The position numbers and the translations under genes were made by a program. DNA of 64,000 bases from Vicinamibacteraceae bacterium. Its GTDB lineage: Bacteria > Acidobacteriota > Thermoanaerobaculia > Multivoradales > Multivoraceae. Every line of letters begins with the position of its first letter. Within the stretch, counting starts at the first letter, position 1. Positions 1-64,000 of this stretch are shown here, one piece after another. The notes under the pieces are model-generated. The model did no database searches, had not been told where the DNA came from, and was given only the letters and a program-made list of their open reading frames with translations. The DNA lies in the NCBI GenBank assembly GCA_012270995.1, contig JAAXHG010000166.1, positions 110,818 through 174,817 of the forward strand, in the 5' to 3' direction.

Positions 1-777
1 GGCAGCCACGAGGATCCGGATGATCTCCGGATCCTCGGCGGTTGCCGCGTAGTGCAGGGGCGCTTCGCCGCGGTCATCTCGTTCGACCGGTGGGGCTTCT
101 CCGCCTTTCCCTGGCGGTCTTTCGGGGTGGCGCGTTCGGGCGTCGACCGCGGCTCCTGCCTCAAGCAGCAGTTGGACGGCTGCTGACGTCGAGCTCAACC
201 CGGCAAGATGTAGCGCCGTTACCCCGGCGTCGGTGGAGGCGGTAGCCTCGGCGCCGTTGGCGAGAAGCGTACGCAGGACAGCCTCGTTGTCGTGCGCGGC
301 GGCGAGGTGCAGGGGGGTGGTGCCCCGGTCGAAACGGGCGTTTGGGTCAGCGCCGGCGCCCAGCAGCGCTTCCGCGACGGCTACGTTGGGATTCCTCGCT
401 GCGGCATAGTGCAGTGCCGTAATGCCCCTAAAGCCTCGAGCCGCAGGGTCCGCGCCGGCGGCGAGAAGCGCTTCGGTCACTACGTGGTCCCGGTTCCAAT
501 TGGCGGCAATGTGCAGGGGCGTGAAGGCCTCCGCGTCCCTGGCGTTCGGGTCGGCGCCCGCGGCGACCAGCGCGCCGACGATCCGGGAACCGGCGCTTCG
601 GAACGCCGCTTCGTGAAGCGCGGTTCGCCCCTTCTCGTCGCGTTGGTTGGGATCAAGACCATCTCTCAGCAGCGCCGTGATGCCGTCCGCATCTGGGCCT
701 TTCAGAGCCTGCTGCCGTGTTTGTTCGACCGGCCCTTGCGCCGCCGAGGCAGCAGTCGGAACGGCCAGCGCAAGCAT
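1..777 (-). CDS. Ankyrin-repeat protein with N-terminal signal-like segment, C-terminus truncated by window edge
   Basis: Minus-strand translation from ATG at 777 reads MLALAVPTAASAAQGPVEQTRQQALKGPDADGITALLRDGLDPNQRDEKGRTALHEAAFRSAG...TPLHIAANWNRDHVVTEALLAAGADPAARG...ITALHYAAARNPNVAVAEALLGAGADPNARFDRGTTPLHLAAAHDN. Classic ankyrin repeats. Absent from the ORF track because it runs off the edge. Confidence 0.88.
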   Translation of the reverse strand, partial: MLALAVPTAASAAQGPVEQTRQQALKGPDADGITALLRDGLDPNQRDEKGRTALHEAAFRSAGSRIVGALVAAGADPNARDAEAFTPLHIAANWNRDHVVTEALLAAGADPAARGFRGITALHYAAARNPNVAVAEALLGAGADPNARFDRGTTPLHLAAAHDNEAVLRTLLANGAEATASTDAGVTALHLAGLSSTSAAVQLLLEAGAAVDARTRHPERPPGKGGEAPPVERDDRGEAPLHYAATAEDPEIIRILVAA

Positions 778-901
778 GGCAGCCAGACCGCCAATGGGAA
801 TCCACGAAGGCTGGGCTATAGTTGGATGAGCATTAGGTCCACATGTCGGATCGGCTGAGGTGGCTGATGGTGTCTCTCGGCTTCGAAGGAGGATCCTCAT
901 C

Positions 902-1177
902 ATGAGGCGAATCGTAGCAAGTCCAATCGCACCGGCGGTCGTTGCTCTTACCGTGGCCTTGGTCGCCCCATCCATGGCTGGGGACCACTGGGCGCGATGT
1001 CAGGACGAAAGGAGCCGCCGAGACTACGGCTGCAACATGCAGTACGACATTTGCCTACAGACCAACTCTTCGTCTGCCGGGGAGGAGATTTGCGCCGCTA
1101 TCCGCGATCGCTGTCTTGAGACGAGCGACCGGCTGTTCGAGTGGTGCTATGGGCCGTTTGGGCCTGAGCCCTTCTAG
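902..1177 (+). CDS. Small exported cysteine-rich hypothetical protein (~91 aa)
   Basis: ATG at 902 within ORF 860..1177. Signal-peptide-like N-terminus (MRRIVASPIAPAVVALTVALVAPSMAG) then six Cys in a ~65 aa mature region. Confidence 0.55.
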   Translation: MRRIVASPIAPAVVALTVALVAPSMAGDHWARCQDERSRRDYGCNMQYDICLQTNSSSAGEEICAAIRDRCLETSDRLFEWCYGPFGPEPF

Positions 1178-1246
1178 GAGCTTGCTAGCGAAGCGAGTCG
1201 AAGGAAGCGAAGGTCCTGCCGCGGGTGCTTCGGAGTCAGCGGGTTC

Positions 1247-4200
1247 ATGGATCACTGGACCAGAGAGCACTGTGGTCAGAGTTCGGGGCCACCTGCTGGC
1301 GGTGAGGCGGGGGTTCGGTTCTCTTCTCCGCGTTCGTGTCGATGGTCGACGCTGTCGAGGCCAGTGTTACGGTCCGAAGCAGTCGCTTGGTGCCTCGTTG
1401 CCCTGGTCCTCTGGGCGGGAGGCGTCTTTGCGCAGGCCCCCGTCGAACCAGGCCTCACAGTGTCGGGAACGGTTGTCGACTCGGAGGGCGGTGGGCTTCC
1501 CGGCCTCCGCGTCGGATTGGCGCGCTGGCCGGACCTATCTGGCGACGTTCGCCGGTTCCGCGGCGGCGATCAGGTCGGGACCGAGTTGGCCGATGAGGTC
1601 AGGACGGACCGGACTGGTCGCTTTCGCCTGACCGCGCCGGCGGCGGGTCCGTGGCGGCTGGAGATTGAGGCGCACCAGGAGGCGACAACCGCGGCGCTTG
1701 CGTACTTTCCGCTGCTGCCCTTCGGCCAGCCGACGGTGCTTGGACCGATCAGGCTCCCGGGGGCCAGGACGGTTGAGGTCCGGGTCGTGGGCTCGAGCGG
1801 CGAACCAGTTGCCGGTGCCGTTGTGGGAGTCGTTCCCTCGGGCCGCACGGGGCCCGCGCCGCCCCCACCCGAAGAGACGAGGCAGTTCCTGGAGGCTCGT
1901 TTCGGGAGCATAGCGGGTCGGACTGATGAGGGGGGCGTCGTGGAGTTCGTGGTGCCTGATGGCGACCTCTTCCTTGCCGTCGCCGCGCCCGGTTACGGTC
2001 TCGCGTTGCGGCGGACGGAGAATCGCCGAGTGCTTCTCCGGCTGGCCCAGCAGCCGATGCTCATGTTCAAGGTCCTGGACGACCGATTGGCGCCCGAGGC
2101 GGATGTCCTCGTCCGGGTTCGCGGCGTGGCGGTGCCTTTCTGGAAGACGAACGAGAACGGCGAAGTGGCTGTCAACCTTGCCGACGGCGACATCGTCTAC
2201 GAGTTCGAGGCACCGGGTCGTTCAATCGCGCAATGGTCTGGACGCTCCGCCGCCGAGCCCCAGAACACTGATCAGTTGGTGGAGATTCGCCTGGCACCGC
2301 CGGTTGACCTCGTGGGCCGCGTGACTGACACGGCAACCGGTGACGCCGTCCCGGAGGCCTCCGTGTTTCTCTCGTCGCGGCCCGATGTCGCTACGCGTTC
2401 CGGCGGTTTGGGTGGCTTCAGCTTGCCTGTGCCGGCGGACTTAGCCGACGGCGTCTTAGTCGTGACAAAGAGGGGCTACGCCTACTCGGCAGAGGTTCGC
2501 CTCGGCGACATAGCGCAGATTGAGCGAGTCGGGCTTACCATCGGCCTCGTACCGGCGGCGCCGCGGAGCGGCTTCGTCGCGGATGCCTCCGGCCGTCCGG
2601 TGGTCGGTGCGGAGGTGTTTGCCACTCCAAGAGGAACGCCGGTCGCCTCCCTGCGAGTGAAGGAAACGCGGCGGGTCAGCACGGGGGGAGACGGCGAGTT
2701 CTGGTTGGCGGATTTGAGGTACGGCCTTGCCTACGACCTGCGAGTCGAGGCCGAGGGTTTTGCCGCGAGCTCGCGGAGCCTCCCGCCGCTGTTTCTTGGC
2801 GGACCCGTTTCCGACCCGCTGCGGATCGTGCTCTCGCGTGGTGGGCGTGTGCGGGGTCGCCTTCTGGGCGCCGACGGAACTCCGGTGGTGGGCGCCGCCG
2901 TTCGGTTGCTTCTTCGCGAGTCCACGAACGTCGTTCCGAGAAGCTCTTCCGCCGACTCCGCGCCTGCCGTCCGATCGAACGCCGACGGGACCTTCGAGGT
3001 CCAATACGTTCCGCCGGGTCGCCACTCCCTTCTCGTCTCACACGCGGACTGGAGCGACCTCTTGGTGAACGCCGTGGAAACCGGGGGGGACGGGGGCGTC
3101 ACCGATCTCGGACTTCTGACGATGGACGCGGGCCTCCACATCGCAGGCATCGTGGTGGACGCTCGCAGTCGCCCGATCCCAGGCGCGACGGTAGAAGTGA
3201 ACCAACTCCTGTCGGCCGACGAGGCACGTACCGGAACGACTGACGCCGCCGGGCGCTTCCGGCTTGCCGGGCTTCTTCCCGAACTGGCCGAACTCGCGGT
3301 TCGCGCAGCCGGCTACGCCCCTACGGCGCTGGGTGGTTTGCGGCCCGGATCAGAAGAGACCATCAGGGTCGAGCTGGAGGACGCGGCGTCCGTGGAGGGC
3401 CGGCTCGTCGACCCCGGGGGAAACCCCAGCCTGGCGGGCACGGTCGCCATCGAGGCGTTGGAGAAGACGACAACCTGGTTGCTGGCGGCGGACCAGTTTC
3501 TGGTCACGCAGACAGATGATGAAGGTCGGTTCCGGTTCCCGGATGTGCGCCCAGGCCGCTGGTCGGTCTCGGGATGGAACGAGACGGGACGAGCGGTGCC
3601 GGTTGGATTCGAAGTGGCGGCGGGCGAGTCGCGAGAGATCGAGGTCCGCCTCGCGGTAGGCGCCGAGCTCTGGATCGAGACAACCGATGAGACAGGTCTG
3701 CCGCTACCCGGCGTGGAGATCTGGATCCGGGATGACGAAGGGACACTTGGCGGCTACGGCCGGACGGACGCGAGCGGCACCGCTGCCATCGCCGTGCACC
3801 CAGGCGAGGTCCTTGTCACCGCGCAGCACGCCATGCGGCCTGAACAGTCGAGACGGATCATGGTCGATGTGGGCCGGCATGAACTGCGAATCGAGATGGG
3901 GTCGGGCTGGGCGATAGAAGGCAGCGTGTTCTCGACAGAGGGCTACCCGCTTGCCGGGGCGAAAGTGGAAGCGATCGGTGCGGAGCCGCCGGGTGCGCGT
4001 TCATCGGGGAGGCGTTCCCGGCGCTTGCCTGCGGTTGGCGCCCGAACGGCCTCCGACACGAACGGTCACTTTCGATTGAATGGTCTGCTGCCGGGCGACT
4101 ACCGAATCGCCGCCCGCCTGGACGGCTATTCCGAGGGGGCGGAACAAGTCACGATTGCCGATCGATCGGTGGGCGGCGTCTACCTGGTTCTCGATGTGGG

Positions 4201-4729
4201 CGCCACGCTACACGGAAGAGTGACCGGGATCGGGCCCAACGAGATGGGACAGGTGTTGATCACGGCGGCTCGTGGCGCCACAACTGCGAGTGCGGCGCCT
4301 GATGGTGACGGACGGTTCGACTTGCGGAACCTGGCTACGGGTTCATGGCGCCTTTCCGCCCGGGTGAAGGGGAGCGATCGCTACTCGCTGCCCGTCGCCG
4401 TCCAAATCGAGGACACCGGGTCGCCGCCGCCGGTCGAGCTGGTCTTCGAACCGGGGTTCCTCCTGGGCGGCCAGGTCGTCGTTCAGGGCGCGCCCCTGGC
4501 GAGCATCTTCGTTATCGCGACCCCCGACGAGGTCGGCGTAGCGCGGTCGGTGCGTACGGACCGAAGAGGTCGCTTCCTGTTCCTGGGCTTGCCGCAAGGC
4601 AGCTATCGGCTAGACGTCCTCCATGCGGGCGGCGACGCCGCCGCTCGCGTGGAGCTTCGAGCCGACACGGAAGGTCTGCTGATCGATCTGCCACCGTCGG
4701 CTGACTGGAACCCCCGTCCGCCGCGCTGA
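1247..4729 (+). CDS. Large exported protein with many carboxypeptidase-regulatory-like (Ig-like) repeats
   Basis: 1160 aa ORF. Repeated GxVVDxxGxPxxGAxVxxxxxxxxxxxTDxxGxFxLxxLxPGxYxL motifs; hydrophobic signal segment near AVAWCLVALVLWAGGVFAQ. True start may be downstream of 1247. Confidence 0.8.
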   Translation: MDHWTREHCGQSSGPPAGGEAGVRFSSPRSCRWSTLSRPVLRSEAVAWCLVALVLWAGGVFAQAPVEPGLTVSGTVVDSEGGGLPGLRVGLARWPDLSGDVRRFRGGDQVGTELADEVRTDRTGRFRLTAPAAGPWRLEIEAHQEATTAALAYFPLLPFGQPTVLGPIRLPGARTVEVRVVGSSGEPVAGAVVGVVPSGRTGPAPPPPEETRQFLEARFGSIAGRTDEGGVVEFVVPDGDLFLAVAAPGYGLALRRTENRRVLLRLAQQPMLMFKVLDDRLAPEADVLVRVRGVAVPFWKTNENGEVAVNLADGDIVYEFEAPGRSIAQWSGRSAAEPQNTDQLVEIRLAPPVDLVGRVTDTATGDAVPEASVFLSSRPDVATRSGGLGGFSLPVPADLADGVLVVTKRGYAYSAEVRLGDIAQIERVGLTIGLVPAAPRSGFVADASGRPVVGAEVFATPRGTPVASLRVKETRRVSTGGDGEFWLADLRYGLAYDLRVEAEGFAASSRSLPPLFLGGPVSDPLRIVLSRGGRVRGRLLGADGTPVVGAAVRLLLRESTNVVPRSSSADSAPAVRSNADGTFEVQYVPPGRHSLLVSHADWSDLLVNAVETGGDGGVTDLGLLTMDAGLHIAGIVVDARSRPIPGATVEVNQLLSADEARTGTTDAAGRFRLAGLLPELAELAVRAAGYAPTALGGLRPGSEETIRVELEDAASVEGRLVDPGGNPSLAGTVAIEALEKTTTWLLAADQFLVTQTDDEGRFRFPDVRPGRWSVSGWNETGRAVPVGFEVAAGESREIEVRLAVGAELWIETTDETGLPLPGVEIWIRDDEGTLGGYGRTDASGTAAIAVHPGEVLVTAQHAMRPEQSRRIMVDVGRHELRIEMGSGWAIEGSVFSTEGYPLAGAKVEAIGAEPPGARSSGRRSRRLPAVGARTASDTNGHFRLNGLLPGDYRIAARLDGYSEGAEQVTIADRSVGGVYLVLDVGATLHGRVTGIGPNEMGQVLITAARGATTASAAPDGDGRFDLRNLATGSWRLSARVKGSDRYSLPVAVQIEDTGSPPPVELVFEPGFLLGGQVVVQGAPLASIFVIATPDEVGVARSVRTDRRGRFLFLGLPQGSYRLDVLHAGGDAAARVELRADTEGLLIDLPPSADWNPRPPR

Positions 4730-4754
4730 CGGCCTCGGCTAGTAGCCTTGAGGG

Positions 4755-5738
4755 ATGGCGCCGCGCTGGCAGGTGATCGTCGTCCTCGGCCCGACGGCGA
4801 CCGGCAAGAGCGCCTTCGCGATGGAGCTGGCCGAGGTTCTCGGCCGGGGGGGCCTTGGCGCCGAGCTGATCAGCGCCGACGCGCTGCAGGCGTATCGTGG
4901 CTTCGACATCGGCACCGCGAAGCCGGGGCCGCGGGCGCGGACCCGGGTGCGGCATCACCTGGTCGACGTCCTCGAACCGCACCAGGCGTTCTCGGCCGGA
5001 GAGTTCGCGCGTCGGGCACGTATGGCGGTCGAGGAGATCGAGGGCCGGGGCCGTCTGCCGCTCCTGGTAGGCGGCGGCGGGTTCTACCTTCACGCCCTGT
5101 TCGAGGGCCTGGCGCCGGTGCCGCCGGTTCCGCGAGAAGTGCGGACCCGGGTGCGGAGCGAGCTCCAGGCAAGAGGCCTCGGCGATCTCCTCGAGGAACT
5201 GCGGAGCGTCGACCCGGAGAGCGCGGAAGGTCTCTCCGCCGGCGACACGCAGCGGGTCCTCAGGGCGTTGGAGGTTGTTCGCTCCACCGGCCGCGCGCTT
5301 CCCGCCTGGCACCGGATGGGGTCGGAATCGGCGCTTCGGAGGCGGGTGCGCAAGGTTGGATTGACCCTGCCGAGGGCCCTTCTGTACGATGCCGTCGAGG
5401 TGCGGGCCAGACGCATGCTCGAGCGTGGCTGGCTGGCCGAAGTGAGGCGTCTGCGGGAACGCGCGAGTTGTCGCGATGAGCGTTCGTGGGATGAGTTGCC
5501 GGCGTGCCAGGCCATCGGCTACCGGCAGTTCGCCGATCACCTGGATGGAAAGCTGACCCTGGAGCAGGCCTTGGAGGAGACGATCCGCGCCACACGCCGT
5601 TACGCCAAGCGGCAGGAGACTTGGTTCCGCCGCGAGAAGGATGTCTGCTGGGTCGACGCCTCCCGACGCGAAGGCGTCGAACGGGTGCTTGAACGGATCG
5701 CCCGGACCCTGGCCGGCGAGCGGCCGGTAGAGGCGTGA
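4755..5738 (+). CDS. miaA: tRNA dimethylallyltransferase
   Basis: VIVVLGPTATGKSAFAMELAE...LISADALQAYRGFDIGTAKP...HHLVDVLEP...AIGYRQF...TRRYAKRQETWFR are hallmark MiaA motifs. Confidence 0.95.
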   Translation: MAPRWQVIVVLGPTATGKSAFAMELAEVLGRGGLGAELISADALQAYRGFDIGTAKPGPRARTRVRHHLVDVLEPHQAFSAGEFARRARMAVEEIEGRGRLPLLVGGGGFYLHALFEGLAPVPPVPREVRTRVRSELQARGLGDLLEELRSVDPESAEGLSAGDTQRVLRALEVVRSTGRALPAWHRMGSESALRRRVRKVGLTLPRALLYDAVEVRARRMLERGWLAEVRRLRERASCRDERSWDELPACQAIGYRQFADHLDGKLTLEQALEETIRATRRYAKRQETWFRREKDVCWVDASRREGVERVLERIARTLAGERPVEA

Positions 5739-7084
5739 CGGTGAGGTTCCGCCCGCACGGTCTGTTCGCACTGGCCGCGGCGCTCGCGGGCGCCGGCGCC
5801 TGCGTAACCACCTCGAGCGTCGAGGCGCCGAGGCCGGCGGCCCTACCTGAACTCGACTCCGGCGCCCGTGCCTTTCTGCGCGAGCCGCTGCTCGGCTACG
5901 CCGGGAACATCCCGGAGCAGAGCCGCTACGAGATTCGGTCCGCTTCACAGGCGTTGTTGCGTGGCGAGGTGCAGGTTGCGCGGAGCGCCGTGGAGGCGCT
6001 CCTTGCGATCGATCCGACCCTGCTGCCGGCCACCGTCCTCCTGGCCCAGACCCACTTCGCCGAAGGGGACCATTCGGCGGTGGTCGAGTTGCTGGCGAAG
6101 CCTCTGTCCGGTCGGCCGGCCTACACCGCCGGCCAGCTCGTCTACGCGCGGTCGACGGAACTCCTGGGCGACGCCGTGGTCGCCTACGGCGCCTACCGCG
6201 GCATCGCCGGCTTCGATGAGGAAGCTGCTGCCCGGGCCTCGAGCCTGCGTGTCCGGGCCACGACGGAACTCGGTGAGCGGATCAAGGCGGCGGTCGAGGC
6301 CGGCCGGCTGGCGGCGGCCGCTGCGGCGCTTGAGACGCTGCGGACGTGGGCGCCGGACGAGACGGCGACCGTCGATCTGCGCCGGCGCCTGGCACGGGTG
6401 CGTGGCGACGCGGAGGAAGAACTCCTGACGACGCGGATGCTGGTCGCGCGCGGGGAGACGTCGTTGGATGTCCAGGAGCGGCAGGCCGCGCTGGAGGTCG
6501 GGAGCGGCGATGCCCGGGTTGGTCTGGAGCTCTACGAGCGGCTCGCGGAACGCCATCCGGACAACGTGAAGATCGCGGCGGCCCTGACCGCGGCCCGCTT
6601 TCACTGGCGCACGACCCTGCTGCCCGACCGCGTGGCCAGGCTGCTCGACGCCCCGAGTCTGCTGCGGGGGGACTTCGCCGCGCTGACCTTCTGGCTGGTG
6701 CCGGGTGTCAGGACTGGCGGCGGCGGCAACAGGGTGATCGTCAGCGACATCGTGGAGCACGCCCAGCGGCGGGAGATTGCCCGGGTACTCAACCTGGGAC
6801 TGATGACGCCGGTCGATGCGGCGGTACGCCGGTTCGCTCCCGACGACTACATGCGCCGGGGCCCGGCGCTGGCGACCCTGCTGCGGATGCCGGCTCGCAT
6901 CGGCGGCGGCGCTGCCTGCGTCGGCGGCGGCGACGGTCCCGCCGCCGCGGACATGGAGGCCGTGTGCGGTGCGGCGCTGCGTTGCCGACTGATCTCCGAA
7001 CCCGCTGAGTGCCGGCCCCAGGCTGCGATCTCGGGGCGCGAGGCGACCGAGGCGCTGCGCCGCACACTGCATCTCATCCAGTAA
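5735..7084 (+). CDS. TPR-like lipoprotein/hypothetical protein
   Basis: GTG start overlaps miaA stop (GTGA). Lipobox-like ALAGAGAC, helical TPR-like repeats, C-terminal segment resembling an SLH-type fold (weak). Confidence 0.6.
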   Translation: MTVRFRPHGLFALAAALAGAGACVTTSSVEAPRPAALPELDSGARAFLREPLLGYAGNIPEQSRYEIRSASQALLRGEVQVARSAVEALLAIDPTLLPATVLLAQTHFAEGDHSAVVELLAKPLSGRPAYTAGQLVYARSTELLGDAVVAYGAYRGIAGFDEEAAARASSLRVRATTELGERIKAAVEAGRLAAAAAALETLRTWAPDETATVDLRRRLARVRGDAEEELLTTRMLVARGETSLDVQERQAALEVGSGDARVGLELYERLAERHPDNVKIAAALTAARFHWRTTLLPDRVARLLDAPSLLRGDFAALTFWLVPGVRTGGGGNRVIVSDIVEHAQRREIARVLNLGLMTPVDAAVRRFAPDDYMRRGPALATLLRMPARIGGGAACVGGGDGPAAADMEAVCGAALRCRLISEPAECRPQAAISGREATEALRRTLHLIQ

Positions 7085-7149
7085 CCGAATCCCTGGCGGC
7101 CGGCGCAATCCGCGGGGCAAGCCACTCAGGCCACGCAGGAGCCCGACTC

Positions 7150-7773
7150 ATGACCGCATCCGCCAGTTCAGCCAGGTCCACACTCGATCGGGAGCGGGCC
7201 ATCATCGTGGTGATCGACCTCCAGGGCCGTCTCGTCGACCTGATGCATCGGCCGCGGATGGTGATCGACGGCACCGCGCGGCTGCTGCGGCTGGCGCAGT
7301 TGTTCGAGTTGCCCGTGATCGTCACCGAACAGTACCCGCGGGGGCTGGGGCCGACCCGCGAGGAAATCGAGGCGGTGATCGAGGAGACCGATCCGGAAGG
7401 CCGCCGCACGCGCAGAGTGGAGAAGGACTCCTTCGGCTGCTGTGGTGTGCCGGCGTTCGAGGAAGCCCTGGCGGCTGCGAGACCGGGGTTGGAGCCGGCG
7501 CGGCAGCAGGTGGTCGTGGCCGGGATCGAGTCTCACATCTGCGTCGTGCAGACGGTTCTCGAACTCCTGTCGCGCGGTACGGATGTCCACGTGTGCTGGG
7601 ACTGCACGAGTTCGCGGGGCGAGGAGTATCGACGTCACGCGCTGGCGCGCATGGGAACCGCCGGCGCCCAGATCACCAACCACGAGTCGGTGGCCTTCGA
7701 GCTCGCGCGGGACAAGAACCATCCGCGGTTCAAGGGCGTCAACCGGCTGCTCCGGGAGGGCCAGGTCGCTTGA
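7150..7773 (+). CDS. Isochorismatase-family cysteine hydrolase
   Basis: ATG at 7150. IIVVIDLQGRLVD...PVIVTEQYPRGLGPT...KDSFGCCG...VVVAGIESHICVVQTVLELLSRG motifs. Confidence 0.85.
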   Translation: MTASASSARSTLDRERAIIVVIDLQGRLVDLMHRPRMVIDGTARLLRLAQLFELPVIVTEQYPRGLGPTREEIEAVIEETDPEGRRTRRVEKDSFGCCGVPAFEEALAAARPGLEPARQQVVVAGIESHICVVQTVLELLSRGTDVHVCWDCTSSRGEEYRRHALARMGTAGAQITNHESVAFELARDKNHPRFKGVNRLLREGQVA

Positions 7774-8459
7774 CCGGGGCGGTGCGGCGAACGGTAGGGG
7801 CCGCGGTGCTGATCCTGGCGGCGGCGCCTCTGGCCGCCCAGCAGACGAATCCGCGCTCGGGCGACGCGGAAGCCGAGGTGCGGGCTACCTTCGAGGCCTA
7901 CCGGCAGGCGCTGATCGCCGGTGACGGCGAAGGGGCGGCCGCCCTGGTCGACCGGGAGACCGGGGAGTACTACCGGCAATTGAAGCGCCTGGTGCTGGAA
8001 GGAGGCGAGGAGGAGGTGAGGCAGCGGACCTTCGTCGACCGTTTCCTGATCGTGGCCTTCCGGCACGAGTTCGACGCCGCCGAGCTCCGCGAGATGGATC
8101 TCGCCGCCGTGATCGTTCGGGCGATGGAGATCGGCTGGATCAATGGAGCCGCGATCGAGCAGCTCGCCGTTGGCGAGGTCCGGATCGAGGGCGACGAAGC
8201 CTGGGCCGCCGCCCGCACGCGGGCGTCCCTGGAGGACCCTTCGCTCGGCGGCGGCATCGATGATCTGGAGTACCGCTTCGTGAACGAGGACGGGATCTGG
8301 AAGTTCCGGTTCAGCGGGCTCGTGGCCTCGATCGGCGAGGTGATGCGGGAGCTCGCGGCACAGCTCGGCGTCGAGGAGGATGACCTCATCTTCACGCTGA
8401 TCGAGACCCTGACCGGGGTCGAGGTGCTGCCGGAGGTCTGGGACGCGGTCGAGCCCTGA
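7770..8459 (+). CDS. Exported SnoaL/DUF4440-like hypothetical protein
   Basis: TTG start at 7770 overlaps the upstream stop. Signal segment AAVLILAAAPLAAQQ, then VRATFEAYRQALIAGDGEGAAALVDRETGEYY. Confidence 0.5.
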   Translation: MTGAVRRTVGAAVLILAAAPLAAQQTNPRSGDAEAEVRATFEAYRQALIAGDGEGAAALVDRETGEYYRQLKRLVLEGGEEEVRQRTFVDRFLIVAFRHEFDAAELREMDLAAVIVRAMEIGWINGAAIEQLAVGEVRIEGDEAWAAARTRASLEDPSLGGGIDDLEYRFVNEDGIWKFRFSGLVASIGEVMRELAAQLGVEEDDLIFTLIETLTGVEVLPEVWDAVEP

Positions 8460-8512
8460 ATCGGGCTCCGCGACCGCTGCCCCGCTCCGGCCGGCGGCCG
8501 CCGGAGTCCCCT

Positions 8513-9418
8513 TTGGGGGTGCGGTACGATCGCGCCGTGCCCATCCGGCGAACACCGTTGCTGGTCGTTGCCGCCGCGCTCGTGGCGGCCGCCGGCTCCG
8601 GCCTGCTCACCAGAGCCCCGGCGCCGGGTACGAACCCCCAGGTCGGAGTCTCCGACGACCGCCGTGACCCGCGCACGCGCTACCGGCGCTCGCTGCCGCC
8701 CCAGGCGATGAGGATGTTCGAGCGGTACCCGCCGCGGCCGGTCCATCCCGACGAGATCCTGCGCGAGTTCTACTTCACCCGCCTCATTTACGGCGGCCAG
8801 AGATACATGGGTGGCGCAAGCTGGTCGGTCGACTTCCCCAAGGCCGACCGCCAGTTCATGGTCGGCCTGAAGAGGCTGCTCGACCAACTCGACGCCTACG
8901 ACTACGACAACGCGCTGCTGGCCACGGACCCGAAGCTCCGTCGCTATCCCTTCCTCTACTCGGTGGAGGTCGGCTACATGATGCTGAGTCCGGACGAGCG
9001 CGAGCACCTGCGCCGCTACCTGCTGGCCGGAGGCTTCTGGGTCATCGACGACTTCTGGGGCAGTTGGCAGTGGGCGAACCTGGAGCGCGAACTCTCCGCG
9101 CTGCTGCCGGAGTATCCGATCGTCGAGATTCCGCTGGACCACCCGATCTTCCACTGCTTCTACGACGTGGAGGAGATCCTCCAGGTGCCGAACGTGGGCC
9201 AGGGTCGGTACGGGGGGCCGACCTGGGAGCAGGACGGATTCACTCCGCATGTGCGGGGCATCTTCGACGACCACGGCCGCCTGATGGTGGTGATCAATTG
9301 GAACACGGACCTCGGCGACGCCTGGGAATGGGCGGAAGACGAGTGGTACCCGGTGCGGTTCTCCCACTACGCGTACCAGATGGGCGTCAACTTCGTCGTC
9401 TACGCCATGTCGCACTGA
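8513..9418 (+). CDS. DUF4159 domain-containing exported protein (copy 1)
   Basis: FYFTRLIYGG...LRRYLLAGGFWVIDDFWG...LERELSALLPEYPIVEIPLDHPIFHCFYDVEE...VVINWNTDLGDAWEWAED...GVNFVVYAMSH, typical DUF4159 pattern. GTG at 8537 is an alternative start. Confidence 0.8.
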   Translation: MGVRYDRAVPIRRTPLLVVAAALVAAAGSGLLTRAPAPGTNPQVGVSDDRRDPRTRYRRSLPPQAMRMFERYPPRPVHPDEILREFYFTRLIYGGQRYMGGASWSVDFPKADRQFMVGLKRLLDQLDAYDYDNALLATDPKLRRYPFLYSVEVGYMMLSPDEREHLRRYLLAGGFWVIDDFWGSWQWANLERELSALLPEYPIVEIPLDHPIFHCFYDVEEILQVPNVGQGRYGGPTWEQDGFTPHVRGIFDDHGRLMVVINWNTDLGDAWEWAEDEWYPVRFSHYAYQMGVNFVVYAMSH

Positions 9419-9468
9419 GGCGGCGCCGCGACGTTCCCGCTACGCCCGCTCTCGCTACCCGGTTCCCC

Positions 9469-11784
9469 ATGGCAGGCCTCTTCGAGTTCCTCTTCAAGTA
9501 CCGGCCATCCCTGTTCGAGGAGGGCCGGCTCGCCCTCGCCGCACCCGGCTGGATGCAGATCGCGGCGCTGGTTGCCGGCGGCGCCCTCGTGTTCGCGGCC
9601 TTCACCTACCGCCGGATGCGGCCGGGCAGCGGCTCCCGGCCCGAGGGCTACCGCTGGCTGGCGCCGGCCTTGCGGTCGCTGGCCATCGGCGTTCTCGTCC
9701 TGTGCCTGCTGCAGCCGGCCCTCGTGCTGTCCACCGTCGTGCCGCGGGAGTCCTTCGTCGGCGTCCTGATCGACGACTCGGGCAGCATGGCGATGCCCGA
9801 CGAGGACACGGCCGGGGACGGCACCCGCGCCGGGGCCGTCCGAGAGGCGCTCTCCGGGCAGCCGGGGTCGCTGCTGGAACTCTTGGCCGAGCGCTTCCAG
9901 GTCCGGCAACTCGCCTTCGGCCGCGGCGCGGAGCGGACCGAGTCCGTCGATCAGCTTCGGTTCGCCCGCTCCGAAAGCCGCATCGGCGAGGCTCTACTCG
10001 CGGCTTCGGACGAACTGGCGGGCCTGCCCCTGGCGGGTCTCGTCGTGTTCTCCGACGGCGCGGACTCCGAGCCGGCCGAACTCGGAGACGCCCTCCTGGC
10101 CCTCAAGGCGGCCGGGACGCCGGTGCATGCGGTCGGTGTCGGGCGGCCGCGGCTCGCACGGGACATCGAGGTGTCGCGGGTCGTGGCTCCCCGACGGGTC
10201 CTCGAGGGCTCGACCGTCGAGGTCGAGGTCACGCTGAGTCAGACCGGATTCGGCGGCCGTAGCGTGAACCTCGAAGTCGAGGACGACGGACGCATCGTGA
10301 ACGTGGAGCCGGTGACCTTTCCGCGACGGAGTTCGGCGGTCACGGCGCGGGTGATGTTCGCGGCCACCGACGAGGGCGCCCGGGAATTCCGGTTTCGGGT
10401 GGCGGCCCAGCCCGGAGAGGAACTGACCCTGAACAATGAGCGCACGGCGCTGGTCGAAGTGAGGAAGAGGCAGGAGAGGATCTTCTTCTTCGAGGGCGAA
10501 CCACGACACGAGTCCAGGTTCCTGCGGCGGGCGGTCCAGTTCGACGAGAACCTCCACGTCGTCTCGATGACCCGGCAGGCGGCGAACAAGTTCTACGGCA
10601 TCAACTTCGACGAGAACGCGAAGCGCTTCGACGGCTTCCCGACCCGCCGGGAGGACCTGTTCGAGTATCAGGGGGTCATTCTGGGCAGCATGGAGGCGAG
10701 CTTCTTCACCCACGACCAGATGCGGATGCTGGTCGACTTCGCCACCCAGCGCGGGGGTGGCGTACTGCTCCTGGGCTCCCACAAGTCCTTCTCGGAGGGC
10801 GGTTTCTCCGGAACGCCGATCGCCGAGCTCTCGCCGCTCGTTCTCCGAGAGGTCGAATCGTTGTCGGTGGAAGGCCGCCCGGAACTGATCTACGACCTGC
10901 AACTGGAGTTGACGCCCCAGGGTCGCGCCCATCCCGCCATGCTGCTGCGCGACGACCGCTCGGAGTCGAACGAGCTCTGGCCGACCCTGCCGCGGCTCTC
11001 GGCGTACCAGCGGGCCACCGAACTGAAGGCCGGCGCCACCGCGCTTCTCCTGGCGGAGACCCCGATGCACGGGGAGCCGCTGGTCGCGCTGGCGTATCAT
11101 CGGATCGGCCGCGGTCGCGCGATCGCTTTCACGCCGCACGACTCCTGGCACTGGCAGATGAGCGCGGAGATCGCGCTCGAGGACCAGACCCACGAGCGGC
11201 TCTGGCGGCAGATGCTCCGTTGGCTGGTGTCCTACGTGCCCGACCGGATCGAGGTCGAGACGGACCGGGACCGGTTCGAGCCGGGCAGCACGGTCGAACT
11301 GCGCGCCCTGGTTCGGGATGCGGCGTTCAGGGAGGTCAACCGGGCGCAGGTGACGGCGGCGATCGAGCTGCCGTCCGGGGAGGAGGTCGAGGTGCCTCTC
11401 GACTGGTCCGTGGAGCGCGACGGCGAGTTCGTCGGCTCGTTCGTGGCCCCGGAACGGGGTCACTACCGGGTCGAGGTCGACGCGCGGTCGGAGGGGGAAC
11501 TGCTTGGCGTCGCGGCCTCGCGGTTTGCCGTCGACAACCTGAACGAGGAGCTCTTCGGCGCCGCGCGCCGGGACTCGGTGCTCCAGCGAATCGCTCGGGA
11601 GACCGGGGGCCGGCAGTACGGACTGGACGAGATGGACAGCCTCGTGGAGGACCTTTCGGTCAGCCGCGAGGGGACGACGGTTCGTGAGGCGCGGGATCTC
11701 TGGGACATGCCGGTCCTGTTCCTGCTGCTGGTCGTCTTCCTGGGCGGTGAATGGGCGGTGCGGCGCCGTCTGGGGATGTCGTGA
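9469..11784 (+). CDS. Membrane protein with VWA-like and glutamine-amidotransferase-like regions
   Basis: ATG at 9469. N-terminal TM segments, MIDAS-like IDDSGSMAMPDE, LVVFSDGADS, GVILGSMEASFFTHDQMRMLVDFATQRGGGVLLLGSHKSF, C-terminal TM. Confidence 0.78.
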   Translation: MAGLFEFLFKYRPSLFEEGRLALAAPGWMQIAALVAGGALVFAAFTYRRMRPGSGSRPEGYRWLAPALRSLAIGVLVLCLLQPALVLSTVVPRESFVGVLIDDSGSMAMPDEDTAGDGTRAGAVREALSGQPGSLLELLAERFQVRQLAFGRGAERTESVDQLRFARSESRIGEALLAASDELAGLPLAGLVVFSDGADSEPAELGDALLALKAAGTPVHAVGVGRPRLARDIEVSRVVAPRRVLEGSTVEVEVTLSQTGFGGRSVNLEVEDDGRIVNVEPVTFPRRSSAVTARVMFAATDEGAREFRFRVAAQPGEELTLNNERTALVEVRKRQERIFFFEGEPRHESRFLRRAVQFDENLHVVSMTRQAANKFYGINFDENAKRFDGFPTRREDLFEYQGVILGSMEASFFTHDQMRMLVDFATQRGGGVLLLGSHKSFSEGGFSGTPIAELSPLVLREVESLSVEGRPELIYDLQLELTPQGRAHPAMLLRDDRSESNELWPTLPRLSAYQRATELKAGATALLLAETPMHGEPLVALAYHRIGRGRAIAFTPHDSWHWQMSAEIALEDQTHERLWRQMLRWLVSYVPDRIEVETDRDRFEPGSTVELRALVRDAAFREVNRAQVTAAIELPSGEEVEVPLDWSVERDGEFVGSFVAPERGHYRVEVDARSEGELLGVAASRFAVDNLNEELFGAARRDSVLQRIARETGGRQYGLDEMDSLVEDLSVSREGTTVREARDLWDMPVLFLLLVVFLGGEWAVRRRLGMS

Positions 11785-12833
11785 GCGGTCGAGGATGGAA
11801 CCGGCTGCTTCCGGCGGCGTTACTCGTCTACGCGCTGGCATCGGGCCCTCTCGGCGCGGAAAACCACCTCCTGGTGGTCACCGGAGTCGGGGGCGAGCAG
11901 TCCTACACCGAGCGCTTCCACGCCTGGGCGACGCGGGTGGTGGAGGCGGCGCTGGAGGCGGGTCTCAGCGAGGACCGGGTGGTCTATCTCGGGGAGCGCC
12001 CGGAGCTTGATCCGGAGCGGATCCGCGACCGGTCCACCGGCGAGAACCTGCTGGCGGAGATCGAGGCGCTGACGAAGCAGTCGAGCGCCGGCGACACGGT
12101 GTGGATCGTGCTCTTCGGACATGGCAGCGGCTCGGCGGGCCCGCCACGGTTCAACCTTCCGGGGCGGGACCTCGTGGCCGAGCAGTACGCCGCCGCGCTC
12201 GAGCCGCTCTCGGACCGCCGCGTCGTGTTCATCAACGCGAGTTCCGCGTCGGGCGGCTTCATTGCGCCGCTGGCGAAGGAGGGACGCGTGGTGATCACCG
12301 CCACCAGGTCGGGCGCGCAGGGCAACGAGGCGCTGTTCGGCGGCTACATCGCCGAAGCCCTCGACGGTGGCGCGGGAGATCGCAACAAGGACGGGCGCAC
12401 GTCCGCCCTCGAGGCCTTCGAGTTCGCTCAGCGCGAGGTGGAACGCTACTACCGGCAGGCCGGACAGATTCGTACCGAGCACGCGCTGCTCGAGGACAAC
12501 GGTGACGGCAAGGGAAGCTTGGAGCCGGCGGGCCTCGATGCGGACGGCCAGGTCGACGGAAGACTCGCGAGCCTGGTGCTTCTCGGCGAGGAAGCACTTC
12601 CGGCCGCGCTGACCGAGGAGAGTCGCGAACTTGCCGAACGGCGTGGCGACATCGAGCGCCGGATCGACGAACTGCGTCTGCAGCGGGAAAGCCTCGACGA
12701 GGACGTCTATCTCGAGGAACTGCAGGAACTGATGGTCGAACTCGCCCTGGTGGACCGTGAACTGGATGAATCCGGCACGAAGAGCGGAGAAGACGACGGT
12801 TCCGACGGGCCGAACGGAGAACCGGACCGGTGA
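11781..12833 (+). CDS. Caspase/C13-peptidase-like fold protein with coiled-coil C-terminus, probable atypical active site
   Basis: GTG at 11781 overlaps upstream TGA. HLLVVTGVGGEQSYTERFHAWA...VWIVLFGHGSGS (His motif)...VVFINASSASGGFIAPLAKEGRVVITATRSGAQGNEALFGGYIAEAL. Confidence 0.6.
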   Translation: MSGRGWNRLLPAALLVYALASGPLGAENHLLVVTGVGGEQSYTERFHAWATRVVEAALEAGLSEDRVVYLGERPELDPERIRDRSTGENLLAEIEALTKQSSAGDTVWIVLFGHGSGSAGPPRFNLPGRDLVAEQYAAALEPLSDRRVVFINASSASGGFIAPLAKEGRVVITATRSGAQGNEALFGGYIAEALDGGAGDRNKDGRTSALEAFEFAQREVERYYRQAGQIRTEHALLEDNGDGKGSLEPAGLDADGQVDGRLASLVLLGEEALPAALTEESRELAERRGDIERRIDELRLQRESLDEDVYLEELQELMVELALVDRELDESGTKSGEDDGSDGPNGEPDR

Positions 12834-15598
12834 GCGAGCGACGGCATTCCGCTGGGCTGCGAAGAGTCGAGTCGCGGCGTCCGCGCCGCGCTGACGCACA
12901 GAAACAGGCCTCTTTCATACAAGTCCTGGCCCTCGTTCTTGCGGCCGGCGTCTGGTCTCCGCTGACAGCCGCGGCCCAGGACGAAGAGGTCTCGCTTCAG
13001 GACATCGAGCAGTGGATCCTGACCGGCCGCTACGGCGATGCGCTGGAACAGCTCGAGATCCAGTCGGCGGACGATGCCGGGGCGCTGCGGCTGCGCGTGG
13101 AGGCGTTGACGTCGACGGGCCGCTACGAGGAGGCGGCTCGTGCGTTCGAGGGCGTCGATGCCACCGGTCTCGGTCTCGGCGTGCTGCGGGGAAGGGTGGC
13201 GCTCCTTGCCGGGGACAGGGAGCAGGCCGGGCGCTGGTTCGAAGAGGCTCGGGCCGCCCGGGGCCGGGACGCCCTGGTCGCGTCGTTCGAGCTCGCGCGG
13301 CTGGCGTGGGACCGGGGCGATATCGAAGAGGCGGCCAGGGGCTTCTACGGGATGATCGACGCCTACAACACGGGCGCGGCCGATACGGCGGCGGAGCTTC
13401 TCGCCGTGGCGGAGGCGTGCCGGTTGCTGGGGCGGGACGATCCGGAACTCTTCAAGGACGCGCTGCGGGCCTACGACGAGGCGGTGGCGCTCGCTCCTTC
13501 GTGGCCGCTGCCTCGGGTGCGGGTCGGCGAACTGTTCCTCGAGAAGTACGACAGCGGTCAGGCGCGTTCGTCGCTGGCCGATGTGCTGCGGGCGAATCCA
13601 CGCCACCCGGAGGCCTTGCTCGCGATGGCGCGGACGATGCGGTTCGACGGCGATCCGCGGGCCCAGGCCACGCTCGACGCCGCCTTCGACGTCAACCCCA
13701 ACCTGACGCCGGCGCGCGTTTTCCAGGCGTGGCTCCATCTCGGGGCGGAGCGCTGGGAGGAGGCCCGGGACGAAGCCGGGAAGGCGCTTGACGTCGATCC
13801 CGGTTCGCTCACGGCGCGAACGCTGCTGGCGGCGGCGGCCTTCCTCGATGGGCGCGACGAGGACTTCGCCCGGCTCCGCGACGGCGTACTGGCCGACAAC
13901 CCCCGCTACGCCGATCTGTTCAACGATCTGGCCGATGCCAGCGCCGACAACCGGCTCTACGCGCAGGCGCGCGACTTCGCCGCGGAGGCGGTGCGGATCG
14001 ATCCGAAGTCCTGGCGCGGTTACGGACTGCTGGGCATGAACCAGCTCCGGCTGGGAGATATCGAGGCCGGCCGGGCCAACCTGGAAACCTCCTTCGCGGG
14101 CGATCCCTACAACGTCTGGACCAAGAACACGCTCGACCTGCTCGACACGTTCGGCGAGTACCGGATGGTGGAGAGCGAGCACTTCGAGTTCCACATCCAC
14201 GATCGGGAGGCCGATCTCCTGGCCCCGTACATGGTCGAGCTGGCCGAGGAGGCCTGGGCGGCGCTGTCCGAGCGCTATCGCTTCGAGCCTCCGACGCCGA
14301 TCCGCGTGGAGGTCTATCCGTCGCATGCCGACTTCTCGGTTCGGACCGTCGGGTTGGCGGGGCTCGGCGCCCTCGGGGTGTGCTTCGGCCCGGTGCTCGC
14401 CCTCGATTCGCCCTCCGCGCGCCAGGTCGGCCACTTCAACTGGGGCGGCACGCTGTGGCACGAGATCGCGCACACGTTCACGCTGCTGGCCACGGACTCG
14501 AAGATCCCGCGCTGGTTGACGGAAGGCCTGTCCGTCCTCGAGGAACGCCGGGCGCGGCCCGGCTGGGGCGACGACGTGCAGGTGGGCTTCCTCACGGCGC
14601 TGCGCGACGGCGAACTGCTGGGCATCGCCGAGATCAACGACGGCTTCGTGCGGCCGAAGTTCCCGAACCAGATCGCACTGGCCTACCTTCAGGCCTCCCT
14701 GATCAGCGAGTGGATCGAAGAGAACTACGGCTTCGACGCCGTTCTCTCGATGCTGGCGGGCTATCGCGACGGCAAGAGTACGGAGGACGTGTTCGACGAG
14801 GCGATGTCGCTTTCGCTCGAGGAGTTCGACGAACGCTTCTTCGGTCACCTGCGTGCGCGCTTCGGCAGCGCCATGGCGGCGCTCGGCGATGCTCCGTCCG
14901 AGTCCGGCGAGGAGGATCAGGACGAGGGCGAAGGCGGACCGTCGCGCGCCCCGACCCGGAATCCCTTCGAACGCCGCGAACCGAATCTCGAGCAGTTGGC
15001 CCTGGCGGCGATGGAGAACCCGGACGACTTCAGAATCCAGATGACGTACGGCTACGCCCTGTTTCGCGAGGAGCGGTTCGCCGAGGCGGAAGAACCCCTC
15101 GTGCGCGGCCGCGACCTGTTCCCGGAATACGTCGGCTCCGGAAACGCCTACACTCTGCTGGCCGAGATTTACCGGCAGCAGGAACGCGAGGAGGAGGCGA
15201 TCGAGGCGCTGATGACGCTGGCGGCAAGCAACGAAACGGCCTGGGACGAGCATCTGGCGCTGGCTGAGCTGCTCGGCGCCGCCGGCCGCGAGGAGGAGGA
15301 GGCCGAGATCCTGGAGCGCTCGCTCTACATCTCGCCACACGATCTGGGCGTGCATCGCCGGCTCGCCGAACGCGCCTTCGCTTCCGAGCGCTTCGCTCTC
15401 GCCGTGCGCGAACGGGCCGCCCTGGTCGCCCTCGATCCGCCGGACCGCGCGGTTGCGCTCTACGAGCTGGCTCTGGCGCAGCACCGTGCCGGCCGGCCGG
15501 AGAGCGCGCGCCGGACGGTGCTGCGGGCCCTCGAGGTGGCTCCGGGTTACGACCCGGCGCAGGAACTCCTGCTCGACCTGGTGGGGAAGGGCTCGTGA
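12830..15598 (+). CDS. TPR-repeat protein with gluzincin (HExxH) peptidase-like domain
   Basis: Extensive TPR-like repeats; LWHEIAHTFTLLATDSKIPRWLTEGLSVLEERR matches HExxH plus downstream E of MA-clan peptidases. Confidence 0.8.
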   Translation: MSERRHSAGLRRVESRRPRRADAQKQASFIQVLALVLAAGVWSPLTAAAQDEEVSLQDIEQWILTGRYGDALEQLEIQSADDAGALRLRVEALTSTGRYEEAARAFEGVDATGLGLGVLRGRVALLAGDREQAGRWFEEARAARGRDALVASFELARLAWDRGDIEEAARGFYGMIDAYNTGAADTAAELLAVAEACRLLGRDDPELFKDALRAYDEAVALAPSWPLPRVRVGELFLEKYDSGQARSSLADVLRANPRHPEALLAMARTMRFDGDPRAQATLDAAFDVNPNLTPARVFQAWLHLGAERWEEARDEAGKALDVDPGSLTARTLLAAAAFLDGRDEDFARLRDGVLADNPRYADLFNDLADASADNRLYAQARDFAAEAVRIDPKSWRGYGLLGMNQLRLGDIEAGRANLETSFAGDPYNVWTKNTLDLLDTFGEYRMVESEHFEFHIHDREADLLAPYMVELAEEAWAALSERYRFEPPTPIRVEVYPSHADFSVRTVGLAGLGALGVCFGPVLALDSPSARQVGHFNWGGTLWHEIAHTFTLLATDSKIPRWLTEGLSVLEERRARPGWGDDVQVGFLTALRDGELLGIAEINDGFVRPKFPNQIALAYLQASLISEWIEENYGFDAVLSMLAGYRDGKSTEDVFDEAMSLSLEEFDERFFGHLRARFGSAMAALGDAPSESGEEDQDEGEGGPSRAPTRNPFERREPNLEQLALAAMENPDDFRIQMTYGYALFREERFAEAEEPLVRGRDLFPEYVGSGNAYTLLAEIYRQQEREEEAIEALMTLAASNETAWDEHLALAELLGAAGREEEEAEILERSLYISPHDLGVHRRLAERAFASERFALAVRERAALVALDPPDRAVALYELALAQHRAGRPESARRTVLRALEVAPGYDPAQELLLDLVGKGS

Positions 15599-16407
15599 TG
15601 CGCGGGCGAAGCGGGTGCCGTGGGCTTCGGGTACAGGCGGGTGTTGTCGTGCTCGGCGTGCTTGCCGGCGCCCTGCTCGCTCGCGACGACTTCTGGCGGA
15701 CGCCCAAGGTGGGGACGCCGTCGTATCCCTACTCGGGCGGGTTCACGTTCGCCCGGATCAAGTTCGAACCGACGGAGTGGGGCGGCGGCCCGTTCATGTG
15801 GGGTCTCGACCTCAAGTGGAACCACGACTATCCGTTGGCGGAGCAGAACTTCACCCGGATCGTCGAGGAGATGACCCACATCGACGTGTTCACGGGCGGC
15901 GGCAACGTGATCGAGCTGACCGATCCGCGGCTGTTCGAGCATCCCTGGGCCTACCTCTGCGAGGCGGGCTTCTGGAATCCGACCGAGGAGGAGCTCGCCA
16001 ACCTCCGCTCGTACCTGTTCAAGGGCGGCTTCCTAGTCGTCGACGACATCTTCGACCGGCCCGGCTATCCGATCTACTGGGAGAACACGGAGCGGCAGAT
16101 GAGCCGCCTCCTGCCCGGTTACGAGCTCGTGCCGATGACGATCGATCACCCGGTGTTCCGGGCCTTCTTCCCGCTAGAGGACCTCGACTTCGACCTCGAT
16201 CTTCCGGGCATCTACCCCGTGCGGGGGAAGATCTACGGCGTCTTCGAGGACAACGACCCGACCCGGCGTCTCATGGTCGCCATCAACTACAACATGGACA
16301 TCGGCGACTTCTGGGAATGGTCGGAGTACGCCCTCTACCCCGTGGACGTCACCCAGAAGGGGTTCAAGCTGGGCGTGAACTACCTGATCTACGGCATGAC
16401 TCACTGA
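15595..16407 (+). CDS. DUF4159 domain-containing exported protein (copy 2)
   Basis: FTFARIKFEPTEWGG...LRSYLFKGGFLVVDDIFDRP...RLLPGYELVPMTIDHPVFRAFFPLED...MVAINYNMDIGDFWEWSEYALYP...GVNYLIYGMTH. Confidence 0.82.
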   Translation: MMRGRSGCRGLRVQAGVVVLGVLAGALLARDDFWRTPKVGTPSYPYSGGFTFARIKFEPTEWGGGPFMWGLDLKWNHDYPLAEQNFTRIVEEMTHIDVFTGGGNVIELTDPRLFEHPWAYLCEAGFWNPTEEELANLRSYLFKGGFLVVDDIFDRPGYPIYWENTERQMSRLLPGYELVPMTIDHPVFRAFFPLEDLDFDLDLPGIYPVRGKIYGVFEDNDPTRRLMVAINYNMDIGDFWEWSEYALYPVDVTQKGFKLGVNYLIYGMTH

Positions 16408-16442
16408 GGGGCCCCGCAACGCCCCGAACATTGGCCCGAACG

Positions 16443-17573
<1,131 letters not shown>

Positions 17574-17583
17574 CGGCGCCCGC

Positions 17584-18477
17584 GTGAGCTACGGCAGGTT
17601 CGTCGACACCGAGACGCTGAGCCGGATCAGCAGTCTGGACCTGCTCGCCAAGACGGTCGTGGAGGGCTTCGTCAGCGGGCTGCACCGGTCGCCGTTCCTG
17701 GGCCGGTCGATGGACTTCGCGGAATACCGCGCCTACCAGCCCGGGGACGACATCCGCCGCGTCGACTGGAAGCTCTTCTGCCGCACGGACCGCTTCTACG
17801 TGAAGGAGTTCGAGGCGGACACGAACACCAACCTGACGATCGCGCTCGACGTCTCCCGCTCGATGGACTTCGGCACGGGTGCGCTGACCAAGCTGGACTA
17901 CGGGCGCTACCTCGCGGCATGCCTGGGCTACTTCGCGTCCAAGCAGAAGGACCGGATCGGACTGGTGACGTTCGACAGCGCGATCGTCGACTACGTTCCC
18001 CCGGCCGCCAAGCATCTGCAGGTCGTCCTGCACACGATCGACCGCATCGAGCCCGGCGGCGGCGGCAGCCTCCGCGAACCGCTGCTCGAAGTGGTCGATT
18101 CGGTGCGCCGCCGGAGCATGGTGGTTCTCATCTCGGACTTCTACGAGGATCCCGAAACGGTGATCAAGGCGGCGGCGGGGTTCCGGCACAAGGGCAACGA
18201 CATCATCCTCTTCCACCTCCTCGATCCTCTCGAACTCCGCTTCGACTTCGAGGGTGAACTGGATCTGCGCGATCTGGAGACGGGAGCGCGGCAGGCGGTC
18301 ATGCCGGACGTGCTTCGGGACCAGTACCTGGACCTGATTCGGGAGCACACCCGGACGCTCGACCGCTCGCTGGTCGAGGCCGGCATCGACTACACGCTGG
18401 TCGACACCTCGCAACCTCTCGACGCCGCGCTCTACAGCTACCTGTCGGCGCGTCTCTATGCGATGAAGGCGAGGTGA
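17584..18477 (+). CDS. DUF58 domain-containing protein
   Basis: GLHRSPFLGRSMDFAEYRAYQPGDDIRRVDWKLFCRTDRFYVKEFEADTNTNLTIALDVSRSMDFG. Confidence 0.92.
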   Translation: MSYGRFVDTETLSRISSLDLLAKTVVEGFVSGLHRSPFLGRSMDFAEYRAYQPGDDIRRVDWKLFCRTDRFYVKEFEADTNTNLTIALDVSRSMDFGTGALTKLDYGRYLAACLGYFASKQKDRIGLVTFDSAIVDYVPPAAKHLQVVLHTIDRIEPGGGGSLREPLLEVVDSVRRRSMVVLISDFYEDPETVIKAAAGFRHKGNDIILFHLLDPLELRFDFEGELDLRDLETGARQAVMPDVLRDQYLDLIREHTRTLDRSLVEAGIDYTLVDTSQPLDAALYSYLSARLYAMKAR

Positions 18478-18480
18478 GCG

Positions 18481-20676
18481 TTGGGTCTGCTCGCACCCCT
18501 CTTCCTGCTCGGTCTGGCCGCGGTCGCCGTGCCGGTCATCATCCACCTGCGTCTTCGTCATCGGAGCCAGGTGGTCGCGTTCCCGTCCCTGATGTTCATC
18601 TCCAGGGCGCCGTACCGCTCCGTCCGACGGCGGCGGCTGCGCGATCTCCTGCTTCTGGCCCTGCGCTGCCTGGCGCTGGCGCTCCTGGCGCTGGCGTTCG
18701 CGCGGCCCCTTTTTCGGGGCGACTCGGCGGCGAACGCGGCCGCCGCCAACCGGCTGAGCGTGGTGCTGCTGGACAACTCGTTCAGCATGGGCTTTGGCGG
18801 CAGGTGGCAGCGCGCCGTGGATGCCGCGGCTTCAACGTTCGAGGGGATGGGCGCACAGGACCGCGCCGCGCTGATCGTCTACTCGGACCAGGCGGAGATG
18901 GTGAGCACGCCGACATCGGACCGGTCGCTGCTTCTGAGCCTGGCGAGGGGGACGGAACTCGTGCCCCGGGCGACCTCCCTGCTGCCCGCGATTCAGGTGG
19001 CCCGGGGCGTGCTCGCGGACGCGGGAACGACCGCCGTCCGCGAACTGGTGATCGTCAGCGACTTCCAGCGCTCGTCCTGGGCGCCCGACAACGCGGCGCT
19101 TCTGCCCCAGGGCGTCGAGCTGCGTCTGGTCGACGTCCGTTCGGACGAAGAGGCCGTGGGCAATGCGGCGGTCACCGACGTCTTGCTCGACCATTCCCGC
19201 GTGTCCTCCAGCGAGGGCGGAGCGGACGATCGCGAGCAGGTGGGCATCGCGGCGCGGATCAGCTATCAGGGTCTTGGCGCGGCGGCAGCGGAAGATGGAG
19301 CGGCTTCCGCCCTGCGTGCGGAAGTCGACCTGCTGTTCGACGGCGAGGTCATCCAGACCCGTGCCGCGGATCTGACCCTCGACTCCTCGACCATGGTCAG
19401 TTTCGCGCCCGAGGTCCTGGAGCGTGAGCGCACGACCCGGGGCGCGGTCCGTCTTCGCGAGGACGCTCTCGACATCGACAACGAGTTCCACTTCGTGCTG
19501 TCTCCCGCCCACGAGGTGGGCGTGCTGGTCATCGAGCCGGATGGCGACCGGCGGCGCAGCCGCTACCTCCAGGAGGCGCTGTCGCTCGGCCGCCGCCCGT
19601 TCCTGCGCGTGAACAGGGTCCAGGTCTCCGGTTTCGAGCCGACGATGCTGGAGGGCAAGTCCGTCGTCGTGATCAACGACGCGGCGCAACAGCTCCCCTC
19701 GGGGGCCGCGGCGGCGGTTCAGCGCTTCGTCCGCGAAGGCGGCGGCCTGCTGCTCGGCGTGGAGCGCGGCCTGACCTCGACCTCGGCCCTGCTGGGAGAA
19801 CTCGGCGTCGGAAGCCCGCAGCAGGTGGACCGGCTTTCCGGCACGCCCGGCTCCCTGGCCTGGTTCGACACCGGTCATCCAGTGTTCGACATCTTCGCTG
19901 CCGCCCGGAACGGGGATTTCTCGTCGGCGTCCTTCTTTCGCTACCACCGGCTCGAGATTCCGGATGGGGCGGCAGCGGTCGCTCTCTTCGACGACGGTTC
20001 GCCGGCGCTGCTCGACCTGATGCCGCTGGCGGCCGACGACTCCGCAGCCGATTCCGACGTCCCGGAGCGCGGCCGCGTCCTGGTGTTTCCGACCTCGCTC
20101 GACACGTTCTGGAACACTCTGCCCGTCCAGGCGGTGTTCCTTCCCTTCGTGCATCGGTCGATGGACTACCTGGCCGGTTACTCGCTGGCCCGCTCGTGGT
20201 ACCGCGTGGGTGAAGTCGCCTCGGTCGAGCTGCCGCGATCGGGGCTCGACGACGCGGACGACGGCTACGTTGCGGTTGCTCCCTCCGGCGGTGAGCGTCG
20301 AGTGGGGGGAGACGGCCGGGATCTGCTGCTCGACGTGGAGGAGCCCGGCTTCTACGAGTTTCGCGAGGTGCGGGCGGACGTTGCCTCGGAGCGCCTGACC
20401 CTGGCGGCGAACGTGCCGGTGTCGGAATCGGACCTGGGCGCCCTCGACCTCGACGAGTTCATGTCGCGGATCAGACCTGTACAGACCGACGAGGAAGAGG
20501 CGGCCCTGGCGACCGCGACGACACCGGAAGAGCGTGAGCGGAGGCAGCGGCTCTGGTGGTATCTGATCGCGGCCGCGGCCGCCGTTCTGGCGGCAGAGGG
20601 CCTGTTCGGCAACCGGCGGCCTGCCACGGCGGCGCCGATCGTGACAGCATGGGGCCCCACCGGCGAGGAGACCTGA
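18481..20676 (+). CDS. BatA-like/VWA domain membrane protein
   Basis: TTG start. N-terminal LLAPLFLLGLAAVAVPVIIHLRLRHRSQVVAFPSLMFI (BatA N-term), VVLLDNSFSMGFG MIDAS motif, C-terminal TM. Confidence 0.85.
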   Translation: MGLLAPLFLLGLAAVAVPVIIHLRLRHRSQVVAFPSLMFISRAPYRSVRRRRLRDLLLLALRCLALALLALAFARPLFRGDSAANAAAANRLSVVLLDNSFSMGFGGRWQRAVDAAASTFEGMGAQDRAALIVYSDQAEMVSTPTSDRSLLLSLARGTELVPRATSLLPAIQVARGVLADAGTTAVRELVIVSDFQRSSWAPDNAALLPQGVELRLVDVRSDEEAVGNAAVTDVLLDHSRVSSSEGGADDREQVGIAARISYQGLGAAAAEDGAASALRAEVDLLFDGEVIQTRAADLTLDSSTMVSFAPEVLERERTTRGAVRLREDALDIDNEFHFVLSPAHEVGVLVIEPDGDRRRSRYLQEALSLGRRPFLRVNRVQVSGFEPTMLEGKSVVVINDAAQQLPSGAAAAVQRFVREGGGLLLGVERGLTSTSALLGELGVGSPQQVDRLSGTPGSLAWFDTGHPVFDIFAAARNGDFSSASFFRYHRLEIPDGAAAVALFDDGSPALLDLMPLAADDSAADSDVPERGRVLVFPTSLDTFWNTLPVQAVFLPFVHRSMDYLAGYSLARSWYRVGEVASVELPRSGLDDADDGYVAVAPSGGERRVGGDGRDLLLDVEEPGFYEFREVRADVASERLTLAANVPVSESDLGALDLDEFMSRIRPVQTDEEEAALATATTPEERERRQRLWWYLIAAAAAVLAAEGLFGNRRPATAAPIVTAWGPTGEET

Positions 20677-23600
20677 TGGCAGCCAGCTTCGATCCCATCT
20701 ACGACCCGACCTACGGCGAACTGATGGCGGTGATCCGGCGGGTGCGCGCGCGCTGGCGCATGAAGGTTGGGTTGCGCGGACTCGTCATGCTGACGTTGGC
20801 CGGGTTCGCCGCCTTCGCGATGTCCGTCTGGGGCATGGACTACTTCCTCTACAGCGAGCGGGCGGTCCAGATCTTCAGGTGGCTTACGTACGTGGCCCTG
20901 CTCGCGCTGGCCGTCCGTTTCCTGGTGGTTCCCCTGGCTCAGCGCGTATCGAAGCGACAGGTGGCGCTCTACGTCGAAGAGCACGAGCCGACGCTCAAGG
21001 CCTCGGTGCTGAGCGCGGTCGAACTCGGGCCGGTGCAGCAGGGCTCGCCCCGCGATACGGAGCGGGTCTCGCCGGAACTTCAGCGACGGGTTCTGGAAGA
21101 GGCGATCGAGCGCTGCCAGAGCAGTGGCTTCGCCACAGGAATCGAGCGCGGACCCCTGCGACGGTTCTCGGCCGCGCTCCTGGGAGTGGCCGGTGCGGGA
21201 ATGGCCGCCGTCCTGATCAGCCCCGCCTTCCTTCAGCACGGCGCGATGCTGCTCTTCGCTCCCTGGCGCGCCGAGGCGGCGGACAATCCCTACCAGTTGC
21301 GGGTGGGGCCCGGGAATCTGACCGTGGCGCGCGGTTCGGACCAGTTGATCACGGCGGCGGTCCTGGGGTTCGATCCGGACCGGGTCGAGGTGGCCCTGCG
21401 TCCGCTGGATGCGAGCGGCAACGCGCAGGGTGACTGGCAGCAGTGGCCCATGAACCGCGTCGGCGCGGAAGGCGAGGCCTCCGACGAACTCATGATCGGG
21501 GACGCGAGGGTCACCCACGACTTCATCGCGCTCAACCTGCGCGCGGACACGGACTACTACGTCGACGCGTCCGGCGTGCGCTCGCCGATCTACCGCATCC
21601 GGGTGAAGGACCTGCCCTACGTGGAGCAGATCGACCTGGAGTACAGGTTTCCCGACTACAGCGGCCTGTCCGATCAGACCGTCGAGGACGGTGGAGACAT
21701 CGTCGTACTCGAGGGCACGGAGGTCCTGTTCAGCATCCTGCCGATCTTCGCGGTCCCGCAAGGACGGCTTCTGATCGAGGGTGAGGAGCCGATCGGCCTG
21801 AGTGCCGGGGACGGAAGGATGACGGCCGCCTTCACGGTCAGCGGCAACACCTACTACCGCGTCGAGTTGATGGACGAGGACGGCCGATGGCATCGGGCCT
21901 CCGCCGAGTACATGATCACCGCGCTCGAGGATCAGCCGCCGATCGTCCGCTTTGTGAGCCCCGGCCGGGACATCCAGGTGACGCTGGTCGACGAGGTGTT
22001 CGCCCAGGTGGAGGCGGAGGACGACTACGGTGTGAGTCGCCTGGGTATCCGCTACGCGATCAACGGCGGCGAAGAGACGGCGATCAACCTCTTGGACAGC
22101 CGGTCCTCGATGAAGAAGATTAGCGCCGGCCATACGCTCTTCCTGGAGGAGATGGAACTGGCGATCGGGGATTCGGTCTCCTACTACGCCGAAGCGTGGG
22201 ATCGGAGCCGCTCGAAGCCCGTCATCAGCGACATCTTCTTCCTGGAGATCAGGCCCTTCGACCGCAACTACAGGCGGGCCGAGCAGAGTGGCGGCGGCGG
22301 TGGCGGCGGCGGCGGATTCGACAACACGCTGTCGGTACAGCAGAAGATGATCATCTCGGCCACGTTCCGCCTGGTCCGGGACGCGGAGGAGTACTCCTCC
22401 AGGGAGATGTCGGAGCACCTGACCACGGTCGCGCTGATGCAGGGGCGCCTGCGCGACCAGGTGGGCTCGCTGATCACGCGGATGGGCAACCGCGGCCAGT
22501 CGCTGCTCGGAGACGAGGAGTTCTCCAGGATCATCGAATTCCTGCAGCAGGCCAGCACCGAGATGGCCGCCGCCAAGAGGGAACTGGAGGCGGAACGGCC
22601 CGATGAGGCGACGACGGTGGAGAAGCAGGCCCTGGCGTCCCTGCAGCGGGCGGAATCGGCGTTTCGCGAGCTGACGGTCTCATTCCAGCAGGGCGGCGGC
22701 GGTGGCGGCGGCGGCAACCAGCAGTTGTCGGAGGACCTTGCCGACCTGTTCGAACTGGAACTCGACAAGCTCCGCAACCAGTACGAGACCGTGCAGCGAG
22801 GCGCCGCCGAGCAGACGCAAGCCGAGATCGACGCGCTGATGCAGAAGCTGCGCGAGTTGGCGCGGCGCCAGCAGCGCGAGAACGAACGCCAGAACCGGCT
22901 GCGCGGTCGCCAGCAGCAGGGCGGCGGCGGTGGTGGAAGTCAGCAGCAACTGATCGATGAAACCGAGGAGCTTGCGAGGCGCCTGGAGCGGCTGGCGCGC
23001 GAGCAGCAGCGTTCGGAACTACGGCAGACGACCCAGGCGCTCCGCGAGGCGGTCGAGCAGATGAAGCGCTCACAGGCCGGTTCCTCGGGCTCCGAGTCGA
23101 GCGCCGGGGCGCAGGGGATCGCGGCGCTGGACAAGCTGCGCGACGCGCGCCGGCTGCTGGACCGCGACCGCCGGCAGCAGCTCGGCCGGGACCTGGAGGA
23201 ACTGGAGCAACGGGCCCAGCGCGTCTCGGACATGCAGCGTCGGATCGAGGAGCAGGTCGAGGACCTGGCCGGTCAGGAAGGCGAAGACGGCCGGAGGCGA
23301 AGCGACCTGACGGCGCGGGAGCGCTCGGAGTCGATCGAGCGGATCATGGAGCGCAAGGACCGGTTGACCGACGAGGTCGCGGGTCTGGAGGCCCAACTCA
23401 ACCGGATGACGAGGAGTGCCCGCGAGGAACAGCCGGAGGCGGCCCGCAAGCTGCAGGCGTCGGCCGAGGTGATTCGGGACGAGCAGTTGAAGGAGAAGAT
23501 CCGCTACTCCAAGGGGGTGCTGGCGGGGCGCGATGCGGAGTTCGCCCGCCTGTTCGAAGGTCAGATCCGCCAGGACATCGACGAGGTGATGGAGCGGATC

Positions 23601-24278
23601 GCCGAAGCGCAGGCGAGCGTCGGCGAAGGGGGCGGCGGCCGCCAGGATCGGATGCTCGAACAGACCCGCGACCTGGTGGAGAACGTGTCTTCCCTCGAGG
23701 CCCGTCTGCGCGACCGGGCCGAGGCCGACGCCAGACTCAGCCAGCGCCCCGGTCAGCGCGGCGAGCAGCAGCGCGGCGAACAGCAGGGCGGCGAGCAGCA
23801 GGGCGGCAACCAGCAGGGCGGCGCCACGGAGCGCGGCGGCGCTCGCAACCTCGAGGGCGACGGCAGGAACTGGGGTCGGCCCGGCCAGTACGGATCCAGT
23901 TCGGGCGGCTGGTACCAGCCCGGCGTCTTCACCGGCGAAGACCTGCGCCAGTTCCAGCGGGAGCTGGAGCAGCGGCGCTCCGACCTGGAGGCGCTGAGGG
24001 GCGACCTCCGACGCGAGCGCATGGACACCGCGGACCTGGATCAGCTCCTGCGCCAGATGGGCGATCTGAGCCTGCTCGGCCTCAACAAGGATCCCCTGGC
24101 CCTCGAGTCGCTGCGCCGCGACATCGTCGAGGGACTCCGTCAGTTCGAGTATCGACTGTGGCGTGAACTGCGGGGAGCCGACACCGAACGGGTCTACCTC
24201 GGCAACTCCGACCAGGTGCCGCCGGGCTATCGCGAACTCGTAGACGAGTACTTTCGCAAGCTGGCCAGCGAGAGCTGA
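20676..24278 (+). CDS. DUF4175-like large membrane protein with coiled-coil and Gly/Gln-rich regions
   Basis: ATG overlaps upstream TGA. N-terminal TM pair, LFAPWRAEAADNPYQLRVGPGNLTVARGSDQLITAAVLGF, QIDLEYRFPDYSGL, long coiled coil, poly-Gly and RGEQQ repeats. Confidence 0.75.
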   Translation: MAASFDPIYDPTYGELMAVIRRVRARWRMKVGLRGLVMLTLAGFAAFAMSVWGMDYFLYSERAVQIFRWLTYVALLALAVRFLVVPLAQRVSKRQVALYVEEHEPTLKASVLSAVELGPVQQGSPRDTERVSPELQRRVLEEAIERCQSSGFATGIERGPLRRFSAALLGVAGAGMAAVLISPAFLQHGAMLLFAPWRAEAADNPYQLRVGPGNLTVARGSDQLITAAVLGFDPDRVEVALRPLDASGNAQGDWQQWPMNRVGAEGEASDELMIGDARVTHDFIALNLRADTDYYVDASGVRSPIYRIRVKDLPYVEQIDLEYRFPDYSGLSDQTVEDGGDIVVLEGTEVLFSILPIFAVPQGRLLIEGEEPIGLSAGDGRMTAAFTVSGNTYYRVELMDEDGRWHRASAEYMITALEDQPPIVRFVSPGRDIQVTLVDEVFAQVEAEDDYGVSRLGIRYAINGGEETAINLLDSRSSMKKISAGHTLFLEEMELAIGDSVSYYAEAWDRSRSKPVISDIFFLEIRPFDRNYRRAEQSGGGGGGGGGFDNTLSVQQKMIISATFRLVRDAEEYSSREMSEHLTTVALMQGRLRDQVGSLITRMGNRGQSLLGDEEFSRIIEFLQQASTEMAAAKRELEAERPDEATTVEKQALASLQRAESAFRELTVSFQQGGGGGGGGNQQLSEDLADLFELELDKLRNQYETVQRGAAEQTQAEIDALMQKLRELARRQQRENERQNRLRGRQQQGGGGGGSQQQLIDETEELARRLERLAREQQRSELRQTTQALREAVEQMKRSQAGSSGSESSAGAQGIAALDKLRDARRLLDRDRRQQLGRDLEELEQRAQRVSDMQRRIEEQVEDLAGQEGEDGRRRSDLTARERSESIERIMERKDRLTDEVAGLEAQLNRMTRSAREEQPEAARKLQASAEVIRDEQLKEKIRYSKGVLAGRDAEFARLFEGQIRQDIDEVMERIAEAQASVGEGGGGRQDRMLEQTRDLVENVSSLEARLRDRAEADARLSQRPGQRGEQQRGEQQGGEQQGGNQQGGATERGGARNLEGDGRNWGRPGQYGSSSGGWYQPGVFTGEDLRQFQRELEQRRSDLEALRGDLRRERMDTADLDQLLRQMGDLSLLGLNKDPLALESLRRDIVEGLRQFEYRLWRELRGADTERVYLGNSDQVPPGYRELVDEYFRKLASES
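23754..23822 (+). repeat. 15-bp in-frame tandem repeat (~4.6 units, CAGsGCGGCrAvCAG) in the DUF4175-like gene
   Basis: Units CAGCGCGGCGAGCAG, CAGCGCGGCGAACAG, CAGGGCGGCGAGCAG, CAGGGCGGCAACCAG, CAGGGCGGC read directly; encode QRGEQ/QGGEQ/QGGNQ. Confidence 0.9.
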
Positions 24279-24303
24279 AGCAGCCTCCTGGCCATCTGCG
24301 CGG

Positions 24304-25530
24304 TCAACTCCCCGTCGGGATGTCGCTGTACGGGACGTCGCGGTCGACGCGGATCTCGCCGGGGAGGCCGAGGACGCGTTCGGCGATGATGTTGCGCAGG
24401 ATCTCGTCCGTGCCGCCGGCGATGCGGAGGCCGGGGCTGTAGAGGAAGGACTGCTGGAACAGGGCGTCGGAGGGCATCAGGGAGGGGTCCGTGATGACGC
24501 CGCCCATGTCCATCAGGTCGGCTCCGAACGAGGAGACACTCTGCAGCTTGGGGGCGGAGACGACCTTGCCGATCGAGTTCTCGGGTCCCGGCACCTTGCC
24601 CTGGGAGAGGGCCGTCATCGTGCGCGCCTTCGTGTGCTTCATGCCCATCGCCTCGACGTACCAGTCGGCGATCTTCTCGCGAACCGACGAGTCCTCGAGT
24701 GCGGGCCGGCCGTCGAGTTTGCAGGCGGCGGCGAGCTTCATCACCTCGCGGAAGTCCGGCGGCGGCGCGTCGCCGACGGCGAGGCGCTCGTTCATCAGGG
24801 TCGTGATCGCCACCTGCCAGCCTTCGCCGATCGCGCCGAGGCGCTGGCTGTCCGGCACGCGGACGTTCGTGAAGAAGACCTCGTTGAAGTTGGACCCGCC
24901 GTTGATCTGCTTGATCGGCTTGATGTCGATTCCGGGGGACTTCATGTCGATGAAGAAGAAGGTCAGGCCCTTGTGCTTCGGAAGCGACGAATCGTGGCGC
25001 GCGACCAGGATGCCCCAGTCGGAGTAGTGGGCCCCGGAGGTCCAGACCTTCTGGCCGTTGACCACCCAGTCGTCGCCGTCGCGGTGGCAGCGGGTGCGCA
25101 GCCCGGCGACGTCGGACCCTGCCGCGGGCTCCGAGAACAACTGGCACCAGACCTCTTCGCCGCGGATCAGCGGCGGAATGAAGCGGGCCTGTTGCTCCTG
25201 GGTCGCGTACTGCGCCATGACCGGGCCGCACATGCCGAGACCGATGCTGAAGAAGCCGGTCGGGACGTCGAAGTTCGCCTCTTCCTGGTCGTAGATGATC
25301 GTCTCGATCATCGGCCGGTCCTGGCCGCCATGCGCAACCGGCCAGTGGCGGCAGGCGTAGCCGGCGTCCGCCTTCTTGGCCTGCCACGCCTTGGCGAGTT
25401 TCAGGCCCTCCTCGGCGTCGAGGCGGCGGTTGACGCTGGGGCGGTCCTTGCGCGGTTCCGCGTTGGCGCCGAGCCAGGCGCGGACCTCCGCGCGGTACGC
25501 GGCCTGTTCGGGAGTGTCGTTGAAGTCCAT
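24304..25530 (-). CDS. Acyl-CoA dehydrogenase
   Basis: MDFNDTPEQAAYRAEVRAWLGANAEP...QLFSEPAAGSDVAGLRTRCHRDGDDWVVNGQKVWTSGAHYSDWGILVAR...GGTDEILRNIIAERVLGLPGE. ATG overlaps the upstream gene's stop. Confidence 0.92.
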   Translation of the reverse strand: MDFNDTPEQAAYRAEVRAWLGANAEPRKDRPSVNRRLDAEEGLKLAKAWQAKKADAGYACRHWPVAHGGQDRPMIETIIYDQEEANFDVPTGFFSIGLGMCGPVMAQYATQEQQARFIPPLIRGEEVWCQLFSEPAAGSDVAGLRTRCHRDGDDWVVNGQKVWTSGAHYSDWGILVARHDSSLPKHKGLTFFFIDMKSPGIDIKPIKQINGGSNFNEVFFTNVRVPDSQRLGAIGEGWQVAITTLMNERLAVGDAPPPDFREVMKLAAACKLDGRPALEDSSVREKIADWYVEAMGMKHTKARTMTALSQGKVPGPENSIGKVVSAPKLQSVSSFGADLMDMGGVITDPSLMPSDALFQQSFLYSPGLRIAGGTDEILRNIIAERVLGLPGEIRVDRDVPYSDIPTGS

Positions 25531-26645
25531 CAGGCGGCCTCCTGCCGTTCCAGACCGGAGATCAACCGGTCCTTCCACACCCTCTCGCTGCCGATGCTGA
25601 GCGCGAGCAGCTTGGAGCGGCGGTAGTAGAGGTGGCAATCGGACTCCCAGGTGAAGCCGATGCCGCCGTGGGTCTGGATGTTCTCCTTCGAGGCGAAGTG
25701 GAAGGCCTGGGTGGCGGCGACACGGGCCGCGGCGGCCGCGACCGGCAGTTCGGGCGCGTCGGTCGACAGCGCCCAGGCGCCGTAGTAGCAGTTCGCCCGG
25801 GCGAGTTCGTTCTTGATGTACATGTCGGCGAGCTTGTGCTTGATCGCCTGGAAGGAGCCGATCGGCCGGCCGAAGGCGTAGCGGCCCTTCGCGTAGCCGA
25901 TCGCCATCTGGAGGCAGGCGTCGGCGCCGCCGAGCTGCTCCATGGCGAACAGGACCGCGGCGCGGTCGAACACGGCGTCCTTGACCGCCCAGCCCTGGCC
26001 GGCTCCACCGAGCAACTCCGCCTCGGCGCCGTCGAAGGTGATCCTGGCGTGGGAGCGGGAGGGGTCGAGAGTGTCGACCGGCTCGCGGGAGACACCTTCG
26101 GAAGCGAGGTCGACGACCGCCAGCGAGACGCCTTCTCCGTCCCTGGCGACGACGACGCAAAGGTCGGCCACGTCGCCGTCGGGCACCGGCATCTTCGTGC
26201 CGGACAGCCGGCCGTCCCTGAGGGTCGCCTGGAGGTTCGCCGCCGTGGCCTGCCCCGGGCCTTCGGAGAGGGCGAACGTGCCGATGCTCTCACCCGAGGC
26301 GAGCCCGGGCAGCAGTCTCTCCTTCTGCACTTCCGAGCCGCCCTGGAGAATCGCTTCGGCGGCGAGGTAGACGGACGACGAGAAGGGGATCGGCGCGATC
26401 GCGCGGCCCATTTCCTCGGCCACGACGCAGAGTTCGAGATAGCCGAAGCCGATGCCGCCGTACTCCTCGGGGATCGCGATTCCGGGAGACTCGTTGGCGC
26501 AGATCTGACGCCACAGATCGCGGGCGAAGGGTTCGTCCACATCTTCCAGCACCCGCCGGGGCACGGTCGTGTCGCAGGCCGCCCGCAGGAAGTCGCGCGT
26601 CTGCTGTTTCAGTGCCTTCTGGGCATCCGAGAAATCGAAGTTCAT
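25530..26645 (-). CDS. Acyl-CoA dehydrogenase
   Basis: MNFDFSDAQKALKQQTRDFLRAACD...IAIPEEYGGIGFGYLELCVVAEEMGRA...RYAFGRPIGSFQAIKHKLADMYIKNELAR...THGGIGFTWESDCHLYYRRSK. Confidence 0.92.
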   Translation of the reverse strand: MNFDFSDAQKALKQQTRDFLRAACDTTVPRRVLEDVDEPFARDLWRQICANESPGIAIPEEYGGIGFGYLELCVVAEEMGRAIAPIPFSSSVYLAAEAILQGGSEVQKERLLPGLASGESIGTFALSEGPGQATAANLQATLRDGRLSGTKMPVPDGDVADLCVVVARDGEGVSLAVVDLASEGVSREPVDTLDPSRSHARITFDGAEAELLGGAGQGWAVKDAVFDRAAVLFAMEQLGGADACLQMAIGYAKGRYAFGRPIGSFQAIKHKLADMYIKNELARANCYYGAWALSTDAPELPVAAAAARVAATQAFHFASKENIQTHGGIGFTWESDCHLYYRRSKLLALSIGSERVWKDRLISGLERQEAA

Positions 26646-26721
26646 TGCTGCTCCTGGTCGGTTTCGGACGCGGAGTGTAGCAAGGGAGAACGAGGCCGGT
26701 CGCCCTCTCGCCGAACCTCGT

Positions 26722-27474
26722 TCAGACCCGGTAAGTCCGGCCCTCCACGGCGGCCTCGATCTCAAGGTCGGAGCGTTCGAGCATGTCGTCGCCGAGGTGT
26801 GTGAGCAGCATCCGGCCGCAGTCCAGACGACGTCTTTGAGCGAGCAGCTCGACGTAGTTCAGGTGGTTCGGCACCGGCCGGTCGTAGAAGTTGCACTCGC
26901 AGATGAAGAGGTCCGCGCCCGCGGCCGCGTCGATCAGAGCTTCGGTCCACTCGGTGTCGCCGGAGAACGTGAGCGTTCGGCCGCCGTACTCGACACGGAG
27001 TGCATAGCTCGGCGCGCCGGACGGATGGACGACCTCGAACGGGATCACCCGCAGCCCGTTGATCGAGACGGACTCGCGCTCGTGAAGTTCGACGATCTCG
27101 AGTTCGAACGCCAGCTCGCGCCTCGAGGATCCGGGGTAGAGAGCCTCCGCCGCCTGGCGGAATCTCTCCCGCAGCCCCGGGGGCCCCGCCAGGGTCAGCG
27201 GCGTCGTGCGGCGTGCCCGGTAGTGAGCGTCGCTCAGCAGGAAGGGCAGACCGCCGAAGTGATCCCCGTGCAGGTGGGTGATGAGGATCGTGCGGATCGC
27301 CGCAGGTTCGATCCCGCGAGCCTTCATCGCGGTCAGCGACGTGGCGCCGCAGTCGAGCAGGGTCGGAGAGAGCGCGCCGTCGTTCGTTTCACCGCTCAGG
27401 AGGAAGCAGGTGTGCAGGCGGCCGCCGCTGCTGAAGGCGTCGCCGCATCCTAGGACCTGGAGCTGGAACGTCAT
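26722..27474 (-). CDS. MBL-fold metallo-hydrolase (RNase Z-like)
   Basis: ILITHLHGDHFGGLPFLLSDA...YGGRTLTFSGDTEWTEALID...LLTHLGDDMLER. Confidence 0.88.
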   Translation of the reverse strand: MTFQLQVLGCGDAFSSGGRLHTCFLLSGETNDGALSPTLLDCGATSLTAMKARGIEPAAIRTILITHLHGDHFGGLPFLLSDAHYRARRTTPLTLAGPPGLRERFRQAAEALYPGSSRRELAFELEIVELHERESVSINGLRVIPFEVVHPSGAPSYALRVEYGGRTLTFSGDTEWTEALIDAAAGADLFICECNFYDRPVPNHLNYVELLAQRRRLDCGRMLLTHLGDDMLERSDLEIEAAVEGRTYRV

Positions 27475-27622
27475 CCGGAGGTGAAGATGTTCGGAGGGAC
27501 GGCGTCGCGGCCATGGCCGTGCCCGCGGCCGGACGGCATGATAGAGCACCCGGCGGGGAACAGGATGGCGCGTGGGGGCAGCGGCCCGAACAGCGCTTCG
27601 TCGAAACAGGAAGGAGAGGTAC

Positions 27623-28414
27623 ATGGGAGGCCATACGAACTTCGAGACGATCCGGGTTGAGAAGGACGGCAACCTCGGGTTCCTGACCCTCGCGCGGCCG
27701 GAGCGGCTGAACGCCGTGGACGCGACGATGCTGCGCGAGCTGGCTCTTGCCGCGCCCTGGTTCGACGATCAGAGCGAGATCGACGTGGTCGTGCTGCGTG
27801 GCGAAGGGCGGGCGTTCTGCGCCGGGGCCGACCTCAAGGCGATGGGCGGTGCTTCGGAGATGAACTGGCGCCAGCGCCGCGAGGCGGGCCAGCTCGGCCG
27901 CCGGGCGATGGACGCGCTGGAGCAGATGCGGGCGCTGACCGTGTCCCAGGTCCAGGGGTACGCGGTCGGCGGTGGCTTTCTGCTGATGGCGGCTTGCGAC
28001 CTGCGCGTGGTCGCCGAGGACGCCGTGTTCTTCATCCCCGAGGTCGAACTGGGGCTTCCGCTGGCCTGGGGCGGGGTGCCGCGGATGGTGCGCGAGCTCG
28101 GCCCTGCCCTGACCAAGGAGCTGATCATCACCTGCCGCCGCTTCGGTCCGGCCGAGGTGGCGTCGATGGTCAACCGGATCGTGCCGCCGGACCGGTTGGA
28201 AGAGACGACTCTGGAACTCGCCCGGATGCTTGCCGGGATGCCGACCGTCCCGGCCGCGATCACGAAGGAGCATGTGAACGCGGTCACCCGCTCGATGGCC
28301 GGCGCCACCGACTTCGCCGACGGCGACACCCTGCAGTGGGTGAGGGGCGATGCCGAGTCGGAGGCGGCCCGTCTGCGTTACACGGAGCGCACACTCGGCG
28401 GCAAGAGCGGCTGA
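27623..28414 (+). CDS. Enoyl-CoA hydratase/isomerase family protein
   Basis: ATG at 27623. LTLARPERLNAVDATMLREL...VVLRGEGRAFCAGADLKAMGG...VQGYAVGGGFLLMAACDLRVVAEDAVFFIPEVELGL. Confidence 0.92.
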   Translation: MGGHTNFETIRVEKDGNLGFLTLARPERLNAVDATMLRELALAAPWFDDQSEIDVVVLRGEGRAFCAGADLKAMGGASEMNWRQRREAGQLGRRAMDALEQMRALTVSQVQGYAVGGGFLLMAACDLRVVAEDAVFFIPEVELGLPLAWGGVPRMVRELGPALTKELIITCRRFGPAEVASMVNRIVPPDRLEETTLELARMLAGMPTVPAAITKEHVNAVTRSMAGATDFADGDTLQWVRGDAESEAARLRYTERTLGGKSG

Positions 28415-28438
28415 GGAGAGTCCGCCGCCTTTGCCGGC

Positions 28439-29767
28439 TCAGTCGGCCGGCGTCTTGTGGACCTGGCCGACCCGCATGACGAAGCGGACGTCCTGAAGCC
28501 GGGTCACGTCCGCGATCGGGTCGCCCTCCACCGCGATCAGGTCGGCCGCCTTGCCGGCCGTGATCGAGCCGGTCTCCTCCCAGATGTCGAGCAGCTTCGC
28601 GGTGACGACCGTGGCCGACTGGATCGCCGTCATGGGCGCCATGCCGCCTTCGACCATGTAGAGGAACTCCTGGGCGTTGCTGCCGTGGGGGCAGACGCCG
28701 CAGTCCGTGCCGAAAGCGATCGGCACGCCCGCCCGGTGGGCCTTGGCGAAGGTGTCCTGGATCACCGGCCCGATGGCGGCCGCCTTGGGTCGGATGATCT
28801 CAGGGAAGTAGCCGGGGATCGCCGCCTTCTCGGCCACGAAGTTGCCCGCCGAGATGGTGGGCACGAAGTAGGTGCCGTGCTCCTTCATCAGCTCGAACGC
28901 TTCCTCGTCCATGTAGGTGCCGTGCTCGATGGTCGTGACGCCGGCCCGGATCGCCCGCTTCATGCCTTCGGCCCCGTGGGCGTGGGCGGCGACCATGAAG
29001 CCGTAGTCGTCCGCCGTGTCGACGATGGCCCGTATCTCCTCCTCCGTGAACTGCGGGTTCTGGCCGCTCTTGGCCAGACTGAGGACGCCGCCGGTGGCCG
29101 TGATCTTGATCAGGTCCGCGCCCTCCTTGTAGCGCTGGCGGACCGCCTTGCGGGCGTCCTCGATGCCGTTGACGATGCCCTGCCTGGGTCCCGGGTCGCC
29201 CTGCAGGTCGGGCCTCATGCCGTTCGTCCGGTCGCCGTGACCGCCGGTGGTCGCGAGTGAAGCCGTGGCCGCGAAGATGCGTGGCCCGGGCATGTCGCCC
29301 CGGTTGATCGCGTTCCGCACCGCCAGGATCGCCGTCGTTTCGCCGCCCACGTCGCGGACGGTGGTGAAGCCGGCGAGCAGCGTCCGCTTCGCGTAGATCA
29401 GCCCCTTGACCGTCATATCGGCCGGGGTCTCCTGGAAGCGCTCGAGGTAGGAGGCGGCGCCGGCCTGCTGCGAGGTCAGGTGGACGTGCATGTCCATCAG
29501 GCCGGGCAGGACGGTGTGGCCGGACAGGTCGATCAAGGTGTCGCCGTCTTCCGGATCGGCGAGTCCCTCCGCGACGGCCGTAATCGCCTCGCCCTCGACG
29601 ACGATCGTGTGCCTGCCGAGGACCTCGCCGGCTTCGACGTCGACCAGGGCGCCGGCGTGGATGACGGTGCGACCGTCGGCGGCGAGAGTGGTCGTCGTAG
29701 CGAACAGGAGGAGCGCAGCCACGGAGAGGAAAGCAGCTACGCGGGATAGGGCGAAACGGTTCGTCAT
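28439..29767 (-). CDS. Exported amidohydrolase-family protein
   Basis: ATG at 29767. Signal peptide, [26 protein letters not shown]...[32 protein letters not shown]...[20 protein letters not shown]. Confidence 0.92.
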
Positions 29768-29834
29768 CGTCGGGAACCTCCGTTGATCTGGAAGCGGGAA
29801 GGGGCCGCGACTGTAGCGCAGCACGGGGCGGCAG

Positions 29835-30743
29835 CTATCGCTGGCCGGACGTGTCCGGACGTGTCGTGCCGAACCGGCTGATGGTCCAGGTCAGAACGAA
29901 GCCTGCGGCGGCGAGCCCCAAGGCCGATACGGCCTGTAGCGGTGCGGGGGAAGCCGGGTCCTCGAAGGGCCAGAGGCCGACGACAGCGCCCAGGAGGAGC
30001 CCCATCAGCACTCCCAGCGTCGCCTGTCGGAAACGTCGCAGGGCGAACCGCACGGCGTTGCTGATGACCGTTGCGCCAACGGCGATACCCACAAGTACCG
30101 GCAGCAGGACGACTGTCGCTTCGGCGATCGGCCGGATGTCCAGACCGCTGAGTCCCTCGAGCACCTGGTCGATGGCGCCGAGGATCGGCTCGTACTGGCC
30201 GAGGGCCACGAGCAGGTAGGCGCCGCTCACACCTGGCAGGATCATCGCGGCGGCCCCGGCCGCTCCAGCGACCGCGAGCAGGAACGGCCCGCTGCTGGTC
30301 GATCCCGTCGCAGTGGGGCCGCTTTGGAGCAGGGCGAGCCCGACCAGGGCGGCGAAGCCGCCGGCCGCGCCGCCCCAGAACGTACCGCCAGCCGGTTGAG
30401 CGAGACGCCAGACCAGCGGCAAGCCGCCTAGGGTCAGGCCGATGAAGGCGCTGTAGGTGATCGAGCGGTGATGCACCACGAGATCGCGCAGGGCGCCCGC
30501 CAGGAGGAGGATCGCCAGGCCGCCGGACGCGGCGACCACTGCCAGCAGCAGCAGCGGCTGAAGCCGCAGGCGCAACCGGGTCGTGTCCGCCACCGCCTCG
30601 ATGAAGCGTGGGTAGATGCCGACCGCGAGCAGCATGGTGCCGCCGCTGATTCCCGGCACCAGGTTGGCGAGACCCATCAGGACGCCGCCCGCGACCGCGC
30701 GAGGCGCCCAGGAGACGACGGAGTTCTTCTGACTGCTGGCCAT
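29835..30743 (-). CDS. DUF368 domain-containing membrane protein
   Basis: ATG at 30743. [41 protein letters not shown]...[29 protein letters not shown]. Confidence 0.88.
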
Positions 30744-30909
30744 CCGGACGGAGTCTAAGGGCGCTTGGCGATCCAGGAGGCTGCGCGACGGAAACGACAC
30801 GAAGTGAGTTCTGTCGCGAAGCCTCCTGGTGAGGTGGGGGCTGGGGCCAGACAGCGAGTCCGCGAGCGGTTTGGCGGCGCTGGCGCCCGATTGGTCTAGC
30901 GTTGCGGCC

Positions 30910-32277
30910 ATGACGGACTACGACTACGACCTGTTCGTGATCGGCGCGGGCTCCGGCGGCGTGCGCGCCAGCCGGATGGCCGCCGGCTACGGCGCACGGG
31001 TGGCGGTCGCCGAGGAACGCTACCTGGGCGGCACCTGCGTCAACGTGGGCTGCGTGCCGAAGAAGCTGCTCGTCTGCGCCTCGGCCTTCGCCGACCACTA
31101 CCGGGAGGCCTCGGGCTTCGGCTGGACCGCGGGGGAGCCCGGTTTCGATTGGGGCCAGCTCATCGCGAACAAGAACAGGGAGATCGAACGGCTCAACGGG
31201 ATCTACCGCGGGCTGCTCGATTCAGCCGGCGTCGAGCTGTTCGAGGGACGGGCGCGGCTCCTCGGTCCGCACACCGTAGAGATCGATGCAGGTGGGTCGG
31301 GCGAGAGCCGCGTCACGGCGGATCAGGTCCTGATCGCCGTCGGCAGTTGGCCGGACATGCCGCCGATTTCGGGAATCGAGCACGCGATCAGCTCGAACGA
31401 GGCCTTCTACCTGGAGCGCCTTCCAGAGCGCGTCGTTGTCGTTGGCGGCGGCTACATCGGGGTCGAGTTCGCGGGCATCTTTGCCGGTCTTGGCAGTCGG
31501 GTGACGCTCGTCTACCGCGGTCCCCTGTTCCTGCGGGGATTCGACGAGGAGATCCGTATCCATCTGGCTGACGAGATGCGGTCACGAGGGATCGAACTCC
31601 GGTTCAACAGAGAAGTTGAGTCGATCGAGAAGTTGCCGGGGAGTGGGGACGACCTGCTGCGTCTTCACCTCGACGATGGCGACTCGGTGGACTGCGGGGA
31701 GGTCCTCTATGCAACCGGTCGGACTCCCCTGGTCGCCGACCTGGGGCTCGAGACCTGCGGGGTAGAGCTTGGCGAGAACGGCCAGGTACCCGTCGACGAG
31801 TTCTCTCGCACGAACGCGCCGAACATCTGGGCGATCGGCGACGTCACGGACCGCCTGAACCTGACTCCGGTCGCGATCCACGAGGCGATGTGCCTGGCAC
31901 GGACCCTGTTCGCCGGGAAGCCGACCCCCGTCGACCATGAAGCCGTGGCCACCGCCGTCTTCAGCCAGCCGCCCCTGGCCGCCGTCGGCCTGACCGAGGA
32001 GGAAGCGCGGGCGCGCTACGACGAGGTCGACGTCTACCGGAGCCGGTTCCGTCCGCTCAAACTGACGCTGACCGACAACCAGGAGCGCACCCTGGTCAAG
32101 CTGATCGTCGAGCGCTCCAGCGGCCGCGTTCTGGGCGCCCACATGCTGGGCGCGGACGCGCCGGAGATCATCCAGGGCCTCGCGGTAGCGGTGAAGATGG
32201 GCGCCACGAAGGACGACTTCGACGCCGCGATGGCGATCCACCCGACCTCGGCCGAGGAGTTCGTGACGCTTCGGTGA
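30910..32277 (+). CDS. gor: Glutathione-disulfide reductase
   Basis: DYDLFVIGAGSGGVRASRMAAGYGARVAVAEERYLGGTCVNVGCVPKKLLVCASAFADHY (redox CVNVGC), ATGRTP, GDVTDRLNLTPVAIHE, AIHPTSAEEFVTLR. Confidence 0.92.
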   Translation: MTDYDYDLFVIGAGSGGVRASRMAAGYGARVAVAEERYLGGTCVNVGCVPKKLLVCASAFADHYREASGFGWTAGEPGFDWGQLIANKNREIERLNGIYRGLLDSAGVELFEGRARLLGPHTVEIDAGGSGESRVTADQVLIAVGSWPDMPPISGIEHAISSNEAFYLERLPERVVVVGGGYIGVEFAGIFAGLGSRVTLVYRGPLFLRGFDEEIRIHLADEMRSRGIELRFNREVESIEKLPGSGDDLLRLHLDDGDSVDCGEVLYATGRTPLVADLGLETCGVELGENGQVPVDEFSRTNAPNIWAIGDVTDRLNLTPVAIHEAMCLARTLFAGKPTPVDHEAVATAVFSQPPLAAVGLTEEEARARYDEVDVYRSRFRPLKLTLTDNQERTLVKLIVERSSGRVLGAHMLGADAPEIIQGLAVAVKMGATKDDFDAAMAIHPTSAEEFVTLR

Positions 32278-32281
32278 CCGG

Positions 32282-33235
32282 TCAGTCGGCTTTCCGCCGG
32301 CGCTCCACCGCGTCGAGCACGTCGACCTCCAGGCGCGGTCCGCCCAGATCGGCGATCTCGCGCAGGCCGGTGGGGCTGGTCACGTTGACCTCGGTCAGCC
32401 AGCCGCCGATCACGTCGATGCCTGCGAAGACGATCCCGAGCCGCACGAGCTCCGGCCCGATCGTCGCGGCGATCTCGCGGTCGCGGTCGTCGACTTCCGC
32501 GGCGGCCGGCTGGCCGCCGACGTGGAAGTTCGCCCGCGATTCGCCCTCGGCGGGCACCCTGAGCACGGCGCCAAGCGCCTCGCCCTCGACCAGGATGACC
32601 CGCTTGTCGCCCTGCCGGATCTCCGGCAGGTAGCGCTGCGCCATGATGTAGCGGCTTTCGTGGCCCGTCGCCGCCTCCAGAATCGCGCTCGTGTTCCGGT
32701 CGCCGGCCTTCAGGTGGAAGATGCCCTCGCCGCCGGCCCCGTCCAGCGGCTTGACGATCATCTCGCCGCCCATCTCCTCCTGGAAGGCCAGCAACTCCGC
32801 AATGCGCCGGGAGACGCGCGCCGGCGGGCAAACGGCCGGGAACCGAAGCGCGAACAGCTTCTCGTTGGCGTCGCGAAGCGACAACGGATCGTTCACCACC
32901 AGGGTGCTCTTCGCCACCATGGACAGCAGGTGGGTGGCGTAGAAGAACGCCATGTCGAAGGGCGGGTCCTTGCGCATCCAGACGACGTCGAACTCGTCGA
33001 GAAAGGCGGCCCGGCCGGCCCCGATCTCGTACCAGGGCCCGCCGGTGACCGGATCGACGGTTCGGGCTGGAATCGATTCCGCTCGCGGCCGGCCGTCCGG
33101 GCCGAGTTCCAGCGTGTCGATCGTGCAGACTGCGAGCTCGTGACCCCGGCGATCCGCCTCGCGCAGGAACGCGATCGTCGTGTCCTTCTCGGGGTCGAGA
33201 CGCTCGATCGGATCGATGACGAAGAGGTGGCGCAT
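32282..33235 (-). CDS. gshB: Glutathione synthase
   Basis: MRHLFVIDPIERLDPEKDTTIAFLREADRRGHEL...VWMRKDPPFDMAFFYATHLL...MIVKPLDGAGGEGIFHLK...AGIDVIGGWLTEVNVTSPTGLREI. Confidence 0.95.
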   Translation of the reverse strand: MRHLFVIDPIERLDPEKDTTIAFLREADRRGHELAVCTIDTLELGPDGRPRAESIPARTVDPVTGGPWYEIGAGRAAFLDEFDVVWMRKDPPFDMAFFYATHLLSMVAKSTLVVNDPLSLRDANEKLFALRFPAVCPPARVSRRIAELLAFQEEMGGEMIVKPLDGAGGEGIFHLKAGDRNTSAILEAATGHESRYIMAQRYLPEIRQGDKRVILVEGEALGAVLRVPAEGESRANFHVGGQPAAAEVDDRDREIAATIGPELVRLGIVFAGIDVIGGWLTEVNVTSPTGLREIADLGGPRLEVDVLDAVERRRKAD

Positions 33236-33323
33236 CGGCGGTTGGTGAGGAGGAAACGGGCGGCGCAAGCTATCACGCGGTTGTGCCGGCGAATCGACGG
33301 CGCGGCCCGTACAATCCGGCGCC

Positions 33324-33881
33324 GTGGCCCCGCCCGATCCATGCTGGCTCTTCGGTTACGGCTCCCTGATCTTCCGCCCGGCGATCCCCTTCGTGGAGCG
33401 CCGGCCCGCCCGTGTCCGAGGCTGGACCCGGCGTTTCTGGCAGTGGTCGACGGACCACCGCGGCGAACCCTGGCGTCCCGGACGGGTGGTCACCCTGGCG
33501 CCGGCGCCGGAGGACATCTGCTGGGGCATGGCCTATCTTCTCGACGAAGCCGCCGCCGAGGCCGTCCTCGCCGACCTCGACGTACGCGAACGGGGCGGCT
33601 ACGTCCGCACGGAAATCGAACTGGAACTGGACGGGCAGAGGTCGACGCAGAGGACCATGGGTGTCACCTACCAGGCCTGGCCCGGCAACCGGAACTACGC
33701 AGGTCCGGCCCCGATCGCCGAGATCGCCGCCCAAATCGACAAGGCAACAGGTCCGAGCGGCACCAACGCCGACTACGTGCGCGACCTCCACGCCGCACTC
33801 GAAACCCTCGGCGCCCAGGACACTCACGTCGCGGCTCTGGCCGCCAGACTCGACGCCGCTACGGGGCCATCGCGCCGGTGA
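33324..33881 (+). CDS. ChaC-like gamma-glutamylcyclotransferase
   Basis: CWLFGYGSLIFRPAIPFVERRPARVRGWTRRFWQWSTDHRG...CWGMAYLL...ERGGYVRTEI: ChaC signature. Confidence 0.9.
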   Translation: MAPPDPCWLFGYGSLIFRPAIPFVERRPARVRGWTRRFWQWSTDHRGEPWRPGRVVTLAPAPEDICWGMAYLLDEAAAEAVLADLDVRERGGYVRTEIELELDGQRSTQRTMGVTYQAWPGNRNYAGPAPIAEIAAQIDKATGPSGTNADYVRDLHAALETLGAQDTHVAALAARLDAATGPSRR

Positions 33882-35499
33882 CGCCCACGTCCCGGCCCTG
33901 CGGATCGATCAGCACGCCGGGGTTCATCAGGCCGTCCGGGTCGACGCCCGCCTTGGCGCCGGCGAGGGCTCGGGCGAAGACGTTGGGGCGCTGGCGGTCG
34001 TAGCCGGCCGGCCGGTGGTCGCGGCCGACGGCGTGGTGGTGGGTCACCGTGCCGCCGGCGTCGACGACCGCCTCGTTCGCGGCGAGCTTGATCTCGCGCC
34101 ACTGCTCCGCGAGCCGCTCCCAGTCGCCGAGCGCCGAGAACGTGAAGTAGGGCGCGGGTCCGTCCGGGTAGACATGGGTGAAACGGCAGGTGACGCTGCC
34201 GGGCCTGCCGGTCGCCTGCTCGAGGATCTCGGCGGTCCGGGCCGTGATTCGGGCGTGGAAGCCGGCGAAGCGGTCCCAGGTGATCGCGGTCTCGAAGGTG
34301 TCGCCAATCACTCCCAGGGGCACGCCGACTTCCCGGAAGTAGGGCCCCTTGATGAAGGCGTCGCGCCAGGCCCCGGCGGCGCCCTCACGGTGCGACCGCC
34401 CGGCCGAGGCGCTGTGGTCCCCGCCGCAGTCCGCGGTCAGCTCGAGCGCCCGCTTCATCCACGCGTCGACCGGGTGGTCGGCGGACTCGAAGCCGAGGAC
34501 GAGCAGCGAAGTCGAGCCGTCGCCCGCCCCGGCGGTAGCGGTCTCCTGGGCGTCGATCAGTCGGCAGTTCGAGGGGTAGAGGCCGCTCTGAGCCAGCATC
34601 CGCACGGCCTCGGCCGCGCTCGCGTAGTCGGCGAAGTGGACCGCCGCCGAACCGCGATACGTGGGCCGGTCCTGGAGCCGCATCCAGGCCTCCGTGATGA
34701 CCCCCAGGATGCCCTCCGAGCCGATGACCATCCGGTCGGGCGACGGTCCCGCGCCGGAGCCGGGCAGGCGGCGGGTCTCCATGACGCCCTGGGGTGTCAC
34801 CGTCGTCGTCGCCTCGACGAAGTCGTCGATGTGCGTGTAGAGGCTGGCGAAATGGCCGCCGGAACGGGTCGCGATCCAGCCACCGAGGGTCGAGTGCTCG
34901 AAGCTCTGCGGGAAGTGGCGCAGCGTCAGCCCGTGCTCCCGGAGCTGGGCTTCGATGTGAGGCCCGCGGGCGCCGGCCTGGATGCGCGCAGCCCGGCTCG
35001 CACGATCGACTTCCAGCACCCTGTCGAGCTTCAGCAGGTCGATCGTCACGGCGCCGGCGTAGCTGTCGCCGACCGCCGGCTCGACGCCGCCGACCACGCT
35101 CGAACCGCCACCGAAGGGGATCGCCGCGGCGCCGGCATCGCCGGCCCAGTCCAGAATGCGGACGACGTCCTCCGTCGTTTCGGGGTAGGCGACGAGATCG
35201 GGCGGTTCCGGGACCTCCCGGCGGAACATGCGCACGGCGTCCGGGAAGGACTTGCCGTAGGCGTGGAGTAGGCGTTCGTACGGGTCGTTGCGGAACAGGG
35301 CCTCAAGCGATGCGGGTGGAGCCAGGCGAGGCGCGCGGAGGTCGAAGTCGGCGACCTCTGGCGCCCTTGCTCGCGGTTCGACCGGTGTCCCGAACCGCTC
35401 CGCCGTCCGGGCGCGGAAGGCCTCCGCCTCGGCGGCGTTGAGCCCCTGTCCCTCGTATCCCCAACCACAGAGCTTGCGCCGTGTCGCCGTCATTGGCAC
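33859..35499 (-). CDS. FAD-binding oxidase, alkyldihydroxyacetonephosphate synthase-like
   Basis: RRKLCGWGYEGQGLN...PDLVAYPETTEDVVRILDWAGDAGAAAIPFGGGSSVVGG...SFEHSTLGGWIATRSGGHFASLYTHIDDFVEA. Confidence 0.88.
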   Translation of the reverse strand: MPMTATRRKLCGWGYEGQGLNAAEAEAFRARTAERFGTPVEPRARAPEVADFDLRAPRLAPPASLEALFRNDPYERLLHAYGKSFPDAVRMFRREVPEPPDLVAYPETTEDVVRILDWAGDAGAAAIPFGGGSSVVGGVEPAVGDSYAGAVTIDLLKLDRVLEVDRASRAARIQAGARGPHIEAQLREHGLTLRHFPQSFEHSTLGGWIATRSGGHFASLYTHIDDFVEATTTVTPQGVMETRRLPGSGAGPSPDRMVIGSEGILGVITEAWMRLQDRPTYRGSAAVHFADYASAAEAVRMLAQSGLYPSNCRLIDAQETATAGAGDGSTSLLVLGFESADHPVDAWMKRALELTADCGGDHSASAGRSHREGAAGAWRDAFIKGPYFREVGVPLGVIGDTFETAITWDRFAGFHARITARTAEILEQATGRPGSVTCRFTHVYPDGPAPYFTFSALGDWERLAEQWREIKLAANEAVVDAGGTVTHHHAVGRDHRPAGYDRQRPNVFARALAGAKAGVDPDGLMNPGVLIDPQGRDVGVTGAMAP

Positions 35500-35538
35500 C
35501 TCCTGGGCGGCGCAGGATAGCGGACTGGCGCTACGGTT

Positions 35539-38352
35539 TCAGCACTGGATCCGCGGAACGGGCTCCTTGCGGTCCGGAGGGTCGGCGAGGTTGAGGGTCG
35601 TGTCGTCCTCGACCGAGACCTGCGTATAGAAGAAGTAGTCGCCGTTGCGCCAGACGAGTTCATAGGAGCCGGCGCCGGGCACGCGCAAGACTCCGCCTCC
35701 GCTCGCGTCCAGCTTGACGCTGCCTGCGCCGTTGACTCGCTCGCCAGGAGGGCCGCCCACGAAAGTCAGAGTGGGCAGCGTCGTCAGGTCCACCTCTACG
35801 TATCGGAAACTCCCTTCGTGGGCGATGTCGACGGTCGCCACGTCGGCGTAGGTGTCTTGCCCATGCTCGGGACCCCAGTGGCTTATCTCGAGAAGCCAGG
35901 TGCCGGGCGGCAGGTCAGACAGGTGGAACTCGCCTTCGGCCGAGATCGGCGCGGGAGATGCGTAGCTCAGGCCGGTGGAAGCGGTGACGTACGCGCCGTC
36001 GAGAGAAACGGGCGATTCGATGCGACCCGCGATCCGGCCCGACTTCTCGAAGAGTTCAAGCATCACCTGCCGGACGGTGTCCGTGGGCTCGATGACGAGT
36101 TCGACCGTTCGCGATGCGTGGGACTCGGTGTCGGCAAAGAGCCGGACGACTCCGGGACTCATGTTCTCGAAGAAGAAGGTGCCGTCCCCCGCAACCTCGG
36201 CGCTGGGTCCCCCAACAGGACAGTAGTAGGGTGGACGCACCTCGACCCGCTCCACTTCGTCCACGATGCCGTCCGAGGGGCCGACAACCACGCCTTCGAT
36301 CCGGACCAGCGGATTCTCGAGACGGATCGCGACCTCATTCAGACCGGGCTCCAGGTCGTACTCGACCCTTTCCGGCTCCCCGCCGAGCACGGACACCGTG
36401 ACTTCCGTGCGTCCCGGCGGCAGCGCGGAGAACCTGAAGAGGCCATCCGCGTTGGTGTCGGTCCAGGCGGAAGGCTCGTTTTCCGTATCCTGACCGACCT
36501 GGTTCCATCGGAGACCGGCTTCGACCGGCTGCCCTCGCTTGTTTCGGACCACGCCCATTAGGGATGCAGCCTCCTGCATTTCGATCTCGACCGGTCCGGA
36601 GTCGAGCGCCACGGCTACGGTCGGCGCGTAGTAGCCGTCGTGCGTCGCCTCTACGAAGTACTCCCCATTGAAGGGAACGTAGAGCACGAAGCTCCCGTCG
36701 GCACCGGTGCGAGCCGAAGCCCCTTGGTAGACGTGCGTCCACGGGCCATCCTTGATCTGCTCCTGGTCCAGGAAGATGGGGTACTTCTCGATCAGCGGCT
36801 CGACCTCGGCCTCGTCATCGGCCTCCAGTAGTTCTTGGGGGTACTGCCAGTGAGCTGACAAGGCGACATCCGCGAGCCGGCTTCCCTCGGGACCGTACAC
36901 GGAACCGCGGATGGCGCCAGCCCGGCGCATCCGAATCGGGATCCGCCGGTCCTGCGGGTGGGCCCACCGGAAGGACACCATCGGCCAATCCGGGATTGTC
37001 ACTTCTCCGTCTACGCTATGGCAATGGCCTGGTAGCCAGAGAGTAGAAGTCCCCGAGCCAGCGATCAGGGTTCGTCCCTGCCGTGTGGACTCGAACTCCC
37101 GGTTCCAACAGTAGTAGGTAGCCCAGCCAGGAGCCAGCTCCGGCCCGTCGACCTCGACCGTCAGCAGGCTCGGCGCTTCCAGATCGCCGAGGTGCTTCAG
37201 TTCTCCAGCGTCGAGGTAGAAGTGCGGGCTGTCGTCGGCACCGACTACCGAGTACCAGGCGTACGCCAGCAGGTCGTCCCGGGAGAGGCCCGAGCCGGTC
37301 GGCTGTAGTCGGAAGTCCAGGCGCTGCGTGAGATCTCCGAACGCGAAGTCGGCGAGTTCGGTGCCCTCATGGAGACGCTCGACCCGTACCGTGTCGATCA
37401 CCGTGAAGGCGTCGTCGGCCGGTAACTCGGCGGTGACCGCTCCGGAACCGACGTGGATCGAGACCGCGTCGCCGATGTCGGCACGAAGCGCCGACATACC
37501 GACGGGAACACCGTCGCTGAATGCGGCGACGAGCACTCGGCCGCGCCAGGCCGGGATTCCCCTGATCTGGACCACGCCGACGCCGCCGGCCGCGGCAATG
37601 CCGAGGGGGACGCTGTTCGGGACGCTCTCCCACTGCTCGGGGAACGCGAGCACCGCCAGGTCGGCAAAGTCGCCGGCGCTCGACGTGGCGAGGTGGACGG
37701 CGATCGACCGGGCAGGTGGGAGCCGCACCGACCCGGCGGCGGACAGGGGCACGAGGCCGCCGATGAAGCCATCGGCAGCGACGATCGCACCAGCGGACGA
37801 AACCGTTTCCGGCAGGTCCGCAACTCCTTCGTCGTCGGTCCGGTACCGGCACAAGCGGCCTTCGCCTGCGCGCAGCAGGACGTCCGCTCCGGCGAGCGGC
37901 AGGCCTGAGCCGGCGTCGTAGATGGTGAGGCTCCCGCCTTGCAGCGGAAGGAGGTCGCCGTCGCCGTTGTCCGGCAGCGTTCCCACGGTTCCGTCGTAGA
38001 GCGGAATGCCCTAGCGGACCGGGCCTCCCGGTCGGTCCCGCAGCCCCAGAAGGCCCGCGTTGTCGATGTTCCAAGCCGTTCCGACGCCGCCCACGCGTCT
38101 TCCCGGAACCGGCTGTAGCGCGAGTTCCTCCGGGGCGAAGCAGCCGTCATGGGGCTCTCCACCCGACGCGGTCACGAGCTTCGCCACCGATGCGCCGTCA
38201 CTGAGCGTGAACACCGCTGGCTTCGCGGAGGCTGTCTCGGCGCCGTTCACCGGGGCGGTTCCCACCGACAGGGCGACGGCGAGTCCCGTATACCTTGCTG
38301 CCCGTAGCATCCCCGTGGGCAGTGGCGCCAGGCACGCGCGAACACGGTTCAT
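35539..38352 (-). pseudogene. Exported carboxypeptidase-regulatory-like repeat protein interrupted by an in-frame TAG
   Basis: ORF 35539..37986 (GTG start) and ORF 38011..38424 (inner ATG at 38352 with signal peptide) are in the same frame, separated by TAG at 38011-38013 (CTA on + strand) and eight sense codons GIPLYDGT. Confidence 0.65.
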
Positions 38353-38423
38353 TGCTGCCAGTATGACGTACGACGGCGGTCTGCTCTTGGGAAGCCCGGC
38401 CGAGCATCTACAATCCCCGTCCA

Positions 38424-39977
38424 ATGTCCTGGCAACCTGAGGTCGACGAGATCGAACGCCGCCGGCGCCTAGCGCTGGCGATGGGCGGCGAGGAGGCGGT
38501 CCAGCGCCAGCACGAGCGCGGACGCCTCACGGTGCGCGAGCGGATCGAGCGTGTCGCCGACCCGGGCTCGTTCGTCGAGGAAGGTCGTCAGGCCGGCGCC
38601 GCCGAGGTCGACGAGGCGGGCCGCGTCGTCTCCTTCACGCCGGCGAACTACGTCGTCGGCTTTGCCGACGTCGACGGCGGCCGCGTCATCGTGGCCGGCG
38701 AGGACTTCACCCAGGCCGGCGGCTCGCCGTCACCGGCCGGGCTGCGCAAGAGCGTCTACTCCGAGGAACTCGCCCTCAAGTACCGGCTGCCGTTGGTGCG
38801 CTTTCTCGAAGGTGGCGGCGGCAGCGTGCGCGGCAGCGCGGGCCGTCAGAAGGGGGCGCCGAAGACGCCGCCGCGGCCGATGGGGGAGCCGGTGTACTCG
38901 CGGGCGCGCTTCTGGTCGATCGCCGAGATCCTGCGCACCGTGCCGGTGGCCTCGATCGGGGTCGGCGCGGTTGCGGGGTTTCCCGCGGCTCGCCTGGTCG
39001 CGTCCCACTTCTCCGTGATGACGCGGCACACGGCCCAGATCCTGATCGGCGGCCCGGCGCTGGTGGAGCGCGCCCTGGGCGAGAAGAAGACGAAGGACGA
39101 ACTCGGCGGCTGGCGGGTTCATAGCAAGAGCGGGGTCGTCGACAACGTCGCCGAGGACGAGGACGACGCGATGGCCCAGGTCCGCCGCTTCCTGGGCTAC
39201 CTGCCCTCGAACGTCGACTCGCTGCCGCCGCGGCGGAAGTCGGGCGATCCGGCGGACCGGCGCGAGGAGCGGTTGCTCTCGATCGTGCCCCGGGATCGGC
39301 GCTTCCTCTACGACATGCGCGAGCTGATCTCGCTCGTCGTCGACCGGGACAGCTTCTTCGAGATGACGGCGGGTTACGGACCGTCCCAGATCACAGGTCT
39401 GGCCCGGGTCGACGGTCACACGGTCGGAGTGGTCGCCAACGACTGCAGGCACATCGGCGGCGCGATGGACGCCGCCGGGGCCCAGAAGTTCCGGCGCTTC
39501 GTCGAGTTCTGCGAGACCTTCCACCTGCCGATCCTCAGCCTGGTCGACGAACCGGGCTTCATGATCGGCTCGGAGTCGGAGGCGTCCGGCACGATCCGCT
39601 ACGGCATGGAGGCGATCGCGGCAACCGTGCGGACGACCGTGCCCTGGTGCGCCGTGCAGATCCGCAAGTCCTACGGCGTAGCCGCCGCGGCGCACTACGG
39701 CCCGGGCGGCCGGGTGCTGATCTGGCCCTCGGCCGAGAGCGGCGCGCTGCCGATCGAGGGCGGCGTGGCGGTCGCCTTCCGGCGAGAGATCGCCGCGGCG
39801 CCCGACCCCGAGCGGAAACGCGCCGAACTGGAGGCCGAGTTCGCCAAGCGGCGGACACCCTTCCCGCGGGCCGAGGGCTTCTCGGTCCATGACCTGATCG
39901 ATCCTCGCGGCACACGCGCCGAGGTGGTCAAGTGGCTGAAACTGTCGGAGCCGCTGCTCGCGTCGCGGGTACGGTGA
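38424..39977 (+). CDS. Acyl-CoA carboxylase carboxyltransferase (beta) subunit
   Basis: RHERGRLTVRERIERVADPGSF-type start; TGLARVDGHTVGVVANDCRHIGGAMDAAGAQKFRRFVEFCETFHLPILSLVDEPGFMIG. Confidence 0.9.
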   Translation: MSWQPEVDEIERRRRLALAMGGEEAVQRQHERGRLTVRERIERVADPGSFVEEGRQAGAAEVDEAGRVVSFTPANYVVGFADVDGGRVIVAGEDFTQAGGSPSPAGLRKSVYSEELALKYRLPLVRFLEGGGGSVRGSAGRQKGAPKTPPRPMGEPVYSRARFWSIAEILRTVPVASIGVGAVAGFPAARLVASHFSVMTRHTAQILIGGPALVERALGEKKTKDELGGWRVHSKSGVVDNVAEDEDDAMAQVRRFLGYLPSNVDSLPPRRKSGDPADRREERLLSIVPRDRRFLYDMRELISLVVDRDSFFEMTAGYGPSQITGLARVDGHTVGVVANDCRHIGGAMDAAGAQKFRRFVEFCETFHLPILSLVDEPGFMIGSESEASGTIRYGMEAIAATVRTTVPWCAVQIRKSYGVAAAAHYGPGGRVLIWPSAESGALPIEGGVAVAFRREIAAAPDPERKRAELEAEFAKRRTPFPRAEGFSVHDLIDPRGTRAEVVKWLKLSEPLLASRVR

Positions 39978-39997
39978 GGAATCCCAAGGAGGCCGGT

Positions 39998-40819
39998 ATG
40001 CCTGTGAACCGAAACAAGAGAATGTCGTGCACCACCTTGGCAGCGGCCCTGTTGCTGACCGCGGCCGCCACCGCCCAGCAACAGCCGGTCGGCTACGAGG
40101 ACACGCCGAAGCTGCCGGGGCTGCCGTGGAAGGTGCACGACCCGAACCGGCCGCTGCCGCCGGTGGTCGCTCCGGGCGCCTCCTTCAGCGACATGGCGCC
40201 GGCGCCGGCCGACGCGATCGTGCTGTTCGACGGCACGGACCTCTCGAAGTGGCGGAAGCCGAACGGCGACGAACCGGAGTGGAAGGTCGAGAACGGGTAC
40301 ATGGAGGTCACCTCGACCGGGTCGATCCGTACCCGGGACGAGTTCGGCGACTTTCAGCTCCACCTGGAGTTCGCGACGCCGGCGAAGGTCGAGAGCAACA
40401 GCCAGGGCCGCGGCAACAGCGGCGTGATGATCTACGGCGACTACGAAGTCCAGATCCTCGACTCGTACGAGAACCGGTCCTACGCCGACGGGCAGGCGGG
40501 CGCGCTCTACGGCCAGACGCCGCCCATGGTCAACTCCTCGAGGGCCCCGGGCGTCTGGCAGACCTACGACATCATCTTCGAGGCGCCGCGCTGGAAGGAC
40601 GGCGAACTCGTCAAGAAGGCGAACGTCACCGTGCTCCACAACGGCGTGGTCATCCATCACAAGAAGGAGTACATCGGCCGGACGATCCACCGGCGGGTCG
40701 GCGTCTACGACCGGCCGCACGAGCCTCGCGGCTGGATCGGCCTGCAGGACCACCGCAACCCGACCCGCTTCCGCAACGTCTGGATCCGCGAGCTTCCGGG
40801 CTACGACAGCGGCGGCTGA
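39998..40819 (+). CDS. Exported DUF1080 (3-keto-disaccharide hydrolase-like) protein
   Basis: ATG at 39998; signal peptide; IVLFDGTDLSKWRKPNGDEPEWKVENGYMEV...DFQLHLEFATP...GNSGVMIYGDYEVQILDSYEN...WIGLQDHRNPTRFRNVWIREL. Confidence 0.92.
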   Translation: MPVNRNKRMSCTTLAAALLLTAAATAQQQPVGYEDTPKLPGLPWKVHDPNRPLPPVVAPGASFSDMAPAPADAIVLFDGTDLSKWRKPNGDEPEWKVENGYMEVTSTGSIRTRDEFGDFQLHLEFATPAKVESNSQGRGNSGVMIYGDYEVQILDSYENRSYADGQAGALYGQTPPMVNSSRAPGVWQTYDIIFEAPRWKDGELVKKANVTVLHNGVVIHHKKEYIGRTIHRRVGVYDRPHEPRGWIGLQDHRNPTRFRNVWIRELPGYDSGG

Positions 40820-40841
40820 GGCTGCGGCAGTCCGAACTCTC

Positions 40842-42011
40842 TTGAAGATCTCCCTCTTCTACCTGCCCTCGATTGGCTCGCGGGCCGACATCAAGCAGGG
40901 CATGGCCGGTCTGCGCGGCGATCTCTACGACCGGATGCTGGCCGAGGTCTCGGAGCAGGCCCGGCTCGCCGACGACCTCGGCTACGACTCGATCAGCTTC
41001 ACCGAGCACCACTTCCACGTCGAGGGCTTCGAACTCTCGAACAACCCGGTGCTGCTCGACCTGTTCGTCGGCATGCAGACGAAGAACATCCGGGTGGGCC
41101 AGCTGGGCATCGTGCTGCCGGCGAGGAACCCGATCCGGGTCGCCGAGGACATCGCGATGCTCGACCGGATGACCGGCGGCCGCGCGAACGCGGGTTTCGC
41201 CCGCGGCTACCAGCGGCGCTGGGTCGACGTGATGGCGCAGCAGACGCACGGCATCTCCGGCGCCCTGCCGCACCGGCACGACGAGATCGACGCGACGAAC
41301 CGTGCGGCCTTCGAGGAGTGTTTCCGGATCGTCAAGAAGGCCTGGACCGAGCCGATGCTCGACTACGAAGGCCGGTTCTGGAAGGTCCCCGTGGGCGGCC
41401 AGCAAGGCGGCACGCCGTGGACCCTCGAGGCGACGGAGCAGTGGGGCGCCGGCGTCGAGGACGGCGTGCTGCGCCAGGTCGGCGTGGTGCCGAAGCCGGT
41501 GCAGAAGCCCCACCCGCCGATCTTCCAGCCCTTCGCGTCGTCCGAGGCGAGCATCCGCTGGTGCGCGCGGGAAGGCGTGACCGCGATCCTGCCGCCGCTG
41601 CACCCGAAGCGGGAGCGGGCACTGTTCGAGTTGTTCGCCGAGGAGTCCGGCCGGCCGCTCGGCGAGGGGATCGGCGTCCTGCGCGACGTCGTGATCGCCG
41701 ATACGGACGCCGAGGCGGAACGCCTGTGGAAGGCGAGCGGCGCGTTCTGCGGCTCCGCCTGGTTCGAGCCGTTCGGCTTCAGCCGGGGGATGATCGACCC
41801 GGACACGGGTGAGGAGTTCGGCGACATGATGGGCTCCGGGATGGCGTTGGTCGGCGACGTCGACACCGTGACCCGACAACTCGAGACGCTCCGCGAGCGC
41901 CTGCCGGTGACCTGGCTCTACTTCTGGGCCTACAACGGGCTGCTGCCGCACGGGCGGCTGATGTCGACGATCGAACGGTTCAAGACCGAGGTGCTCCCGC
42001 GGGTTGCGTAG
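40842..42011 (+). CDS. LLM-class flavin-dependent oxidoreductase
   Basis: TTG start; QARLADDLGYDSISFTEHHFHVEGFELSNNPVLL...RNPIRVAEDIAMLDRMTGGRANAGFARGYQRRWVDVM. Confidence 0.92.
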   Translation: MKISLFYLPSIGSRADIKQGMAGLRGDLYDRMLAEVSEQARLADDLGYDSISFTEHHFHVEGFELSNNPVLLDLFVGMQTKNIRVGQLGIVLPARNPIRVAEDIAMLDRMTGGRANAGFARGYQRRWVDVMAQQTHGISGALPHRHDEIDATNRAAFEECFRIVKKAWTEPMLDYEGRFWKVPVGGQQGGTPWTLEATEQWGAGVEDGVLRQVGVVPKPVQKPHPPIFQPFASSEASIRWCAREGVTAILPPLHPKRERALFELFAEESGRPLGEGIGVLRDVVIADTDAEAERLWKASGAFCGSAWFEPFGFSRGMIDPDTGEEFGDMMGSGMALVGDVDTVTRQLETLRERLPVTWLYFWAYNGLLPHGRLMSTIERFKTEVLPRVA

Positions 42012-42120
42012 ACGCCGGGTTGACCCGGGGCGTAGTAAAGAGTGTGTAACCCTGAACTGATAGCGTCGTCACGGCGCGGATGGAGATGGAGAGAGTGAGC
42101 GTAGAGAAGGGGATCCGGCG

Positions 42121-42336
42121 ATGAGCGCCGCGACAGACACGCTGCGTACTGCCGAGACTTTGCGCGAATCCGGCGTACCGAACCGCCAGGCCACCGCTCA
42201 TGCCCGTGCGATCGAAGAGGCTGTCGGCGACTTGGTCACGCGAGATCAGATGCGTGCCGACCTGTACCGCGCCCTGCTGCTTCAGGCCGCCGTCATCATC
42301 GGCGCGGTTGTTGGCTTGTTGAGGCTGATTCCCTGA
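42121..42336 (+). CDS. DUF1640/CCDC90-like mini-protein (71 aa, coiled coil plus C-terminal TM)
   Basis: MSAATDTLRTAETLRESGVPNRQATAHARAIEEAVGDLVTRDQMRADLYRALLLQAAVIIGAVVGLLRLIP; similar layout to ORF 50825..51046. Confidence 0.65.
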   Translation: MSAATDTLRTAETLRESGVPNRQATAHARAIEEAVGDLVTRDQMRADLYRALLLQAAVIIGAVVGLLRLIP

Positions 42337-42415
42337 GCTTGCCAGGCGCCGAGAGGCCTGTCGCGCCGGATCGTCGCGGAGGATCCCCGAGGTCTCGCCG
42401 GCCGCGAGGGGGCGC

Positions 42416-45717
<3,302 letters not shown>

Positions 45718-45806
45718 CCGCGCTACTCCCGCCCGGCGCTCACCGGTTTCCGGAGGGCGCGGTCGGAGGCCGGCGGCGGGCCCGAAGGTCTCCGTTTGGA
45801 CATGAC

Positions 45807-46208
45807 CTACGCGAGGGCCTCGACGCCTTCGGTGGCGGCCGCCTCGGTGAGGCGCCGGTCGAAGCTCGCCAGGGCGCAGTTTTCCCGGATCGCCAAAGCC
45901 AGATAGCTGGCGTCGTATGCGGTCAGGCCGTGTTCGCGCGCCAGCGCCATGACGTGGCGATCGTCCGCCTCGCCGGGAAAGCGAATGGGAAGTCGGCGCA
46001 ACCTCTCCATGGACGCTTCCGCATGCCGGTCGTCGATCCGCCCGCGGCGCTCGGCCGTCAACAGGAGATTCCGCAGTTCGTGCCAGAACACGTCGGGGAC
46101 CTTCGCCGTTTCGCGACCCAGTCGGTCGAGGGCGAGTTCCGCGAGCGCCGCCTCCTCGTCGGGCAGAACCCAGGCCGCGGCCACCGAGGCGTCCGCCACG
46201 AACGCCAT
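45807..46208 (-). CDS. PIN-domain (VapC-like) toxin
   Basis: ATG at 46208: MAFVADASVAAAWVLPDEEAALAEL...VFWHELRNLLL...LTAYDASYLALAIRENCALASFDRRLTEAA; conserved acidic residues present. Confidence 0.85.
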   Translation of the reverse strand: MAFVADASVAAAWVLPDEEAALAELALDRLGRETAKVPDVFWHELRNLLLTAERRGRIDDRHAEASMERLRRLPIRFPGEADDRHVMALAREHGLTAYDASYLALAIRENCALASFDRRLTEAAATEGVEALA

Positions 46209-46449
46209 CAGCGCTTGTGGCCTTCGTGGCGCCAGGCGAGAAGTTCCGCGGTCGTCACCGCGCGCTGTCTGGCCCGTTCCCGCCGCAGGGTTGCGCATAG
46301 CTCGGCGTGCTCGGGGCCGCCGACGTGAGGCGTCACCCGGGTATCGGTTTCTCGCCACGACACAACACCAGCTCCTCGCCAGCCTCGACCTGGGCCAGCA
46401 GTGCCGAAAGATGAGTCTTCGCCTCGCCAATCTTCACGTAACGGGTCAT
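46208..46449 (-). pseudogene. Phd/VapB-like antitoxin, frameshifted
   Basis: From ATG 46449: MTRYVKIGEAKTHLSALLAQVEAGEELVLCRGEKPIPG*. In the next frame the reading continues RVTPHVGGPEHAELCATLRRERARQRAVTTAELLAWRHEGHKR* with TGATG overlap to the toxin. Span 242 nt, one short of a multiple of 3. Confidence 0.75.
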
Positions 46450-46663
46450 GTCTCCCCCATCCCCTGTTTCACTCCGGCTTCAGGAAAGCCCGCTCTTCGA
46501 ACCGAGACTAGGCCCAGGCACCCACTTGGTCAAGTCCTTGGTCTACTCGCGCGACGGGCGGGCCGGCAAGTGGACCGTCCGAGACGCCGGGAACCAAGCC
46601 TCCGTAGCGGGTTCGTAGCCGGATGGAACGGATCCTCGGTGGTGTTCAAGCCAGCCAGCCGCC

Positions 46664-49069
<2,406 letters not shown>

Positions 49070-49099
49070 GGAAGCGATGGCGGTACCCCCTTCGCGCCC

Positions 49100-49492
49100 T
49101 CAGTTGACGTCGCCGCCGTCGTCTCCGTCATCGCCACCGTCGCCGTCGCCGTCCTTGCCGTCACCCGTGTCGGGCTCGATCGTGCAGAGCAGGGGGACTT
49201 CGGCCTGCTGGGCCAGGCTGCCGACCTCGGCCACCTTGGTTTCGGCCACCGAGAACGGGTAGAGCCCGACGACGCCGACGCCGTTCTTGTGGACGTAGAG
49301 CATGAGCCGCGAGGCGTCCGATTCGGTCATGTGGAAGACGTGCTGCAAGACGACGACGACGAACTCGCGCGGCGTGAAGTCGTCGTTGTGGAGCAGCACC
49401 TTGTACAGTCGCGGACGGGCCAGCTTGGTCGTGGCCTTGGTCTTCGTGAGGACCTTGCCGTCGGCCTGCTGGTCGTCTTCGAAGTGCGGCAT
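49100..49492 (-). CDS. clpS: ATP-dependent Clp protease adaptor ClpS with acidic C-terminal extension
   Basis: RLYKVLLHNDDFTPREFVVVVLQHVFHMTESDASRLMLYVHKNGVGVVGLYPFSVAETKVAEV; followed by DTGDGKDGDGDGGDDGDDGGDVN. Confidence 0.95.
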   Translation of the reverse strand: MPHFEDDQQADGKVLTKTKATTKLARPRLYKVLLHNDDFTPREFVVVVLQHVFHMTESDASRLMLYVHKNGVGVVGLYPFSVAETKVAEVGSLAQQAEVPLLCTIEPDTGDGKDGDGDGGDDGDDGGDVN

Positions 49493-49537
49493 GGCGTCTC
49501 GATTATAGGTCCGGGGCCAGGGCAGCGAGTCGCGGCT

Positions 49538-50734
49538 CTAGCCGAGTTGCGTCCAGTTGCTGCGCCATGCCTCGATGCCCTCGAGGTGTCGCTTCGCGTC
49601 GCGCTTCAGTGCCGCACCGAGGAGCTGGTTCAGCTTCTCGTCCATGAACAGGTGCGAGCTGTAGACGGGCGCGGGCTCGAAGCCCCGGCTGATCTTGTGC
49701 TCTCCGCCGGCGCCGCCCTCGAAGACCTGCACGCCGCGTTCGATGCACTCGTCGATCGAGTGGTAGAGGCAGACGTTGAAGTGCAGGAAGCGGTGATGCT
49801 CATGACAGCCCCAGTAGCGGCCGTAGAGGTGGGTGTCCGAGCGCAGGTTGACGGCGCCGGCTATGACCCGGTCTTCGCGCTCGGCGACGACAAGCTCGAC
49901 TTCGTTGCCGAGGTCGGTGAACAGGTCGGAGAACAGCTCCCGGTTCAGGTAACGACCGCCCCACATGTGCCGGTCGCAGGTGGTGCAGTAGAGCCGGAAC
50001 GCGGTTTCGGCCCAGCGCTCGGGATCGGCGGCGATCTCCCGGCCGCGGACGGTGCGGATGGCGATGCCCTGCCGGGCCGGTTCGCGGCGCTCCCGGCGGC
50101 ACTGGGTCCGGCGCTTGGAGCGGAGCTTCAGCAGCCAGTCTTCCGGCGTCCGGTAGTGGTAGTTGTGCCAGTGATACTGGACCATGACCCTTCGGGAGAG
50201 GCCGGCGTCGGCAAGGGCCGACGCCTCCCGGTCGGTGTGGTAGAGGACGTGGACGGAGGCCGCGCCGACATCCCGGGCGGTGTGGGCGGCAAGCTGCACG
50301 AGGAGTCGGGTGGCGACCGACGGGTCGAGGTCGGCGACGGCCAGGATGCGGCGCCCGGTGACAGGGGAGAAGGGCACGCCGACCACGAGCTTCGGGTAGA
50401 AGCGGCCGCCGACGGCCCGCACCGCGTCGCCGAAGGCCCAGTCCCGCGAGAAGTCGCCCATGCCATCGTTCTTGATGTAGGCGGGGGCGGCCGCGATCAG
50501 GTCGTCGTCGGCGCCCCAGGCAGTGAGGTGGAAGGGCAGCCAGCCGCGGTCGGGCGCCACGCAGCCGTTCCGTTCGAGGGCTTCGAGGAACGTCCAGGAC
50601 AGGAAGGGGCGGTCGCCCGGCCGGAGCAATCGGTCCCAGGCTTTCCGCGGAATGTCCGCGATCGACTGGAGGATCCTGAGTTCGACCTGCCGCGGTGCGG
50701 TGCGGTCTCCCGTGGCGGTTGCGGCATCGTCCAT
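49538..50734 (-). CDS. FemAB-like / GNAT-fold N-acyltransferase (PF04339-type)
   Basis: ATG at 50734. RPFLSWTFLEALERNGCVAPDRGWLPFHLT...FGDAVRAVGGRFYPKLVVGVPFSPVTGRRIL...MVQYHWHN...VFEGGAGGEHKISRGFEPAPVYSSHLF. Confidence 0.85.
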   Translation of the reverse strand: MDDAATATGDRTAPRQVELRILQSIADIPRKAWDRLLRPGDRPFLSWTFLEALERNGCVAPDRGWLPFHLTAWGADDDLIAAAPAYIKNDGMGDFSRDWAFGDAVRAVGGRFYPKLVVGVPFSPVTGRRILAVADLDPSVATRLLVQLAAHTARDVGAASVHVLYHTDREASALADAGLSRRVMVQYHWHNYHYRTPEDWLLKLRSKRRTQCRRERREPARQGIAIRTVRGREIAADPERWAETAFRLYCTTCDRHMWGGRYLNRELFSDLFTDLGNEVELVVAEREDRVIAGAVNLRSDTHLYGRYWGCHEHHRFLHFNVCLYHSIDECIERGVQVFEGGAGGEHKISRGFEPAPVYSSHLFMDEKLNQLLGAALKRDAKRHLEGIEAWRSNWTQLG

Positions 50735-50824
50735 CGAACGAGTCTTGCACGGTGCGGCGGCCGCCGGCAGTGCTGAGCCGTAACCGCCGTGGACGAATCC
50801 TCCTGGCCGTCGTAGACTGAGGCC

Positions 50825-51046
50825 ATGAGCAGCGCGACGTTCGACACCTTGGCTGCCGCGCGCAAGCTCGAGGCGGCGGGCGTTCCCGCCGCCCAGGCCG
50901 AGGCGATGGTCGAGACGGTACGCGCTGCCGTCTCGGAGGGCGTCGCGACGAAGGCCGACCTGAAGGCCCTGGAATTGCGACTGGTCCTGTGGGGAATCGG
51001 TCTGGCGTCGGTCGCGGTCGGCGTGTTGCGGTGGATGCTCGCCTGA
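50825..51046 (+). CDS. DUF1640/CCDC90-like mini-protein (73 aa)
   Basis: MSSATFDTLAAARKLEAAGVPAAQAEAMVETVRAAVSEGVATKADLKALELRLVLWGIGLASVAVGVLRWMLA: DUF1640-like N-terminal motif and C-terminal TM. Confidence 0.75.
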   Translation: MSSATFDTLAAARKLEAAGVPAAQAEAMVETVRAAVSEGVATKADLKALELRLVLWGIGLASVAVGVLRWMLA

Positions 51047-51077
51047 GCCTGGGGGCCGCGGAGGCACTTCCGCGCTG

Positions 51078-52739
51078 TCAATAGCCTAACGCGGCGCCGT
51101 CTTTCCGCGGGTCGGAGGCGCCGTAGAGCGTTCCGTGCCGGTCGACGCTGATCGCCTGGGCGCCGCCGAACTCGGCGCCGCCGGCGCCCTGAACCCGGTG
51201 GCCGAGCGTCGCGAGTCCCTCCACGGTTTCGGGCGCCATGCCGCGCTCGCACAGGAGGTCGAGGCCGGCCGCGTGCCGCCACCGGGGCCGGTCGATCGCC
51301 GCCTGGAGGGGAAGCCCGTGGTCGTAGTGGTTGGTCAGTAGCTGCACGTGTCCCTGCGGCTGGAACGGACCGCCCATCACGCCGTAGCAGAGATCGAGCC
51401 GGCCCCGGTCCAGGACGATGCCGGGGATGATCGTGTGGAAGGGACGCTTGCCGGGGCGATACTCGTTCGGGTGACCGGCCGCCAGGCTGAAGCCGGCGCC
51501 CCGGCAGTGGAGCATGATCCCCGTGTCGCCGCCGGCGATCGCCGCTCCGAAGGGCGCGAACAGGGAGTTGATGAAGGACGCGGCGTTGCCGTCGCCGTCG
51601 ACGACGGCCAGGTAGACCGTGTCGGCGCCCACCGCGCCGGCGCCGGTCGGGATGCCGCCGGGAGCGGCTCCGTCCGCAGCCCGGGCGGGGTCGATCAGCC
51701 GGCTGCGGTCGCGGGCGTAGGCCTTGTCGAGCAGCTCGTCCAACGGGACACCACTGGCGCTTCGGAGCGGTTCGCCCTCCGGGTCGCCGACGTGAGCGTG
51801 GAGGTCGGCGTAGGCCAGCTTCTTCGCCTCGACCAGCAGATGGACGTGCTCGGCGCCGGCCACGTCCATCGAGGCGAGGTCGAAGTTCTCCAGCAGGTTC
51901 AGCATCAGGAGAACGCCCAACCCCTGGCCGTTCGGCGGTAACTGGAAGACCTCCCGGCCGCGGTACATCGCGCCGATCGGATCGACCCAGGTCGACTCAT
52001 GGCGCCGGAGGTCGTCGAGCTCGAGAAAGCCGCCGGTGCCGCGGGCGTAGCGGACGATCTCCTCCGCGATCGGACCCTTGTAGAACGCGTCGCGGCCGTC
52101 CCGTGCGATCCGGCGCAGCGAGCGGGCGAGGGCCGGAGACCGGAACACCGCGCCGAGCGCTGGCGCTTCGTCCTCGACGAGGTAGTGCTCCGCCGCCGCG
52201 CGGTCGCGGCGCAGCCGGCCTGCGCAGGCCGTCCACATCGACTGGACGCGCTCGCTGACGGGGAAGCCCTCTTCGGCGGTTTCGATCGCGGGACCGAGCA
52301 GGTCGGCGAAGCGAAGCCGTCCGAACCGCCGGTGCGCGGTGTGCCAGAGATCGACCGCGCCGGGGACGGTGACCGCCGGCCAGGAGTCCGGATCGATCGC
52401 CGGGCCGGCGATGTCGGTTCGCTCCAGGGCCAGGGGCGAACGGCCGCTGCCGTTGAGGCCCAGCAGCTCGCCGCGCCCGCCGTCGGGATCGGCGAGGTGG
52501 TAGAGCAGGAAGGCGTCGCCGCCGATGCCGGTCATCATCGGCTCGACAACCGCCAGCATCGCGGCCGCCGCGACCGCGCCGTCGATCGCGGAACCGCCGG
52601 CGCGCAGCATGTCGAGGCCGGCCAGCGTGGCGGCGGGGTGGGAGGTAGCGACCATCCCCCGGCGCGCCATCACGACGCTGCGCCCCGCGCGGTGGGGACT
52701 GGCCAGCCGCGGTTTGGCGGCGCTAGCGGAAGACGTCAA
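51078..52739 (-). CDS. Gamma-glutamyltransferase family protein
   Basis: GMVATSHPAATLAGLDMLRAGGSAIDGAVAAAAMLAVVEPMMTGIGGDAFLLYH...LPPNGQGLGVLLMLNLLENFD...GADTVYLAVVDGDGNAASFINSLFAPFGA. Confidence 0.9.
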   Translation of the reverse strand: MTSSASAAKPRLASPHRAGRSVVMARRGMVATSHPAATLAGLDMLRAGGSAIDGAVAAAAMLAVVEPMMTGIGGDAFLLYHLADPDGGRGELLGLNGSGRSPLALERTDIAGPAIDPDSWPAVTVPGAVDLWHTAHRRFGRLRFADLLGPAIETAEEGFPVSERVQSMWTACAGRLRRDRAAAEHYLVEDEAPALGAVFRSPALARSLRRIARDGRDAFYKGPIAEEIVRYARGTGGFLELDDLRRHESTWVDPIGAMYRGREVFQLPPNGQGLGVLLMLNLLENFDLASMDVAGAEHVHLLVEAKKLAYADLHAHVGDPEGEPLRSASGVPLDELLDKAYARDRSRLIDPARAADGAAPGGIPTGAGAVGADTVYLAVVDGDGNAASFINSLFAPFGAAIAGGDTGIMLHCRGAGFSLAAGHPNEYRPGKRPFHTIIPGIVLDRGRLDLCYGVMGGPFQPQGHVQLLTNHYDHGLPLQAAIDRPRWRHAAGLDLLCERGMAPETVEGLATLGHRVQGAGGAEFGGAQAISVDRHGTLYGASDPRKDGAALGY

Positions 52740-54933
52740 AGGTACGGTTGAACTTCACCGCCAGGCTCCGGTCCGGCGTATCCAGGCCGAGCCGGCCGAA
52801 CTCCGAGATCTCGTTGTAGACGACGAAGAGTCCTCGGTTCGCCTCGTTCAGCCAACTGAAGCGGACGTTCGTGTTCACGCTGTGGGTCAGGTCGTTGTAC
52901 TGGATCAGCGCCTGGAGGAGAAGGCTGGTGCTGAAGGCGTAGGTGACGCGCAGGCGCCCGAGGTGGGTCTTGAAGGCGCCCATCGGAAGGTCGATGTCGT
53001 TGTAGGACCAGCTCAGCTCGGAGGTCAGGTAGTCGCCCAGGCGGATGCTCAGCCAGGGATCCAGGACGAGCTGGTCGCCGCCGAAGAAACCGCCGCCCTC
53101 CACTCTGACGAACAGGCTCACGGCGCGTCCCCGGTTGGTGTTGCCGAACAGGAAGAAACCGTGGTCGTCGTACTCCCCGGCCGGGACGTTCACGATGCCG
53201 GCGAGGGTGAAGGGTTCGAGCAGTCCCTCGTAGCGGCCGCCGACGGACAGGCTGATCTGCGCGCCGTTCCGGAATTCGACCTCGCCTCCGACGGAGTAGC
53301 GCTGCGTTTCCTGGTAGCCGTCGAAGTTCCAGAAGCCGTCGTAGAAGGCGCGCGGACCGAACTCCTTGACGCGGCCCTCGCCGGCCGGGCGGAAGCGGCG
53401 CCGGATGTACCCGTTGAACTGGCGGTAGCCGGAGCGGCTGAGAAAACCGACCTCGGGGTTGAAGTCCTCGCCGATCTCGGCATAGCCGAGACGCCAGCGC
53501 CAGAACGGGGAACTGTAACCGCCGTCGAGGCCGAAACCATGGTCCCGGCCGGTCAGGCCGGGCGTTTCCGTCCGGGCCGCCCAGCCCGAGACGTCCGTGA
53601 ACTGCCCGATTCCGATCTGTCCGTCGACGGCGTAGGTCCGGTTGTAGTCGCCGTCCGGCGCCAGCGAGCCGGCGCCCTCGCGGTTGACGACCAGCACGCC
53701 GGCCCGGCTCCGGTTGCGGTACTCGCGGCCGAGCCGCGCGACCGTGAAGTTGTTGCCGTGGACATCCCCCAGGTCGTCGGTCTGCATGTTCAGGAAGCCG
53801 ACGTTGAAGCCACCGGCCCTGCCGGACAGGCGGGCGCCGCCGAGGATCGGCACGGGCACGCCTTCGCTCAGGCCGATCCGCCGGCTGAAGAAGAGCTCGG
53901 TGCCGCCCCGGAACGAGGACCGGGCGCCGACGCGGAAGAGGCCGGCGTTCTCGAGGAAGAAAGGCCGCTTCTCGGGGAAGAAGAGGCTGAAACGGTCCAG
54001 GTTGATCTGCTGATCGTCGGCTTCCACCTGGGCGAAGTCGGTGTTGACGGTCACGTCGAGCGTGAGGCTCGGGGTGACGCCGTACTTGAGGTCCATGCCG
54101 ATCTCGCTGTCGTCGACGCTGCCGTCGACGTTCTCGCGCCCCGAAGTCAGGACGTAGGGAGTCAGCTGCAGATTGCGCTGGCGCGGCGGTTCCACGCCGA
54201 CCAGGCGCCCGGCCTCCGACACCCGGAACACGTCGTGCTGGCGGCCGAGGTGGGCCCAGAACGCGGTCTCGTTCTTGCGCCGGATGTTGCGTTCAAAGTT
54301 CAGGCCCCAGATCGCGCGGCCCGATCCGTACCGGAGACTGCGGAAGGGAATCGCCATCTCCGCGCTCCAGCCGAAGTCGCCGCTCGACGTCCGGACGGTC
54401 CAGGAGGTGTCCCAGTCCAGGTTGGCGCCGCCGGAACCGCCGCCGCGGGAGGAACCGCCGCCGCGGCCCTGGTTCGTGAACTGGCCGTCGTACTGGATCC
54501 CCGCGATGTTCGTCCCGAAGACGAAACCGTTCTGCCGGTCGCCGTACGTGTCGAGAACGACCCGGAAGCTGTCCTCGTTCTGGAGCATGGCGTCGCGGCG
54601 GCTGTCGGAGATCGCCAGGGAGGAAGCGTCCCGGTCGAAACAGATGACGGCGAGGTAGAGGTTGGATTCGTCGAAGGCGATCCGCACTTCGGTCCGTTCG
54701 CTCGCCGGTTGGCCTTCGAACGGCTCCACCTGCTGGAAGCCGGTGCCGAAGTCGACATCGAGCCAGAGCTCTTCGCCGAGCACGTCGCCGTCGATGACCG
54801 GCGCCTGCGTGAGACGCTTGGCGGTCAGGCTTGGCCGGTCGTCCCGGACGCCCTGGGCAGCCTTGGCGCCGTCACCGGCCGCAAGGAGGGCGATCAGCGC
54901 GAGAGCGCCGCCCGCAAGTGGGATTCGCGGCAT
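52723..54933 (-). CDS. DUF5916 domain-containing outer-membrane-type protein with CBM9-like N-terminus
   Basis: Signal peptide; APVIDGDVLGEELWLDVDFGTGFQQVEPFEGQPASERTEVRIAFDESNLYLAVICFD...FGWSAEMAIPFRSLRYG...VTVNTDFAQVEADDQQINLDRFSLFFPEKRPFFLENAGLF. Confidence 0.9.
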   Translation of the reverse strand: MPRIPLAGGALALIALLAAGDGAKAAQGVRDDRPSLTAKRLTQAPVIDGDVLGEELWLDVDFGTGFQQVEPFEGQPASERTEVRIAFDESNLYLAVICFDRDASSLAISDSRRDAMLQNEDSFRVVLDTYGDRQNGFVFGTNIAGIQYDGQFTNQGRGGGSSRGGGSGGANLDWDTSWTVRTSSGDFGWSAEMAIPFRSLRYGSGRAIWGLNFERNIRRKNETAFWAHLGRQHDVFRVSEAGRLVGVEPPRQRNLQLTPYVLTSGRENVDGSVDDSEIGMDLKYGVTPSLTLDVTVNTDFAQVEADDQQINLDRFSLFFPEKRPFFLENAGLFRVGARSSFRGGTELFFSRRIGLSEGVPVPILGGARLSGRAGGFNVGFLNMQTDDLGDVHGNNFTVARLGREYRNRSRAGVLVVNREGAGSLAPDGDYNRTYAVDGQIGIGQFTDVSGWAARTETPGLTGRDHGFGLDGGYSSPFWRWRLGYAEIGEDFNPEVGFLSRSGYRQFNGYIRRRFRPAGEGRVKEFGPRAFYDGFWNFDGYQETQRYSVGGEVEFRNGAQISLSVGGRYEGLLEPFTLAGIVNVPAGEYDDHGFFLFGNTNRGRAVSLFVRVEGGGFFGGDQLVLDPWLSIRLGDYLTSELSWSYNDIDLPMGAFKTHLGRLRVTYAFSTSLLLQALIQYNDLTHSVNTNVRFSWLNEANRGLFVVYNEISEFGRLGLDTPDRSLAVKFNRTFDVFR

Positions 54934-54937
54934 CGGT

Positions 54938-57900
54938 TCAGGGCGGTGCGGGAGGCTCGTTTGCGGCGCGGTCGGTTGGCGGCTGAACGGCGGGGATTTC
55001 CAACTCCCGGGCTCGCCGGTTCAGTTCTTCAAGCTGCGGTCCGGTCAACTCGGCGACGGCCTCGAGGATCGGCAGGAGCTCGGCCTCTAGATCCTCAAGG
55101 CGACGGCGCGCGCCGGCCGTCGGCCGGGCGGTGTTGCCGAAGACGTGAGTGTAGAGGTACGCGTACTGGTTGTCGATCCGGGGCTGGAAGTTCAGCGCGT
55201 CCTGGGAGACGCGGCTCCGCGACTGGATCAGCTGCTCGTCGAGTTCTCCGGCGCGCTCGAGGATCGCCTCGACGGCCGGTCGCAGCTCCGAGGCGCCGGC
55301 CTCGTCGAGGCGATCCTCGAGGGCGCCGGCCTGTTCCCGGACGCTGCGCAGGCCGGCGATCGCGTCGTGGGTTGCCGTCAACCGCGCCGACAACTGGTAG
55401 AGCATCGCGTACTGCTCTTCCAGATCGGCCTGGGAGATGTCCTCGAGCCGCGGGTCGGCGAGCACCTCGAAAGTCCGGCTGTCCGACCAGTCGGCTGTCG
55501 CGGCCTGGGCCTCGCCACCCTCATCGGTCCCCTCGTCGCTGCCGGCGACCGTCAGCGTCGCCCGGTAGGTCCCCGGCGGCAGGTAGGGGCCGCCGGTGTA
55601 CGACAGCGACATGACGGCGCCCTCGACCAGGTGAGGCGCCTGGCCGCGCAGGTTCCAGACGACCCGGTTGAGGCCCTGCTTCGCCTCGAAGGACTCGATC
55701 CGTGGACGCTCGTCCTCGCCGCCCTCGATCTCCTCGCCTTCCGGCAACGACGTGAAGCGCCGCAGAACCCGGTCGCCGCCGTCGGGGGAGATCGTCAGCT
55801 CGACACGGCCGGCCGGCTCTTCCGGGAGGTCGAACCAGATGGAAGCGCCATTGACGAAGCCCCCGCCTCCGCCGGGCCGATCGATGCGGACCACAGGCTC
55901 GGGAGAGAAGAGCCGGGGCTCATCGCGCTGTGTGCCGGCGGCGATTTCCGCGGCGCGCTCGCGCGCGAGTTCCCGGACCAGGCCGAGATCGTCGAGCACC
56001 CAGAAGCTCCGGCCCTGTGTCGCGAGCACCAGGTCCGGATTGCCGGCGTTGTTGTGAATCAGCAGGTCGGTGATCGGCGTGCGCGGCAGGTTCAACTGGA
56101 ACGACCGCCAGGAGTTCCCGCCGTCGAAGGAGGCGTAGAGGCCGAACTCGGTGCCGGCGAAGAGCAGGCCGGCGGCGCCCGGGTCCTCGCGCACGACGCG
56201 CACGAAGTGGTCGGCCGGCAGACCATCGGTCGCGGTGGTCCAGCTTCCGCCGCCGTCGTCCGTGCGGAAGATGTACGGCGTGTAGTCGTTCATCCGGTAG
56301 CGGTACACCCCGACGTAGACGCGCTCCGGATCGTGTTGCGAAACGTCGATCGAGTTGACCGTGCCGTCGGCGGGCATTTCGGCCGGCGTGACGTCGACCC
56401 AGGTGGCGCCGTTGTCCCGGCTGACGTGGATGCGGCCGTCGTCGCTGCCGGCCCAGATCTCTCCGGCCGTTTGCGGCGATTCCGCGAGCGCGAAGATCGT
56501 GTTGTAGACCTCGACGCCGGTGTGGTCGTGCTGGACGGGTCCGCCGGGCACTCCCTGCTTCTCGTCGTCGTCGGTCGTCAGGTCGGGCGAAATCGTCTCC
56601 CACGTCCAGCCGCCGTCGCGGGTGCGATGGACGTAGTTCGAGGTGTGGTAGACGACATCGGGATCGTGCCGGGAGATGAGGATCGGCGCGTTCCACTGGA
56701 AGCGGTAGCGAAGGTCGCGCGGCGCCGTGCCGTCCTGCATCTGGGGATAGAGGACCATGTTGCGGGCGGCGCCGCTCCGGTGGTCGTAGCGGTCGATGCG
56801 GCCCAGGTAGTTTCCCGAGTAGACGAGGTGAGGCTGCTCGGGGTGAACCGCGATGTGTCCGCTCTCGGCGCCGGCCACCGAGTGCCAGTGCTGGGTCGCG
56901 GTCAATTCGGGCATCGGCCGCGACGGCACGGAGATCGTGCTGTTGTCCTGCTGGGCGCCGTAGATCCGGTAGGGGAACTGGTTGTCGACGGTGACCCGGT
57001 AGAACTCGGCGGTCGGCTGGTTGTTCTGGGTGGACCAGGAACGGCCGCCGTCCACGCTGACGTTGGCGCCGCCGTCATTCGCCTGGACCATGATGTGCGG
57101 CTGCTCGGGGTTGATCCAGAGGTCGTGGTTGTCGCCGTGGGGCGTACCGACCCGCTCCCAGGTGGCGCCGGCGTCCACCGACTTGAAGAAGCGCACGTTC
57201 GACCCCCAGACCGTGTTCGGGTCGGCCGGGTCGGCGTGGATGTGGCTGTAGTACCAGCCGCGGGTGAGCAGTTCCGGTTCGTCGCTCACCCTGCTCCAGG
57301 TGTCGCCGTGGTCCTCGGAGCGGAAGATGCCGCCCCGCCCCTCGTCCGCGGTGACGATCGTCCAGAGCCGCCCGCGCCGCGCCGGCGACGCGGAGACGCC
57401 GATACGGCCGAGCACGCCGGTCGGCAGACCGCCCTCGAGGCGTTGCCAGGTGTCGCCGCCATCGGTCGAGCGGAACAGGCCGCCCTCGTCGCTGCCGTCG
57501 ATCAGCGTCCACGGCTTGCGCTCGACCCTCCAGACCGCCGCGTAGAGGACGCGGGGATTGAAGGGGTCGAGTTCCAGGTCGGCGATGCCGGCGTCGTCCG
57601 AGATGCCGAGCACCTGCCGCCAGGTGTCGCCGCCGTCCGTCGAACGGTAGACTCCCCGTTCCGGGTTGCCGCCGAAGATCTGGCCGAGCACGCCCACCCA
57701 GAGCACGTTGGGATCGTCAGGATGGACGCGGACGCGGCTGATCGCGCCCGCCCGCTCCAGGCCGATGTGACGCCAGGAGGCGCCGGCGTCGGTGGAGGCG
57801 TACATGCCGTCCCCGATCGAGACGTTGCCGCGAGGACAGGCGGAGCCCATGCCGACGTAGATCACGTTCGGATCGCTCGGCGCCACGGTCACCGCGCCGA

Positions 57901-58180
57901 CGGAGCCTGCCTTGAAGTCCTCGTCGGTCAGGTTCTCCCAGGAGATGCCCGCGTTCGTCGTGCGCCAGACGCCGCCGCCGGTCGAGCCCATGTAGAACGT
58001 GTAGGGGTGCGACGGGTGCCCGGCGACCGCGGTGACCCGCCCGCCGCGGCTGGGGCCGACGAGCCGGAACTCGATTCCCTCGAAGGGATCGGAGTCCTCC
58101 TGGCCGGCTGCCGGCGCGGCGGCGAGCGCAATCGCAAGAAGAACCGATGCGTGCCTGACAGTGCTGTCTGGACCGATCAT
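54938..58180 (-). CDS. Exported sortilin/VPS10-like BNR (Asp-box) beta-propeller protein
   Basis: ATG at 58180; signal peptide; FRLVGPSRGGRVTAVAGHPSHPYTFYMGSTGGGVWRTTNAGISWENLTDEDFKAGSVGAVTVAPSDPNVIYVGMG plus multiple SxDGGxxW repeats. Confidence 0.9.
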   Translation of the reverse strand: MIGPDSTVRHASVLLAIALAAAPAAGQEDSDPFEGIEFRLVGPSRGGRVTAVAGHPSHPYTFYMGSTGGGVWRTTNAGISWENLTDEDFKAGSVGAVTVAPSDPNVIYVGMGSACPRGNVSIGDGMYASTDAGASWRHIGLERAGAISRVRVHPDDPNVLWVGVLGQIFGGNPERGVYRSTDGGDTWRQVLGISDDAGIADLELDPFNPRVLYAAVWRVERKPWTLIDGSDEGGLFRSTDGGDTWQRLEGGLPTGVLGRIGVSASPARRGRLWTIVTADEGRGGIFRSEDHGDTWSRVSDEPELLTRGWYYSHIHADPADPNTVWGSNVRFFKSVDAGATWERVGTPHGDNHDLWINPEQPHIMVQANDGGANVSVDGGRSWSTQNNQPTAEFYRVTVDNQFPYRIYGAQQDNSTISVPSRPMPELTATQHWHSVAGAESGHIAVHPEQPHLVYSGNYLGRIDRYDHRSGAARNMVLYPQMQDGTAPRDLRYRFQWNAPILISRHDPDVVYHTSNYVHRTRDGGWTWETISPDLTTDDDEKQGVPGGPVQHDHTGVEVYNTIFALAESPQTAGEIWAGSDDGRIHVSRDNGATWVDVTPAEMPADGTVNSIDVSQHDPERVYVGVYRYRMNDYTPYIFRTDDGGGSWTTATDGLPADHFVRVVREDPGAAGLLFAGTEFGLYASFDGGNSWRSFQLNLPRTPITDLLIHNNAGNPDLVLATQGRSFWVLDDLGLVRELARERAAEIAAGTQRDEPRLFSPEPVVRIDRPGGGGGFVNGASIWFDLPEEPAGRVELTISPDGGDRVLRRFTSLPEGEEIEGGEDERPRIESFEAKQGLNRVVWNLRGQAPHLVEGAVMSLSYTGGPYLPPGTYRATLTVAGSDEGTDEGGEAQAATADWSDSRTFEVLADPRLEDISQADLEEQYAMLYQLSARLTATHDAIAGLRSVREQAGALEDRLDEAGASELRPAVEAILERAGELDEQLIQSRSRVSQDALNFQPRIDNQYAYLYTHVFGNTARPTAGARRRLEDLEAELLPILEAVAELTGPQLEELNRRARELEIPAVQPPTDRAANEPPAPP

Positions 58181-58238
58181 CGGCGCGTAGTCTACGCTGC
58201 CGCGCACGCTCGGCGCGGCTGCTACATTCGCCCCCACC

Positions 58239-59147
58239 GTGAGCGCCAAGCCCGCCGCCCGCTTCGTCATCTACACGGACGGCGGCGCCAGGCCGAATCC
58301 CGGTCCGGGCGGCTGGGCGGCCGTCGTCCTCGACGCGAAGGGCAACGTCGAGGAGATCTCCGGCGGAGCGCCGAGCACGACGAACAACCGAATGGAGCTT
58401 CAGGCCGCCATCTCGGCGCTTGCCAATCTGTCGGGGCCGAGCGCGGTCGAGCTCTACACGGATTCCCAGTACCTGCGGCAGGGCATCACCTCCTGGCTCG
58501 GGCGGTGGCGGGCTCAGGGCTGGCGGCGCCGCGACGGCGGTTCGGTCAAGAACGTCGACCTGTGGCGGCGGCTGGAGGGTCTGAACCGGCGCCACCGGGT
58601 GAACTGGCGCTGGGTCAAGGGTCACGCGGGCAACGAGTGGAACGAGCGCGTCGACGCCCTGGCCAGCGAGGAAATCGAGGCGCGGGGCGGCGGCGCCGCG
58701 GCCGAGCCGGCCTCGGACGAGGCGATCTCGCCCGACACCGTGCGCATCTTCCTCAAGGTCCGTTGCGTCGGCGGGCGCGGCGCGTGGGTCGCCGAGGTGG
58801 TGACGCCCGCCGGTACCCTCGAACGGTCCGGCGGGGCTTCGGACACGACGCCGAACCGGCTCGAGCTGGAGTGCGTCCTGGAGCTGCTCGGCGGCCTGCC
58901 GCCCGACCAATCGGCCGCCGTCTACACCGGCAACGACTACCTCAGGCGCGGCGCCGCGCTCTGGATCCACTCCTGGAAACGAAACCGGTGGCGTACCAAG
59001 GCGGGCAAGCCGGTCAAGAACGCTGAACTCTGGCATCGACTCGACCGACAGCTCGAGGAGCGGCGCGTGCAGTGGCCGGCGACGACCGGCGAGGCGGGCG
59101 AGCGGCTCAAGGAGCTGAAGGAGCGCGCCCGGGAGCTCTTCGCCTAG
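58239..59147 (+). CDS. rnhA: Ribonuclease HI with additional C-terminal degenerate RNase H-like domain
   Basis: First domain FVIYTDGGARPNPGPGGWAAVVL...TNNRMELQAAISAL...LYTDSQYLRQGITSWLGRWRAQGWRRRDGGSVKNVDLWRRL...WVKGHAGNEWNERVDALA. Second domain parallels it: NRLELECVLELL...VYTGNDYLRRGAALWIHSWKRNRWRTKAGKPVKNAELWHRL. Confidence 0.9.
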   Translation: MSAKPAARFVIYTDGGARPNPGPGGWAAVVLDAKGNVEEISGGAPSTTNNRMELQAAISALANLSGPSAVELYTDSQYLRQGITSWLGRWRAQGWRRRDGGSVKNVDLWRRLEGLNRRHRVNWRWVKGHAGNEWNERVDALASEEIEARGGGAAAEPASDEAISPDTVRIFLKVRCVGGRGAWVAEVVTPAGTLERSGGASDTTPNRLELECVLELLGGLPPDQSAAVYTGNDYLRRGAALWIHSWKRNRWRTKAGKPVKNAELWHRLDRQLEERRVQWPATTGEAGERLKELKERARELFA

Positions 59148-59160
59148 CCTGGACTTGGAA

Positions 59161-59195
59161 GCGTACGCAGCGGTCTCGCCGCGCTGTCGCGTACG
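59161..59195 (+). terminator. Possible imperfect hairpin downstream of the RNase H gene
   Basis: CGTACGC-AGCG ... CGCTGTCGCGTACG imperfect inverted repeat just after the stop at 59147; no clear T-tract. Confidence 0.25.
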
Positions 59196-59386
59196 AGACG
59201 AATGGCAGTGCCCGTCAGAACAACGTGAACAAGTGAACGCTCATCTCCCGTACGGGTGGCGCTCAGGGATCAAGGCCCAGGCTGAAGCAGAACCGAGGAC
59301 GCCGGGATCGGTCCGCCACGGCACGCCGCGGGGCTCGTCACGCGCGCGTAGCTGCAAGAAGTTGTAGAGAGGTTGTACTTGGGAAG

Positions 59387-59587
59387 TCAGCGTCCGCGGG
59401 AGGCCGCTTTGGCTTGTTCAGCGCGCCGGGAGGTCGGCCGCGGCGAAGAGCGCGGCGCGACCGGGGCGGCGGCGCGTCGCTGACGGTCTTTGGCGACGAT
59501 CTCGTCGGCCTCGCGGATGATCCGAGCGCGCTGCTCGGGCGAGAAGGTCGCTTCGAACAGCTTGTTCCAGGGATGGCGTCCGCTCAT
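59387..59587 (-). CDS. Small basic protein, putative partner (antitoxin-like) of the RelE/HigB-like toxin
   Basis: 66 aa MSGRHPWNKLFEATFSPEQRARIIREADEIVAKDRQRRAAAPVAPRSSPRPTSRRAEQAKAASRGR; ATGA overlap with upstream toxin stop. Confidence 0.5.
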   Translation of the reverse strand: MSGRHPWNKLFEATFSPEQRARIIREADEIVAKDRQRRAAAPVAPRSSPRPTSRRAEQAKAASRGR

Positions 59588-59967
59588 CGGTTCGGTCCTT
59601 CGTGGCGGGAGTTGCGTGTGGCTTCGATCCGGAGTTCGAGAAGGTGTTCATCATAGAGCATGTCGGCCTGGCGAACGTAGTCACGGTAGAAGCGCTCGTC
59701 GGAGGTCTTGTGGCCGCCGATGAGGAGGATGGCGCTTCGACGCGGGTCGAAGGCGTAGAAGACCCGAATGCGAGGCCGCGTCTGGACGCGGAGTTCTCTC
59801 ATGCGGGAGTGACGCGAGGTCTTGACGGCGGAGGAATGGGGAAAGCCGAGACGAACGCCGTGCTTGACCAGGGCCTGGACGATGCGGGACGTCGCCTCTT
59901 GGTGGGGGACGCCAAGAGTGTCCCACCAAGCGCGGAACTGATCGGTGTACTCGACGGAGACGGGCAT
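59584..59967 (-). CDS. RelE/HigB-like (phage-derived Gp49-like) toxin
   Basis: VEYTDQFRAWWDTL...VQALVKHGVRLGFPHSSAVKTSRHSRMRELRVQTRPRIRVFYAFDPRRSAILLIGGHKTSDERFYRDYVRQADMLYDEHL. Confidence 0.82.
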   Translation of the reverse strand: MPVSVEYTDQFRAWWDTLGVPHQEATSRIVQALVKHGVRLGFPHSSAVKTSRHSRMRELRVQTRPRIRVFYAFDPRRSAILLIGGHKTSDERFYRDYVRQADMLYDEHLLELRIEATRNSRHEGPNR

Positions 59968-59991
59968 CGGGAGAAGAAGAGTCCGGCGCGG

Positions 59992-61581
59992 CTACACCGC
60001 CTGCTCGCGAATCGCCAGAAAGCGGACTTCCGGCGCGTTCTCCGCGGCGCGGTCGAGCCAGTAGCGGTTGGCGGCCAAGAAGAGAGGCGCGCCGTTGTGG
60101 TCGTGCGCGATCTTCGCCGCGTTGCGGCGCACGAAGTCGCGCACCGCGCGTTCGTCGTCCGCGTCGATCCAGCGCGCCAGGGACATTGCCGTCGACTCGA
60201 AACGGACCGGTACCTCGTACTCGGTGCGGATGCGGTCGGCTAGTACGTCGAACTGGAGGGCGCCGGCGACGCCGACGATCCAGTCGGCGCCCTCTCGGGC
60301 GCGGAAGACCTGCGCCACGCCCTCTTCCGCGAGCTGAAGCAGCGCGCGGCCGAGATGCTTGGCCCGCAGCGGATCCTCGGGCCGGACCCGGCGCAGGAGG
60401 TCGGGGGCGAAGCTGGGAACGCCGACGAAACGGATCGGCTCGCCGGCCGACAGAGCGTCGCCGATGCGCAGGTTCCCGTGGTTCGGGATGCCGATGATGT
60501 CGCCGGGCCAGGCTTCCTCGGCGAGCTCCCGGTCCCGGGCCAGAAACAGGACCGGGTTGTGGATGTTCAGCGTACGCCCGCTACGGGGATGGAACAGCCG
60601 GATGCCCCGATGGAAGCGCCCCGAGCACAGCCGCACGAAGGCGATCCGGTCGCGGTGCTTCGGGTCCATGTTCGCCTGGATCTTGAAGACGAAGCCGGTG
60701 ACCGTCCCCTCGCCGGGGGCGACCGTTCGCTCGGCCGCGCGCCGCGGCCGCGGCGCCGGCGCGTGGCGGGCGAGGCCGTCGAGCAGCGACCCGACGCCGA
60801 AGCCGCGCAGCGCGCTGCCGAAGTAGACCGGAGTCCGGTTGCCCGAGAGAAAGGCGGCGCTGTCGAACGGCGGGCAGAGCTCGCGCACGATTTCGACTTC
60901 CTCGCGCAGCCTGGCCGCTGGTTCGCCGCCGATCGCCTGTTCGATGTCCGGCGAGTCGAGCCCCGGAACGACCCGCTCCGCGGCTCGTCGCTGCCTGTCT
61001 CCGGGCGCGACCAGGACCAGCCGGTCGCGGATCAGGTCGTAGCTTCCCTGGAAGCTCCGCCCCATGCCGACCGGCCAGGTCATCGGAGCGACCTCGAGCT
61101 GCAGGGTGTCGGCGATCTCGTCGAGCAGATCGAACGGATCGCGCGCGTCGCGGTCCAGCTTGTTGATGAAGCTCGTGATCGGCATGTCGCGCAGCCGGCA
61201 GACCTCGAACAGCTTCCGCGTCTGCGTTTCGATGCCCTTGGCGGCGTCGAGGACCATGACCGCCGAGTCGACCGCGGTGAGTGTCCGATAGGTGTCCTCG
61301 CTGAAGTCCTCGTGGCCGGGGGTGTCCAGCAGGTTGAACGTGTTGCCCTCGTACTCGAAGGTCATGACGGAAGCGCTGACGGAGATGCCGCGCTCCCGCT
61401 CCACCTTCATCCAGTCCGAGCGGGCCCGGCGGGCCTCGCCCCGGGCCTTGACCGCGCCGGCGAGCTGAATGGCGCCGGCGCGGAGCAGGAGCTTCTCGGT
61501 CAGCGTCGTCTTGCCCGCGTCCGGGTGGGAGATGATGGCGAAGGTGCGGCGGCGGGCAACCGCTTCGGCGAGGGTCGTCAT
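59992..61581 (-). CDS. prfC: Peptide chain release factor 3
   Basis: ATG at 61581. RRRTFAIISHPDAGKTTLTEKLLLRAGAIQLAGAVKARGEARRARSDWMKVERERGISVSASVMTFEYEGNTFNLLDTPGHEDFSEDTYRTLTAVDSAVMVLDAAKGIE. Confidence 0.95.
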   Translation of the reverse strand: MTTLAEAVARRRTFAIISHPDAGKTTLTEKLLLRAGAIQLAGAVKARGEARRARSDWMKVERERGISVSASVMTFEYEGNTFNLLDTPGHEDFSEDTYRTLTAVDSAVMVLDAAKGIETQTRKLFEVCRLRDMPITSFINKLDRDARDPFDLLDEIADTLQLEVAPMTWPVGMGRSFQGSYDLIRDRLVLVAPGDRQRRAAERVVPGLDSPDIEQAIGGEPAARLREEVEIVRELCPPFDSAAFLSGNRTPVYFGSALRGFGVGSLLDGLARHAPAPRPRRAAERTVAPGEGTVTGFVFKIQANMDPKHRDRIAFVRLCSGRFHRGIRLFHPRSGRTLNIHNPVLFLARDRELAEEAWPGDIIGIPNHGNLRIGDALSAGEPIRFVGVPSFAPDLLRRVRPEDPLRAKHLGRALLQLAEEGVAQVFRAREGADWIVGVAGALQFDVLADRIRTEYEVPVRFESTAMSLARWIDADDERAVRDFVRRNAAKIAHDHNGAPLFLAANRYWLDRAAENAPEVRFLAIREQAV

Positions 61582-61785
61582 GGCTACGGTCAGGTGGCGG
61601 GCCGGAGTGGGGGCGCGGCGGCGCGGGAGTCTATAGTCGGGCGGCCGCACCCCTGTGTTCGTCCCCGCGTTCGACAACTCGCGCGCGGAGCGGTTCGGAG
61701 GTGACGCGGACCGCGTCGTTTCGGTTCGTGCCAGAATGTGCTCCCGTCCCGTCTGGCCGGGGTAACAGCCGTCCGAGGTAACCGC

Positions 61786-62973
61786 GTGAGTGATCTGTCC
61801 GCATTTCGAGAGGAGGCCCGCGCCTGGGTCGAGGGCGCCGCGCCTGAGTTCCTGCGCGGCAAGGCGTCCGACCCGAACGCCTGGGCCGCCGGCGGCCGCA
61901 AGGCGCCCTTCATCTACCCGGAGAGCCGCGACTGGCTGCTGGCGGCGGCCGATCGCGGCTTCTCGGCGCCGACCTGGCCCGAGGAGTACGGCGGCGCCGG
62001 TCTCTCCCGCGACGAAGCGGCCGTCCTGCACGAGGAGATGGCCCGCCTGGCCCTGCCCTTGCCGTTGACCGGTTTCGGCTACAGCATGATCGGGCCGACG
62101 CTGCTGGATCACGGCACGAAGGCGCAGAAGGCGGAACACCTGCCGAAGATCGTCCGCGGCGAGATCCGCTGGTGCCAGGGTTACTCGGAACCGAACGCGG
62201 GATCCGACCTGGCGTCCCTGGCGACATCGGCGGTGCGGGACGGCGACTTCTACGTGATCAACGGGCAGAAGATCTGGACTTCCGGCGCCGACCAGGCGGA
62301 CTGGATCTTCATGCTCGTGCGCACGAACCCGGACGTCAAGAAGCAGCGCGGCATCACCTTCATCCTGGTCGACATGGCGTCGCCGGGCGTCGAGGTGCGG
62401 CCGATCCGGCTGATCAGCGGCGCCTCGCCGTTCTGCGAGACGTTCTTCCACGACGTGCGGACGCCGGTCCACCAGGTCATCGGCGAAGTGAACGGCGGCT
62501 GGACGGTGGCCAAGGCGTTGCTCGGCCACGAACGGACCTCGATCGGCGGCATGGGCCGCGGCGGCGCCAGAGCTTCGCTGCCGGCCCTGGCCCGGGAGTA
62601 CATAGGCGTCGACGAGATGGGCCGGATCGACGACCCCGCGATCCGGGAGCGGGTGACCCGGTGCGAGATGGACGCGATGTCCTACGGGCTCACGATCAAG
62701 CGTCACGGCGACGGCCTGGAGGCGGGGCACAAGCCCGGGCCGGAGAGCTCGATGTTCAAGTACTACGGTACGGAACTCAACATGCGCCGCGAAGAGCTGA
62801 TGCTCTCCATCCGGGGCCCCCAGGCGCTGGGATGGGAAGGGGAGGGCTTCGAGCCGGCGGAGCTGAACCAGACCCGCTCGTGGCTCCGCTCGCGGGCGAA
62901 CAGCATCGAGGGGGGAACCTCGGAGATTCAGTTGAACATCATCGCCAAGCGCGTGCTGGGGTTGCCGGACTGA
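61786..62973 (+). CDS. Acyl-CoA dehydrogenase
   Basis: GTG at 61786. SAPTWPEEYGGAGLSRDEAAVLHEEMARL...CQGYSEPNAGSDLASLATSAVRDGDFYVINGQKIWTSGADQADWIFMLVRTN...EGGTSEIQLNIIAKRVLGLPD. Confidence 0.94.
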   Translation: MSDLSAFREEARAWVEGAAPEFLRGKASDPNAWAAGGRKAPFIYPESRDWLLAAADRGFSAPTWPEEYGGAGLSRDEAAVLHEEMARLALPLPLTGFGYSMIGPTLLDHGTKAQKAEHLPKIVRGEIRWCQGYSEPNAGSDLASLATSAVRDGDFYVINGQKIWTSGADQADWIFMLVRTNPDVKKQRGITFILVDMASPGVEVRPIRLISGASPFCETFFHDVRTPVHQVIGEVNGGWTVAKALLGHERTSIGGMGRGGARASLPALAREYIGVDEMGRIDDPAIRERVTRCEMDAMSYGLTIKRHGDGLEAGHKPGPESSMFKYYGTELNMRREELMLSIRGPQALGWEGEGFEPAELNQTRSWLRSRANSIEGGTSEIQLNIIAKRVLGLPD

Positions 62974-64000
62974 TGGCGCCGCTGGCCCTCACCGCCCCCC
63001 AGAACATGCTGGCCCGGACCGCGGCCGAGCTGGTTTCGAAGCACGGCGGGGTGGACCGCCAGCGCCGACTCCGCGACGAGGGCGCCGAACTTGGCTACAG
63101 CCCCGAAGTCTGGGCCGAGATGGCCGACCTGGGCTGGCTGGGCATTCCCTTCGCGGAAGAGCACGGCGGCCTCGGCATGGGCATGGCCGAGACGGTGCTG
63201 ATCACGGAGGCGATGGGCCGCGGCCTGGCGCCCGAGCCGTTCGTGTCGGCGGTCGTCTTCGCCGGCGGGCTGATCGCGGACGCCGGCAGCGCGGAGCAGC
63301 GCGCCGAGTGGCTGCCGCCGCTGATCGACGGAGAGAAGCGTCTGGCGCCGGCGCTGCTCGAGACGCGGGGCAGGTACCGGCTCGGCCGGGTCGAGACGCT
63401 CGCGGAGGCGAACGGCGGCGGTTGGGCGGTCTCGGGCGAGAAGGTCCAGGTGGTCGGCGGCGTCGGCGCGGACGGCTTCCTGATCGCGGCCCGAACGGAG
63501 GGTGGCGACAACGGTCTGACGCTCTTCCTGGTGCCGGCGTCGGCGGACGGCCTCGAGGTCGTGGCTCAGCAACGGGTCGACTCACGCAACGCGGCGATCG
63601 TCAGACTGAGCGACGTTCACGTGGCGGGCGCCGCCGTCCTGGGCGCCGTCGGCGGCGGCCTGGAACCGCTCGGGCGGGCGGTGGACCGGGCGACGGTCGC
63701 CGTCTGCGGCGAGATGCTCGGCGTGATGACGGAGGCCTTCGAGCGCACGATCGAATACCTCAAGTCGCGCAGCCAGTTCGGCGTCCTGATCGGCACGTTC
63801 CAGGCGCTCAAGCATCGGGCCGCGAAGATGTTCATCGAGATCGAGCTGTCCCGTTCCACCGTCATGGCCGCGGCGCGGGCGCTCGACGAGGGCGCCGACG
63901 ACGCGCAGCTCCAGGTGTCGAACGCCAAGGCGCGATGCTCGGACGCCCTGATCCTGGTCACCAACGAGGCCCTGCAGATGCACGGCGGCATCGGCATGAC
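62973..64000 (+). CDS. Acyl-CoA dehydrogenase, C-terminus truncated by window edge
   Basis: ATG at 62973 overlaps upstream TGA; MAPLALTAPQNMLARTAAEL...WAEMADLGWLGIPFAEEHGGLGMGMAETVLITEAMGRGLAPEPF...YLKSRSQFGVLIGTFQALKHRAAKMFIEIELSRS...EALQMHGGIGM. Not in ORF track because no stop within the window. Confidence 0.92.
   Translation, partial: MAPLALTAPQNMLARTAAELVSKHGGVDRQRRLRDEGAELGYSPEVWAEMADLGWLGIPFAEEHGGLGMGMAETVLITEAMGRGLAPEPFVSAVVFAGGLIADAGSAEQRAEWLPPLIDGEKRLAPALLETRGRYRLGRVETLAEANGGGWAVSGEKVQVVGGVGADGFLIAARTEGGDNGLTLFLVPASADGLEVVAQQRVDSRNAAIVRLSDVHVAGAAVLGAVGGGLEPLGRAVDRATVAVCGEMLGVMTEAFERTIEYLKSRSQFGVLIGTFQALKHRAAKMFIEIELSRSTVMAAARALDEGADDAQLQVSNAKARCSDALILVTNEALQMHGGIGM

Follow-up and report, generated by a model that had tools for sequence, protein, structure and literature searches.

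In the 64,000-nucleotide stretch from a Vicinamibacteraceae bacterium that was analysed here (the window), a cellular gene encodes a canonical ribonuclease HI domain followed, in the same reading frame, by a second RNase HI-derived domain that has lost most of its catalytic positions and is probably inactive. This tandem RNase HI with a dead twin is real and conserved. The features of the gene are collected in Table 1; residues named as in D10 or W81 follow E. coli numbering, and the two halves are called the N-domain and the C-domain.

Tandem gene and its catalytic domain

The whole protein matches Pfam RNase_H (PF00075) with an E-value of 4e-58 and 196 bits (cut-off 25.8) and NCBIfam ribonuclease HI (NF001236) with 272.6 bits (cut-off 160). 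RNase_H was the only significant match in a Pfam scan of the 302 residues, with no sign of a reverse transcriptase fusion, and the hybrid-binding profile Cauli_VI (PF01693) gave no match in the protein. The N-terminal half is identical to E. coli RNase HI at 70 of 131 positions and has D10, E48, D70, D134 and the His loop. For the analysis of conservation, 50 N-domains and 50 C-domains, each set drawn from 50 genomes of the window's class, were aligned with E. coli RNase HI, and H124 is kept in all 50 N-domains. The complete DEDD set and the profile scores above cut-off bear out the proposal of the first-pass annotation that residues ~1-150 form a canonical RNase HI with all catalytic acids. 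The tandem gene is the only RNase HI detected in the organism, being the sole PF00075 gene found in its genome; RNase HII is encoded elsewhere.

Downstream on the opposite strand (59584-59967, minus) lies a gene for a Phage Gp49-like (DUF891) protein (Pfam E-value 6e-12) that may be the RelE-type toxin in a toxin-antitoxin pair. On the other side, a divergent Sortilin-Vps10/BNR-repeat protein is encoded at 54938-58270 (minus); its longest open reading frame overlaps the 5' end of the RNase HI gene, and the true start is probably further in.

Table 1. Features of the tandem RNase HI gene (window coordinates; counts refer to the 50 relatives aligned)
Feature	Position	Strand	Evidence
Tandem RNase HI gene	58239..59147	+	302 aa, GTG start, single open frame
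Catalytic RNase HI domain, residues 9-148	58263..58682	+	Pfam RNase_H, NCBIfam ribonuclease HI
Catalytic D14 (= E. coli D10)	58278..58280	+	D in 50/50
Catalytic E53 (= E. coli E48)	58395..58397	+	E in 50/50
Catalytic D75 (= E. coli D70)	58461..58463	+	D in 50/50
Catalytic D139 (= E. coli D134)	58653..58655	+	D in 49/50
Low-confidence linker, residues 149-162	58683..58724	+	pLDDT <50 at residues 154-160
Putative pseudo-RNase HI domain, residues 163-302	58725..59144	+	Profile matches, predicted fold
K173 in place of catalytic D10	58755..58757	+	D in 0/50; K 26, A 14, R 6, G 4
E209 (= E48), sole retained catalytic-position acid	58863..58865	+	E 27, H 15, D 8 of 50
G231 in place of catalytic D70	58929..58931	+	D in 0/50
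D233, domain-specific, at the Q72 position	58935..58937	+	D in 45/50 C-domains; absent from the N-domain residues listed
Retained handle/basic protrusion WIHSWKRNRWRTKAGKPVKN, residues 242-261	58962..59021	+	3.17 bits (C-domains) vs 2.96 bits (N-domains)
K294, aligned with catalytic D134	59118..59120	+	K in 33/50; alignment less certain here

Homology and predicted fold of the second domain

The two halves of the protein share 38% identity over 115 residues (BLASTP E-value 9e-20), and their Smith-Waterman score of 222 lies 32 standard deviations above the scores of 2000 shuffles (mean 32.6, maximum 67); the BLASTP value and the shuffle test together rule out chance similarity. Taken alone, the C-terminal half matches Pfam RNase_H (E-value 2.6e-14), NCBIfam ribonuclease HI (1.1e-24, under the family cut-off) and PDB structures of E. 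coli-type RNases HI (best E-value 7.7e-22), and it is identical to E. coli RNase HI at 49 of 130 positions. The identity between the halves and the profile and PDB matches confirm that residues ~165-300 are a second RNase H-like copy.

A full-length AlphaFold model built on a 20-row alignment (pLDDT 88.7) shows strands and helices in the RNase H order for each half, with residues 154-160 disordered between them, and its pTM of 0.59 means that the mutual placement of the two domains is not reliably predicted. Because the best 50 Foldseek matches of the full-length model were all one domain in size, the C-domain was modelled separately, which gave a pLDDT of 91.5 and a pTM of 0.85. Compared with solved structures, this model has E. 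coli RNase HI as its nearest match (E-value 1.4e-13, TM 0.85, rmsd 2.2 Å), and the best 50 structures are RNase HI throughout. The structure prediction that had been proposed as a check on the C-terminal part thus yielded an RNase H fold. An assembly or frameshift artefact is ruled out by the occurrence of the tandem in one frame at 19 other loci and in 49 other genomes, which come from two collections.

Loss of catalytic residues

The first-pass annotation had described the catalytic positions of the second copy as mostly lost. This holds for D10 and D70, replaced by K173 and G231, and for D134, replaced probably by K294, with the qualification that E209 still stands at the E48 position; it is the only one of the four catalytic residues that the window C-domain has kept. 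Among the 50 relatives, D70 has become Gly, Ala, Val or another non-acidic residue, and at most one C-domain keeps D134, a count that depends on the alignment. The His loop is absent from the C-domain, and N16, N44 and G11, which lie near the hybrid interface, are lost as well. The region of the terminal Asp had been reported as missing altogether; the catalytic Asp is indeed absent there, but the final helix of the fold is predicted. From these replacements we infer that the second domain is catalytically dead. It is very improbable that it still cuts through a rebuilt active site made of E48 and new residues: an acid occupies the E48 position in 35 of 50 C-domains and the change of Q72 to Asp brings another close to the site in 45, but the D10 and D70 positions are never acidic, lysine is the commonest residue at D10, and His stands at E48 in 15 of 50. 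Moreover, Q72 is not, to our knowledge, among the known metal ligands of RNase HI.

Conservation of the handle and selection on the second domain

The substrate-channel and handle positions T43, N45, W81, W85, W90, V98 and W104 are kept in the C-domain. Among the 50 C-domains, Y73, W81, W85 and W104 are invariant, W90 is present in 49 and N45 in 48. The ratio of information content between C- and N-domains is 1.07 in the handle (E. coli 81-100), the only segment above 1; it falls to 0.71 in beta1, to 0.50 in the final helix, to 0.43 in the loop between beta1 and beta2 and to 0.39 in the His loop. After removal of near-copies, the windows starting at 79-83 rank best of all 20-column windows in C-domain relative to N-domain conservation, and none of 20000 random 20-column draws equalled the handle, a permutation result that serves as a guide only, since neighbouring columns are not independent. 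The median net charge of the handle is +5 in N- and C-domains alike. The earlier remark that a basic handle-like segment is kept therefore stands in a stronger form, the handle being the best-conserved segment of the C-domain relative to the N-domain.

Three residues are newly near-fixed in the C-domains (G11 to Val, Q72 to Asp, I78 to Ala), which implies a new constraint and not decay. Among close relatives the median dN/dS is 0.18 for the C-domain (maximum 0.31) and 0.13 for the N-domain; the value of 0.18 indicates purifying selection on the C-domain. Because it is conserved in relatives, the second domain is, on this comparative evidence, a maintained module. A functionless, decaying duplicate would account for the loss of the catalytic acids and for the faster evolution of the C-domains, but it is barely credible given a frame that is open in 50 relatives across several families, the dN/dS of the domain and its invariant Tyr and Trp residues; residue conservation in the 50 relatives together with dN/dS led us to reject it. 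The pattern is what a domain that had given up cutting but held on to its binding surface should look like.

Distribution and origin

A scan of genome contigs recovered the full tandem at 19 loci (48-87% identical), whose records are labelled Acidobacteria, Holophagales, Thermoanaerobaculia and Candidatus Multivorans. The search of related genomes for the tandem architecture, suggested with the original observation, covered 149 genomes of that class and found it in one frame in 50 of them, belonging to seven or eight families; in a 51st genome the tandem runs off the end of a contig. No further RNase HI gene was seen in the other 49 tandem-bearing genomes, except for a second tandem copy in one of them. 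Other members of the class (G023-G046, G148 and others) have no tandem and carry different single-domain RNase H genes instead, which may mean that several lineages of the class have lost the tandem gene or had it displaced.

Outside the class, the matches listed for 349 genomes of the same phylum contained no tandem. The same held for 299 genomes from the phylum to which an alphaproteobacterial locus belongs and for 247 from that of a Desulfovibrio locus; in all three sets very diverged cases could have escaped the best matches listed. Among the matches listed for 251 genomes from the phylum of a Chloroflexi locus, the tandem occurs in two (G638 and G646; loci L181 and L182). In their second copies D10 is replaced by Arg and D70 by Thr or Ile, so that these copies too are presumably dead. 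When viral contigs were searched with the C-domain, no tandem protein came up, just single RNase H-like ones. On four IMG/VR contigs (L168:1860-2312, L171, L173 and L174), small free-standing RNase H-like proteins have altered catalytic positions and keep a 'PVKNAELW'-type segment; the L168 protein has Glu at D10 and Ser at D70. They apparently represent a second, separate set of dead RNases HI.

In a phylogenetic tree the C-domains form one group (support 95/89), separate from the N-domains and from single RNases HI. The C- and N-domain trees split the lineages into the same two sets, which makes it most likely that the pair has been inherited together since before these families diverged. 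The C-domains evolve faster than the N-domains. Their branches are long and the same residues have been lost in all of them, so the grouping may partly be a product of convergence. A common origin of the acidobacterial N- and C-domains by duplication was not rejected (p-AU 0.134), and neither were constraints that made the Chloroflexota pairs duplications of their own (p-AU 0.347 and 0.295). Of the internal duplication originally proposed, the derivation of the second domain from an RNase HI is confirmed; duplication is its likely origin and fusion of another RNase HI the alternative, and the tree supports neither over the other. The Chloroflexota tandems possibly arose by an independent duplication.

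Proposed function and relation to known systems

We consider it fairly probable, from the residues kept and lost, that the N-domain cuts and that the dead C-domain is a module for binding RNA:DNA hybrids (or duplexes) that tethers it. The N-domain would cleave the RNA of RNA:DNA hybrids through its normal DEDD site. The C-domain, with the same predicted fold but with the metal-binding acids gone and the tryptophan/basic handle and several substrate-channel positions kept, would grip the hybrid or a neighbouring duplex without cutting. Through the short flexible linker it would tether the catalytic domain to the substrate and so might raise affinity and allow more cuts at each encounter, by analogy with the unrelated hybrid-binding domain (HBD) found in RNases H1 of eukaryotes and some bacteria. 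The residues kept suggest nucleic-acid binding; hybrid binding and an effect on activity are what we infer. Counting against this reading, the retained tryptophans also help to pack the fold, the hybrid-interface residues named above are lost, and the pTM of the full-length model is too low to predict how the two domains would sit on a substrate.

The hybrid-gripping reading fits the retained residues, the charge of the handle and the presence of a hybrid-binding-type domain at the same C-terminal place in other Chloroflexota RNases HI. At three such loci (L183, L184 and L186), an RNase HI is followed by a C-terminal stretch resembling an HBD, in the position taken by the dead domain in the tandem; the stretch of L184 scores 20.9 bits against PF01693, just under the cut-off of 21.0. 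Pseudoenzymes have often turned into scaffolds, and this common fate, the loss of the nucleic-acid contact positions N16 and N44, and the C-domain-specific Q72 to Asp and I78 to Ala, which could form a new interface, would suit a module with a part in structure, in dimerisation or in docking to other proteins (SSB, the replisome or RNA polymerase, for example) that itself makes no contact with nucleic acid. We regard such a module as unlikely, however, given that the best-kept segment is the basic, tryptophan-rich handle while the remainder drifts. It is still less likely that the copy is autoinhibitory or regulatory, competing with the active domain or covering it, even if the same fold and an equally charged handle could compete for the same substrate.

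Bacterial RNase HI (RnhA; PF00075; PRK00203) shares with the tandem the canonical N-domain and the fold of the C-domain, but is usually a single domain of ~150 residues, whereas the tandem adds a copy without catalytic acids or His loop. RNase H1 with an HBD (dsRHbd; Cauli_VI, PF01693) likewise joins a catalytic RNase H by a linker to an accessory, presumably hybrid-binding module; the HBD, however, is a small unrelated domain of ~44 residues, and the accessory module here is itself derived from RNase H. HBDs change the affinity and turnover of RNase H1 (PMC7657459), and a C-terminal HBD has been reported in a few bacteria (PMC1950709). Drosophila RNase H1 resembles the tandem in having a second, non-catalytic hybrid-binding domain, which modulates turnover and substrate release (PMC7657459), but that module is HBD-like and not RNase H-like.

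The nearest precedent is the tether or connection domain of retroviruses. In retroviral dual RNase H the older copy has decayed to the tether (PMC9040795), and a survey of the RNase H superfamily found multiple RNase H-like domains mainly in Pol proteins of retroelements (PMC3985635). The retroviral and Athila/Tat proteins also combine an active and a degenerate RNase H fold in one polypeptide (PMC9040795, PMC3985635); there the pair is part of a reverse transcriptase, with the degenerate copy first and the active one newly acquired, whereas the tandem is a free cellular RNase HI in which the degenerate copy follows the active one. Our searches of the open-licence literature turned up no cellular RNase HI described as carrying a dead RNase H copy. 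A broader proposal, decidedly tentative and somewhat improbable, is that cellular RNases HI have twice or more (in this Acidobacteriota class and in the Chloroflexota) made another copy of their catalytic fold into a metal-free reader of RNA:DNA hybrids, in which lysines that replace the acids would hold the phosphate backbone; the result would be a self-derived substitute for the HBD and would parallel, in bacteria, the tether domain of retroviruses.

In a standard family scan the tandem gene would be labelled as a plain ribonuclease HI. As a conserved pseudoenzyme within a heavily studied nuclease, the second domain makes the separation of substrate grip from catalysis in RNase H testable with natural parts. 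Should the dead copy bind hybrids, it would be an R-loop reader that comes ready-made and does not cut, and the retroviral layout of a duplicated and degenerate RNase H in reverse transcriptase would have a counterpart in a bacterial housekeeping enzyme.
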